From Halicephalobus mephisto (Eukaryota > Nematoda > Chromadorea > Rhabditida > Panagrolaimidae), in contig SWDT01000016.1 in the NCBI GenBank assembly GCA_009193035.1, positions 744,001 to 808,000 on the forward strand: a stretch of 64,000 nt of DNA, given 5' to 3'. Positions 1 through 64,000 of the stretch are shown in pieces. Numbering within the stretch: the stretch's first letter is position 1; each line of letters opens with the position of its first letter. The notes below the pieces were generated by a model, which was not told the origin of the DNA, ran no database searches, and saw nothing but the letters and a program-made list of their open reading frames with translations. The position numbers and the translations under genes are program-made.

Positions 1-1886
1 CAGTACTTAGATTCCCAACATTCGGTTGATACCGGTAAGTTATATAACAAGACCGAATTAGAACATTTTTAAATTCTTTTAACTTAGTTACTTGATAGAG
101 ATGATGTAGATATGTGAAGTTAGGTCCTGAGCCGGAATAGACCTGAGAGCAACAACGAGTCCAGAAGAAAATTCCAGATTTATACCTAATTAATAATTTT
201 CTTTATCTATTAGATTGCATGCTTATTGGTAAATATTGTCAATTAAATTAATTGCAGAAAGTTAGAGTGAATATGAAGCTTCTTATGAGGTTACTGTAGA
301 GTAGCCTTAGTTGTCTTTACTATACACTTTTGGTATATTGCAGTGCTTTTTGAACATTTAATTTTATTATCTCTAATCCAATATCGTCATAATAAATCAT
401 TTTTATGAAACTTTTTTCTACTTTTATGGTATATTTTATAGATATTTCATTTCCCGATAAATCCTGGAAGAAAATAAAAAATTTGTTCATTTTAATTATA
501 GTATTTGTCACTTTTTTTATGTAATAATTTTTAATTGATGTAAATTATCACTTTTATTTTTCTATTACATGTTTTATTGAATGTAGTAATTTCTGAGGGT
601 ATCCGGAATTTCGCTATTCATATCTATAATTTCGAAACTGAATTTATTTTTTAACTTTTAGTCGTTAACTTTCAAGTGGTTCCAATAAATTCTACAGTAA
701 CTTTGATTGTTTAAGAAATAAAAATGTTGTTAAATTTTATCTTCGTTTGTTTATCCTCAAATTAAGCAATAAATCGAGTGACTTTGGTTCTACCGTAAAT
801 TCTGGAAACCTGTCATTTCTGAGTATTCCATTTCCTTGCAAGTCTCTAGTTTTGGCATTAGAAATAAATTTTATTTACATTACAAATATTAAATCATTTA
901 AGAATTCTACATACGGACAGACGTATAAAATTCGATTAATAAAGAAAGTAATAAGAACTGCAGAATCGAATTATTTCTTCAACCAACTTTATATTCAATG
1001 TATTACAATTTTTAAAACTTCCTTGGTTCGAAAACTCAACATATCTCATCTAAATCTTGATGAATTTACTTAGTCCGATGACTGTAGAACAGAATTAACT
1101 TGCTTAATATTTCGGAATTCTAGAATATGGAAATTAGTTAGTTCTGACATCATTGAGATGCCCTTCGTATCATATGCACAAATTCAGCCAAGTTTTTGCT
1201 CTAAAGAATCTCTGTCAATGTTTTCTAGATCAAAAACACTTGTTTGTTAATTTTTTTGTCTATTTGTATAAAAATTAGTGTTAAAAACCTCCACAAGAAT
1301 CTTCATAGATTTGACGATCCTGTAACTTTGAATGCATGTCTCTATTCCGTCTACCGATTTTCCCATGGGTCTGGAGGATGAATTCAAGTCAATCACATAA
1401 ATTTTTGTAAATATGAACTTTTGAACCTCATTTGAATAAGTTATTTTCTCACTTGATAGTTGGTCGTTCAATAAAAATGAACTTCTGAACTTTTGGAAAT
1501 TAACACTGTTATTCGCTGATTGGCTGTTAGTGAGAATAAACAGACCAGCCAATGAATAAATTTCCGCCGACAGTATACCTACGTGACTTTTGATTTTTCT
1601 ATAATGTGCAATTAAAATTAGAGGAGGACATTCAATAGTGAGTTATATGTACATTCTAATAACGATGTCATTTACTTCCTTCTTGGTATTAGCTCATGAA
1701 AATCATTAGTCTCAGTGTTTTTTTTATTGCATTTTGAACATATTACCTATTGCTTGAAAAAATATACATGCAGTGAAAGTTTATTTAAGTTTTACCCATT
1801 TGAACAGAAATGCCGTTTTCAAATACTTACTTTGTTTATTTTTAGGTTTTTATTCTGATGTTTCTACTGTTTCTAATCCAACTAAC
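1..1886. other. Left-edge intergenic region, no supported gene
   Basis: AT-rich sequence with only short open frames that show no family signature, no convincing exon chain and no codon bias. It probably holds the 5' flank of the chemoreceptor gene that follows. A splice acceptor (TTTTTAG) near 1845 in front of an open frame leaves room for an upstream non-coding or signal-peptide exon that I could not identify. Confidence 0.5.
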
Positions 1887-3222
1887 ATGAACGCAACATT
1901 TACAAGTTCCTTGTATACAATTGTTCTTCTTCCGGTAACGGAATCTGCATCCACTGAACCTACCTCATCGGCTTCTGTATCGACTCCTTTGGCGAAAATT
2001 GATGACATCATAGTTGGGATATGCATGTTCGTCTGTTCTATTCTTTGTATTTTCCCTAACTTGGCCGTCATGTTGGCAATCAAGAAGGACAAGGAACTTT
2101 ACCGAATGAATGCCTACAAACTAATGATCTTCATGTCCTATTTCGACATAGCTCAACTAGTTATCCACGCTATCACTGGAGTTTTCAATTGCTTTCAGAC
2201 GACGTTTAGCTACACTTTTGCCAAGTTGCTGGGAGCAGTAGCAAGTCCTTCTTATATTACCTATGCAGTGTTAACTATAATTCTCTCGATAAACAGACTC
2301 ACTCAGCTTTGTTTTCCTCGGGTAGACAAAGTCATGTTTTCTGAAAAGGCCATGATATTCTGGTATATTGTAGGATTCGTCTGTTTCGGGGTCTTCTGTT
2401 GTGTTTTCGCCAGTCCACTGGCCACCATAATTTACTTCCCCGCGCAGTGGTCGTGGGATTACGATTTTAAAAGATATCCTAGAAGTAAAATAGTCCAGAC
2501 TGTGGCGATCATTATTGAACTCGGGGGGATTCCCGTCAGTGGATTGATCTATTGCTATGTTTTTCTTGTATTGGTCATCAAGGTACAGTAATTTAATTAC
2601 TTTATACTGTGATTTAATTTTTGCTTTCAGAGAAGAAAATTGACAACCTCGAAGGATCACAAAGCAGAATTAAAAATTCTAATTCAAGCATTCATAATTA
2701 CACTCTACTGTAGTGCTATGAATTTTATGTGGCATAATTACTCGGTAAAAACTAGTTATTTAGAAACCCCAAATCAATGTTGTTGCAAAATTATTTCGGC
2801 ATAAATTCCCAAGCTTCTAAGATTTTCAGAATCGTCAATTTCAGATTGTGTCGAAACTTGTTATTATAATCTAAAAAGCTCTGAAATTTCCGCAAGATCT
2901 CGGAAAGTTCCAGAGACTTGTAATGTTTTAAAAACTATGAAATATTAGTTATTTTGCGTTTTTAAATCAGTCAAATTTCAGATCGTTTTGCCGGAGACGA
3001 AAGTGGCGTATTCTTTACTCAACTTCATGTGGATCTTCAATGGAGTTGTCAATCCCATCATTTACAGCATTGTTAACACGTTTGTCCAGTTCCATTTTTT
3101 TGATTTAATTCAGTCATTTTAGGACAATCAGGAAGAATATATCTCTCAGTTTTGGAAGCAAAGATCATGTGACTTTAGTTACCAAGAGTCCGACGGCTTT
3201 TTTTGGTAAGATTAGACAATAA
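1887..3222 (+). CDS. Serpentine (seven-helix) chemoreceptor, srt-like
   Basis: Four exons: 1887-2582, 2631-2744, 2982-3079, 3123-3222, giving 335 residues, the usual length of nematode chemoreceptor GPCRs. The N-terminus is Ser/Thr-rich with a possible glycosylation site (MNATF). Hydrophobic helices follow from about residue 35. Recognisable features are YRMNAYKLM after helix 1, LSINRLTQL at the end of helix 3, a long extracellular loop with tryptophan and proline before helix 5, and NPIIYSIVN in helix 7 followed by the basic TIRKN. This fits the nematode Srt/Srx-type receptors, which act in the membrane of sensory neurons; the exact subfamily is an inference. The start is the first in-frame ATG; an upstream exon could add residues. 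The four exons join in phase without internal stops, so the gene looks intact. Confidence 0.8.
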
Positions 3223-4247
3223 AAATAATAAATTCAATAAAAAGTTTTAGCTACTGAGAAAAATAAAAACCAAAATTCAGTACATATCAATGCAAACCCA
3301 GTCAATGGACAGAGAAAACTTGTTTTTGTCACTTAAAGCGAGTTTTTGATTTCAATCAGACGCCATAAGGACTGAGCTGAAGCAGATACCTCAGTGAATC
3401 ATTAACTTTCTCAGGAAATAATGATAAATCTTGCAAACAGAATAGAATAAACAAGACATGAGTATTGTCTCAGGAGTTGATGACATAAACCACCATTTCA
3501 TTAGAAATAAAGGATATGAAAAAAAGCAAATTATAAAACTTGCTAGAAGGTATTTAGAAAACCGTTATCGTGAAGAGCAAAATAATTTTTTCATTAAAAA
3601 TTGTCAAAATCTTGTAACTTTTTGTGTTTCGGATTTGGAGTTTAGTTATATAACAATTTCAACAAAAATAAAAGAATAAAATTTCAAATTCATCTTTGAG
3701 CACATAGTGCTCTGTCAGATGTTTGTATTAAAGACCGATCCATATAATTTTTTCAGTCATAAAAATAGAGATATTATACAGTTTGTAGTTATTCTAAATG
3801 GTTTCGAAATTTTTGCTTTGAATTGTTTTCCATAGAATTCCTATAGTATATTTTATACGTAATTTTTACATTAGATTCATTAGATTAAAGGTTGAAAACG
3901 ATAGAATATAAGCAATGGTCCACTAGAACTATTTCTCAATAAAGGATCCACCTGATTATTCATCAGTTTAAACAACTGTGACGTCACTTTATCGACCATT
4001 CTATAGAAACAAATCATGAGATTAGAGGTGCGTCTCGTTTGTTCTTTCCTTTTTAGCTACATTGGACGATTGATGATTAATTGATTACGTACTTGGACAA
4101 CGCTCTAATTTCTCTATCTTTTTCCCTTGCGAAATTTACGTCATAATCGATATCTTCACTAAGATAAGGCTTTCATTTCATTGATTCCTCGTTATATAAT
4201 CACTCGAACTTTCTGTTTCATCACTTGATTTCATTCCTTTTAAACCT
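3223..4247. promoter_or_regulatory. Spacer and promoter region of arrd-A
   Basis: No supported gene. Two CRE-like sites are present: TGACGTCA at 3979-3986 and TTACGTCA at 4137-4144. GGTGCGTCT at 4027-4035 followed by AGCTACATTG is shared with the arrd-B promoter (6115 onward). A TATA box, TATATAA at 4193-4199, lies 55 bases before the arrd-A ATG. The small open frame at 3458-3679 has no supporting signal. Confidence 0.55.
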
Positions 4248-5529
4248 ATGTCTGATATTCAAATTATTCTCGAGCCTCGTAAACACGTTTATTACCCAGG
4301 TGATAATGTTAGTGGATATATTCTCCTAAATTTGTCCAAAGAAAAAAAGGTTAATAAAGTTTGCTTGGAAGCCAAGGGTCAAGCTCATGCTACTTTTTGG
4401 CATGGTCACGGTGATAACAATCGTTGCTACAGAAGTGAAATCATCTATCTCAAGGATCATTTAACTCTGTGGGAGAAGAACAAAGCTAAAGGAAAAAAAT
4501 TCTTGCCAAGTGGGAGTAACAAATATCCGTTTTCTTTCACTATTCCTCATGATGCTGCTCCTAGCTTGAAGGGTACTCATGGACATATACGATATAGACT
4601 AAAGGCTGAACTAGATCTCCCTTGGGCTCTAGATAAACATTGTGAACTCGACATTATGGTAGGTAGTTCTGTTAATCTTTACTCTTCTCCTATGTACTCT
4701 CAACCTCAATCGGCATGCATTCATAAAAGCAGTGCTTTTACACCATCCAACTCTTTAGAAGCCACTGTAAGTTTTTTGATTCTCCCTAAGTTAGTACTGT
4801 AGTCCTTTTAGGTTACTATTCCTCGCCTAGCTTGGATGGCTGGTGAGATGATTCCGGTTTACTGTAATATCACAAACAACTCTTCACATGACCTTTCTGC
4901 CATAGAAATTAAGATCGTCAGAAAGGAAGTCGTCACGGGACAATTATCATTAGGACATCACTGTAAAATGAGCCATGAATACATTGACAAAATACTGTCC
5001 ATGAGAACTGACGTCTGTATTCCCTCTTCAACATCGAAACAAATTGAGGTAGATGTTCGTGTACCTGCGAGTTTAATTACCATCACCAATTGCCCTATCA
5101 TAAATATAACTTACGAACTTATAGTAAGAAAATGTTCTCAAGAATAAACTCATCCTATATTCTAAATTTTAGGTCGAACTTCATACTAAAGGTATTTTTT
5201 CATCGTGCCCTTCCACTTGCATGCCAATTATTTTCTCCAACATTCCTCTAAATCAATCTTCACATATCCCGACAATTGAATTCCAATCTTCAACAGCTAT
5301 TCCTCCACCATATCCATCAGTGGCTCCAGTTACGGGTCAAAGTACTATGTCTCAACCTATCCTATATCCTAGTGCTCCACCTCCGTATTCCCTATATGCT
5401 TCAAATCCTAGTTTAGAAGCTTCTACCTCGAGCTCAGCCATTCCAGCTCCAGAACAGTTTCGCCAAAGATTCCCTTCTGCCCCTCCATTGGAATATGAAA
5501 AGCCATCTACCGAGGTTGTGAAATTGTAA
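4248..5529 (+). CDS. Arrestin-domain protein arrd-A (alpha-arrestin) with PPxY motifs
   Basis: Three exons, 4248-4766, 4812-5123 and 5173-5529, encode 395 residues. Residues ~1-173 form an arrestin N domain (starts IQIILEP, then YYPGDNVSGY and the conserved GTHGHIRYRLKAELDLPW), and exon 2 supplies the arrestin C domain (NITNNSSHD, VPASLITITNCP, NITYEL). The tail is Pro/Ser-rich and has two PPPY motifs (in AIPPPYPSV and APPPYSLY). In the alpha-arrestin family such motifs bind WW domains of Nedd4-type ubiquitin ligases, and the protein acts as an adaptor for membrane cargo; that role is inferred here. Intron 1 (4767-4811) is identical to that of arrd-F. First and most complete member of a six-gene array. 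Confidence 0.92.
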
Positions 5530-6323
5530 AAACATTATTTGTGAGTACCTTGAATTAGATAGTTTGGAAAATAAAGTAACAAATAGCTCTATTTTCTATA
5601 TACAGACGACTTCTATGGGAGTAATAAAGGCAAAAATGATAAAAACTAATTTGCACTGTAAAACATTTAAAAAATCTATTTTACACAGTTCAAATTTGTT
5701 GTTATCAAATTCTTTTGAAATGCTACTAATAGGAGTTCAAGATTTGAACAATTTCAAAATAAAAAATATTTAAAAGCCTACATTTATTTAATATGCAAAC
5801 TTTACTCCATTATTCTTTAAAAATATATCAGGTTTCTCATATTTGTGTTAGAACCATATTCATTTATTTTTGAAAGTGATCACAATAGAAATACTTTGTA
5901 ATTTATAATATTTTTTATTTTACCTAATTATTTTCTATATAAATCATAGGATATGTCGCATTTTAAATTTTTCACAATATTTACATTGTGAGAGTAAAAC
6001 ACTACAAAACAATGGTTCATTAAGAACACTGCAATAGTTTTCACGAGTTTAAACAAACTCGACAACGCGTTTTCAATCTTTTCACTGACAAAACGGAGAT
6101 CGCCGGTGCGTCTTGTCCATTCTTTTGGCTTAGCTACATTGAGTGGTCAATGATGTCACTGGTTGTATACTTTCAATAGGGATTTAACCCATTGATTATT
6201 TTCCATTTTCAAGCTAGCTACATGATCGACATTTCCTTATAAGGCTTTTATTTTATTTGCTCTACGTTATAAAGCATCTGAGCTTCCTATATTTCTCCAA
6301 TTTCTTCCATTCTCTTAGCACTC
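5530..6323. promoter_or_regulatory. Spacer and promoter region of arrd-B
   Basis: AT-rich spacer. The last ~250 bases resemble the arrd-A promoter: GGTGCGTCT at 6115-6123, AGCTACATTG after it, a degenerate CRE (TGATGTCA, 6151-6158) and a TATA box (TATAAAG, 6268-6274) 56 bases before the ATG. Nothing else was recognised. Confidence 0.5.
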
Positions 6324-7456
6324 ATGACTGATATTCAAATTATTCTCGAGCCTCGTAAGCGCGTCTATCATCCAGGCGATAATGTCAGCGGATATGTGCT
6401 TGTAGACCTGTCTAAAGACAAAAAAGTTAACAAAATTTTTTTCCAAGCCACGGGCCGAGCATATGTTGCTTTTTGGCACGGTGATGATGGTGATCGTCGA
6501 TGTTACAGAGCAGAAAAAACTTATCTAAAAGACCACTTGATTCTGTGGCAGAAGAGTAAAGTTAAAGGAGCAAATCAGTTATCAACTGGCAATAAGAAAT
6601 ATTCCTTTTCGTCTGTTATTCCTAAAGATGCTCCCCCTAGTCTCGAAGGCACTCATGGGCATATACGGTATATCCTGAGGGCTGAATTGGACCTTCTTTC
6701 GACTCAGAATAAACATTGTGAACTTGAGATCAAAGTGGTTATTCCCCTAAATCTCTACTCTTCCCTACTATACACCCAACCCCAATCCGCATGCATTCAC
6801 AAAAGAAATATATTCTCATCTTCAAATGCCATACTAGCTATCGTAATTTTCCCTTAAACTTTAAATTAGTAATAAACTTTTTAAGATATCTGTGCCTCGT
6901 TCAGCTTGGACAGTCGGGGAAACTATTCCAGTTTATTGCATCATTACAAATAATTCTTCATATGATATTTCTGATGTGCAGATTTCGATTCGCAAACGAG
7001 AAGCATTCACTACTCAAAGCGGTCAAGACAAGTCTTCTCGTTTAACTATTGTGTGCCACTCCAAAGTTCATTCCAAGAAATACCCTATTTCTGTTCCATC
7101 ATCAGCATCGGAATCATGTCAATTTCCCTTACGTGTACCTGCAAATTTACTCAGCTTATATAATTGTCCTCTTCTTACTGTACAGTATATACTCAAGGTT
7201 AGGATTATTTTTCAGTGTCTTTGCTAATTTGAAGTTCCAGATCAAGCTTCATTTCCACGGCGTTTTCTCATGCTCTTCCGTCACTTCCCTGCCCGTCATT
7301 TTCTCCAATATCCCTCTGGTTCAGTCATCGGTATCTGCACAAGTCCCAGCAATTGGATTCCGACCTTCAACAGCGCTTCCTCCTCCATATTCTGTCATTC
7401 AAAAATCTTCAGTTCCGAAAAAAAGTGTTATGCCTTCATTTACGCTAATGCCCTAA
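6324..7456 (+). CDS. Arrestin-domain protein arrd-B, shortened C-terminal tail
   Basis: Exons 6324-6842, 6886-7197 and 7241-7456 give 348 residues. Exons 1 and 2 have exactly the same lengths as in arrd-A (519 and 312 bases). The N domain reads TDIQIILEP...VYHPGDNVSGY and ends with GTHGHIRYILRAELD. The C domain keeps TNNSSYDIS and VPANLLSLYNCP. The tail holds one PPPY (LPPPYSVIQ). Translation stops at TAA 7454-7456, but the same frame then continues as SSFYPNAPVPYSS before a second stop. That matches the position of the second PPPY region of arrd-A, so the tail was probably cut by a nonsense mutation. Likely still functional as a one-motif Nedd4 adaptor, by inference from the family. Confidence 0.9.
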
Positions 7457-8816
7457 TCCTCTTTCTATCCTAATGCTCCAGTTCCTTACTCTTCTTAAGT
7501 CTCAAAACCCTACTTAAACAAAGTCTAGTTCGGTTTTAAACTTTTCCCATGTGTGACTCTTGTCTAAGATGTCCTACATGTTTTGAGATAAAATAAGAAG
7601 TACCTTTTGAGAATACAGAAGTGCGGACATTTCTCATTTATAAATGTGTTCCACATAATGATGTTAAAAATACAAATACAAAATAGCTCCAACTTTTCCA
7701 CATAAGTTAATTTTCAAAGAATAACCCAAGGTTCAAAAAATGATAAAACATAATTGTCGTCATAATAGAAATGAAAAAAGTATTTCTTAGAGCTGGAATT
7801 TCTTGTATTAAAACTACTTTAAATCGATTACTTGGTACAAATGTTTGAAACTCGACTTACTTATATGTAAAGAAGATATTGAAAATAAATTCTTATATGA
7901 ATTTAACACACAAATTATATCGCATAAGTCATCACAAATAAAGTACTTTAATCGATATTTATGCCAAAAGGGAGTCCATCTATTTTTGACAGTTATGGAA
8001 ATTAAAACATAAAATTTGTAACCATTTTTACATCATAAAAAAGTTATAGCTTAAACTATCTTTAGTTACATGACAATTGTAACTCATGCATTTATTTTCC
8101 AATTCTGGAATTGAAACTGGGAAAAAGTACTTGCAATGGAGTAATAGGGTTTGTAAATTCTGAATCTGAAATCATAAACAGAAATTGAGCTTCAGAATCC
8201 TGGATTCTGCAGACTAATCCTCAATGTTAAGAATACTTAAAATTTTATCCTAAAGTTCTACAAACAAGTGGAAATTCGTCTAAAATAGTTTTTAAACTAC
8301 CATATGAAACATACAAAGTTATTTAAAATGCTTTTTTATCTTTAATTTTTGAATTAAAGTTGTGAAAAATTGGAACATAAATGCTTTGGATAAAAGTGTT
8401 CCAACACGTGGTTTTTTACAGGATTTTAGAAACGTATTCTATTTAATTTTTACAATACGCTTTGTAGTTTGAAGGGTACAAGTTATAAAGCAACATTAAT
8501 TCAGCAAAAATATTTCTCAACGATGAACGCAATGCATTTTACAAATTGAAACCAATTGACGTCAATGCCTGTCATTTCAAAGACAGAACACAAAACCGAA
8601 GATACAACCTATTCTTTTTCGTCTCTATTGATGCATTAATGATTCAGTGATCTGTTATATTCGCTGAACACATTTACATTCATAGGTTTGTTTCACTTTC
8701 TGTGATTTACATCACATTCGGTTTTTTAGGAAGTAAGATATGATTCACCAACTTAATCTTATAAAATCACTCGCGTTTCTTTCATTCATCTAATTTACTT
8801 CTTCCTTTCGAAACTC
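7457..8816. promoter_or_regulatory. Spacer and promoter region of arrd-C
   Basis: The first ~50 bases are the abandoned reading frame of the arrd-B tail. The rest is AT-rich without a recognisable gene. A perfect CRE palindrome, TGACGTCA, lies at 8557-8564, and a TATA box (TATAAAA, 8760-8766) lies 57 bases before the arrd-C ATG, followed by TCACTCG as in arrd-A. Confidence 0.5.
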
Positions 8817-9728
8817 ATGTCTAACATTCAGATTATTATGGAGTCCCCTCGGTTTATGTGCGATCCGGATGATACTGTGGCTGGATATATTCTTGTAAAT
8901 TTGTCTAACGACGAAAAGAGTAATAAAACTTGTTTGGAAACTACCGTAGGTTTTTCTCAAGCTTTAAATTAATAATAAAATTTCTAAGGTTTCCACGTCT
9001 CGTTTAACTTGGACAGCCGCTGAAACCATTCCGTTTTACTGTAATATTACAAACAATTCTTCTGACAATGTCTCTGCTATAGAGGTTGCGATTATCAAAA
9101 AAGAGATTTCCTCAGAACAAGCTTCTGAGCAGCACGATAAAGTAGTCGGAGAAAAGATTATGAGAATACAGTCTGTGAAAAATGACATCAACATTCCCTC
9201 CTCGGCCTCAAAGCAGACTCAAGTGGATATTCAAGTACCCGAGAATCTAGCTACCATCACCAATTGTTCCATCGTCGACGTAACTTATGAATTGGAGGTA
9301 GAAAGAGATTTTTAAGAATGAACTCATCTAAATATTGTAAATTTTAGATCAAAGTTTATTTTAACGACGTTTTGTCTTGTTGTTCTACTTGTATGCCTCT
9401 AACTTTCTCGGATATTCCCTTCGATAAACCATCGTCATCTTCGCATGTTCCGACAATTGAATTCCAACATTCAGAAGATTGTCCTCCACCACATCCATTG
9501 ACACCTCCAATTACAGGACCAAATTCCATATCTTCATCCCTATCAATCTCCCAATCCTCCCTGTACCTCGATGCTCCACCTCTGCACTCTATTTATGCTT
9601 CAGCCCCTTCTTTAGCAACTTGCAGCTCAAGTTCAAATATTCCACCTCTATACTATTCTCGTACAAGATATCCTTCAGCTCCATCAGTGGAATCTGGAAA
9701 AATGATTTTTGAAACTACAAAAATGTAA
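8817..9728 (+). CDS. Arrestin-domain protein arrd-C lacking most of the arrestin N domain
   Basis: Exons 8817-8945, 8989-9297 and 9348-9728 give 272 residues. Exon 1 is only 129 bases against 507-519 in the paralogues: it begins normally (MSNIQII...VAGYILVNLSND) but jumps from NKTCLE straight to the exon end, losing about 130 residues of the N domain. The splice donor and frame are preserved. Exon 2 is a normal arrestin C domain (TNNSSDNVS, VPENLATITNC). In the tail the first two expected PPPY sites read PPPH and PPLH, but PPLY is present near the end. Promoter elements remain intact, so it may be transcribed. It could be a truncated regulator or a gene in decay; the absence of frameshifts or stops favours an expressed short form. 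Confidence 0.78.
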
Positions 9729-10337
9729 AATTACTTAACAGTTAAATTTTATAAATAAAAGTAGAGATAGTTCTGATTTTTGGAAGTAAATGTTATCAGG
9801 AGGATAATAAGGACTTCAAAAGCAACAAAAATTGCACTGCATTATTCAAAGATTCGATATCGAATTGAATATTTATACAAAAAATAAATCCATATAATGC
9901 TTGGCAACCATAAAAGTAGAAACTATAAAAACTTACAAAAGATTTCCATTTTATCATCTTTAATTATTTCCTATGAAAATCACAGGATACATAATATTGT
10001 TAATTTTTAATAATCTTTATTTCAAAAATTAGAAAACACAAAGAAGAATGAATCGCTAGAGATATTACTAAAATTCACACATTTTCGACGTCATTTCTAC
10101 GTCATCCAAAAGACAATCATGGAGTTGGATGTACATCGTGTCGTCACCCTCTAGGTGCATTGGAAGTCTAACGACGTAATTGATTGTGTCCCCCGAACAG
10201 ATCTATCGATGCTTCTCTTTTAGGTTTGTATCGCAGTCAATATTTCCCCAAAATTAGGTGTTTATTTCCCCAATTAATCTATATAAAGAAAGTCATGTGT
10301 CTTAAATTCGCTCAACTTGTCCTGTTTTTCAACACTT
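9729..10337. promoter_or_regulatory. Spacer and promoter region of arrd-D
   Basis: Contains two CRE-like half-palindromes close together, CGACGTCA (10086-10093) and CTACGTCA (10097-10104), and a TATA box, TATATAAA (10280-10287), 58 bases before the arrd-D ATG. The upstream part is plain AT-rich spacer. Confidence 0.55.
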
Positions 10338-11640
10338 ATGACTGACATTCAAATTATTCTCGAGCCTTGTAAACGAATCTATCACCCGGGCGATAATGTC
10401 AACGGATATGTGCTTGTAAATCTGTCTAAAGAAAAAAAGGCTAATAAGATCTGCTTCGAAGCGAGAGGCCGAGCACAAGTGGTCTTTTGGCATGGTCACG
10501 GCGATCATCGTTTCTGTTACAGAAGCGAGGTAATTTATCTACAAAACTATTTAATTCTGTGGCAGAAAAACGAAGTCAGTGGAGAAAAATCGTTGCCAAG
10601 TGGAAGTAACAAATATCTATTTTCTTTCGCTATTCCTCATGATGCTGCCCCTAGCTTGAAGGGTACTCATGGACATATACGATATAGGCTAAAGGCTGAA
10701 CTAGATCTCCCTTGGGCTCTGAATAAACACTGTCAACTCGACATCATAGTGGGTAGTCCTGTCGATTTAAATAGTGATCCTACATACGTTTACCCTCAGA
10801 CCGCATGCATTCACAGCAATACCTTCTCATCTATATTAACTACTGTAGGATTTTCTAACTTTCTCGGAACTAATATTATAATTTTTAGGTCTCTATACCT
10901 CGTTTAATTTGGTCAGCTGATGAAGTTATTCCAGTTCACTGCAATATCACTAACAATTCCTCACATGGCGTTTCTGTTATAGAAATTGCTATTGTTAAAA
11001 AAGAAATCTTTAAGGGGAAAACAATTCTCTCACATCGCGGTAAAATGATCCATGAGTGTATTAAGAAAATCCTGTCTATGAAGAATGACATATGTGTTCT
11101 TTCTTCAACAACGCAACAAGTTCAAGTCGATGTTCCGGTACCATCAGATCTAGTCACCTTCACCAAATGTCCTATCATGAGCATAACTTACGAACTTGTG
11201 GTGAGAAACAGCTTTCAAAAGTTCATTTATCCATGTATTCCAAATTTCAGGTCAAGCTTCACCTTAACAGCGTTTTTTCTTCTTGTCCTTCTACTTCTTT
11301 GCCCGTAATTTTATCTAATGTCCCGCTAGTTGAATCATCACGATCTTCACATATTGAAAACATGAGATCACAACCTTCGTTAGCTTTTCTTCCGCCATAT
11401 TTTGCCATTTCGATGTTTCCAGCTGTTGATCAAAATACTACGTCTTTCTCCATGTCAATGGCTCAATCTATTCCTTACTCTGATGCTCCGCCTTCTTATT
11501 CTTTGTACATTTCAGATCCTTCTTTGGAAACTTCTAGTTCAGACTCCAACATTCCGCCTCCATATGATCTTCGTCCAAGATGTTTTTCAGTTCCTGCAAT
11601 CGAGTATAAAAGAGTGCCTTTTGAAATTGCTGAAGTATGA
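10338..11640 (+). CDS. Arrestin-domain protein arrd-D with PPxY motifs
   Basis: Exons 10338-10844, 10889-11200 and 11251-11640 give 402 residues. N domain: TDIQIILEP, IYHPGDNVNGY, GTHGHIRYRLKAELDLPW. C domain in exon 2: ITNNSSHGVS, VPSDLVTFTKCP, SITYEL. The tail contains PPSY and PPPY, plus LPPY, so it probably binds Nedd4-type WW domains as is known for alpha-arrestins. Nucleotides ~10600-10740 are nearly identical to arrd-A ~4520-4660, while flanking parts of exon 1 differ more. That patchwork suggests conversion between the two genes. The start ATG at 10338 aligns with the starts of all the paralogues. Confidence 0.92.
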
Positions 11641-12003
11641 GAATACATTATTTATCAACGTGCTTAATGTATTCGAATAATATGTAATGCAAATGTTGAA
11701 ACTTTCTAGATCGTCGATGATTTTCAGAAAAGTAAAACAATTAAGTGATCACTGCCTTAAATTTTATTATCGCTGAACGGACAAAACACTATGATTCAAA
11801 GAAATTCTTGTTTTTATCAAAGCTATAATTATTATGTGAGAACAATTCATCTGACGGTGAACTTTAAATAATCATTTACGTCATTTTAAAGAAACCGTAA
11901 CATCCTGTTTTTCGAAGAGATAACAGTTAAGACTTGTTTCACCGATTCATCTCTATGAAAACTCATAATTCTTCTAGATTCATTCACTTGGTTCTGATAA
12001 GAA
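11641..12003. promoter_or_regulatory. Short spacer and promoter region of arrd-E
   Basis: Has one CRE-like site, TTACGTCA at 11876-11883. No good TATA box is present at the usual 55-58 base distance; the sequence there reads CTATGAAAA. Otherwise unremarkable. Confidence 0.4.
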
Positions 12004-13250
12004 ATGGCTGCTCAAATTATTCTCGAACCTCGCCGACCTATTTATCGTCCAGGAGATGATGTAACTGGATATGTGCTTTTAAATTTGTCTAAGAATAACA
12101 AAGTGGATAAAATCTGTTTGAAAATCAGAGGTCAAGCTGATATTAAATTCTCGACTAAACACAAAAATGAAACTCGCTCATATAGAAGTCAAGTAATTTA
12201 TTTAAACGATCATTGGATCCTGTGGCAGAAGAACAAAGCTAATGGTGAAAACCAAGTAGATACTGGTAATACTCGATATCCATTTTCTTTCACTATTCCT
12301 TCCAACGCCGCTCCTAGTTCGAAAGGTGCATATGGATGTATATGGTACAAAATCAAGATCAAACTCCATATACCTTGGGCGCATGATGAAATTCGTGAGG
12401 TTGGCATTAAAGTCGGTATTCCTATAAATCTAAATAGTAGTTCAACGTACACTGTACCTCGAATTAGTTCTATTTACCAAACTCATTCCTTCACGGCTTC
12501 AAAATATATACAAGCTACTGTGAGTTATTCTTTCGAAATCATGATGTAGAATATCTACTTTTCAGGTCTCAATTCCACGATCGGCTTGGGCAGTTGGTGA
12601 AAATATTCCAGTTTCTCTACTTGTCATAAATAATTCTTCATCTAATGTTTCTAGTATAGAAATCTCGATTTGTAAAAAGGAAATATATAAGGAACTAAAG
12701 AGTCTCCGTAGCACCCGTCCTATAACTAGCGAATATAATTTCAAAGTTCATTCTAAGCGGTTTGATATTCTTGTTCCATCATCAGCATCAAAATTGGTTG
12801 AATTAAATTTCCCTGTACCTGCAAACTTTGTTAGTGTACTTAATTGTCCTATTTTTACTATACAATACGAGCTTAAGGTGGAAAAGTGTTTTCAATAGAT
12901 TTATTAATTAGAAATTTCAGGTCAAACTTTGCGTTAGCAGCATTTTCTTTCCCAGCACCTCCACTTATCTGCCAGTAATTTTATCTAATATTCCCTTGAT
13001 ACAATCACCACAGACCCCAGAAATTACATTTCAACCTCCAACAGATTTCCCTCCACCATATCCATCAGCTCCTTCAGCCTCAGAACAATGTGTAACGCCT
13101 GAAGTCTCTCTACGTCTTGGTGCTCCACCTCCTTACTCTCTTCATGCTTCAGACCCTTCTTCAGCAATTTGTAGCTCAACTGCGAGCCTTCTACCTCCGT
13201 ACGATTCTCGTCCAAGATACCCCTCAGCCCCTCCAATGGAATATGAGTGA
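12004..13250 (+). CDS. Arrestin-domain protein arrd-E, divergent member with PPxY motifs
   Basis: Exons 12004-12519, 12566-12877 and 12921-13250 give 385 residues. The N domain starts AAQIILEPRRPIYRPGDDV and is the most divergent in the array: the conserved THGHIRY region reads AYGCIWYKIKIKLHIPW. The C domain keeps INNSSSNVS and VPANFVSVLNCP. The tail has PPPY twice (FPPPYPSA, APPPYSLH) and LPPY, ending PPMEYE at TGA, a few residues earlier than arrd-A. Family role: cytoplasmic adaptor between membrane cargo and Nedd4-type ligases (established for alpha-arrestins, inferred here). Frame and splice sites are intact. Confidence 0.9.
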
Positions 13251-13919
13251 GTATCTTTTGAAGCTACAAAGTTGTAATTATTTCTTTTGTGTAGATGTGT
13301 TTAATATAATAGATTTAGTGATAAAAGTAGTAAATAAGTTCAGTTTTCACATTCAAGTCGGTATTATCAGAAGAAGCAGGAAATAAATTGCCATTATAAA
13401 AAATGGAGAAAAATAACATTTTTATTAATTAATTTCTTGAAACTAAAGATTATTCTTGAATATATTCTGATTAATATGAATGTGCAAATCTGTCTCATCA
13501 TGAGATTCTTCCATTTTCATTATTGAGGAGTTGTTTTGACCCTATCCATCAAAAGCCCTGTCACCAAAGGATTAAGCAATAAAAATCCTCACAATTCTAC
13601 TCAATCAATAATGACTTTTAAAAAATCAAAATTGTCAAACGCAATTGTTAACAACAATTCTTCCACTATCGTGCAAACAATAATCTATAAACAAAGAGGT
13701 GTGGCTTGTTTCCCACGAACCTACAAACAGTCGTAATAAGAAGATAAAACAGATTATGACTCCAATGCAACATCAATGTCCATAAATGTTTCTCCCTTCT
13801 TAAATTATTCATCTTAATCGGTTTTTTCTGAAAGATAAGACCTTGTATCACGAGTTGCGTTTTTCATAGAGCACTTTTCCCTTTGCATTTGTTTGATTTG
13901 TTTCATTCTTCCAGAACTC
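13251..13919. other. Spacer upstream of arrd-F
   Basis: AT-rich, with a small open frame at 13536-13736 that has no supporting signal. No clear TATA box or CRE-like palindrome was seen, unlike the promoters of arrd-A to arrd-D. Confidence 0.4.
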
Positions 13920-15057
13920 ATGCCTACTATTCAAGTAATTCTTGATCCTCCTCAATCCATCTATCATCCGGGTGATACTGTGACTGGATATGTTGATCTG
14001 AATTTATCTAAAGATAAAAAGATTAACAAAGTTTGTTTAGAAGCCAAGGGGCAAGCTTATGTATCGTTCTGGCATTACCACGGTAAAGAGAATACTTGCT
14101 ATAGTGACAAAAAAACCTATCTAAACCACAATTTGATCTTGTGGCAGAAGAACGAAGACAAAGGTGAAAAAGAAATACCTGCTGGTAACAGTCAGTATCC
14201 TTTTTCCTTCACTATTCCTTTTGATGTTCCTCCAAGCTTTGAGGATACCCATGGGCATATACGCTACAAACTGAAAGCTGAACTCGACATACCCTGGGCT
14301 TTGGATAAACATGGTGAAGTTGAAATCACGGTGGGCACTCCGATTAATCTCAGCATCATTCCGACATATACTGAACCCCGAACTGCATTCATTCATCATA
14401 GCAATGTTTTCTCATCGAAGGAGTTAGATGCTACTGTAAGTTTTTTGATTCTCCCTAAGTTAGTACTGTAGTCCTTTTAGATTACTATCCCTCGTGTAGC
14501 TTGGGCAGCTGATGAGATGATTCCAATTCACTGTAATGTCACAAATAACTCTTCACATGATATTTCTGCCATAGAAATTAAGATTATCAAAAAAGCGAAC
14601 TTTTCAGGACAAACAGTTTTGGGGCACCATCATAGAATGACCCACGAAGACAATAAGAAAGTACATTCCATGAGATTTGATACCTCCATTCCCTCCTTGG
14701 CCTCAAAACAAGTTCAAGTGGATATTCAAGTACCAGAAAATTTAGTTAGCATCACCAACTGCCCCATCATAAATGTAACTTACGAGCTAGAGGTAGAGCT
14801 TTACAAAAGTGAACTTATCTATTTCTCCCAAATTCTAGATTGAACTTCACACCACAGGCGTGTTTTCTTCTTGTCCTTCTACTTGCATACCGATCGTTTT
14901 CTCTAATATCCCTTTGGTTCAATCATTGCAATATCCACAAGCTCCAGCAATCGGAATGCAACCTTCACCCTCTGGCGAAGATACTGCACCTTCATCTCCA
15001 CCAATGCCTCCACCTCTAGGCGAAGGTACTCTACCTTCTTTTACGCCTCAGGATTAA
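13920..15057 (+). CDS. Arrestin-domain protein arrd-F, tail without PPxY
   Basis: Exons 13920-14435, 14481-14792 and 14839-15057 give 348 residues. N domain: PTIQVILDP, IYHPGDTVTGY, THGHIRYKLKAELDIPW. C domain: TNNSSHDIS, VPENLVSITNCP, NVTYELE. The tail is short and acidic/proline-rich (PPMPPPLGEGTLPSF) with no PPxY motif, so a Nedd4 link of the usual kind is unlikely. Sequence after the stop still resembles the old tail (poor match around 15110-15200), which suggests erosion of the 3' end. Intron 1 is identical over 45 bases to intron 1 of arrd-A, a sign of recent gene conversion. Start ATG aligned with the paralogues. Confidence 0.9.
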
Positions 15058-16054
15058 TCCATCTCACATTCTACAGCTCTACTTTTTGATTCTTTTTATA
15101 ATTAAATCTCGAAGTTAGCAACTTCTAGTTTAATCTCAAAGATTTTGCTTCTGATTCTCATTCAAGCATTTCAGCGATCTCTCCAGTGAAATCAAAAACT
15201 CTGTAAAATTGATTGGGGAATAGGCATTATTTATTATTTACTTCATGCTCATTAATTCTACCGCGGATAATATTTACTGTAACTTAAGTTACAACTATTC
15301 ATTTAAAAAATGTTTATTGTACTTTCAAAATTTAGAAATCTTTCCCAAGTTTTAGCAGACTTCAAAAATAATTAAGTACTTTTGATACAGATATTTTTGC
15401 TGCTGCTGAATTTATAGGCATATTTACTTCTGGATAGGTTTATTTCGTCATTTATTTGATTCAAAAAATTTCAGAAATAACATTGGCAATTGTAATTTTT
15501 CGATATATTAACTATATTACATATAAAAACTGTAAAATTGATGTTTTTGATTGCATTTCCATTAAATTTTAAAAGAAAATAAATATTAATTTTGGAAGAG
15601 GGTATTATCATTTTACAAGCATATTACACAATTACTAAAAGTGTTCACAGTATGTCAATGCACTTCCGTATTTTTTAATTTTATCTATTCACAATAAGCG
15701 CATTCACTGTCTCAGAATAAATCTACTTATTTTCCACTATTGATCCTTTCCAATTCCTCATCCAAAATTCTTTCTTTTGATAAATCTTCAAATTTAGCAA
15801 AAAACATTCTTCCAAAAGTCCAAATCTTATTTACATTCCAAAATAAATAATACCCTAGGGATCTCGAGGACATCCGGAGGCGTTTACAATGATATAAATA
15901 TCTATTTCCATTTGAAAGATAGTATCAATATTCGAGGAAACAAATTTGGCACTACAAATTGACGACAGCTGTACCTATTTTTGAAAATTCTTCCGATTCT
16001 GAAAAGTTTCATCGCTTTCAGGAGTTTCCGAGATCAGAGAGAAAATCAAAAATC
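15058..16054. other. Spacer between the arrestin array and the minus-strand operon
   Basis: Convergent 3' flanks. The first ~150 bases look like decayed arrd tail sequence. The remainder is AT-rich without open frames of note, RNA genes or recognisable elements. Confidence 0.5.
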
Positions 16055-17832
16055 CTATGGTTCATATGCCGGAGGAGGTAATCTGTCCTGAGCCACAGTG
16101 TCGTAGGAGGGAACAGGAGCCACGTCGGAGGGGAGAACAAATATTGGGGGTGGTCTGAGCTCATGTTCCCCTTCCTCAAAGATTATCAATCTGCCAGAGA
16201 GAGTAGTCAATGCTCGAATATCACGATTGCAAACTGATTGATCTGTAGTACTTGTTGTGACTCTTATCCTCGGGTCCAGAGCGAGAGGGTTATTCGTCGG
16301 AGATCTGAAATGTCACAAGTTAAATAAAAAACTTCTTTCGGAAAATGAGATCGAAATTTTAACAATGTTTTGTCACTAGTTTTAGTGTGTATGTGATTGT
16401 GACGACAAAGAACATTGTTTGTATTTAGTTTCTGTTCAGAGACACAAAAATATTTACTTCTCAAGATCTTTGAGTTCATCTTATGGAAATTAAATATAAA
16501 AAATCCCATGTCAATTAAATCATGTAAATGCTTAACGGACTAGACAGGACATTTTTCAAAATGCAAATGTTCCATGAAACAAATTTCATTGTGAAAGTTC
16601 CTGCATAGGTTGCGTCTCTATTTAATTATTGTTTGTGTTATTCTATATTTTAATTTTTTAAGAATGTAATAAAAATATGCACTGTAATGCAAAAAAATCT
16701 CTGAAAAAAACTATCAAACAAAATAAAATAAAAAATTCCTATGACAAAATTTGTTCAACATATATTTCAATGTGATATAGAAATATGATGCAATAATGTT
16801 GTGACTGATGGAGATCGCTGTGTGACTTGTGTAAAATTGAGCATAACTTTTCTGATAGTATGAGTTTCTATGATTGCGCTTTGGATAATCATGTAAATTA
16901 TTCTCAATAATTGAAATATCATTATATACAGCATAAAATTCTTGTTTGAGAGGATTTATATATAAATAAGAATAAACAGATATCGACTCCAAATTTCCGA
17001 AAACATTCTAAAAAAATAAACACCTTAAAAACACATGATCGAAGTCGAAAACAACAGATTCTGAGATCTATGATGTTTACATCAAAAAATACTTCAAGAA
17101 TTTTAGTGCAATTGTATTTATCAATGTTGTTCCCAAAGCACACAAGACTTGAACGCATGGGAACCCCTCTTCAGTCGTCATTTCCTACGATATCTGTGTG
17201 ATGATTTTTTTCCACTCCCATTTCCGGTATATTCATCCCTAACTGATAATCTTTATACCCAATAAAAGCAATACTTACCTCTTCTTTTTTCTGCACATCC
17301 TCAATTTAGTAATAATAGGTAAATGCCAGCATCTCAAACACAGTATCAATGTCGTCAACCAGAATATTATCACATTCAATCCGCATAATCCGTTAAATTC
17401 ATAATTATCATCATCATTGGGATTTGGCGTATTTTCAAATAAACGCTCATTTTGATAATCCGATACTCCATATGCATTGCTGGACCCATTCCCTGATTGA
17501 GAATTGTACATCGAATGACAAGAGAGGTTTTGGTTCACGGAATTAAGGGTTGCAATCGTCACCCCTGCTGCAGTCAAGACGAACTGGATGAAGAACAGTC
17601 CCACATCAACATAAATGGTAGGCAATTTGAAGGTATTAGGAGGTGATGAATCCCTTCTGATGACACTCAAAGCAGCTGCATGTCCCCCAAATATCAAGAT
17701 ATACAGGCCAACTCCCACAGTTTCGAATATCCTCCCCCCATTCTCGACTCCTACATCGTATAAAACAAGACAAATCACTGGAGATACACAATAAAGAAAT
17801 AAGAGCAAATTTGCCAAAAACCAGCCGACCAT
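16055..17832 (-). CDS. Four-helix membrane protein with C-terminal PPAY motif
   Basis: Two exons on the minus strand, 17832-17279 and 16304-16055, give 267 residues. Four hydrophobic segments are visible (about residues 4-24, 38-58, 72-94, 150-170), with an extracellular-type loop between 3 and 4 that has possible N-glycosylation sites (NLS, NGSS) and acidic residues. A basic stretch (CRKKKR) follows helix 4, then a cytoplasmic tail of ~80 residues ending PPAYEP. PPxY motifs bind WW domains of Nedd4-type ligases. I do not recognise the family. The ATG was chosen because a strong acceptor (TTTATTTCTCAACTCAG) sits directly before it, as in trans-spliced genes. It starts 168 bases after the TIMMDC1 stop, so it is probably the third gene of an operon. 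The ~970-base intron holds nothing recognised. Confidence 0.72.
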
Positions 17833-17999
17833 CTTTCTGAGTTGAGAAATAAAATCTTTCGCTCTAAACCTGATGACGCTTATGGCCTTATCTATGGAAG
17901 TGATAACCCGAGTCACGTTAATCAGACAACGGAATTAAAACAATTCTTTGTTCCCAACAGTTATTGTTCCTAACAACCTCCAAATTAACTATACTACAC

Positions 18000-18956
18000 C
18001 TAAGTGTCATGTTTCTGAGCTGCTTCCACCATCTTCTCCTTTTCCAATTCGTGAAGCCGTTTGTAAGCCAAAACTCGAATCTTGATGTTTTCATCCTGAA
18101 AAGTTAAAGATTAAAGCCTGAATCTCTTATCAACCCTTTGTCTTGGAAAATCAATTTATCTAATAATAAGCCTCAAAAACCAACCTTCATCAGTTGTTTT
18201 ACTTTCTTCTCTTCTGCGTACCGTTCTTCCATATCCGCAACATATTCCTGTTTAAACTGTTTATATGCATCTGGAAAATTCTTATCGATGGCGAGGGCGT
18301 AGAGCCACGAAACACCAGATAACATTGTTCCCGTACACAATCCGAGTCCTAGTGCCTGCATCTGGCCGTAGATACCGACAGGGAATGCAAAGATGCCACA
18401 GGCTAGCGCTGAAATTTAGAAAAAACAATCTTTTTTGAACTTATCAGACCTCTATGCGTAATAAAAGCGCTGAGACCTGAGAATGTCGGAAAGTAGAAAG
18501 CAGAAAACTTGTCACGGAAAATTGTTGTATGAGTCGTCAGGAGCCTAAACTTCAATTTGCTAAAATCAACATTACTAAACAACTCACATAACAGCACTAC
18601 TAAGAACAGTTGCTCGTAATCCCATCCTGAATCCATTCTTGGCAAACATCACGATACTATAATCACCCATCCGCCTCTAAAATCCCTACATAATCATAAC
18701 TCGCCTCAAAACAACTCACAAAGGCATCTCTTTTGCTCAAAAACTTTTTACCAGTAGCATATCTCTCGAATCTGTCAAACGATTCTTTCGATGTACTGAT
18801 ACCTCCAATGAAAAACCCGCAAAGAAAGGCAGTCCTTGATGTTCTCAAAACGATATCACGTTCCATATCGTACTCTGGATTTTCAAAATCGTAGAATTTC
18901 TTGACACGGTTCCATCCCGATTCCCAATAGCTGACGGCATCTTCTGGTTCACCCAT
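18000..18956 (-). CDS. TIMMDC1: TIMMDC1-like mitochondrial complex I assembly factor
   Basis: Five exons on the minus strand (18956-18720, 18676-18588, 18544-18450, 18408-18185, 18095-18000) encode 246 residues. Matches to the TIMMDC1 family are YWESGWNRVKKFYDFE near the N-terminus (family: ESGWDRL), RDAFRRMGDYSIVMFAKNGF leading into GLRATVL (family: RGFIRYGWRWGWRTAVF), and glycine-rich membrane segments (CGFFIGGIS, GLGLCTGTMLSG) typical of Tim17/22/23-related proteins. TIMMDC1 sits in the inner mitochondrial membrane and helps to assemble the membrane arm of NADH dehydrogenase. The tail is charged and helical. The ATG at 18956 lies ~150 bases after the GTF3C1 stop, next to an acceptor at ~18985, as expected for the second gene of a trans-spliced operon. 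Intron phases close perfectly; three introns are 43-44 bases. Confidence 0.82.
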
Positions 18957-19106
18957 CAACAATTGCAATAATTCATTAATCGAGATCCTAAAGTAAAAAC
19001 TAAAAAAGTCAAAAAATCAACAAGTATCATATCGAATAAACGATCTTCATATGAAAATAGCTCAAAGCTTATTTTAGTTGTATAAATATCATCAACAACA
19101 ACAATA

Positions 19107-22100
19107 TCAATTTGGCTTTTTGACCTCGGCATAATTGTAATCTGGCAACTTAATTCCATCGAACATCAAGGTAAAAAGTTCAAAACCATTATATACCGGT
19201 TTGTATCGAATTTGTTTTTCAATCTTCTCCTCTCCTAAAAACCAAGCATCAATGTTTTCTAAAATCCACTCAAGACTTACTTTTGAAAGGTCCTTTGACA
19301 ACTGAGATCACTATTTCTTCCTTTTCTGAAGTGATGACTTTATTGTCTTCCAGAAAATCCAATAGCTCTTCCACAATAGCGGCATGAATAGCTCCACAAA
19401 AATACTCCTGCAAGCTTTCAAGCGTAATATATGGTGCTTCATGGATAGTAATAAAGACCATTTCTGCAAACCATCTAAAGAGACAGAGGTCCATTGATCC
19501 ATCTGGCATTGTCCAAGGTTTCACAAACAATGCCTTCCCATCGATCGGAAGAGCCCAACTCATGATGTTCTCAGTTGAAACATAGCGTTGAACATCCAAG
19601 CCACAAGCAAAAATGATGAACATTTCTTCCAAGTAGTCTAAAAGATCTTTCATTTGCCTCTTCGTCAGACCAGCCTTCAAACATAATTCACGAATCTCAG
19701 ACTGTAAAATACCGTCGACTCCAGCTGCTTTCAACTTTTTCACAATACTGTCAACAATTCCAGCAAGTTTTTTATCCAACTGACTAAGAACATTCCGGTA
19801 ATGAGCAGCAGAAGTAACAGTATCGACTGCATCCAATTTCAACATTGGTTGAACTTTTGAAAACTTTTCTGAGATGATCCTAGGTTGTTTCTTCGTAAAA
19901 GTACTTTGAACTGAGGTTGTTACTTGATTCAACTTCAAAGCTCCACTCTCAGTATCCCTAAGACCTTTCCTCGGTGTCTCTGATTCCTTAAATCCAGTGA
20001 AAGCATCAGGTCCAATAGCGACAGCAAATTCTGCATTTTCATCTCTCAAAGCATAGGCAATCCTGAAGAAAGCAGCAATATTATCATTCGGAGCCCCAGT
20101 TTCCAAATCCAAGTCATCAGTGTAATTAGCAACTGCTGCAAAGACATCACTTCTAATATTGTGACTAAAATATCCAAGATATGCGGATGAAGGAGCAATT
20201 CTCGTTCTGAAGGGTGATTTATTCAAATCCAGTCTGGATCTCGCAACAACTCCATCTTCATACAACTTCTCAAGTGTTGCATGGAATAGAGAACTGCCTT
20301 TATAAGCAGTTACAGCCAAAGAAACAGGACTACTGCGTCCAACCCATTCTGCTAGAATACCATTCATCGTCCAATCATACATCAGCCCATCAGTCAAGGT
20401 TTCCAGATCTCTAGGAGTAGACGACAGTTTAGCAACCATAGGATTTCCCGAAGGAGGTTCTGCAGTTCCAACAACTAGATTATTCCTTGAGAGAATACTA
20501 TCAAAAGCACTATCCTTGATCAGAACTGACGGAAGATTAGGAATATCACGAGAAACATGTCTGTATGCAATATCAAAAGCTTGACAAAAATACTCTTCCT
20601 TCGCATCAGTATCTTCACCCAAAATTGCTCCAATTTGATCCCGAATCTTCCTCATCTGAACAAAAGAACCAAGACCACGAACGAGTCGCCAAATTTCATC
20701 TCTTCGTTGTCCAAGTTCACGAACACTAGCCCCCGCAAGTGCAAGAACAGTTTTGTCATTAGATTCAGGGAAATATGCCTTCATGATTTTTCTCACTACT
20801 GTTGGCTCGACCCACATCTTTCCCACTGGATTCAGGAATTGACTAACAGCTCTAAGAAGAATTAGCGTATCTCTTTCTCTAGGACTAAAACGATATCTCG
20901 CGTAAATAAGCTTGTTTGCTGACTCAATGTCTTCGATATCAGGTTGTCTTTTTCCTTTGTTTTTCGTAATCTTCAGAAGAGGCTTCGAATCCACTTTCTT
21001 CTTCTTTGAAGGAGGCTCCTGAGAGTCTAAAGACTCTTCCAACTGATCTACTTCAGCAGGAGATTCCTTGCCATGCTCATCTTTTGGTGGTTGATATTCT
21101 TTCCAGGACTTCTTCATTATTGTTTTGTTTCTTTTGAATAAGCGATCAGACACAGCCGGAGACATGCATTGCATCGTTGAAAGCCATCTTACATTCAGAA
21201 CGGCAACTTTTTCTTCCGCATACTTTCGTAGTGCTTCCAACGAATTCATATGCTTTCTTGTTATCCAAGCCACAAACTCATTCTCAACCGAGTTCATGTC
21301 CCAATGACGTTTTAGATGGCAGAACAGAGCAGAGTCAAGAAGACAAGCTCCTTTACCTGGAAGAAGAGCAGACATCCAATCATTTGTGTCATCAAACGAA
21401 GGGGCAGCATAATCTTCTTTGCCAAAATTTTCTCTCGCCATCCTAGTATACTCATCCTTGTACGTTTCTTTTTCTTCCTGCAGATTCAATCTAGCACCCA
21501 ATGGAGTTGACAAAGCAATAGCCCTCAAATGGGCCCAGAATTTTGTAACGTCTTCTACGGTCGTAAAAGTGTAGTCGTACTTTTTAAATTCCTCTGAAGA
21601 TTGACCAATAACTGCATAGCTTTTTTCAATACTCGTTGTATCGTACAGAAAAGCACGTGTTCTTGCATAATACATTGCAATTGGTCCAGCAATTTTTGCG
21701 GACTCTGGAGCAGCGTGAAGGACACCTAATCCACAAAGTGCAGTGCAAGCAATATCCACGTACGGCCATATTCTTTTGTTGATGAAGCGGATCCTCAAAT
21801 CCCGAGGCAAATCGGAAATAAGGATATGTCTTTTGATTGGATCATTCAAGTACTCAATGATTTCTTCCTGGAAGCATAAATTAAACCATCTACAGAGCAT
21901 TTAAAAACTTACAGTAACATGCATATTGAAAATCAACACGTACAGAGATAAAGGCATAGCCCTTAGAACCATTCTCAAGGTGAACCAGCCTCTATCAATG
22001 CGTTCATGTGGCACAATCGGAGGCACAAAGCGGTAGAAGGAATCAGGGGTTTCATCATAGACACGCATATCAGCGAAATCTCTCGGATTCGGGTCGTGCT

Positions 22101-23320
22101 CATTGGGGAATAAATCCGCATAAGAGGGGAGTTTATGGAGATCTGGATGATAGACAACTCGAAATATGTATTCATGAAGCAGCTGCAGTCTAATCATCTT
22201 CCGTTGGTAAAATTCCCTTCTTGCTAACCTTGAATCTACTTTATCTTCTACCGTAGGTTCCACAGGAGTCTCCAATTCAAATTTGTAAGTCGGCTTCTCA
22301 GGTACTGGCAGCACCTTGATAGTGTTTGCAAACTTCTTCAATGTACCATGCGGAAAAGATTTCCCAGCATCATTCATGGTCTTTTTCAGATCCGAGAGAC
22401 AACTCACAATCCTTTCATCATTAACTTCCTTCACATCCATTACAGTTAAAACTTGAAGGATGACAGGTTTCTCGCTGTCGTCGTCAAATACAGTCACATC
22501 ATGAACTCTGTAAATTCCTTTCTGCTCCAGGGCATAAGCGAGTTTTCGGATCGTTTTTCTATCAACTGTGAATTTGTCTCCTCTTTCTGCATCTGCAACA
22601 ATAATCTTGTCGTGAAGAATACGTAACGGAATGGCAGGTCGTTCCTTCAACGTTTCGACAAATACTTTGATTCTCGAGAGACTCACATCAGTGATCTTCG
22701 TGTTCGCTGAAAGTCAGTACTACATTGGAATTACCGCTGTTATGAACTTACTCAGTTTTTTACTAGGAGGGAAAATTATTGTTTCTCCGCCTTTAAATGG
22801 ACATTCCTTTCCTAGTAACTCTGAAATCTGGGAAATAACACCAGAAAAAGCTTGTGGTTTGAAACTCTTGTGATAGTATCTGGAAGAAAATAATTTACAA
22901 CGTCCTTTCCTCAAGATCTTACTTTTTTACTCTGCATTTGCCAGTGAGCGTTTGGTAGATTCCAGTTTCGTTCGGAAGCCCTTTAGAAACCATATGAAGG
23001 TGGTTGGTAACTTTCCTGTTACCAAACTTTGTGTTCCCATCGATGCCCAACTCCTTCGACAACGTCACTCGATCTATTCCATCCTTTCCGGACTGATAGA
23101 TCCTTCTGGCTATGAAATCTTGCCATGGATACCGGTTTTTCATATGATTAAACGTTTCTGATTGATATTTAAGGTAACTAGAACCTAGAAAAGTAAGATT
23201 AGAGAAAGTTCATATATGATTGAAAAGTGTAAACTTACTAATCGGAAGTCCTGATGGAATGGGTGTCGGTTTAACGGGTCCATCTGTAGTCCCCGATGTT
23301 CCCGGCTGACTCGATGACAT
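19107..23320 (-). CDS. GTF3C1: General transcription factor IIIC subunit 1 (TFIIIC B-block binding)
   Basis: Six exons on the minus strand (23320-23239, 23184-22923, 22879-22752, 22706-21913, 21867-19281, 19234-19107) encode 1326 residues, shorter than the ~2100 of the human protein. Exon 2 carries a winged-helix B-block domain (WQDFIARRIYQSGKDGIDRV, then LSKELGI and GNRKVTNHL). Later signatures of the family are FYQRKMIRLQLLHEYIFRV and DLPRDLRIRF followed by RIWPYVDIACTALCGLGVL. A lysine cluster (PPSKKKKVD, ~residue 700) in an acidic linker is a likely nuclear signal. The protein is the largest TFIIIC subunit, which binds the B box of tRNA genes and recruits TFIIIB for RNA polymerase III. 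The ATG follows a TTTAAG acceptor-like site, suggesting trans-splicing. First gene of the probable operon with TIMMDC1 and the PPAY membrane protein. Confidence 0.9.
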
Positions 23321-26300
23321 CTTAAAGTAATAAACAAAAAAGTAAGTGGTAAAAATACAAAAGAAGGGAGATCTTCAGAAATGATGGAATCCAAAGCGTA
23401 AAAACCTCGAGCCTTTTCGCGTCAGGAGCACTTGGCCAGAGAGAAATAATTTGGCGGCAATTTTCGCTCATTTGGTTTTTGATTTTTCTAAAAGCATGAT
23501 GTTCAACATTTAATCCAATTGCAAATTTCAAATTCCTTTATTAATTACTATTCGTTAATCCAATAGACATCCATTGGGATAAGGAAATCTGAAGTGCTTT
23601 TTTAGGGAAATAAATTTTATTGTGTAAGTGGTCTCAACACGAATGAGGATTTAAATTGACTTCAATATAATAAATGTAAACTTATTATTTTTCATTGGAC
23701 TTTTTTAAAAATGAAGCTTCTGTTTTCTATGTACTATATGTAAGAGTAATTTAAAAAATTAAAAATCACAAAAAAGTTAAAAGTAATGATTTTATCTTTC
23801 GCGTTAGGACCAAGGTTGGATAACTAAAATTGCCTCTTTAAAAGTAGTTTTTCTGAGGTCCACAAGGTCACCTGAGGTCATGCTCTTTTTCACCAAATTT
23901 TTACCGATTTTCTTGTTTTAATTTCCCGATTTTCACTTCCAGAGCCAAACAAATGAAAAAAATAAAGGTAGCTGCGCACAGGAGAAAAGATAACAGAAAT
24001 GACAGGACAGAGAAACAAAATATTGATTTAGAGTTGTTATCCTCTAGAGCTTTGAAATATCCGCCGGTATCTTTTCCAGATCGACTTATTTATGCGTAAA
24101 TAATTCCCAAAATTTTATCAATCACTTCTTGTTATTTCGTAATCGATAAAATCACCTTTCTTGTCCACTTGACAGGCAACCTTAGTCAAGTACTTCTGCA
24201 GAAATCGAAAACGCCCAATAAGGAAAACTCTACGAGGCTAAACTCTTTTTAGGGTAACAACTTCCCCGGAACCAGTTTGCGCAATTGCGTGTGCTTCGAT
24301 ATTTGTTGATGAGCCAGAAACACGCTGCACGGGAGAATGTCGTGCTCCAGGAGTCCTCAGGCGTTTATTTGCTTTATTGAACATATAAAATCGTAAAAGT
24401 TCACTGGATGATTTAGCAACTGTAATTTTGACAAATTGATACCATGGAATTGGACTAATTTGGTGTTTGTTTTCGAAAACGGAATGAGAAAATCAAATGA
24501 CTCTTGGTGTCATTTAAGATTAAAGGAATGAGTGTGAAAGAGCTATTCGAGACTCTGGTTTAGGAGTTTAGTGATTTCGGATTTCTTCTGAATGTGTTTT
24601 CCATTTTTCTTTGAGAACATTTTATTTCCAAGATCTTGTTTCAAAATTCAATTAAGTGCTGAAGTTCGTTTTTCATTTCGGGATCACTTTTGGATTTTTT
24701 GCATTTCCGTTCTTCCTGTATGTTTGTTGTTGAAATAAGCAATTGGCTTTGTTTAATTTTTTATGACGAGACCTTGAATTGTTTAAAATAAACGAAACAA
24801 CTTATCCTCGAAGGTATTCTTGTAATTTTTGGAATATGCTGAATGCTTTTAAACATTCCAGAACCACATGAACGTTAAATTTTTAATTTTTTAGTTTCAC
24901 CGGAAAACTAGAAAGTCGTATCGAAATAATTTTCCGTGATTTCATTGTACACATTTCTGTTTTTTAAATGATGTGATTTTTTATCCGAGATTTTTTTTCT
25001 TCTCTTTCAAAAACGTCCCGTTAAAATCTCGTTTTTAATCTTTTAATAAACTACCTTGCTCGCGACTCCCTTCTGATACGCATATCTTTGACAGGCCAAC
25101 AAAGGTCATTATATCGATTCGAGTGTTTGATCCATTTCTTCATCTTTTGGCATCATATTGTTTTGATCATTTGGAATCGACCCATCCCCGATTTATCCCA
25201 ATTTTAAAGTCAAATTGGATTTGGAATTTTTGATCATTTTCTGAGACAGCGTTTAACTAAGACGGATTCAAAATTGGGAATTCCTCTTTTGCGACCTTCA
25301 GATTGGAGATTTTTTTGTTTATGGCCGTTCGACATGAGTATGGAAATCGATGGTGATACGTTTTATTTTAAAAAACACATGGCATATTTTTTTAAATTTG
25401 TGGGATTAGTTTCGAGAAAAAGTCTTTCATTATCCTTTTCCGTTTTGATTGATGAATTCAAAACGAGATCGAATCGATAAAAATGCTGATTGTGTATTTT
25501 TTTCGGAAAAAGATGCAAAAAAGTATAATTGTTGTTCTGGATAAATATAAAAAAGCCCTGTAAATTTGTTTTTTCCCAATAAAGTCATTGATTGATTGAG
25601 TCATTCCAGGCCAGTCTGCATTCCGTTCCATTACCCAATCTAAAAATGGAAAATAAAATTTTTCCACTTTCAAGCTGAATAAAACTTGTCTTAATTAATT
25701 TTCTTGACGTTTGATCATGTCATTACATCTTTTTGTCCTATCATGATTGATGTAAAGAATAAAACCTCTAAACCGCGATTTATTCTCTTTGTAGTACGTA
25801 CATGGAGAACACAGTACTGGAATTCAATTTGTTTACTTGTCGTGTTGCTCTTGTTTTTATTGATCTGGATTTGTGATAAGAGCTTGAAAGTGACAACGGT
25901 CTGCAGATGTTTTTTGTTTGATTATGAGGCTTCTTCGTATTCAAAATACCGAAAAACATTAAGGAATAAAGCTGCAAATCTTTAAATTTAATTTTTTCGA
26001 GCTTGGTATTGTTTTAACTGCTTAGTTGTAAGCATTGGAAAAAATTTGCCGAAACTCACGAATTTTTAAATTTTAAAAAAGAAACCTGATTTTTGACTTT
26101 TTGCTCTATTTCTATGACCAACATTCCGAACTTTTTGTTGTAATTAATATATAATTCAAAAAATCATCACTTAGAGTTGTGTTCATTTTTTGCATCTATT
26201 TTTAACATCGGCCATTTACCCCAAAACGCGAAAGAGTATTTTCAACTTGTTTCTATTTTTTCATTTTTTATCGAAACAATGGATAATAAATTTCAAACCC

Positions 26301-27771
26301 GTACTTACATCACCAATCTCGTTCACATATTTTTACAACCCAAATGAAAGTTTTTACAAACTAGAATGATTCAACCACATGGTGAAATCTGTTTGGTCCA
26401 TTGGAATCTCTATTTGTGACACTTTTGATGGTTCATTTCAAGTTTGTCATTGTCTCGTTCCTTTCCCTTTCTGGCAATTGAATTCAATTCTCACTTGCCT
26501 GCCCGGGACCGCCGGGGCACTATTTTCCATGTGAGTAAAGATGCCAAGTTTTCCATTGATTAAGCTTGAACCGGGAGACGTTTTTAATTCAGCCATTTTT
26601 TATCTTTGTTTAAAAACTACAAGCAGGGTTCAAGAGGTCTATGACTGCTGTCTGTTTATTTTTTCTGAGGACGCTGCCGAGATTTCCCTTTTTGGCATGT
26701 TGCCCTTGGCTTTTTGCTCTGTGTTTGTTTTTGTGTTCATCCAAACTTAGATTAGGATTAGAAATGTGCAATTTTCTCGCTGATATCAAGTTCCGTGGAA
26801 TTTTCGTTTATTATTGATTAGGAAAATTTCTCATAATGTGTTTTTTGTAGAAAAAGTAAATTACGTGCCATTGGTTATATTTGAGCTCATATACAAGTCT
26901 GCCTCCTGCTTTCGTCCTGAGGAACAAATGTTACTCTTATTTACCCTGAAAAAACAAATTTGACCCATGGTCAATTGTTAGCTCCCTTTTTGAACAAAGG
27001 CACCCATTAAATCCATGACACGCTAGTAACATCATCAATCCATTTCATCCCCAGCTTTTGAGTCCATTCAATTTTGTCAGTTGCAAGGCAGTTGACCGGC
27101 CAAAGGGTCACTGCACGCTTAAAAACAGATGTGCCCGCAGGAAAATTTCAAAAGTTTCAATTCCGTGTTCAAATCTAGCAGTTGTCATTATTGTCTTGTC
27201 CTCGATGGATTTTGACAAGTTGTCATTTTGTATATCCCGACTCAACTTTTTTTGAAGGAATTTAAAAAATAAAACATCTCACGTTTCAGTTTCTGCAAAA
27301 ACGGGTTATTGTCATGTCCGTATTCCGTGTGTTCTACGAGTATTTGAGTAAACCTGCAGAATTGAATCAATTTCATTTACGTTGTCTTATGAAAGTTTTG
27401 TTTGATCAATGCTTGTGATCATGCTTAATCCGTCTTCCCCGCGCGTTCCATTGTGCGCAATTTTTTCATTCAAGGTATTCCAGTCGTTTTTAAGATCATT
27501 TTGAAATTGATTTGGCCCATTTTTTGATTTTCCTCTCACCCTCGGCCTTTCCTGGACAGCTTGCTTGTTTGTTTTTTCTTGTTTGTTTCTCCCAATTACT
27601 CAGTTAAAACCGACCATAGTCCAACCCCAATCAATGCCATCGGCAATTGTCGATTACAAAGCATTGGATCTGCTAGGCAAAAGTCTATTGATTGAAAAAC
27701 AAGCGAGTCGGCTGTCGATGCCTTCCCTCATTACACGAAAAAACGAAAACGCTAATTGACGAAACTTCGAT
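23321..27771. other. 4.4-kb gene desert upstream of the tandem-repeat gene
   Basis: No exon chain or RNA gene was found on either strand. The sequence alternates AT-rich runs with short GC-richer islands, for example around 24240-24370, where the sequence turns clearly GC-richer than its surroundings, and 26505-26520, where GCCCGGGACCGCCGGGGC can fold into a short hairpin. Long flanks of this kind are common around regulated genes; enhancers may lie here, but that is inference only. Confidence 0.45.
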
Positions 27772-30700
27772 ATGAGCGAACGAATTTTAGAAGATATGAC
27801 CGACAGAAGACCGCCTCCATTGCGGTCCAATCCCGGTAAGGAAAATTACTCATTATTTATCTCTCATTTCTAATTTAGACCACACCGTCCAAAACCCCAC
27901 TTGGACGGTTACTCGAAGACAAAGACAAGAAGTCTCCCCGGTGAGGGTCCCTGGCGTAGCGTCGAGCGCCATCGAACCCCGCCACTACCAGCAACGAACA
28001 GTCACTACTACAGAGCGTGTGCAGATCGTCCAAGTTCCGTTAGAAGTGAACACTGACAATCCTGAAGCTGTTTTCTTGTCGTTGTCCCCTACTGGCACCA
28101 CCAGCCAGCACATAGAATCCACGACAACCACGATCGAAGCGGGCGGAGTGCCGGTCATCGGAGCACTGACTAAAGATGGCGTCCCTGTATTCAATGGTAT
28201 TTATATGAATAGTCAACAGAGACAAACGACCACGGTTATCACGACAACGACGACTACATATCGAATACTGGACGACAGCAGCGAAGCCAGTGATGACTTC
28301 GAGATGATCTCCGATGAGGAAGAGACACAAGTCACAGTAGATTTACCTTTGCTTATCAGTGAAGAAGATGCTAAGGCCGCAGAAGAAGGAGAATTTGTCA
28401 TTGTAGACAAACGAGAATCCCCCCAGAACTTTGAAAGCGTGACGACAGTCATGATCACAGATTCCCAACCTACTATTGCAGAGCTCCAGTATCCGGAACC
28501 CAGAACCGAAAGCCAGGCAGAAACATTCATCACTAGTGATCAGTCCTCTCCGCCACACGATATCTTAACAAGCGGCGACAACACTCCAGGAGAATTTTCG
28601 CCATTCTCACCTCACTCACCCGACTCCGAACAATACGAGATGGTCACCACACCATCGACAGACACCGACGAAGAAGAAAAACGAACACTATTCGAAGCAA
28701 ACGTGTACGATTCAGGAATCTACGATCAACAGCAATCGAAAGCTTCATCGAAAGAGAAGTATCCCCAACCCCCATATCCAACGACGGAGAAATACGAAGG
28801 ACAGATAAGTCACACAAGAAGAACGAACGACATGAGAGATTTCCCTATTCAAGCTTTAGTAGCTACCTATCACACAGGAAGGTCAGACGAACCATTATCA
28901 AAACCAAAATCTACATTTAAAACCATATTTCAAAAAGACTCCAAAAAAAGCATATCAGATGAAGAATTTGATATTCCGGACACATCGAAATCAAATCGAA
29001 GACGATCAGAACCAGAAAGCCAACTATCACTTCCATTCGCAAAACAAATTGCCAGCTTTTTCAAAAAACATTCAGTGCAACAAGATTACCCAGTTAGCGA
29101 AGTTGACGAAGGACCTCTGGATAGAACTACGCGCGCGGGAGAACTCGATGGAACTCCATTGACCACTCACGTTTCCGTCTACCACTCCGGCAAATCCGAT
29201 GAACCAGTTGCAGCTCCTCCCAAAGTCGAAAAGAAAGTCGAACCTAAACCAGAAGAAGAAGATCTGGCTGACAAAGCTAAATCACTCGGACACAAGATCA
29301 CCGGCTTTCAAGAAAGGTGCTGCTCATTCCGACTACCCAGTTAGCGAAGTTTACGAAGGACCTCTGGATAGCACTACGCGCGCAGGAGAACTCGATGGAA
29401 CTCCATTGACCACTCCACTCACGTTTCCGTCTACCACTCCGGCAAATCCGATGAACCAGTTGCAGTTCCTCCCAAGGTCGAAGAGAAAGGTGAACCTAAA
29501 CCAGAAGAAGAAGATCTGGCTGACAAAGCTAAATCACTCGGACACAAGATCACCGGCTTCTTCAAGAAAGGTGCTGCTCATTCTGACTACCCATCAAGCG
29601 AAGTTTACGAAGGACCTCTGGATAGAACTACACGCGCAGGAGAACTCGATGGAACTCCATTGACCACTCACGTTTCCGTCTACCACTCCGGCAAATCCGA
29701 TGAACCAGTTGCAGCTCCTCCCAAAGTCGAAGAGAAAGTCGAACCTAAACCAGAAGAAGAAGATCTGGCTGACAAAGCTAAATCACTCGGACACAAGATC
29801 ACCGGCTTCTTCAAGAAAGGTGCTGCTCATTCCGACTACCCATCAAGCGAAGTTTACGAAGGACCTCTGGATAGAACTACGCGCGCGGGAGAACTCGATG
29901 GAACTCCATTGACCACTCACGTTTCCGTCTACCACTCCGGCAAATCCGATGAACCAGTTAGAGCTGTTGCTGGTAATGATGGTCATAATGAAATACATGC
30001 AGCTCATGGTTTGCCTATCAGAATAGACATTAAGGAGGAGGAGGCGTCAACTACTACATCTGAAGATGATATTCGAAATGAAGAATATGGAGAACATAAT
30101 GTAAGTGGTGTTCCGATTCGAGAGCATTCGACACTTTATAATGATGGAAGATTGGAATATTCAGTTCCATCGTCTACAACTAGGATTATTACTTCCTCTT
30201 TGCATCAGAATATTTCTTTTGATGACGAAACTGCTGATGATTCACTTCCTAAATTCTCTTCTCCAAAAACTGCATTCAAAGTAAAAATTACTGCAAAGGA
30301 ACCAGAGCAACTTCCTTCTCCTGGTACCCGACTGCCCGCAATATCTCTCTCGCAAAGTGATCATAATGTGTCTCGGTCCATTGGACAGCGAGAAATTCGA
30401 TCATATACCGATCGGCTCGTATCTCCTGAAAGAAGACGAGGCTGGACCACTATCACGGAAACAACTACCATCACGTACTCAAAGCGAGTTTGTACGGAGA
30501 GAAACGTGCGAGGTAGACGTCAGAGGCTGTTCGAAAACGTTGAAGTTCGCGAATACGGCTCCCCAGTGTTCTCGCCAACACGACGCTATGCTCAACGTGC
30601 CCCTGACTTGAGTTTGCGATATGACTCCTACAGGAGTCGCTCCCAAGGTCCCATGAGTCGAATGGACCGCTGGCAGCAAACTGATGATTATATGTCGCCG

Positions 30701-31189
30701 CCCATCTATTCTCGTGAAAGTCATCGGTCGCGTTCCGCGACTCGAAGCGGTGAGCACACTTACCGATCGTATTCCTCCCGGCTCTATGACCGGAGGGCAT
30801 TCATTGAAGACCAGTATCCGGCGACTTACTACGAACCACCTGTTGACTACCCTCTCAGCACGCAATCAACTCCCATGAAACGACCCGAATATGTCCATGC
30901 TATTGACCACGGAGATCTGCTGATTCCATTAGACCATTCTACTCCTCAACGTCCTAGAAGAGAGGCGGGATTGCGGTACCAGTATTCTAATCTGGAAGAG
31001 ATTCCTGTGACACAATTGCTAGAAGAATTTCCGTCTCTTGAACAAGACGGCCCTCATGGCCAAACTCATATTGATACAGTGCCTTTGGAAACCCGATTAC
31101 TCGAGCCCGGTGTTCACGTCCGACACCGCCCGAATGCTCCTCTTCGTCGAGCACAGCAGCGTGTTAGAAATTATTGTGTAGTGTTGTAA
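27772..31189 (+). CDS. Long tandem-repeat protein with C-terminal CaaX box (frame disturbed in repeats 1-2)
   Basis: Exon 1 27772-27835 and exon 2 27879-31189 join in phase to about 1124 residues. The N-terminal third is Thr/Ser/Glu-rich and disordered. The centre has an 83-residue repeat containing YEGPLDRTTRAGELDGTPL, HVSVYHSGKSDEP and DLADKAKSLGHKITGFFKKG, in four close copies plus degenerate ones on both sides (VATYHTGRSDEPL; HSTLYNDGRLEYSV). The C-terminal third is Arg/Tyr/Ser-rich. The last residues are NYCVVL, a CaaX box ending in Leu, which usually directs geranylgeranylation; membrane attachment is inferred. A 2-base loss near 29311 and a 5-base gain near 29413 put one repeat in another frame with a stop at 29342, although its peptide is intact in that frame. 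Assembly error or a polymorphism is likely. Family not recognised; a cytoskeletal linker is possible. Confidence 0.72.
29078..29960 (+). repeat. Tandem coding repeat, 249-base unit, four close copies
   Basis: The marker GAAGGACCTCTGG recurs at 29108, 29355, 29609 and 29858, giving spacings of 247, 254 and 249 bases. The regular unit is 249 bases (83 codons). Copies are close to identical, which implies recent expansion or homogenisation. The two irregular spacings correspond to the -2 and +5 changes that disturb the reading frame. Confidence 0.9.
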
Positions 31190-34100
31190 ATTGTCTTGTC
31201 TTGCATTTTTTTCTAATTCGCTTATGATTTAAGGTGTTCTTGAAGGACGACGTCGAGTTTTATGTCTTGTGTTCCTAGAGTAGCCCACGTAATAATTATT
31301 TGCTTTGAAATACCGCGGACAATGATATATTGATTATTTAATTGCGAGAGTGCAAAGGTTTCGACGCCCTTTAGCATTCTTCTGTCCTGTCCGTGATGGT
31401 CAAGATGGCTTTTGTTATCATAAGCTCATAATCCCTCGGCGTCCGTTTCGGAGAAAACTCAAGTCATAAGCGATTCATTCCTGTTGGTCAGTCTACTTGA
31501 TTGTATTTCGTCTTCTCGAACGAAAATTGTTGCTTCTTTCAGTCCTGGTGCTCAATTGCATATTTTATGTGTTTTTGAAGTGAATCGCATTGGATTCATC
31601 TAGAGTAGTTGGAAATCGATTGCATTTGATGCGGTTTTAATTAATTTTCCGTCCTGGTACTTTAATATTTGTTAAATTTGAGAGAATAAAGGATTGGACT
31701 AATTATTTCCATCATTAAAAGACTAGCGAGTTGAATGAGAAAACGAAACCACTTACAATTTTCCTCCAAGATTCTGCAAAAAAGACCAATTTGGTTTCAA
31801 ATTTTCAGTCAATTAAAGGTCTCTTACTCCTGTTTAGATAGAAAGAGCGATCTACGTTCTAAATGTTCCGAGAAATGTATGAAAATATGCTGGTTTGAGG
31901 ACTTGACTACCTACAAATCTGTTCCTTTTTTTACTTAATTGTGCAATTGAAATCTGTGATACATTGTTAAAGATGCTACGATTTTAAAAGCACATTTACA
32001 AAGAAATTGCTTCTGTATTGAATCTAGTGAAAGAAATCAAGAGATTCGTATGTGATCTTACCTGAAAATAGCTTTTTTACAAAGTTTCCTTTAATTAATG
32101 GAAAACATTCAAAGTACTTGAAAATCTGGCGACGGATGTTGCTTGAAGTAGCTTGATTCCGGCGAAACGAGTCCCATCTGGGCATTTCCGGACTAACTAA
32201 CATGTTCCAGAGCCTTGGCTCATCTTCCTTTTGCGTCTTGAAGGCGGCACTTGTATCGATTCCGGCAACGCTTGCAACCGCGTTTTGGCGACTTTCCGCC
32301 CATCCTCCCTTCGTCTTGCATTAGAGTTCAAGCCGCTCTGCAACGCCCAACGTGTTAAAAAATGAAATCGGGCTACTACGATCAATTCTTTTCTGCCAGT
32401 GCCAGCTGTTTAACGAAATCAATCAGTCCAAAGTTTGAATTTTAGGTCTGGTTCTCGATTTCCGTCTTAACTATGCAGTCGTAAAGATAGTGTGATAAGA
32501 GTTTTAGGCATAGTAAGGATTAGTTTTGGTTATCAAAGTGGGCTGATCTCATGGAGAATATTTTTACTTTAAGAAACTGTAATATTCGTCATTGACAATG
32601 ACAGACGATTTGAGGAGTGAATGAAACGAATGCCAGTTTTTATTCTTTCGACTTGGACTAAAACGTTTCCGGCCAAAGTTGAATTGAGCGTGAGTTGAAC
32701 TTGACTCCCCCAAGCTAGAATTGCTCAATTGACATCCGTTTGGACTGGATGTCAGATGAGATAAGTAGGGAATTCATAAAAAAAATTAAAGATTTGTTCA
32801 AAATGTTAGTTTTTAGGTAAATGGGATTTTGTGTTATGACTATTTGAGTTTTTCTGAAAATAATTGCCTAGAATTTTACCGCGAAAATTGGGTAAAAACA
32901 TTTTAGAAAGTGTTTTAACCCGGAAGGAATCCAAAATTGTTTTTTGTTCCAGAACTCATAAAATTTGTGTTCTCTTCAGGAAGTATTAAAAGCTTCCAAG
33001 TCTTTATGAATGTTTCAAATATCTTAAAACAACAATTTTCCAAAATCTCTTCATATATCCTGTTTCTAATCCTCGATATCAGCATTCTCTATTCGACTTG
33101 TTTTTTGCCATCGTCAGATCTGTTTTATTGTTAGTACTTCCTAACATATGATTTGTCTTTTGATCTTTTTATCATTAAACTGGCTGTCTAAATCCCATAT
33201 ACCGAACTTTGTAAAAGATGTAAATTTTAATGACTCTTAAAAAACGCACGACTGGCATGATAATTTACGACTAGCTTTTTCTTTACTTTGATGTTCCAAC
33301 TAGATTGATTACCGTGAATACTTCCTCGCCATTCTCTAAATTTTGTTTCCTTCTTGCCGAGTTCATCATTGGTTCCCAAAATAATTCAATCCTTTTTGAA
33401 ATGCATGTTAGATTTCGATTTTTTCACACATTTCGGGAGAAACGGAGTAGACTTGTTTTTATTTCAGTTGTTTTGGTCATCAAAGGAAGTGCAAACAGTA
33501 TAAAACGAAAATAAACAATTCTTGGTCTTGAAGATTTTGGGTGAGATAATTTTTTTCAAGGACTAGACATCACGTGTTGTGGAAGAATCTAGATTTTCTT
33601 AAGGACGGTTTTCTTAGAGAAGGATTAGTTTAGGATTGAAAAGATCCAGAAATGATCTTTATTTCAAGACATTTAAGTAAACTTTGTATTTTACCACGAA
33701 AATAGAGAGAATTTCTGCATTTATTTAAGCAATTTCTTCGAAATTATGGAACAAGTGTAGAAAATTTCCATGTCAGAATTTCCAACGTATTTTTTTTATC
33801 GTAAATGTCTGAAATTTAAAACATTTACTGTAGGATTAGTACAAAATTATAAAATTTACTTTTTTATATCTTTGAATATGTTTATTATCTCACCATGGAA
33901 AAAGGATAAAAATAATTGCTGTAAATTTCAATTTATGTCCGTAATTTTTTAATTGCAAAGATCAATTTCCTCTACATTCCTCACGTTCATCCCATTTTCC
34001 CAGCTGATCAAAAAATGAACATTTTCCAATTCAACAGAATGAATCGATAATGTCCGATGTGAAGTTACTATTCACTCGTCCCTCTAATCGATTCTCTTGT

Positions 34101-36645
34101 TCTAAGTGATTTTTGTTTGTAGCCATCGGCACTAATCTGGTTTTTGTTATTTAGCCATTGTTATTTGTTGGTTTTTCAGATTTGTCTTGCTTTGTTTCAC
34201 TGGCGGTTTTGTTTTATGTATTCTTGTATTCAAAAATCCATTCCGACGATTAAAAATTGCTCTAGTTTCTTTAAGAATAAAATTTTGCTTTTCCTGTAGC
34301 TACAGTATCTCGATAAGAATGAATGAGTTTGTCAGTTGTGGTGATCAGGCCATTTTGCATAAATCGGTCTGTCCTCTGGCACTGACTGGTCCGGGTCGAT
34401 TGTTTTATGGCCGACAGTGTGGTGGATGTTCCATTTCTGGAAATAAGGGCAATTATTTTAGTGAGCTATTGTTTGGAACATCTTTGAAGAGAAAATAGAA
34501 ATTTCTAAATTTAGAATACGTGACGGATTAAGGTTGGCGTGAATGAAAAAATATAAAATTCCCGCATGTAGTTTGCATTATGTCATCCACAGTATATATC
34601 CAGGGTGTTTTAGATTTTTATTCTGTGAAAACTTTTGAAGTTTATCAGAATCTTAAAGAAATCAAAAAAGGCAAGAAATTTTCATACGAGATAAAAGTTC
34701 TTTGTGATCTTTTCACTTTCGAAATCTGAAATAGAATAAGTTCTTTTCGGATTTCCTCAATTTACAAGCAAAAACAATAAAAGACTAAATTCCCTAGTTA
34801 CTCTGTCTAAATACACTGACAGTAGAAAAAGATCCTAAAACCTCTCTAATTTCGTTTTTTATAAGATTGCTGCGAGTTCTTTTAACTAAAAGTTTTTATT
34901 TAGTACTCAAAACACAACTTTGGACTTCTCAATGGTGGATTTTACTTAATTTTAGATACATCTAACTTTGACATTGCCTTAGGCACAAATTTCATCGAAA
35001 CCTCCACAGTTTTTTTACTGTAACAGCATTTTTTATTTTCTCTCTGCAAAGAATCTTATCTTTTGCAAAAAATTCATGGTTTTCTTAGGAACCAAGAATT
35101 GACGACCAGCTAGTGTTGATAGACAGTTTGTCCTTGATATGCTCTAAATATTCAAAAAATTCTCCCATCTGTCCCTTCATTTACACCACATGAATTTTAA
35201 ATTGAAGTTGATGATCAAATTCGAGGAAAGTTTGATCTTTTTTGTTTAGACTAGAGGTCATCCATGCATACGATCATATTTCTTTTTAAAAATTAAAAAA
35301 AATTAAATCCAAATTTAACGGTTTAGATTGAATTTTGCTTATTGCTTTATTAAATTTTACATTAGGTACGAAGTAGAGACGTTAATTTACGGAAAATTAA
35401 AGTCCAGGGTCTTGAAATGAAAATGCAAAAAACTTTCTGTCAAGAATTTTAACTTTTCTGTTCTACCGCGAAAATTCACTGCAAAAAATTGTTTATATTC
35501 TCTTTTCCTCAGGCAATCGGATTATATTCAACTTTCGCCCTCTGTCAAAAATTAAATTTCCCACACATCCAGAAGTTTATGATTGCCTCAAGGGAAAAGA
35601 GTTCAACAGTCTCGTTATTCCATTTGTGGATTTTCTGTTTGAACATAGTTGATATAATAGGTTCATTGTCTTTCATCTGGTATCCCCGCATAAATTTGGT
35701 CGTTTCCCAAACCGGTCGAAAAGAGGAAAACACGCGCAGACAACCGCAACCCTCAGAGCCGATCGAAGGAAAGACGCCAATTTGGCAATCGAAGTGAACA
35801 AAGTGAAATGTCTTACTCCTTTTTTGATTTTACAAAGTCTGGTTTCGTTTTTTCGGGGGATTATCCGATTTGAGAACGGATAAGCTGATGTACTTCTTCC
35901 AGTTGATCTCGACGAGAAAAAATAAATATTATTCGTGAAAAGTAAAGGTTTGAAAAAATTCAATTTTGAATCCAATTCGAACTTTAACACGAAAATTTTC
36001 ACTCTTGTTATTTAGCATTTTTGATTTTTGAATTTCTTCTTTTTCCTTACTTCTTTACACTTTTTTCTTACTTTCTCAAGTTTTCGTCCCGAAAGCGAAA
36101 TATTCTAAAATTTACCATCGTGATTTTTTGCTCTTTCCACTTTCTGAACGTTATCTATTTTTGGTTCACCTTTAACTCTTTGATGCTTTTATTACCTTCT
36201 TTATTTACTACTATAACTTTTCTTGACCGATCACGTGGACTAAGTGACGTTCAAGTGAACTTGAAAACATTTTATTTTTCTTCAGTCAATCTAGATTTTT
36301 CCAAATTATTGCAATTTGCAATTGATTTGGAAATTTCTGTTGGAAGAAAAAAACCTGATTTTCTTTTAATAGAGATTCCACAAGGCCAGATATTTCATTG
36401 ATCCGATTATTTTAGTTCTTTTTATTCAAGTAATTTCGAAAAAAGACAAGTATTACAGATGATTCATGATTTTATTTATAGTTGTAAGATTTTCGTGGAA
36501 TTTCACGTCATAGATTTTAGCTTTAAATTGGTATTTATACAGGTTCGTTGCAAGTCCTCAATCCACCAAACTTGCCTTTTGACGAGTCCAAGCAAGTCAA
36601 AACGGGTCGCTACCAGGTCAATTCCTCTTTCTCCTTCCAGGGATC
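31190..36645. other. 5.4-kb gene desert upstream of the PTR gene
   Basis: No exon chain, tRNA or other RNA gene was recognised. Three GC-richer islands stand out in AT-rich DNA: ~32200-32360, ~34320-34440 and ~35700-35780. None carries a convincing open frame. An acceptor (CTCCTTCCAG, ending 36640) lies six bases before the PTR start codon, so a trans-splice site or a 5' untranslated exon further upstream is likely. Confidence 0.45.
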
Positions 36646-39600
36646 ATGACGGAGCCAAAGAATAACCCCCAAGAACATCCCGTTTTCCCGGAATCCGAGC
36701 CCCTGGTCCACATTCAGAAGCCAAAAGAAGATGATTCTGAGAAGCGAGGATCCAAAGACCAGGACGGGATGTGGACTTCTCGGTGGGCCGTCGGTAAGTA
36801 ATTCTTCCTTTTGAGAAATGCTTTAAGAAAGATTTATTAAAATGATAATAAATTTTCATTAAATCGTGTTTTCAGATCCAAAGATCCAGAAATTTGTAAA
36901 ATTCTCCAAAATGTGCCAATTGAATCGGCTATTTGGTCACATTGGTCGTTGGGTCGCGATTAATCCATATGCCTTCCTGATTAGTGCCTTGATTATGTCC
37001 TCATTATGCGGTAAGTCTATTTTAAAAATCAATTATTATCAAAAAAAACAATAATAGTTATATTCTAAAGATTCAAAAATCTCATAAAATTCGGTGCGAA
37101 CATTTTTGATTTTTTTTATTTAATCACTTATTCTTCCTCCAAAACAAGTTTTTTGGATTACCGTATGTAATTTTATTTAATTTTGAAGATTTGAATATAA
37201 TAACTATATTTTAAAAAACACGTAAATAACGATCAGAAAATAACAAAATTCGATCGAGGACTTTTCTAATGAAATCTGTTTATGATTTTTTACATTTTCA
37301 AAAAACATTTATTTTTGGATTTCTAGAAAATCGATTTCTTGCAAATAACTTCAAGCATATCTAGGTTCCGACACGAATTTTTTGATTTTTCTTTTACCTA
37401 ATTTTGTAATGTTTCAAGAAATTCCACTTTTTCAGTGGGAATGTTTAAAATGCAATTACGAGACAGAGTTAGGGACGGTTACACTCCCACGACTTCTCCT
37501 TCTCGACGAGAAACAGATATTTTGAGGAACTTTTTCGGATCTAAATCGGATCCTATCATGACGTCTGTCCTCTTGCTGGCAAGGGACAAGGGTTCTATGC
37601 ACAGACCAGAATACATGGCTGAAGCATTACGGATTCACAATTATATTATGAAACACGTTAACATTACTGTCGGAAACAAGGAATTTGTTTTTGATAAAAT
37701 GTGCGGAAACGCCTGTCAAATGAACTACTTTTTTGAATTATTAGCGGTAAGTTTTAGTTTAATTTTCACATACAAAAACAGAACTTTTTCGATTTCCCTT
37801 ATATAATTATCGGTTGTTTAGTTCATTTCGTGTATAAAAACTGGAAAATCTAACTTTTAACATTCTCATTTATCAACATTCATTAATAAGACTGAATCTA
37901 TACATAAAGATATTAACTTTTGAGAATTAATATATAGAAAGTCATTTATAGTTGATTTCATATGTGAAATCCGTGAAGAATTATTTTCTTGAACTTTTCT
38001 GTGTTTGAAATTGTATCTTTTCAGACAGAATTTGGCAAGATTGCCTCAGGAGACATCCATAAAGAAATCTTTCGTGCTTGGCAACAGTTGAATTTCCCGA
38101 TAACTAATATCCATGGTATCGACATGCACTTTGAAAGAAATTTCTTCGGAGTTAAGGTCGCTGGGAACGAGACCGAGCATTCCCCGACTGTAAATGACTC
38201 TCTTGCTGCTATTCACAATTTCACCAATATCCGGTGGATCGAGATTATTCGACTGGACTACAAGGGAGAGACAGTTCATGGATTGGATGAGGAAACCTTG
38301 GCCCGATGGGAGATGACTTTGTACAAGTACTCGAGAGAGGAATTCCACTCTGATCTTGTTGAGTTTCTCGTCATCGGATCGGAAATTGTCGATTACGAAA
38401 TGAACAAAGAAAGCCAGTTGATGGGGAGATTTGTCGGTCTCGGTTTCGCTTTGATGATCGTCTTCGCCATCTGTTCCAACGCCCTCAACAGCTACTTCTA
38501 CCAGAGCTACTCCTTTTCCATCAACATCATCAGCATCGTCGCTACAGTATGCTCGTTGTTGTCAGTCGGAGTCACTTTGGGGTTGTATGGAATCGTGGGG
38601 ATGAGAGTGAACTCGGTCATGTTGATAATGCCCTTCTTGACCCTGGGGATCGGGGTCAACGACTCCTTCATGCTCGCACATGCCTACTTCCGACACAAAA
38701 GGACTTCTCCAGATGTCGTATCCCTAATGCAAGCGACATACGCAGAAGTCGGACCAAGCATCACCATCACAACGTTGACGAACGTCGTGACTTTCCTCAT
38801 CGGAGCAATGATGCCGACGGCAGAATTTCAGTTGTTCTGCACAGCTGCGGCCATGGCTTTGGGGTATTCCTACATCTTCACTGTTGTCTGTTTCGGTCCA
38901 ACTTTAGCAATCATTCATCGACAGAAATCACTATCTTCGATGAATCAAGTCAAAGCAAAGGTTCGAGAAAGACTCCACTCTTGTTGTGAAGCTTTCGTCG
39001 ATGCATATTCCAAAGTAATGTGCTCCAGATTGTTCCATCTCTTCAACTTTGTAGTATTTATGACCTACATGGGATTTGCGATATATGGAACGATCAATAT
39101 CAGTGCCAAACTGGATACAGAGAAGATTCTGCCGCGGCACAGCGTGATCAAGAGACCTCATCAGTTGCTGGCCCACAAAGTCTGGTTTGAATATTATCCT
39201 CTCCAAGTATTCATCAACAAGCCATTTAACATGACAGATCTGCAGCAGATGAAAGATTTCGACGATATGATGAACGAGTTTTATTCGATGCCGAACAACA
39301 AAGGTAGGGATTTTATCATTTTGTGGAGAAACTAGTTTTTTATAACTTAAAAATGTGTTCATATATCTATTTTTAATTCTTCAGATATAGAAACTAATAA
39401 TATATGAATGCATTATTGAAAGGTGAACATCAAGGATCTTCACTAGAAATAAGGACTTTTTCGATATATCAATTTCCACTTTTTACTATTGATAGCTTTC
39501 TTAATTATTGTTTTCCAGGTAAAAAATACACCATGAGCTGGCTTGAAGAATATAAAAAGTACTTCAACGACAGTATAGAAGATTTCGATTTTGATTTCAA

Positions 39601-40880
39601 CGCAAGTGACGGTGTCACGGAAGATCAAGGCGAAAGACCCGTCACCGGCTACGACCTCCGTTACTTCAAGCAATTTCTCTCCAGTCCGATCTACAGACAC
39701 CTCAAAATTCTCATCAAGTACATTGATGCTGATGATTGGAGAGATATCAAGATCAATCAATTCACCTTCACTCTTGTCTATGCTGGATTGAGCAACTGGC
39801 AAGAAAGAATCGACATCATGATCAAGTGGAGAGAAATCGCCGCTAAATACGAGAACTCCCTAGAAGTGAGTGTGTGGGAACCCAACGGAATGTTCGTAGA
39901 TCAGATGCTGAGTCTGAAGCAAGTGAGTCTTCAGTCAGCATTACTGACAATCCTCTGCATGCTCATCGTCTGCATCATCTTTATCCAGAATCCGCTGGGA
40001 GTTATAGCGGCAGTCTCGTCTATTGGATCGATAGTCATCGGAGTCATTGGTTATCTCTACTTCTGGAACCTCGATCTCGATCCAGCGTCATTAGGAGCGA
40101 TTCTGATGAGTGTAGGGATGTCCGTGGACTTTACTGCCCATACCATTTACGCTTACTTGAGGAAGAAGAGACATGTCTACGAAAATGGGAAAGACATAGT
40201 CGTCGCCTTGGATTCTGAATTTGAGAGAATGAAAAACTGTGTTAGTTCCATCATGTATCCTATGTTCCAAGGAGGATGCAGTACCATCGTTTGTGTGATG
40301 CCATTGCTGTGCATTCCAGTGAGTTCATTTTAGGCAAATTAATAACGCTAGTTTTTCCTATATCAAAAATTTAAAAATACTGTTTTCGATATATAAATTC
40401 CACCAAAAATGGCCTTTCATATACAAAAAGTATTAAAAGAATTTCTATATATTAAAAAGTACAAATTTTAGTTCTTGTTTTTTGAGATTTCGATGTATGA
40501 AAAGTCAGTGTTTTAACTAGTAATTCAAAAATTGTAAATTTTCATTTACGAAAAATACTTGAAAAATGGATTTTCATATATGAATGATTCGGAAATTAAA
40601 TATGTTAGATCGGAAAACCAAGTAATTTTTATTTAATTTTCAGGATTATATTCCACTTGTTTTCTTCAAAACAATCATCCTTGTCGTCGTCTTCGGGCTC
40701 TACCACGGTTGCGTTGTCCTGCCGGGCTTTATGGTCCTCTTCACTCCGGTAACCGAGAAATGGTACAACAACCTTAAAAAAAGATTCGGCAACAATAACC
40801 GAAAAGAAAGCCATATCGTGCTCGAATCAGTCCAATTGACCTCCATCAGATTGACTGACGACAGAATTGTCACTCCATGA
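36646..40880 (+). CDS. Patched-related (PTR) multi-pass membrane protein
   Basis: Six exons (36646-36793, 36876-37010, 37436-37746, 38025-39303, 39519-40318, 40644-40880) encode 969 residues. After a polar N-terminus comes helix 1 (AINPYAFLISALIMSSLCG), a large extracellular domain, then a sterol-sensing-type helix bundle with GIGVNDSFMLAHAYFR. A second extracellular domain follows, then the second bundle with GMSVDFTAHTIYAYLRKK and a last helix ending GCVVLPGFMVLFTP. The acidic residues in GIGVND and GMSVDF are those that couple transport to ions in the RND/patched superfamily. Nematode PTR proteins act at apical membranes in moulting, cuticle and lumen formation; which one this is cannot be told. 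All splice phases close. Its upstream desert may contain control elements. Confidence 0.92.
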
Positions 40881-41122
40881 CTATTGTAGAAATCTTCCAA
40901 ATTTATAATTTTTAAAACTGGTCATTAACGATTTTTTTGCATTTCCGAATGTAAGTTGCCTTTTTCACGGGTTCTAGTTGTCTCGAAATTGTTTCGAATA
41001 TTTTGTTTGGTACTTTATCTCAGGGAAAAAGTCCAAATAAAATTCACATTATTAAAAACACGAAAATGCAAATTTGGAAGTTACAAATTGTGAGAAAAAA
41101 ATGTGTAGAATTGATCTATAAG

Positions 41123-42504
41123 ATGTCTCAACAGTACAAAAATACAAAACCGAGATATCTTCCGAAGGACACTGTAATCCATCAAAAGTTCAAAGTCGAA
41201 AAGATTATCGGATCTGGAGGATTCGGAGAGATATACAAGGCTGTTGATGATGTAGGTTTATTTTTGTGATTTGAGGAAATACAGAGGTAATTTGCAATCA
41301 TCTCTGAGTGCAATCAACATATAAGGACAGTTAACTACGTTTCTCACATACTGGATTCTGAGCGCAATCGATATTAGGATTGCAATTCGAAGAAAGTTAG
41401 TCCCAATTGAGTACAATCAACGTGCTTGTCTTTAATTGCAGGAAAAAATGACCCGAGGATGTTGATTGTTCTCAACTAGGATCAATTTTCGTTGAATTAC
41501 AATCCTATTTTCAACTACGCTCAGAATTCAATATATGAGAAGCGTAAGTAACTGTCCTTATCTATTGATTATATTAAGATGCAATTTTAAATTACTTGTG
41601 CATATAAATACATGACTAGTAACATGCATGAAGTTGGACGATTTGTGGATATAAGCTTTCGATATTTTGTAATATCATCGAAGCCATAAAAATCATAAGC
41701 ATTTACTAATGATGTTTTGCATATCAGATGACGAATATAGCAGTGGCAATCAAGGTTAGTCCTATGGACTATGAACCAGGAAGGATGATTCTTGAGCAAC
41801 AAGTCTTATTTAAACTCCGAGGTTGTCATCATGTCCCTCAATTCATCGCGAGTGGAACTCACGGCAATTATTTCTATATCATGATGGAAATACTCGGAAG
41901 GAATCTATCCGATCTCAAGAAACGGAGCGAGAACAAAAAGTTCTCACCAGGAACTGTCCTCAGAGTCGGTCAACAGATGATTCTTGGAATCAAAGCCATC
42001 CACGACATCGGGTATCTACATCGAGACATCAAGCCGTCCAACATGTGCATCGGATTAGGAGGAATGAACAAAAGAATCATCTACATTGTTGATTTTGGGA
42101 TGACACGTCAGTATCGACACGACAAACACGGAGGGTTCAGAAGAGAAAGGTCCTATGCTGCATTCAGAGGCACAATGAGGTATGCATCTATCAGGGCCCA
42201 CGAGAGGAAGGAGCAAGGACCCGCGGATGACTTTTGGTCGCTTTATTATACTTTGATCGAACTCGTCGAAGGAAGTCTTCCGTGGAAATCTCTCTCTGTC
42301 TCTGACGAAATCAGGAAATTAAAAGAAGATCTTACCTTCCAAGAGATGTGTAAATCCCTCCCTAAAAGCTTCGAAAATTTCCCACACCATCTAGAAGAAC
42401 TCCAATACGGTCAGCTGCCGAACTACTCCTTGCTGTCGTCGATTCTTCAGAAAGCGCTTCCGGACGACGTGACATCGGAAACTCCATTTGATTGGGAAGA
42501 ATAG
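41123..42504 (+). CDS. Tau-tubulin-kinase-like (CK1 group) protein kinase
   Basis: Two exons, 41123-41251 and 41728-42504, encode 301 residues, essentially a bare kinase domain. Visible motifs: glycine loop GSGGFGEIYKA, VAIK lysine (AVAIKVS), HGNYFYIMMEILGRNLSDL, catalytic LHRDIKPSNMCIG, VDFGMTRQY, and FRGTMRYASIRAHERKEQGP followed by DDFWSLYYTLIEL. These are hallmarks of the TTBK branch of the CK1 group, which is greatly expanded in nematodes and often expressed in sperm. All catalytic residues are present. The exact start is uncertain because the frame is open upstream to 41003; MSQQYKNTKPRYLPKDTVI was chosen as the usual short N-terminus. The intron contains a foldback element. Confidence 0.88.
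41287..41595. mobile_element. Foldback (inverted-repeat, MITE-like) element in the TTBK intron
   Basis: The two halves of this ~309-base stretch are imperfect inverted copies of each other. GTAATTT at 41287 pairs with AAATTAC at 41589-41595; ATAAGGACAGTTA near 41323 pairs with TAACTGTCCTTAT near 41555; AGGATTGCAATTC pairs with GAATTACAATCCT. The arms are ~140 bases with almost no spacer (centre ~41440). There is no coding capacity. It resembles a non-autonomous foldback transposon; no target duplication was identified with confidence. Confidence 0.75.
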
Positions 42505-42662
42505 TCTTTATTTATGAAAGAAATCAAGACAGAAAAGTAGTTATTGATTGAGTTGCTTCGAATGCTGTCAATAAAAGGATTTCGTTATCATTCGCGCGCT
42601 GGTCTCTCTGTTCTTTTTCGTTTTTTCCTCGTCTTTCGGATTTCTCTTTTGTCTCCTCGGCA

Positions 42663-43524
42663 ATGACGGAACTCGAAAATTTCTTCGCAAAGAAGGCTTC
42701 TAAAAGCAAGAAGAATGTCCTTTCCGTCGGGCTCCTCGAAGAACGCCTCAACCAGGCCATGGTGAATCAGGTAATTTTCATTTTTTGTTAAAAATTCATA
42801 TATTACTTTCAATTTTAGGCCGAAACCAAACAGGATCTTGTCGCAAATTCAGATCCCAATAGCATTGTCTTTTGCGAAGGAGATGCTCCTGATTCTGAAT
42901 GGTTAGATCCAAGTGAAGCTGCCGCGATGAATTTCGAGGAAATTGGAATCAAGGACATGACACTGTCTGGTGATGCTGATCAAGACATGAGTGATAATGA
43001 GACTGAGACAATGAATGATGTTCCCAAGACTTGGAAAACTGAACAAGTGAGTTTTTTTTATAAATTGCTAATTGTGTCAGAATATCTCTAGGAGAATGAT
43101 GAGGAAATCCTTATGCCGCCTGCAAAATCTTCTGTTCGTACCAAATATGTCCCACCAACAGTTGCACGTCTTCGTCCGCAAAATGTTCAACTTGATTTGA
43201 AAAATGAGGAAATGTTCCCTTCTCTTGACATGGCTGAACAAAAGGAAAAGGAGATAAAGAAGACTCTTGCCAAAGCTCTCAAGTAAGCTGTTAATATAAT
43301 TTTCAAAATAATTCACCGTCGTTTTTAGGTCGGAAGGTGGCTGGACCGTCCAAGGGTCAAACAAGTCCGCTGCAAAGTCGATGCAAAACCCGAATGTTTA
43401 TCTTCCTCCTCAACTTCGTCTTCCCGCATCTCAATCTGCATGGCCCAAAGATGAAACTGGTCTCAAATCAGAACCGATTGTCGAGAAGAAAAACAAGTAC
43501 GTTCCTCCTGCCTTGCGTCAGTAG
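42663..43524 (+). CDS. CDV3: CDV3 homologue
   Basis: Four exons (42663-42770, 42819-43046, 43092-43282, 43329-43524) encode 240 residues. Similarity to CDV3 (carnitine deficiency-associated gene expressed in ventricle 3) is in ordered short blocks: LENFFAKKASKSKK at the N-terminus (vertebrate: LDNFFAKRDKKKK), an acidic region with DSEWLDP, then KYVPPTVARLR followed by EEMFPSLDMAEQKEKE (vertebrate: YRPPGAR...FPSLQ). The end is KYVPPALRQ. The protein is small, acidic and mostly disordered; CDV3 is cytoplasmic with no settled biochemical role. Only 158 bases separate it from the kinase stop at 42504, so the two could be co-transcribed, although the acceptor evidence is weak. Confidence 0.78.
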
Positions 43525-44643
43525 AATCTGATGCAGGTGATATCTGTCAATTACTGTATTGTAGACAATCGGGTTCTTGTGTCAGATTTTTGACTGATTT
43601 TGATTTTTTGTTTATTGAATAAAAAATAAAAAATTACTTGTTTAGAAGGTACTTTACTCAAAGTTGCTTTTTGAAACAATTTATAGCTGGTGTTGTAACT
43701 TTTCAGGTAGATATTGAGAATCCGTATTTTATTTTTGTTAAATGCTTTTGGAAAATGAGGAAATGGGATAAATGTGTAAAATGTCATATATCGAAAACTG
43801 AAAAAGAACAAGTGCTTTCTTGCCTGCTCGTCGAGGTTTAGCGACTTCATTTTTGAGATGCTCGTTTTCTGCTTTAACCAATTTTAACATTTTTTCTTTT
43901 TTCGTCTTGATTACAACTACCTCATTGATTTTTCGGAAAAACGATTACAAACATGAGAAAACACAATTCTAAATTTAGACATTATTCCGATTATCTGGCT
44001 TCAGAAGACCGTTTAGCAAAAATAGAATACAGATTCTGAATCAGTATTTTGAGAACTATAAAGTGATATATAACTCATTCCAAAAGACCACTTTGAGTAA
44101 AGTCCTTTTTTGTGAGACTTTGTTGAATTGCAACAATCATTTTGGTTAATTAGCACTTGTAAGACCAAAAATCATGAATTTTTGGAATTTTTCATTTAAA
44201 TACTCATTTAATTTATTAAAATAAATGAGGAATCACAATGTTCAACAAACACTTAGACCATGACGAAATCGTTATCTTTTTTGCTGAATAAAAGCACCAA
44301 GTCTGCGACATGTTCAATTTCGTCATGAGATTAAAGAACAGTTTTTTCGTTATAACTCTGTTAAATTACGTCATTTTTTGATCAATTTTTTTTAAAATTA
44401 CAGCTTACATTATCCTCTACCTAATGGAAGCAGCGGGAAAGATCAAGGATGAATTAAAATGTTTCCAGGAAAATCTCAGCCTAAATATTTCGCAATCTTC
44501 AATAAAACAATTAAGCTATACTCTATAATGAAAAAATTATCAGTCATTTGACTCCTCCTCCATTTGTAAAGTCTTGCCATATATAAGCTCGTCGAATTTT
44601 CCAGTTAGATACATTTTGGTTATTTATTTTTCAACGCTGAAAC
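43525..44643. other. Spacer without recognised gene
   Basis: AT-rich DNA with no supported exon. An 11-base perfect inverted repeat, CATGACGAAAT (44259-44269) and ATTTCGTCATG (44317-44327), flanks a 47-base loop. Nothing else was seen. Confidence 0.45.
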
Positions 44644-45798
44644 ATGACTGGTTATTTCGAGAATTATTCTTCAAGATGTCCAGAATCACATAAGTCGTAT
44701 AATAGGACCTTCAAACGTCACACGCCATATAACGATCAGAATCGCCGTGAACGACCTGCATGTTGTAAATTTAAACAAGTAATTTTCGGTATTCGATTGT
44801 CTGATGGCAACCATGGTGTGTTATTCTTGCTTGAGAACAACAAAGAGAAGTATGTTCCAACAACGGATTATCTTGGTTACATCCTGTCAAACTACCGAGC
44901 GGCCACCCAAGTTAGCTACATCCACCTCGATCGTAGCTTGTCTTTTTCTCCATTCGACATTGAGATTAGTAGAGAATGGACGAAATCCAATAAAAGTTGT
45001 CGAAAAGTAAGCCATTTACTCTCCTTAATGCTAATCTAAAATTTTAGGCTACCATGGAAGGTACTTGGAATGAAAGAGATGTCGTCCAATTTTTCAAGAC
45101 ATTTTCTCACCTTGAGAAATTTGCTCTTAAAATTATTTCAGACATAACCGAGGATGCACTTAAAACACTTTGTGAATCACAGAACAATCCTATGAATGAT
45201 TTATCTATTGATACTACTGAAACACAAATGTGGTCTTTCTATAAATCTATTATGGGTCTTGCAAATGCTGGAGAAAAACTCCAAACTGCCTGGGTTATGG
45301 TTAGGCATATTCCTCGCAACGATCCCATGTGTAATATATATAAGGTTAGTTGTTACATATCTTTGTAAATTCATATATGATTATATTTATGAATGAGACT
45401 TGTTCTAATTTCGATTATTCTGAAAATACCAAAAGGGCATTGTTTTTGTTTTTTGAATTTTCAAATACTGCAAAATAGCACAAGAAGATCTTCTGTGCTG
45501 CATTTTGTATTTTTTAATTCAACGGTAAAAGTTCTTTTTCATATTTTTGGACTTGTAAAAAGTAGAGGAAGACAACTTTCACAATTCTAAATATTCTTTT
45601 GTAATATATGTGCATTTTCAGATCCTCTCGAAATTCAAAAAACCTTGCGAAATCATCATTGCTGCAGAGAAATGTCTTCCAGAAAACAAAGATGAACTTA
45701 TAAAAGCAGGATTCACATACAAATTGTCCTCTAATAACCACCAATTCAAGAAAAAAATTGACAATGTGGAGTTGAGTATATATATCCGTTGTAGTTGA
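44644..45798 (+). CDS. Hypothetical protein, three exons, family not recognised
   Basis: Exons 44644-45006, 45048-45344 and 45622-45798 join in phase to 278 residues. The N-terminal ~40 residues are polar and basic (RTFKRHTPYND, RRERPACC). The rest looks globular: FKQVIFGIRLSDGNHGVLFLL, SYIHLDRSLSFSPFDIEIS, then a middle part (VVQFFKTFSHLEKFALKIIS) and a C-terminal part (KPCEIIIAAEKCLPENKDEL). No signal peptide or membrane segment. The layout, with alternating strand and helix segments ending in a short I-x-I strand, is reminiscent of nematode F-box-associated regions, but no F-box is visible and I make no functional call. The intron-exon structure and frame preservation support a real gene. 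Confidence 0.65.
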
Positions 45799-46220
45799 AG
45801 TTTCTGTGTACTCACATGTCCACATAATGATAACAGGATTTTGGTGATCTTCTGATATCATTTTGTGTTTTAAGGAATTGATTAATAATATTCATCTCCA
45901 TTATTCATGATAAATGTTTTTCAATCTGAATAATCTTGATAATGACTTTGTTGATTTTTGTTTAAAAGAGATTTATCAAAAGATAATAAAAAAATTGTTA
46001 AAAACTGGATTTTTGTCATCAAAATTTTAACAACTTTTTCGTTGGCATTTAAAAATTTTGTTTCTACAAGGTTTCCGTCAATTAAAAATACTTTGAATTC
46101 TAAAGAATGTGCTTTTAACGAAGTTGATTCTGGAAGATCCTGTCAAGTGTAGAATTTCAATAATAAAATATTTAGCTAAAGTATTGTAGGTACAAAGATC
46201 GGACTTAAACTGCAGACGGC
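45799..46220. other. Spacer 3' of the hypothetical gene
   Basis: AT-rich, with a short open frame at 45958-46152 lacking support. It leads into the structured repeat at 46221. Confidence 0.4.
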
Positions 46221-46432
46221 CTAGACAAAATACCCAAAGCTCCGCCCAGTCAGCCGACGCCTGTGAAGTGAGACTAAAGTGTTAGAGAGTCAGTCTTTGA
46301 GAAATTCCAGCTTTAGACGGGTCCGAGTTTGACTTCGGTCAAACGAGGATTCTTCCTCTTTTGTTTCATGCTTATGTTAAGATAAATAAGCTTAATTGCT
46401 AATAGTAGGAACCAACAGTTTTCCGTCCAACC
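46221..46432 (+). repeat. Dispersed ~210-base repeat with UUCG-capped hairpin, copy 1
   Basis: This block matches 51679-51890 at roughly 80% by eye along its whole length. It contains the perfect hairpin GTTTGACTTCGGTCAAAC at 46327-46344: seven base pairs closed by C(UUCG)G, an unusually stable RNA tetraloop. A second potential stem (GAGGA...TCCTC) follows, then TTTT, which could act as a polymerase III terminator. No open reading frame. It could be a structured non-coding RNA gene or a short interspersed element; the orientation is unproven. Confidence 0.6.
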
Positions 46433-46850
46433 ACCAACACCGTTACCACCTTTATATTTACTACAGTATCAGATGGAGACAATTTCAAACCTAGAAATCT
46501 TGACAATCGACTCCCATCTCTGAGTAAAGATCATCATTCAAGGATTAGTCATATTTAGCTAAAACCATATTTCACAATTAGCATCTGAAGTCAATTTATA
46601 CTGGTGGTTATTATTTTACTAACATTACATACAAACTACATATAGGGAGATCATTCATTACCAATTTATTGTCAATTCTTCGTTTACGATAAAAGTATTG
46701 ATTTTATAAAAACATCAAAAATTCTCCATTGTCATTATCAGTACTTTCGCAATCAAAACGGAAAATAAGTCTAGTAATTCACGTTTGCTGACTCACTTTG
46801 TATTCATCTTTGGGAATTTGTAAATTCAAAAATTAACAATTTCTCCATTA
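46433..46850. other. Spacer 3' of receptor kinase K1
   Basis: AT-rich 3' flank between the repeat and the end of the minus-strand kinase. No feature recognised. Confidence 0.4.
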
Positions 46851-48598
46851 TTAAACATCAAGGAGAAGTGGGTCATTATTAATCACTGTCTCTGGCATTA
46901 ATCGAGCAAATTTCGAATAAATATTGTGGAAATCAGGTCTAACCTCTGGCTGATTATGGAAACCTATAAATTAATGTTTAACATCATAATTTAAACTATT
47001 TAATTTACATTGAAGAACTTTATTCCATAATTCTTGTGGCATATACTCTGGCTTAGTTAAGCGGCTTCCGTCACGAAGATAGCCTGCAATCTGATCCTGA
47101 TTTGTTAACCCTTCTATTTCGTATGGTTTTGTCCGTGCCATTGTCCAAATTTCCCAAGCTGTGACTCCAAAAGCCCACACATCTGTCATTTTTGTAACTT
47201 TGTGGGGTTCTAGAGAACGAACTACCAACTCCAAGGCGAGATGAGTGATAGTACCTCCTCGGAATCGCCCGTTATTGTCGTTCTCATGAAAGGATAACCC
47301 AAAATCGCTTATTTGAACGGTAAACTCGTCTTTAACGAGGACATTCGAAGCCTTTAAGTCACAATGAAGGATCGGTATACTATGTAAGTGGAGCATGCCA
47401 TCGGCGATCTGCACACAAAATCTGGTTAGTTGGTCTTTTGGGAGTCTAACTGTCTTCCTCGCTAAGTAGCTCTTGAGGTTATCTTGCCGCCGAGGCATAA
47501 TCAAAATCAAATCATCCTTCATGTTCACCCCCAAGAGGCGAAGAACATGGGGGTGTCTGGGGATTCTCATCATGTTCTCCAGCTCTTCAAACATTTGCTG
47601 AAGATTGAATATTATGTAGATGTTAAGCAATATTTACATGAATGATGGAATTTAAAAATAAAAGACAACGGAGGATAATAAGGTAAAACTTCTTTAAGAT
47701 CACTACCCAAAAGATGATGTTTAGGAAATGAGTAAGATACTATGTTGTTGTTTCTGAATAACTTGCTCGAAAACTAAGTATTTTCATTTGAGTAGTAATC
47801 TTAAATATTGTCTTTTCACTTCATCCGAATTTTTTCAGTCTTGGATTTTATCGTGTGAAAATTAACAGTACCTTTTTTTGATCAATATTATTGGCTTTCA
47901 TAACTTTAACAGCCACTTTTACGGACTCTCCATTTGGTTTGTTGTATATACACTGCAAAAAACTAATTTTTATTAAATTTTACTCACGATTTTACCTCGT
48001 AAACAGTTCCAAAACCTCCGCATCCAATTCGTTTTTTACTTTTAGTATCTAGATATCTCATTGGAATACTTTCTATTTTGTTTTCTTCCAATTCTACCAC
48101 TTCTATTGGATGATTGAAGAACTTTTGTGGTGGTATTCTCGTGCATCTGTGATAGCTAATGAATCCTATTATAACGACAACAATACAGCCGAAGGTAAAG
48201 ATGTAAATAGAATTGTTAGTTGTTTGATTACTTACTGGATCTGGAGGTTTTTCTGTAGTTGGAATATTAGGCATAACAGGATAACTTGGGATTGGAATTT
48301 GGTATCTGTTGATTTTACAGAAGTTATATCTTTTCTCTGGCAATTCTACCACAACTCCATTTTGGCATTCTGAACTGCAGGCAAATGTGGATGATTCCGG
48401 CGATTCTCCGATGCGATAATCACCGTCGAAACAAGAATCACATTGACTGCTATTCGATCCTATACACGTTCTGCAGCTTGTATGGCATTCGTGGCAACTA
48501 TTTTGCGTCTGAAACTCGTGCATTCCGCAAAATAACCTCCCCTCTGACGAAACATTTAAAATAATGAATAATATATTGAAAATATACAATTGATTCAT
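46851..48598 (-). CDS. Atypical single-pass receptor kinase K1 (HCD motif)
   Basis: Minus-strand exons 48598-47996, 47952-47872, 47597-47009 and 46963-46851 encode 461 residues. Order: signal peptide (MNQLYIFNILFIILNVSSEG), a furin-like cysteine-rich segment (CHECHTSCRTC, CDSCFDGDYR), a Pro/Thr-rich stalk with NQT and NNS sites, a transmembrane helix (IYIFTFGCIVVVIIGFI), a juxtamembrane region and a kinase domain. Kinase motifs: GCGGFGTVYE, VAVK lysine, FEELENM, HCDLKASNVLV, DFGLS, DVWAFGVTAWEIW, EVRPDF. The overall style is tyrosine-kinase group, but HRD is HCD, the activation segment (DFGLSFHENDNNGRFRGG) has no tyrosine and APE is replaced by ALE. Lysine, DFG and catalytic aspartate remain, so activity is possible but atypically regulated. 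It is divergent from P1 with ~480 bases between starts. Confidence 0.85.
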
Positions 48599-49079
48599 TG
48601 TAGTACATTTAAAAAATGTTTTTTTCCTCTTGTTTCTTATCACAACAACACACAATTTTCTTCATTAAGTCTTTGAAAAAATGATAAAATTAATTAAATA
48701 TAAGAAAACAACATTATTCTTAAAAATCATGAAAACCCCGGAATTTTCTGTTTAGGACCTTTATAATTTTGTGGATTTTCATTTCTGACCTTGTTTAGAT
48801 ATCATCAAAAATTATATATTATTAATAGTTCAGACAGGAAATCCAATTAAAATCTTAAAGGAAAATATGGTAACTGGATAAAATAACCTACAATATGCGT
48901 GATCGTGTTGATTCTTACCTAAGTATTTTATCTCTTTACTGTAGACAAACTATTTATTTTATGATTTACAAATAATTTTTCAATAATCAATACTATAAAA
49001 TACATTTAGTACTTATACTAATAAAAATTGATAAGAAAGTAAGAACACGCAGAATTGATTTTTGTCTTTTGCTGTTAGG
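48599..49079. promoter_or_regulatory. Shared divergent promoter of K1 and P1
   Basis: A 481-base AT-rich gap separates the start codons of the minus-strand kinase K1 and the plus-strand gene P1. It must contain both promoters if the models are right. No TATA box at a fixed distance or shared palindrome could be singled out by eye. Confidence 0.4.
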
Positions 49080-51252
49080 ATGTTTTCCAGTAAAAAGCTA
49101 TTTATTTTTTTATTAATTAGCAGTAAGTTTTTATATAGTACTTTTCAAAAATTTCCACTTAATATGTATGTTTAAGCTTCATTAACCATCTTATGGGCAT
49201 ACCCTATCAATTCATGCCAATTGGGAAGAGATCGAGGTCCTATTAACCAAGGAAAGTGCCCTAATATGTTCTTCCTCAGTCAAAATGAAGATACAGTAAG
49301 CAGTTTGGTTAGAAAGCAAGTTATTGAACATTAATTTTAGGAAACTTACATTGACGCTACAGGCTTCAATAATTGGCCACATTTAGTTGTGATTAAAAAA
49401 GATGCTTCTCGGATAGAGAAAAAAATGCCATATATAAATGGAACGAAAATTAAAAAAGTTAAGCATTACGGTAATTGGATTTACGTAGAAGAGGCTTCGT
49501 CATTGGGAAATTCAAAAACGGTGCTGATTTTCAACTATGATGATATCATGTCCAATGAAGACAAAGCCACAAATGAATCCTATGACGTTGATGCTGTCTA
49601 TTTTGGAGAATACTTCTCCATAGGCTACAAGGTGTACAAGGACGAACCAAACATCGTATATAGTGCTATTATTTTGCCGAAAGTGAGGACTAAGGAAGAT
49701 GTGTTTATTACTGTATCTGGAGTAAGTTATTATTGGTTTACAATGCAATCAATTAGAGTATTTTCAGTCGAATTTATCGCTTTTCGTTAACCAAACTGGT
49801 TTATTGTATGTGAAATATAACAGCTACGGTGTTCAAAATAATTTCGTCGTAAATATTCATAGTCCTACTAATTTGCCATCTAAATGTCCGTTCGATCTAC
49901 TAATCATTCTCATTTTTATAATTATATTTATTGGAATCTTTTTCACTGTTTGGGTCTGCTTTTATATCTGTAAATCAATAAGGAAAGCACGGATAGACAT
50001 TTTGAGAGCATTTCTACCTCGAAGATTATACAGTCCACTTCCCACTAACTCTAAATCAGATGAAGAGCAAAAGACCGATGGAGGTGTAAAAGATCAAGAC
50101 ATGACATTGTCATCAGGAAGTGATTCTAAACCCAAGAAAATGAATGCAAAAGCAAGAACAAATTCGGACACCAGTTCTTCGAACACTAAAACACTAGAAA
50201 TCAGTAATATTGAAGAAATAGTCAAGGAAATGCAACATTCAGGTTCTACTGAGTCAAAAAAGAATTTGAAAATACAGGAATCTCTTCCAAAAATTAATAA
50301 AGAAAATACAGAATTCGGCGTGTCTGAAAATAAGAATTCAGATCTATCAGAAAGCAAACAATCTCATCAGTCTACACAGCAGAAATTACTTGTTAATGAG
50401 AAAGCCGAATCAATATCTTCAGCACCTCAAGCAGATGAATCTGGTTCTTCTCGGATTAACAGCCCTCTGTCAGAACCGGCAACATTTTCTTCAGAAAATC
50501 AGACAAAGTCCGATCCTTCACAATCTAAGCATATAGAAGATCTACAATCAAAAGCAGACCATCATCTGCCTCCAGAAATGATTATTAAACATTGTCCTGA
50601 ACCTTCTACCATAAATTCTCAAGAGGTTTTTTTACCAACTCAATCTTCGAATCCTATCGAAAATCATCATCCAGATGCTGCATCAAAGAAAAACCTTTCT
50701 TATCAGAAAACCACTATGGCAGCTGATTCTCAACCAAGTTCTTCTGAGATTAACGGAATTTTTTCAACAATAACATCACCATCTACTGCAGATAATGTGG
50801 AAATAAAGTTTTCAGACCCCAAGAATTTGAATAATACTCTTTTACCAACTCAATCTTCGAATCCTATCGAAAATCATCATCCAGATGCTGGATCAAAGGA
50901 AAATCCTTCTAATTCAAAAGATGTTACTGAACATAATGCTCAAGCAGATTACTCTGGAAGTAATAATAATGATCACGGAGTTGCGACTTTAAGAACCGAG
51001 TCCAAACTCAGTAATTTATGCAATGACACAAATAGATCTGTAAATTCAAACGGTATGCAGGCTTTACCAAATTTCCAAATACCTAAAAAGCTTCAGCCTT
51101 GCTTAAATACTCCAATGAAGAATAAAAATATTTATGAAAAAATGAATTATGAAAGAAGATCATCAAAGAACGAAGAAACTGAAGAACTTCTCAAAGAGAA
51201 TCCTGATTCACAAGTTGAACAGCTGAATGAAGGACCTGTACCAGAAACGTAA
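49080..51252 (+). CDS. Single-pass membrane protein P1 with long polar cytoplasmic tail
   Basis: Exons 49080-49122, 49177-49295, 49341-49721 and 49768-51252 give 675 residues. A short signal peptide (FSSKKLFIFLLIS) is split by intron 1. The ectodomain (~210 residues) has few cysteines (NSCQLGRD, GKCPNMFFL, SKCPFD) and several N-glycosylation sites. A transmembrane helix follows (LLIILIFIIIFIGIFFTVWV), then a ~420-residue Ser/Gln/Asn/Glu-rich tail with no folded domain. The tail contains a near-exact 65-base duplication (50631 and 50841, period 210 bases) encoding LPTQSSNPIENHHPDA twice. Homologous to P2 at 58280 in exon 1-2 boundary, ectodomain start and topology. The family is not recognised. 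Its divergent pairing with a receptor kinase, repeated for P2, suggests a co-receptor or ligand role (inference). Confidence 0.78.
50631..50905 (+). repeat. In-frame internal duplication in the P1 tail
   Basis: Two ~65-base segments starting at 50631 and 50841 are almost identical and lie 210 bases apart, a multiple of three. Both encode LPTQSSNPIENHHPDA followed by Ser/Lys. The high identity indicates a recent event or homogenisation within the tail. Confidence 0.85.
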
Positions 51253-51678
51253 CATGTTTGTTCGGAAGAATAATTTAATAAGGGTTATGCTAAAGCTTTT
51301 TGTTTTATTAGTTCCAATAAGTGTTTTGTCATATATGTCCAAGAATGACGAAATATGTATTTCTCAGGATCTATATTTCAAATCCTTTTTCTTTCAAATT
51401 AATTCATAACTATGGTATCTATAATCACTAAGTTCCTCACAAAGATTCTCTTCAAATATCCTGCCTAAAAATTTGTGACATATTATATGAACTTGATAAA
51501 AATATTTTTGTGTTTTCTATTATTATTGATGACAAAATCTTTGTGCTTGTTAAAGTGGAAAATATAATGAATTAAAGTATTTCAATAGTCTATTTAACAG
51601 GAAAAAATAAAAACAGTTAATATTATACTGCGTTAACAATGATGTAAGTATTAAAGACGAAATTAAATCGTTAACGAT
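51253..51678. other. Spacer 3' of P1
   Basis: AT-rich 3' flank with no recognised feature before the second copy of the structured repeat. Confidence 0.4.
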
Positions 51679-51890
51679 CTAGAAAGAAAACCCAAAGCTC
51701 CACCCAGTCAACCTATGCCTGAGAAGCGAGGTGAGTGTTAGAGAGTCAGTCTTTGAGACAATCCACCTCTAAACTGGCCCGAGTTTGACTTCGGTCAAAC
51801 GAAGATCTTTCCTCTCTTTGTTCCATGCTTATGTTATAATGAACAGGCTTTCATTGCTAACAGTAGGAACCGACAGTTTTCCGCCTAATC
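51679..51890 (+). repeat. Dispersed ~210-base repeat with UUCG-capped hairpin, copy 2
   Basis: Second copy of the element at 46221-46432. The hairpin GTTTGACTTCGGTCAAAC is unchanged (51783-51800), whereas surrounding bases differ at many positions. The blocks GTTAGAGAGTCAGTCTTTGAGA and CATGCTTATGTTA are also kept. Selective conservation of the stem-loop favours a functional RNA or a mobile element whose RNA structure matters. Confidence 0.6.
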
Positions 51891-51994
51891 ATGAAGCTCC
51901 AAGGTGTCGTACTATCGATATTCCAAGATCACCACATATTTTATTATAATAATTTAAATGTTAATTATGATGTGATTTAACTATAGATTTTTTA

Positions 51995-54164
51995 TTATTT
52001 ATTAAAGGGATTATATACAAAATCATATTCTTTTACAGTAAAGTTATGTTCTCTTTGTCCTAAATAGTCGGGTATCGCATCTTCTTGTATAGAAATTTCA
52101 AAACTATTTGAGTTTTTGTATTCATGTAATTGAAATATATTGCCTGAACTGGATTGGGTTTCTATGCATCCCATTGATTTAGAATAGGAAATCGGTTCTT
52201 GAGAGAAATGCCTATCAATGTAATGCTGATTACTTTCATTTAATATTTTACCTTGAGTTTGTTTCAGAAAACTCTTAACCTTGTATCTATTCTGTTCATA
52301 CACTACTAAAGGAATTGTGATATAAATTGACAGATCAGTAGTTTTTCCCTTGTTGATTTGCGTTTTCTGAAGTCGCTCATTGATTGAAGGAGATAATTCG
52401 GCATTGTTGAGTCCTTGATTTCCACAGATATCATTTCTAAGAATTGTAGTTGGGGCCGAGTCTGTTTGCTCGTATTTTTCTTGTCGATGGCTCGGATGAT
52501 GACAATGAAACAACTTGTCTTTATATTTCTTTGATCCACAAGAACAGAAAAGATTGAGTTCTTTGTGACAGACAAAGTCTCCACATTTGGTGCAGATCCA
52601 TTTTCTCTTATCTTTTGTGCATTCTTCTGGACATTCTGATTCCAGTAATTTCAATATATTCGGCGGTTCAGTTAATTTGCAATTAGCTTTTTCCATATTG
52701 ATGAATCCGAAACAAAACTTATTTTTCTGTTTATCTTGAATGTACGGCTCACATACTTGATCATCAAGAAATATCATGTAATCTTTGAATCTATCTATTC
52801 CTTGAAGTTTTTCAACAACTTCCTCAAACCCTGTGCAAGTACCAATAAATTCTCCCATGCAATTTTCCCATTTCCCGCTGATTTTAATAGGGTACCAATC
52901 ATTCAGTTTGCATAGCCATGTCCTCATGTCATCGACAGTTCCTGGAAGGAAATCTCCTTCCTCCATATCCACTATGTGATCTATTGAGTACTTGATGTAG
53001 TCAATGTAACAATTAAAGAGTCTTTTCAAGATTGGATACATCATCAGAAAGTTGTCTGTATCCATGGTTTTATATTCTGTTTTAGCGTTGTCCAAGCGAA
53101 CAGCGATCTTGACGAATGAATTCTCTTCAGAGTTTTTATCTACAGGGATCTCAGAACAGTCAGGATCTTTCACCACTGTGTACTTTTCTTCAGGACTATC
53201 GGGATGAACACTATTCTTGATAAATGATTTTTCTATAGAATTTTTACTCTCAGAACAGGCGACATCTTCTGTAGCTTCGTAGTTTTGTTTAGTGCTATTT
53301 AGATGGACAGTATTTTTGACCAATGATTTCTCCTCAGAATCTTTGTTTTCATGAATCTTAAAATAACCAGCTTCCTCCATTTTCATTTCTATTTTTCTAT
53401 ACACGCAGTAGAGGTAGGAGAGGAATTCCCCAAATTTCCCTTCATTATTAACTTTAGTTTTCCGGAATTTCTCATTCAGTAGTTTGTAATGGAAATAAAT
53501 CGGAATATCATATTTGGTATGTTCTGTTTTTTCCAATTCTTTCGTGAAGTTCATAAATTCTTCCAGAGTCATTTTTTTGATTTCATCAAAGTTAATCAAA
53601 ACTTTGCACTCAATTTTCTTTTGAGATTCACTCGGATTTCTATTTTCAAATAATGTCTTTAACTACAAATTAATTTTTTTTAATTTAATTTTCTCCATAT
53701 ATAAATTAATCAAACCTCTTCATTATTTTCTGGAAATTTCAGCTTTGGAAAAATCACTCTCAATTGAATGCCATAGATAATTCCACTGACATAATGACTG
53801 CAATTCGACGGATAGTCCGGGAATTTTTCGCATTTTTTACTTTTTCGATATACCCAACAAATGACCTTCCAATATTCCTGATCATCAAAAACGATTTCAA
53901 AGTCTAGAAAATTGCTATAACTTGGTTTGAGAAAAATACTGGGGAAATCCTAAAATGCACAGTATATAAAATTACGAATACTGTAATATAGCTTACAAAA
54001 GGTGGTATTTTGTCACACGATAAGACATAGCAATTGTAACTAAAGCAGTATTTTAATGATTGCGATATAACGTTAGGAGGATTTCCTTTCATGGGTTGTA
54101 GTATTCTCAATGATTCGTTGTATCCCCATCCGAGTTCACATGGAGCACCATACACCCAAGCCAT
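51995..54164 (-). CDS. Unrecognised protein with a cysteine/histidine-rich segment
   Basis: Minus-strand exons 54164-53997, 53949-53716 and 53662-51995 join in phase to 689 residues. The N-terminal ~130 residues are aromatic and cysteine-containing (LKYCFSYNCYVLSCDKIPPF, FDDQEYWKVICWVYRKSKKC). A charged central region contains three similar stretches of about 45 residues around NSEENSFVK / SEEKSLVK / NSIEKSFIK with D-x-A/S-x-x-x-Y, so it has weak internal repeats. Then comes a probable metal-binding segment, WICTKCGDFVCHKE and LFCSCGSKKYKDKLFHCHHP, with paired CxxC and CxC cysteines and histidines. The C-terminus is polar. No signal peptide or membrane helix. I do not recognise the family; a zinc-binding nuclear or cytoplasmic protein is plausible. 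It lies between the two kinase modules. Confidence 0.68.
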
Positions 54165-55925
54165 GGTAGAAAAGTGGTAAAATTGGTATTTCTTAAAAAT
54201 TATTTGGTAATTAAGAAGTTAGAATCAATATTTTCAGTATACAACTGCTCAATTTCCTTATCACAAATTTCATCATCAAGATTGAATGGATGACATAGTG
54301 GAAAAAGTTCGGGCGTGTAGACCAATCGCAATTAATTTTTTCCAAAGGAACTCGACTTTTTTGACGGCGATTATGAAACTACTGTTCAGGGCTTCATAAT
54401 GATACTAAACTCATTTCTCAATTTTCACTTTGGGAAAAATTATGAAGATCAAAACGGAAATACCGTGAAGTTATTGTTTTTATTCGACTCACGCCTCAAC
54501 ATACTTTGGATTGATGAAGTTTTCACGATTAAGTAAGCTTTCTACTAGCGAGCACAATAGGGTCTTAGTTCCCAATGTTTTCGCTATCAATTTGATAGGC
54601 AAGATCGTGCAGATGGCTACATATCCAAAACTTATGATCATCCAAAACAATATTATCTCCAATCAAGAGATCTTGCTTGTCTTTCGTAAATTACAAGGCC
54701 AATATAGATCAAAGATATATTTTATGACACACTGAAACCTTGAGCTCAACAGCACTTCACAGATTGAGATTCAAGTTTTCAACAGAATTCTGCATGGGCA
54801 TATCATGCAGAGGAGATTATAGACGGACCCCAGAAAAGTACGGTCGATTTCAACACATGACAAACTGACCGGTGAATTTGCTAGATTTAAGCTTGATGGA
54901 TTTTAATCTCTGGGATACTTAGAAAAGTTTTCGCTATAACTTACAGGGGTTCGGACTCTCTCAAAACAGCTTGAGTAAAAGAATGAAATAAAATTCCTCA
55001 GGATAAGTTGTGTGTCATAATGACCGTAATACAGAAGAATCTGATGACTTGAAAAAGTAAAACGTGAGAAGTTGCGAATCCAATATGTTATGTTATTAAA
55101 TCAGATGTTTAGTTATATTTCAGGATTTGTCTTAAGAAGATTTAGTTTAGGTAACTTTTTCGCTTTATAAATTCTCGCTCGAACTTTTTGCTCGCCTTAT
55201 AGAGGTGATGTTTATTGTTCGTAGAAATGGATTTTCATTACCGGGTTCTATGACCAATTATTAAATATGGATAGATCTGTTTTCTGGTTTGTATACAAAT
55301 TGAAGTAGTATTCTCAGAAAAAGAAATTATTTTAAGTCTACTTTCGCAATTTGCTTCAATCCTGATTTAGTCTAAGATTTCCCAGTACTCGATAATTTCG
55401 TCGGAGAGACGAAGACAAAGTCTATAAATATGTACTTCGATGAAATTTTTCAGTACTTAATCAATTATTTAATTGCAACGACATTGCAGTTACTAGAACA
55501 AAGATTTGCTGACAAATTTCTGTTACAAAAACTGTAAAATCTTACTAAAAATACGGTTATAACAATGTGTTATGTTTAAGTTCTATATGGAACTGTCTGT
55601 GAACTCATTATCCTTTTGCTGGCGAATATAGAAAGTAATTTTGACGGTTTTATTGATGCTTATATCTTCAAAAAAAAATTTATTTCATCCCTTTATGAAC
55701 CATATGATTCTCAAATAATATCGTTTGTCTGCAATTCTGAAACATAATTTTCATTGTAAGTATATCAATCAAATAGCTGATTCAGATACGGTGGAGGAAA
55801 TTTGTATCATGGTTATTTTCAAGTATTGAAAAATAGAAATTGTTTACAATATTCTTTTTTTTCAAAGGTCATTTTTCTTAAGATGTACAGTATTTTTTTT
55901 ATTGATAGAAAAATTAATGATGATT
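54165..55925. other. 1.8-kb spacer 3' of receptor kinase K2
   Basis: No supported gene. The open frame at 54511-54735 lacks splice context and family resemblance. From ~54250 to 55000 the composition is slightly richer in G and C than the surrounding AT-rich DNA, which could be a decayed gene or transposon remnant, but no family could be named. Confidence 0.4.
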
Positions 55926-57644
55926 TTAATGGCTTGGTATCAAATGATTCTCTAAAGATGCTATCGATGCAAGCATGATTCTAGCGAATTTTGCATGGAG
56001 TTGCCGGAAATTAGGTCGGACGTCAGGATCTGTTGAGAAACCTACAACAAGAAATTAGATGACTTTAAAAACAGTTCTTACATTGAAGAACTTTGTTCCA
56101 TAATTCTTGTGGCATATACTCTGGCTTAGTTAAGCGGTTTCCGTCACAAAGATAGCCTGCAACCTGATCCTGATTTGTTAACCCTTCTATTTCGTATGGT
56201 TTTGTCCGTGCCATTGTCCAAATTTCCCAAGCTGTGACTCCAAAAGCCCACACATCTGTCATTTTTGTAACTTTGCGGGGTTCTAGAGAACGAACTACCA
56301 ACTCCAAGGCGAGATGAGTGATAGTGCCTCCTCGGAATCGACCATTATTGTCGTTCTCATGAAAGGATAACCCAAAATCGCTTATTTGAACGGTAAACTC
56401 GTCTTTAACGAGGACATTCGAAGCCTTTAAGTCACAATGAAGGATCGGTATACTATGCAAGTGGAGCATGCCATCGGCGATCTGCGCACAAAATCTGGTT
56501 AGTTGGTCTTTTGGGAGTCTGGCTGTCTTCCTCGCTAAGTAACTATAGAGATTGTCTTGCCTCCGGGGCATGATCAGGATCAGATCCGCAGCCATATTTA
56601 CTCCAAGAAGCTTAATGACGTAAGGGTGTCTGGGAATTCTCGTCATGTTCTCCAACTCCTCGAACATTTGCTGAAAAGCACTTTTTTCAATAACTTCTTA
56701 TAAGAGATAGAAGGATGTTGCAATTTTTTATTTCTTTCGAAAACCAAAAACAGCAGTTTCCAAATTATGAACTATGATGATCACACAAGTTAAAATTCAA
56801 CTGTAGTATTACCTTTTTACGTTCTTTGTTGTTGGTCTGTAAAACTTTTACAGCAACTTTTTGAGTTTCGCCGTCGGCTTTCGTATAGGTACACTGAATA
56901 TTCAAGTAAATTTCGGTTCTTTTAAAAAACTTACTTCATAAACTGTCCCAAAAGCTCCTCTTCCGATTTTCTTTTTATTTTTGATGTCCAGTTGCTGCAT
57001 CGAGATATTTCCAACTCTGGATTCTACCTCGGGAGTCTCCACGAGAGGAATATTCTGTGTAGTTCGAGTTGAAGCTTCTCTTGTGTATTTAATGTAGAAG
57101 ATGAAGGGAGTAACAACAATTAAAATACAACAAAAAGCAAAGATAGCAAATACTAAAATGTTCAAATTCAGTCCATTTCCAAGCTGAGCATCTTTGTTAC
57201 TCGAGAATATACTTGGGTCTTGAATCTTATTACTGATTGGAGGTTCTTCATGGCGGGTAGTTATCTGCTGAATCGGTTTATCAGGCTCCCGCAAAGATTT
57301 AGGTGATTGTATGGATTTACAAAATCTGTACTTTTTCTTGAGTATCTCTATATCTTCTCCGTCAGGGCATTCACGATTACAGGAAAATGTCGGTGAATTC
57401 AATGATTCCCCTACACGGTAATGATTAGCATAACAAGAAGTACAGTCTTCAATTTTAGGTCCGGAGCAACGTTTACAACTTAAATGACAGAAGTCACAAC
57501 CGTTCTCAGTTCGGAATTGATTTGATGTGCAAAGGTGTCCGGCTAAAGGATACTTTTCGTCACTGTAACCGAATATAATTCCAACTTACCATGTGAATAA
57601 TTAAGAAGAAAACATAAGAAGAACACAATTTCAAGTCGATACAT
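55926..57644 (-). CDS. Atypical single-pass receptor kinase K2 (HCD motif), paralogue of K1
   Basis: Minus-strand exons 57644-57590, 57542-56935, 56893-56813, 56670-56082 and 56041-55926 encode 482 residues. Signal peptide (YRLEIVFFLCFLLNYSHG), furin-like cysteine segment (CDFCHLSCKRCSG, CTSCYANHYRVGES), a Pro-rich stalk, transmembrane helix (LNILVFAIFAFCCILIVV), juxtamembrane region and kinase domain (GRGAFGTVYE, VAVK, HCDLKASNVLV, DFGLS, ALE, DVRPNF). As in K1, HRD is HCD and there is no activation-loop tyrosine. The third exon from K1 and the fourth here are both 589 bases, and the 3' three quarters are nearly identical at DNA level, while the ectodomain, tail and first quarter of that exon are not. 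An extra intron splits the signal peptide compared with K1. Divergent from P2. Confidence 0.87.
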
Positions 57645-58279
57645 AGGTGTCTTTGGAATAAAGACAATGAAAATATTTTTTTCTTGATTTGATGAGTCGA
57701 CTTTATTTTTATCGGCAAATAAATGAGTTTTAATGCAAGGCAGTGGGCAAAAATATAAAAGAAATATAAGAGGAAAAAATATTATACCAATTATTATATC
57801 CCAAAATCTTGCATAGTGTTGTTATCACCATGACCTACATGCCTAAACCCAATCTCAAAAGCCGATTTCCACACATAATTAGTGATTTATCTCATTTCTT
57901 ATATTTTTTCGTTCACATTAAAGAAACACGCCAATTAATCTTGAACTTTTTCGATTAATAGGAATAAAGATCTAGAAAATAAAATCTTTATATCCATTAA
58001 TGAGACTCATGTTAATGACATGCTTTATTCCGTTCAACCTGCTAGTTCCCTCTCGCATCGAATCGTAATTTAACCTATAGTACTCGAGTAATAGAATCAG
58101 ATTTTTTGGAAAATCACTCCATTTTGAGTTTAAACAGTTTTATGATCAATTCTTAAAATTAAGTACTGCGATGATATTCCTTTCTGTGAGTTGCAACTTT
58201 TCAGGAAAAAATCAATTGATAAGAACGACAGGGTGTCAATTCTTGTATTATATTTTTTCATTATAGACTTGGTGTCTAT
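57645..58279. promoter_or_regulatory. Shared divergent promoter of K2 and P2
   Basis: A 635-base AT-rich gap between the start codons of kinase K2 (minus) and P2 (plus), equivalent in position to the K1/P1 gap. No obvious sequence similarity to that gap was noticed by eye. Confidence 0.4.
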
Positions 58280-60037
58280 ATGATGTTGCATTTTTTTATT
58301 CTCTTGTTTTGTAAGTTTAAAATTTAGCATTAAGTAAACTGAAATGATCAAATTCCAGTCCCCTTAGCTATATCTTCGCCAATTTCATCGTTAAGCGACA
58401 AGTGTGATGTTCAAACTGACCATGATTACATTGTTAATGGGCATTGTCCAGAAGTGTTTTACCTGGATGAAATTGATGGCTCGGTAAGATATTCATATTG
58501 CTGTGCTTTACTTTATTCGGTAATTTAGAAATACTACATTCAGAGAAAGGGGAAATTTAACGAACCTTACTTGTTGAAACACACACCTGGCAGACACGAC
58601 GAAATGTATAAGTTGCCTAGTCATCACTGTTCCATCGATTACATGAACAAGGCAAAGTTATACAGTAAAGAGTGGATATTATTAGAGAACAGAGATGAGG
58701 AAAACCAGAAATATTTAATGAGAATGAAGATGTCCAGTGTTATGGAACTTCACGACCGTGCTGATCACATTTGCTATCAAATAGATGGAGTCTTCTTCGG
58801 ACGAAACGACGTGATTATCTACAGTATTAACGATGGGAAAGCAGTGTCAGGTGTGAAATTAACACCACAAGTAATAGAAGAACACCTTGTTTTCACGCCT
58901 ATCATCAACGTGACGGACCCATTATCCTCAATAGAGATTCTCCAAGAAAAGCACTTAATCCAAATCAAGGCGGGCAAGCAAGAAATTTTCCTGAACATTA
59001 ATGAAGAGAAGCAGCAACTTCTCACCGAAGAACCAGAATCTTATTGGAAAATGGCAACGATCGGTCTATTGGTAATTTTGGCACTACTAGGAATAATTGT
59101 CATCATTCTGGCATTTTGTATTTGTAACAGATGCAGATGGAATATCTCCAACAATAACCGTAAAATAAATGGCCCTAATGATGGAACTTCAGAAGAAACA
59201 GTTTTGTTCAATGGTCATGGTGACGGTTGTGTACATCTGAGAACAAAAAATAGAAATCAGCAGCAAACAAATGAACAAGCTCAGAATCACCAAGGCCAAG
59301 GTCCGTCTTTAACTTCAAACTTTCCATCAACAGGAGGAACTACTACAGCAATGAATTCCAACGTCCAAACTCAGTCTCTCGGATCTAGAAGTGTAAATGA
59401 CTTGCATAGAGCTGTGCAACAGACAAACAACCCAACTTCTAGTGCTAACGATGGTAGCCGGAGTCATGGAAATTCAGAAATTCAAAACAACCTTGGACAA
59501 GTAATTGCAAAAAATTACTCCACTCCAAACATAAAACTAGATGAAGCCTATCAATCTGATGCAAATAGTTCTGTAGTCGATCCTGAACAGGGTCAAATCC
59601 CGGAAATCAGGGGAAATGAAGCAGTACTTCATCAATCCACGTTCGTTCAAGATCTTTCGCAAAGAGATGAACTTGATCAACCAACAATAAATATAGTAGA
59701 CGACATACCTGAACCTCCAGGTGATGATCATGTCATTGACATAAAAAAAGATATGCAGGAAGATCCGAGAGCAAGACTTCTGGATGTCAATCAAGGTATG
59801 AAAACCGATCATACACCAAAATGTGATACATCTGGGAAATTACAAAATAACAGAAATCAGAGGAATCAGTACCAAATGAATGATAATGAAGCTCTGAGCG
59901 AAATGATTACAATTATAGTCAACGACAGGAGGGCAGAAAACTCTTCAGATCCCAAGAATTTTCAAAATATACCTATTGAAAAGGAAGAAAAAGTACATAT
60001 TCCTGATATTTTAGGGAAAACAAATTCTGAAGAGTAA
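58280..60037 (+). CDS. Single-pass membrane protein P2 with long polar cytoplasmic tail, paralogue of P1
   Basis: Exons 58280-58310, 58359-58483 and 58529-60037 give 554 residues. Signal peptide (MMLHFFILLF, split by intron 1 at the same phase as in P1). The ectodomain begins DKCDVQTDHDYIVNGHCPEVFYL, which aligns with NSCQLGRDRGPINQGKCPNMFFL of P1, and the next intron falls at the same place. A transmembrane helix follows (IGLLVILALLGIIVIILAFCIC) with a basic CNRCRW stop, then a ~330-residue Asn/Gln/Asp-rich tail without a folded domain. P2 lacks the third intron of P1. The tails share only composition and short motifs such as SDPKN. Function unknown; the repeated divergent pairing with a receptor kinase gene is the main clue. 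Confidence 0.78.
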
Positions 60038-60415
60038 ATCTTAAAAATAAAATATCCCTTTGAAGTCCACTTTATACAAGTATCCTCGTTAAGATTACAA
60101 TCCATGATATGAAATCCATTGTGACGATAATTCCCTACTATTTTTAGGAATAAAAAGTGCGAAAAATAGACAAATTTTAATTTTAAAATTAAAAACTACA
60201 AAAGCTATGAAAAATAAGGTGGAGTGTCTTTTGAAGTCTGTTCCACGCAAGTATTCCTGTCAAGACCACAGTCAATGGCCGACTCGCACCCCGTTTTGAT
60301 GACAACTGCTGATTGCTGTCGGTTTATTTTTCTTCTTTTTGTTTAATTATTCTTTGATATCACGATTTTAATTCTTTCGTAACAGTTCTATCTGTTGAGT
60401 ACCAATCATTTTAGC
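60038..60415. other. Spacer with an imperfect direct repeat upstream of adenylate kinase
   Basis: Two ~50-base segments, at ~60057 and ~60229, are related (TTTGAAGTC, CAAGTAT, CCTNG, AAGAN-ACA, TCNATG in the same order). The ATG of the next gene is preceded by an acceptor-like CATTTTAG at 60412, suggesting trans-splicing. Confidence 0.45.
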
Positions 60416-61262
60416 ATGGCTCCACTTGCCAAGGAGAAAGTCGCTCCTCCCAAGCCAGCTCATGGGGACACTGAGCTTCAACGTGGTATTCGGGCCATTT
60501 TCCTTGGTCCCCCGGGCTCAGGGAAGGGTACTCAGGTTTGTCTTTATGACTATTCTCTCAAATATCGATTTTTGATATATAAATTTGCAGGCAGCCAATT
60601 TTGCAACTAGATATTGCGCTTGCCATCTTTCTACAGGTGATCTGTTACGTGCAGAAATTCAATCTGGAACAAATCTTGGAAAGCGGATTGAGTCCACTAT
60701 CAAGGAAGGAAAGTTGGTATCTGATGACACTGTGTGCGAGTTAATCAATGTGAACCTTGACAAACCTGAGTGCAAGAAGGGATTCTTACTGGATGGTTTC
60801 CCGAGAACCACCGTCCAAGCCGAGAAAGTTGGTTCTCATATATCGATTTGGGTTATGTTTTGTTTTTAGCTAGATCAACTGTTGGAGAAACGCCAAACTC
60901 CCCTGGATACTGTTATTGAGTTTAGTATTGCGGATAGTTTGCTTGTCCGTCGTATTACTGGTCGCTTATTCCACATTCCAAGTGGTCGGTCCTATCATGA
61001 GGAATTCAATCCCCCCAAGAAGCCGATGGCTGACGACATCACGGGTGAGCCTCTAACCCGTCGTCCTGATGACAACGTTGATGCATTAAAGAAACGCCTC
61101 GAGACATATCACAAGCAAACGGCTCCACTCGTCGAGTACTACACGAAACGTGGTCTTCATACCAGTATCGATGCTGCCAAGCCACTTGCCGAGGTTACTC
61201 AAAAGATAGATGAGATCTTCTCCAAGTTCACCAAAAACAAAGATCGTGTCTTCCACCTTTAG
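60416..61262 (+). CDS. let-754: Adenylate kinase 2
   Basis: Exons 60416-60535, 60591-60827 and 60870-61262 encode 249 residues, the normal length for AK2. Motifs: P-loop [43 protein letters not shown] domain from [16 protein letters not shown] through [13 protein letters not shown], and [17 protein letters not shown]. The enzyme catalyses ATP + AMP to 2 ADP, in vertebrates in the mitochondrial intermembrane space. The LID has serine and aspartate positions rather than a zinc-binding four-cysteine set, as usual in eukaryotic AK2. The symbol follows the C. elegans AK2 orthologue and is offered on family recognition alone. An acceptor directly before the ATG and a trans-splice-like site 155 bases after its stop suggest it is first in a two-gene operon with cullin-1. 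Confidence 0.93.
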
Positions 61263-61426
61263 GTACGCTCGTGGCCATAGAAAAGAGTTGATTTGTTGCG
61301 CAATATAAACAGTATTTATTCAGCCCGTTATGATCTTGTACTACGAGTTTTATGCTCTTGTATACCTACTCGTGCTTGTTCATTTGCATACCCATTTCCT
61401 AATTGGTTCATTTCCAGGCTATTACG
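61263..61426 (+). promoter_or_regulatory. Intercistronic region of a probable AK2/cul-1 operon
   Basis: Only 164 bases separate the AK2 stop from the cullin ATG, both on the plus strand. A good acceptor (CATTTCCAG) sits just before the ATG. In nematodes such spacing usually marks a polycistronic unit whose downstream gene receives an SL2-type leader. Confidence 0.6.
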
Positions 61427-64000
61427 ATGGCACAGGCAGCTGTCGGGGAACCTACCAATCAAATTTGGACCACTCTGTGTGACGGTCTTCAGATTATTTA
61501 TGATAAACGGGAACCTGTCAGTACTAAACAGTACATGGAGCTCTATTCGTGAGTTTCTGTTTTTAAATCTTATGATGCATTATTGAGGAAATTAAAAATC
61601 AAAGGACAACTTAAGTGTATTGAGTTGGGAGTTTTTATTTTTTCTTTGTCCTGTCAAAATCACAAAGTACCGAAATTTCTCTAAGAATTCAAAAGTGACT
61701 AAGGTTCTGATTATAAATACTTTTGCATCATTGGGCGAAGAGATCTGATTACGAAATTACTTTATAAATCTGTTTTCTTTTACATCCAATTGATGTATGG
61801 GTGTTGGTATTTGATTTTGAACCATTTGAAGGTTACTACGTAAAATAAAAGCCACAAAGTCAAAAATATTTTAATATATACTGAACAAAGTGTACTGAAA
61901 TTGTGGTTTTTGGGTTTTCCCATAAGACAATTGATAAAAGTGGTAAAACATTAAAATGCAATAAAAGATGTGTTTGATTATGGGGGACCGTGGAGTTATC
62001 AGTTATGCAGATATCAGTGGTTAAAAATTCGATGGTTTTTGGGTTGGTGTCTGCTTCTATATATCTAGATCTTGGTATTTCGTAATTTTTAAGAAACTTG
62101 TAACTAGGATACGAAATTCTAACCAATCGTTAGGTTTCCTCTGAATCTTAAAACCTTAAACAGATTATATTGTGGGACTTTACAGATGCGTTTACAACTT
62201 TTGCACTCGTGTCAATGTCGAAGAAATGAGTCAAAGAAATCGACGTGCTAATGGTCCAAATGGAAACGCTATTGTAGTTAATCCTGGAGCTGAATTTGTT
62301 GGTTTGGAGCTTTACGAGTACCTGAAGGGTTATATGATTGAATGTGTGTGCAAACTTCGCAAAGAAATTGAGAACTATCACGGCACTGAGCTTCTTGACA
62401 ATTATCACCGAGTCTGGTTGGACTTCCAGTTCAGTTCCAACGTCGTTAATGGAATATTCTCTTATTTGAACCGTCACTGGATCAAACGTGAGCTTGACGA
62501 AGGCAAGCATGATGTGTATGAGGTGTACAATGTGGGTTTTTAGGTTTGTTATATTCAGAAATGACGACAAGGGTTGTTTCAGCTCGCCATTGTATGTTGG
62601 CAACGTGAGCTGTTTTCGAAGATTTCCGACCCTTTAACCGCTGCCCTTCTGAAGCTTATTTATGATGAACGTATGGGGGAGACCATCATGACTTCTTTAG
62701 TCAAAGGAGTGTTGACTTCTTATTGTAAGTGCTCGATCAATTTGTTTGTAAAATTTTATTTTTTTAGTGGAGATGGGAATCAACTGTGGCAATGATCGTC
62801 CAAACGCTTCTAATCCTTCTCAAAACCGCGGAAAGAAGGAAAGAAACTTGGGGATATTTAAGAACAATTTCGAGAACAAGTTTATCGACGATACTCGTAC
62901 TTTTTACAAGGCTGAAGCTCAGCAATTCCTCCTGAATCACAGCATTATTGACTACTTGAAGAAAGTTGAGACTCGTCTGAGTGAAGAAAGGAAGCGTGTG
63001 GACCGTTATCTGGATCCTAGCACCACTGATCCATTGATGAAGGCCTGTGACGACGTGCTGATTGCGGAGTACCTTGACCGTTTCCGAGGGGAATTTGACA
63101 ACTTGCTGGAGAACAACCAGGTTGATGATCTTTCTAGGATGTTCAACCTTTGTGAGCGCGTAGATGGAGCTTTGGATATCTTGAAGGTCATCATGGAGTC
63201 GCACATTGAGCGCAAGGGTCGCAATGCCATTGCCAGTGTGCCTGATTCTGGAACCAAACCGGAGGTGTATGTAAATGTCATTCTTGATGTCCACAAACAG
63301 TTCAACTCGCTCGTTTCTACTGCCTTTAAGAACGACGCTGGATTTGTTCAGGCCATGGACAAAGCTTTCACTAGTTTCATCAACCACAACAGTGTCACGG
63401 AAGCTCAACGAGGTGGTAACCGTTCTCCCGAGCTTCTTGCCCGTTACTGCGACATGTTGCTTAGAAAGTCCGCCAAGAATCCTACTGAAGGAGAAGTTGA
63501 GGAGGCTTTGAACCAAGTCATGATTGTGTTCAAGTACATTGAAGACAAGGATATCTTCCAGAAGTTCTACTCAAAGATGTTAGCTAAACGTCTGGTCCAT
63601 GACTTATCTGCCAGTGAAGACAATGAATCGTCCATGTTGCAAAAACTGAAACATATGTGTGGTTTCGAATACACCAGCAAACTTCAGCGTATGTACAACG
63701 ATACTACTGTGAGCAAGGATATTACTCAGCGCTTCAAGAAGTATGTGCAGGAAAAACAGGTTGATTTGAAGAAAGTTGATATGTCGGTTATGGTCCTTGC
63801 TCAAGGAGTCTGGCCATTCCAATCCATTGAAACTTGTTCCATCCCTACTGTTCTGGCCGATATCATGGGCAAGTTTAAGGACTACTATGTTTCGCAGCAC
63901 AACGGCCGCAAACTTATCTTTCTTCATCACATGTGCCGTGGTGAATTGGTCTGTACCCATCCCCCTGGAAAACGCTACACTTTTGTTGCTTCTACCGGCC
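61427..64000 (+). CDS. cul-1: Cullin-1 (SCF ubiquitin ligase scaffold), 3' end beyond the window
   Basis: Exons 61427-61548, 62186-62531, 62583-62724 and 62768 to beyond 64000; 614 residues are visible. N-terminal cullin repeats contain IWTTLCDGLQIIYD, YMELYSCVYNFCTRV, FVGLELYEYLKGYM, and FSSNVVNGIFSYLNRHWIKR. The middle has SHIERKGRNAI, the cullin-homology start is FYSKMLAKRLVHDLSASEDN and MLQKLKHMCGFEYTSKLQRM, and the visible end is HMCRGELVCTHPPGKRYTF. This is the pattern of CUL1, which holds SKP1/F-box proteins at its N-terminus and RBX1 at the C-terminus. The RBX1-binding end and neddylation site lie outside the window. TTTCCAG ends at 61417, nine bases before the ATG, as expected for a trans-splice acceptor. 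Confidence 0.92.

Follow-up and report, generated by a model that had tools for sequence, protein, structure and literature searches.

Two head-to-head gene pairs in the window

The window, a 64,000-nucleotide stretch of the 59.9 Mb genome of Halicephalobus mephisto, contains two divergent gene pairs, each consisting of a receptor kinase on the minus strand (K1, K2; collectively K) and a membrane protein on the plus strand (P1, P2; collectively P). The four genes were assembled as spliced models, and the open frame is uninterrupted in all of them:

46851-48598, minus strand: K1 receptor kinase, 461 aa, 4 exons (spliced frame; Pfam PK_Tyr_Ser-Thr, E 7e-58)
48598-47996, 47952-47872, 47597-47009, 46963-46851, minus strand: exons of K1
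48599-49079, unstranded: K1-P1 start-to-start gap, 481 bp, candidate shared (bidirectional) promoter (gene models)
49080-51252, plus strand: P1 type I membrane partner, 675 aa, 4 exons (spliced frame)
49080-49122, 49177-49295, 49341-49721, 49768-51252, plus strand: exons of P1
55926-57644, minus strand: K2, paralogue of K1, 481 aa, 5 exons (spliced frame; Pfam E 1e-58)
57644-57590, 57539-56935, 56893-56813, 56670-56082, 56041-55926, minus strand: exons of K2
57645-58279, unstranded: K2-P2 start-to-start gap, 635 bp, candidate shared (bidirectional) promoter (gene models)
58280-60037, plus strand: P2 type I membrane partner, 554 aa, 3 exons (spliced frame)
58280-58310, 58359-58483, 58529-60037, plus strand: exons of P2

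A first-pass annotation of this DNA had described such a divergent module twice, and the models bear this out, with 481 and 635 bp between the start codons. K1 has a signal-like start, a single Cys-rich module, a transmembrane helix and a kinase domain, with 14 residues remaining beyond FARLM of the final kinase-domain helix; K proteins end 14–15 residues past this helix and have no long tail. P1 and P2 share a signal-like start, about 200 extracellular residues, one helix and a polar tail, as annotated, although the tail length then given (330–420 residues) suits P1 (about 423) and not P2 (about 298). Also as annotated, P1 and P2 agree in their first intron phases (phases 1 and 0 at introns 1 and 2). 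Their ectodomains are 23–25% identical, with E-values of 0.007–0.03 in whole-genome searches, and are thus homologous but diverged. Comparison of the K1/P1 and K2/P2 intergenic regions gave no significant common motif, the longest exact match (12 bp) being equalled in 16 of 100 shuffles; a bacterial promoter scan was discarded as irrelevant for nematode DNA.

Catalytic motifs of the kinases

K1 and K2 keep the Gly-rich loop, the VAxK Lys, the catalytic Asp and Asn and the DFG motif, and by these residues their kinase domains appear active. The catalytic loop of K1 is as follows:

47343-47366, minus strand: K1 catalytic loop HCDLKASN (sequence; family comparison)

This loop is non-RD and carries a Ser/Thr-type Lys where tyrosine kinases read HRDLAARN, the type of loop that marks protein tyrosine kinases (PMC4771162). 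K does not have the latter: HxDLKAxN is present in 16 of 18 family rows, the exceptions being C318 (HGDLKANS) and P0006 (HDELKASN), and the Ser/Thr-like HxDLKA and GTxxH loops are each found in 17 of the 18. The residue preceding the catalytic Asp makes K mostly non-RD (13/18 rows), with 10 HCD, including both K1 and K2, 3 HGD, 4 HRD and 1 degenerate row. ALE replaces APE in K, as it does in EGFR/ErbB2.

Gene conversion between K1 and K2

The near-identity of K1 and K2 is a recent gene-conversion tract, which covers the catalytic loop, the activation segment and most of the C-lobe:

47009-47468, minus strand: K1 copy of a 460-bp tract of gene conversion (12 differences from K2)
56082-56541, minus strand: K2 copy of the same tract (K1/K2 comparison)

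The 12 differences within the tract compare with 35 in the preceding 129 bp (maximum chi-square 82.5; 0/5000 permutations). Inside the tract dS is 0.063, whereas synonymous sites are saturated elsewhere in the coding sequence; dN/dS of the ectodomains is not measurable because of this saturation. The near-identical kinase cores of the first-pass annotation are confined to codons 44–196 of exon 3 (97% DNA and 96% amino acid identity), and the remainder has diverged: amino acid identity is 63% for the part of the N-lobe in exons 1–2, 84% (with saturated synonymous sites) for codons 1–43 of exon 3 and 33% for the last exon. The idea of a fixed signalling core beside fast-evolving ectodomains falls with this result, the core being the converted tract; selection as its cause is ruled out by synonymous sites that are near-identical too, and inside the tract only.

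Pairing of K with membrane-type genes across the genome

The K family occupies 10 loci on nine contigs, which in a genome-wide kinase search stand clear of all other kinase matches (E <= 4.6e-36, against 2.5e-21 for the LET-23 orthologue, which follows them). Catalytic motifs are kept, where seen, in nine of the ten; at C318 the Gly-loop, the catalytic-loop Asn and DFG are all broken, and this is the sole K without an intact P partner. A divergent membrane-type gene adjoins 9/9 K with unbroken catalytic motifs, and at eight of these nine loci the partners are joined by sequence homology, in some cases weakly. Under a fixed neighbour rule (a divergent ORF of at least 150 aa within 2 kb, with hydropathy of at least 2.4 over 19 residues), 8 of 10 K starts qualified; of 1545 background positions on the same DNA, 124 did so (binomial P of about 7e-8, a rough value since background positions overlap). 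C328 misses the rule, its helix apparently being split by an intron on our reading of the ORFs.

Five of the seven dispersed partners (C266P, C238P, C174P, C328P and C217P; not C90P or C163P) were used as whole-genome queries at E <= 0.001, and the six non-self matches were in every case partner genes at other K loci: C266P matched only C90 and C174, C174P only C266 and C90, C238P only C328 and C328P only C238; C217P matched itself alone. The three P lineages (A, B and C) track K clades, and all four of the detected dispersed P pairs lie inside K clades (p 0.02). Apparent evidence against conserved pairing had come from a profile of P1, P2 and five array exons, which for eight K paralogues picked up no P-like exon in the 10 kb around them; B and C partners escaped this profile, and the negative was overturned because an unbiased survey of divergent ORFs showed membrane-type genes there, which separate genome searches then joined. 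Two families thus recur head-to-head at many loci of this genome. The conserved pairing claimed from two copies is upheld in more than two, homologues of both proteins are indeed adjacent within this genome, and the module is real.

Lineages and solitary members of the P family

In hhalign comparisons B, a solitary gene and C together matched lineage A (E 9e-6; 0/100 shuffles), and the lineages are linked as A–C (28.1 versus 21.1) and (A+C)–B (32.1 versus 16.3), as well as via array genes. B against A alone was barely higher than the shuffle maximum (19–20 versus 18.3), B against C directly gave no match (scores 9.9 to 17.3) and P1+P2 alone against B+C was at noise level (17.2 versus 17.05). 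The link of the C217 partner is weak (E 5e-4, a value without shuffle control), and no homology of the C163 partner to other P was detected.

P genes also stand without K, in a tandem array of at least eight genes (C216:674-690 kb, 54–70 kb left of the window), within which there was no kinase match, and as the solitary gene at C318:219.9-221.6 kb; P therefore need not act with K. The long tail is not a family trait, as the modelled array proteins and the C217 and C163 partners are short-tailed (about 25 residues or fewer in these two partners, read off the sequence). PxxP runs and Tyr motifs occur in some array tails. Database searches covered the window/array type of P only (not the B and C partners): none of 943 protein-database candidates with P2 as query, nor of 6220 with P alignment A1, matched at E <= 10; PDB held no credible match (best E 0.08); and Pfam matches were scattered and weak, the best (0.006, DUF3021) being found in one of four members. 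An AlphaFold prediction for the P2 exon, made from an alignment to which only P1 was added, reached pLDDT 52 and pTM 0.28.

On balance we lean, by a little, towards a single cell-surface receptor of which K and P are the two subunits, their genes being passed on together as a head-to-head pair. The genes may instead have been inherited together without forming a complex, an ancestral head-to-head pair with a bidirectional promoter having undergone segmental duplication while its proteins served separate pathways. One such pair plus duplication could yield all the present pairs, and this account is favoured by the K-less P genes in the array and at C318 and by the lack of a common regulatory motif in the two intergenic regions; yet the pairing has outlived near-total divergence (22% identity between C266P and C174P; synonymous saturation between K1 and K2) and spread to nine contigs, by which time passive linkage should have broken at several loci, and the single partnerless K is degenerate. 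We consider it unlikely.

Ancestry of the kinase

The K-family kinase profile retrieved EGFR-family chains for all of the best 60 of 929 matched PDB chains, although single-sequence searches with K2 returned EGFR-family, Mer/Tyro3 and Met chains mixed. The furin-like ectodomain of the first-pass annotation survives in part: Pfam gave no furin-like match for K1 or K2 at E <= 1 (the best weak match in the Cys region was VSP), but a Cys-module profile of six K sequences matched LET-23 best (E 6e-4) and then erbB-3 (0.006), and 18 of the 19 chains at E <= 10 were EGFR-family, these E-values being modest and the query Cys-rich. The module aligns to residues 527–585 of a solved LET-23 chain, and K thus has an EGFR-type Cys-rich extracellular module. 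The ligand-binding L domains with Cys-rich clusters that define EGFR membership are not seen in K1 or K2; Pfam gave no L-domain match at E <= 1, and the 481/635 bp that separate K from P leave little space for one upstream.

One kinase tree favoured a grouping of K with EGFR (74/82), and in another, from which just the two substrate loops had been taken out, this grouping reached 91/89. K could nevertheless belong to the TKL-type Ser/Thr receptor kinases (MLK-like or receptor-like), its likeness to EGFR being convergent, a question of ancestry that is compatible with the other alternatives. The HxDLKA and GTxxH loops are as expected of this origin, a tree with TKL references and all columns placed K best with TKL (51/78; K+EGFR not rejected, p 0.378), and a 29-row tree rejected none of five other K placements (p 0.13–0.39). 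Against it stand the loop-free tree, which puts K+TKL at a disadvantage of 15.7 log units without rejecting it (p 0.0875), the PDB matches of the family profile and the likeness of the Cys module to LET-23 and ErbB, and we regard a TKL origin as improbable. Rows P0003, P0006 and P0015 were left out of the trees, and P0026 and own_C314 also from that with TKL references (long branches). C302, the LET-23 orthologue of the same genome (51% to C. elegans), is itself HCD.

A proposed two-subunit receptor

In the proposal of a two-subunit receptor, the observed part comprises the gene structures, the 9/9 neighbours, K and P lineages that correspond, EGFR parts that K lacks and the gene conversion. 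K would be the signalling subunit, a derivative of EGFR/LET-23 that has dropped the ligand-binding L domains along with the long C-terminal tail but still has one Cys-rich extracellular module, the helix and a kinase domain that looks active; P would be the recognition subunit, with a fast-diverging extracellular domain on its helix. The Ser/Thr-rich tail of P1 and P2 could serve K as substrate and docking platform. The shared 5' region would keep K and P co-expressed, and because of this the pair may duplicate and disperse as a unit. We infer that the two proteins form a physical complex and are co-expressed, that P senses the ligand and that its tail is a substrate; a function in the sensing of microbes or the environment, and a specificity and ligand for K/P, are likewise putative. 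P might alternatively be a substrate or regulator of K and not a ligand sensor, with K responding via its own Cys-rich module or constitutively (truncated EGFR forms are constitutively active) and phosphorylating P tails that in turn recruit downstream proteins, for which the short K C-terminus, the 92 and 45 Ser/Thr of the P1 and P2 tails and the motifs in some array tails speak, but the C217 and C163 partners are paired despite short tails and the ectodomain of P is larger than that of K, so that we give this little credence.

A more speculative and rather doubtful extension is that the EGFR/LET-23 lineage was split in two, leaving a kinase half without L domains or C-tail and with Ser/Thr-type, mostly non-RD loops, while a separate orphan family of membrane proteins, P, lying head-to-head with K wherever the K motifs are unbroken, took over recognition and docking. 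On this extended reading the pairs would parallel, in animals, both plant receptor pairs and the non-RD immune receptor kinases, with the EGF receptor as source.

Comparison with known receptor systems

K resembles EGFR/LET-23 in kinase-domain profile, one Cys-rich module and ALE for APE, but is without L domains, has about 110 extracellular residues and almost no C-tail, where EGFR carries a long one, and has Ser/Thr-type catalytic and P+1 loops plus a paired P gene. In the plant RLP-SOBIR1 system a kinase-free recognition protein acts with a kinase of small ectodomain, a single adaptor kinase being shared among many partners; K/P would likewise be two-component but with its own P for each K, and the likeness is one of analogy only.

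The KIN-16 family of C. elegans, like K, consists of nematode lineage-specific receptor kinases; PMC10523662 describes OLD-1/FLOR-1 as two membrane components required together, old-1 as adjoining immune-response genes, the OLD-1 catalytic loop as HRDLALRN and its partner as a pseudokinase. The K loop is not HRDLALRN and P is kinase-free, a comparison by motif and description only. In plant paired NLRs such as RGA4/RGA5, sensor and helper genes are generally head-to-head, share promoter sequence and depend on each other one to one (PMC9528088); the arrangement is like that of K/P, but both partners are intracellular NLRs, and we draw an analogy and claim no kinship. In non-RD kinases the residue ahead of the catalytic Asp is typically Cys or Gly (PMC3411088), as it is in the plant immune kinases XA21, FLS2 and EFR and in most K; these plant kinases differ in their leucine-rich-repeat ectodomains, 4 of 18 K rows are RD, and independent origin is assumed.

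Keyword searches of open-licence papers, in the wordings used, found no earlier report of K/P pairs. Head-to-head two-gene receptors are familiar from plant immunity. If our reading is correct, K and P would be such pairs in an animal, a family of them scattered over the genome and derived from one of the best-studied receptors. The K family would also offer a natural experiment in how a tyrosine kinase could gain Ser/Thr-type substrate loops, and the pairing names one partner protein for testing with each K.

Divergent kinase–partner pairs

Within the window, which spans C216:744001–808000, lie two pairs, each a receptor kinase (K) beside a membrane-type partner gene (P); the region between them also carries open frames (window positions):

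46851–48598 (−), receptor kinase K1
49080–51252 (+), partner P1
51995–54218 (−), 555-residue ORF and upstream exon-like ORFs
55926–57644 (−), receptor kinase K2
58280–60037 (+), partner P2

In hand-spliced models all four genes have open frames, the kinases on the minus strand and the partners on the plus strand; both pairs are head-to-head, with start codons 481 bp (K1/P1) and 635 bp (K2/P2) apart. In both kinases a signal-like start precedes a single Cys-rich module and a helix. Their kinase domain matches Pfam at E 7e-58 (K1) and 1e-58 (K2), and each protein ends just 14–15 residues past the last kinase helix. Counted with the signal, the stretch before the helix is 215 residues long in P1 and 223 in P2; the tails run to 423 (P1) and about 298 (P2) residues and contain 92 and 45 Ser/Thr but just 5 and 3 Tyr. 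In both partners, intron 1 is phase 1 and intron 2 phase 0. The P1 tail is internally duplicated, with LPTQSSNPIENHHPDA at residues 470 and 540 (50632–50679 and 50842–50889, +). The 555-residue ORF has a Cys cluster, zinc-finger-like by our own reading; two scanned pieces of its region had no Pfam match at E ≤ 0.1.

A search of the 59.9 Mb assembly (331 contigs) with a K exon gave 123 matches, with ten loci on nine contigs at E ≤ 4.6e-36; the next (E 2.5e-21) was the LET-23 orthologue of the same genome. That orthologue (C302:119764–120546, −; 51% to Caenorhabditis elegans LET-23) reads HCDLAARN, which makes this conserved EGF receptor non-RD. Among named proteins, the best K relatives are from Panagrolaimus and Halicephalobus nematodes, including P0005 (Halicephalobus NKZ332 FO519_009000), whose identity to the closest exon in this genome is just 65%, so that NKZ332 is probably not the source of the assembly. 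The 59 AIG1-domain matches of the assembly agree with the 63 AIG1 loci of the published H. mephisto genome (PMC6872716). Right of the window, C216:813936–822907 holds three more kinase matches with in-frame stops that may reflect introns or decay; all are of the ordinary tyrosine-kinase kind, one with HRDLAARN and two with altered versions.

About 10 kb per side was taken at the eight K loci outside the window, and a first P profile found no match in these flanks. Listing of upstream divergent ORFs, with gene starts approximate and partner exons joined by eye, revealed a membrane-type gene divergent from K at seven of the eight (C266, C90, C174, C328, C238, C217 and C163), C318 being the sole exception. 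The same rule was then applied throughout: a divergent ORF no shorter than 150 aa, at most 2 kb away and with hydropathy ≥ 2.4 over 19 residues. Such an ORF lies beside 8/10 K starts compared with 124/1545 background positions (8%), a binomial P of about 7e-8 that is approximate since background positions overlap. The rule failed at C318 and at C328, where the helix is apparently split by an intron. The conserved pairing proposed in the first-pass annotation thus extends beyond the window. The C318 kinase (C318:682.4–683.7 kb, −) has a broken Gly-loop, HGDLKANS, no DFG and no intact partner, and looks like a decaying copy or a pseudokinase; among the ten loci, every K with unbroken motifs has a membrane-type neighbour.

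P genes also occur without K. Left of the window, match positions define a tandem array (C216:673979–690264, −) of at least eight P-like genes, with no kinase match among them. The array proteins that were modelled have a type I membrane topology and short tails; in some, the C-terminus carries Tyr motifs or PxxP runs such as PKVPPVLPPR. Two array genes, read by eye, share the intron 1 and 2 phases of P1 and P2. A solitary P-like gene (C318:219901–221618, −) encodes an acidic 347-residue ORF, in 230 residues of which no membrane helix was seen by eye; the 4 kb next to the gene gave no kinase match (best E 0.31). It is possibly a secreted relative. As P is found without K, but no K with unbroken motifs without its neighbour, the distribution suits a dependence of K on P better than the reverse.

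Relatedness of the partners

Five partners, out of seven at the dispersed loci, served as genome-wide queries (E ≤ 10). The C266 partner matched those at C90 (7.7e-52) and C174 (1.1e-5) and the solitary gene at C318:220.6 kb (0.0044); the C174 partner matched C266 and C90; the C238 partner matched C328 (1.3e-13), with one chance-level match (1.89); the C328 partner matched C238; and the C217 partner recovered only itself. All six non-self matches at E ≤ 0.001 were partner genes adjoining a K. P1 and P2 recovered each other (E 0.007–0.03); P2 also matched the array (C216:674–687 kb, best E 0.0045), an array-gene query returned the array and P2 (0.014), and P1 had a weak match at C174:740 kb (0.145). 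Protein database searches with window- and array-type P queries had no candidate at E ≤ 10 (943 candidates for P2, 6220 for an alignment), a negative that covers this type of P.

Profile comparison linked the array with the window pair (probability 93%, E 3e-7; type A), C266/C90 with C174 (95%; type B, to which the solitary gene is also assigned) and C328/C238 with C217 (31%, E 5e-4; type C). A against C scored 28.1 (shuffled maximum 21.1) and A+C against B 32.1 (16.3); B against A hardly exceeded shuffles, and B and C had no direct match. B, C and the solitary gene together matched the array plus window pair at E 9e-6 (score 41.4; attained by 0/100 column shuffles, maximum 16.7). P1 and P2 alone against B+C were at noise level, so the link from A to B+C passes through the array. 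The C163 partner showed no link to other partners in this comparison. P lineages match K clades, namely A (K1, K2), B (C266, C90, C174; C318) and C (C238, C328, C217, C163), and the dispersed P pairs detected fall within K clades (4/4, p 0.02). Searches and profiles together suggest that the K partners are mostly one family; the missing direct B–C match, the near-shuffle B–A score and the noise-level result for P1 and P2 alone speak against a single family.

Gene conversion between K1 and K2

Base-by-base, exon 3 of K1 and K2 has 35 differences in its first 129 bp and 12 in the other 460 bp, with a sharp breakpoint (maximum chi-square 82.5, attained in 0/5000 permutations). The 460-bp tract has a dS of 0.063; synonymous differences have reached saturation (pS 0.755–0.871) in all five remaining coding segments, among them the last exon (33% protein identity). 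The intron directly after the tract differs. The tract tree makes K1 and K2 sisters (100/99) with the Panagrolaimus JU765 kinase P0001 outside; the N-lobe tree groups K1 with P0001 (88/91). K1 and K2 are an old duplication, recently overwritten in part by gene conversion. The near-identity that had earlier been taken for a fixed signalling core is this tract; purifying selection on the protein is rejected as its cause because synonymous sites are near-identical too.

Ancestry of K

Tyrosine kinases carry HRDLAARN, whose AAR aids binding of the substrate tyrosine (excerpt of PMC4771162), and Cys or Gly before the catalytic Asp is typical of non-RD kinases (excerpt of PMC3411088). Eighteen K-family rows were compared (ten from this genome, eight from databases); for some K genes at the dispersed loci the row does not reach the Gly-loop. 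The triplet ending in the catalytic Asp is HCD in 10, HGD in 3, HRD in 4 and degenerate in 1 (P0006); HxDLKAxN occurs in 16/18 (C318 has HGDLKANS) and GTxxH in the activation segment in 17/18. The odd-looking ALE motif of K1 and K2 is normal in EGFR and ErbB2.

At E ≤ 1e-30 an eight-sequence K profile matched 929 PDB chains, of which the best 60 are all EGFR-family; K2 as a single query gave EGFR-family, Mer/Tyro3 and Met chains mixed, with LET-23 as best single-domain match. A Cys-module profile from six K placed LET-23 top (E 6e-4), and 18/19 chains at E ≤ 10 were EGFR-family. A 29-row tree joined K with EGFR (74/82), leaving five alternative placements unrejected (p 0.13–0.39). With TKL references and all columns K joined TKL (51/78), K with EGFR being unrejected (p 0.378); removing the two substrate loops and nothing else restored K with EGFR (91/89), and K with TKL became 15.7 log units worse (p 0.0875). 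These comparisons favour, short of proof, an EGFR-derived K with Ser/Thr-type substrate loops.

A candidate split receptor

EGFR has parts for ligand binding and effector docking, which K lacks. The P ectodomain is larger and faster-changing, and P1 and P2 have long Ser/Thr-rich tails. P could be the sensing and K the signalling subunit of a split receptor, and their shared 5′ region may co-regulate them; judged from sequence, a split, co-regulated receptor would be the simplest joint reading of K and P. By analogy, not membership, C. elegans oomycete recognition needs both OLD-1 and the pseudokinase FLOR-1, two jointly required receptors of the KIN-16 family, and the old-1 locus adjoins response genes (excerpts of PMC10523662); plant paired NLRs, again an analogy, not membership, are generally head-to-head sensor/helper pairs, like K and P in arrangement (excerpt of PMC9528088). 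Our guess is that K–P pairs may sense microbes.
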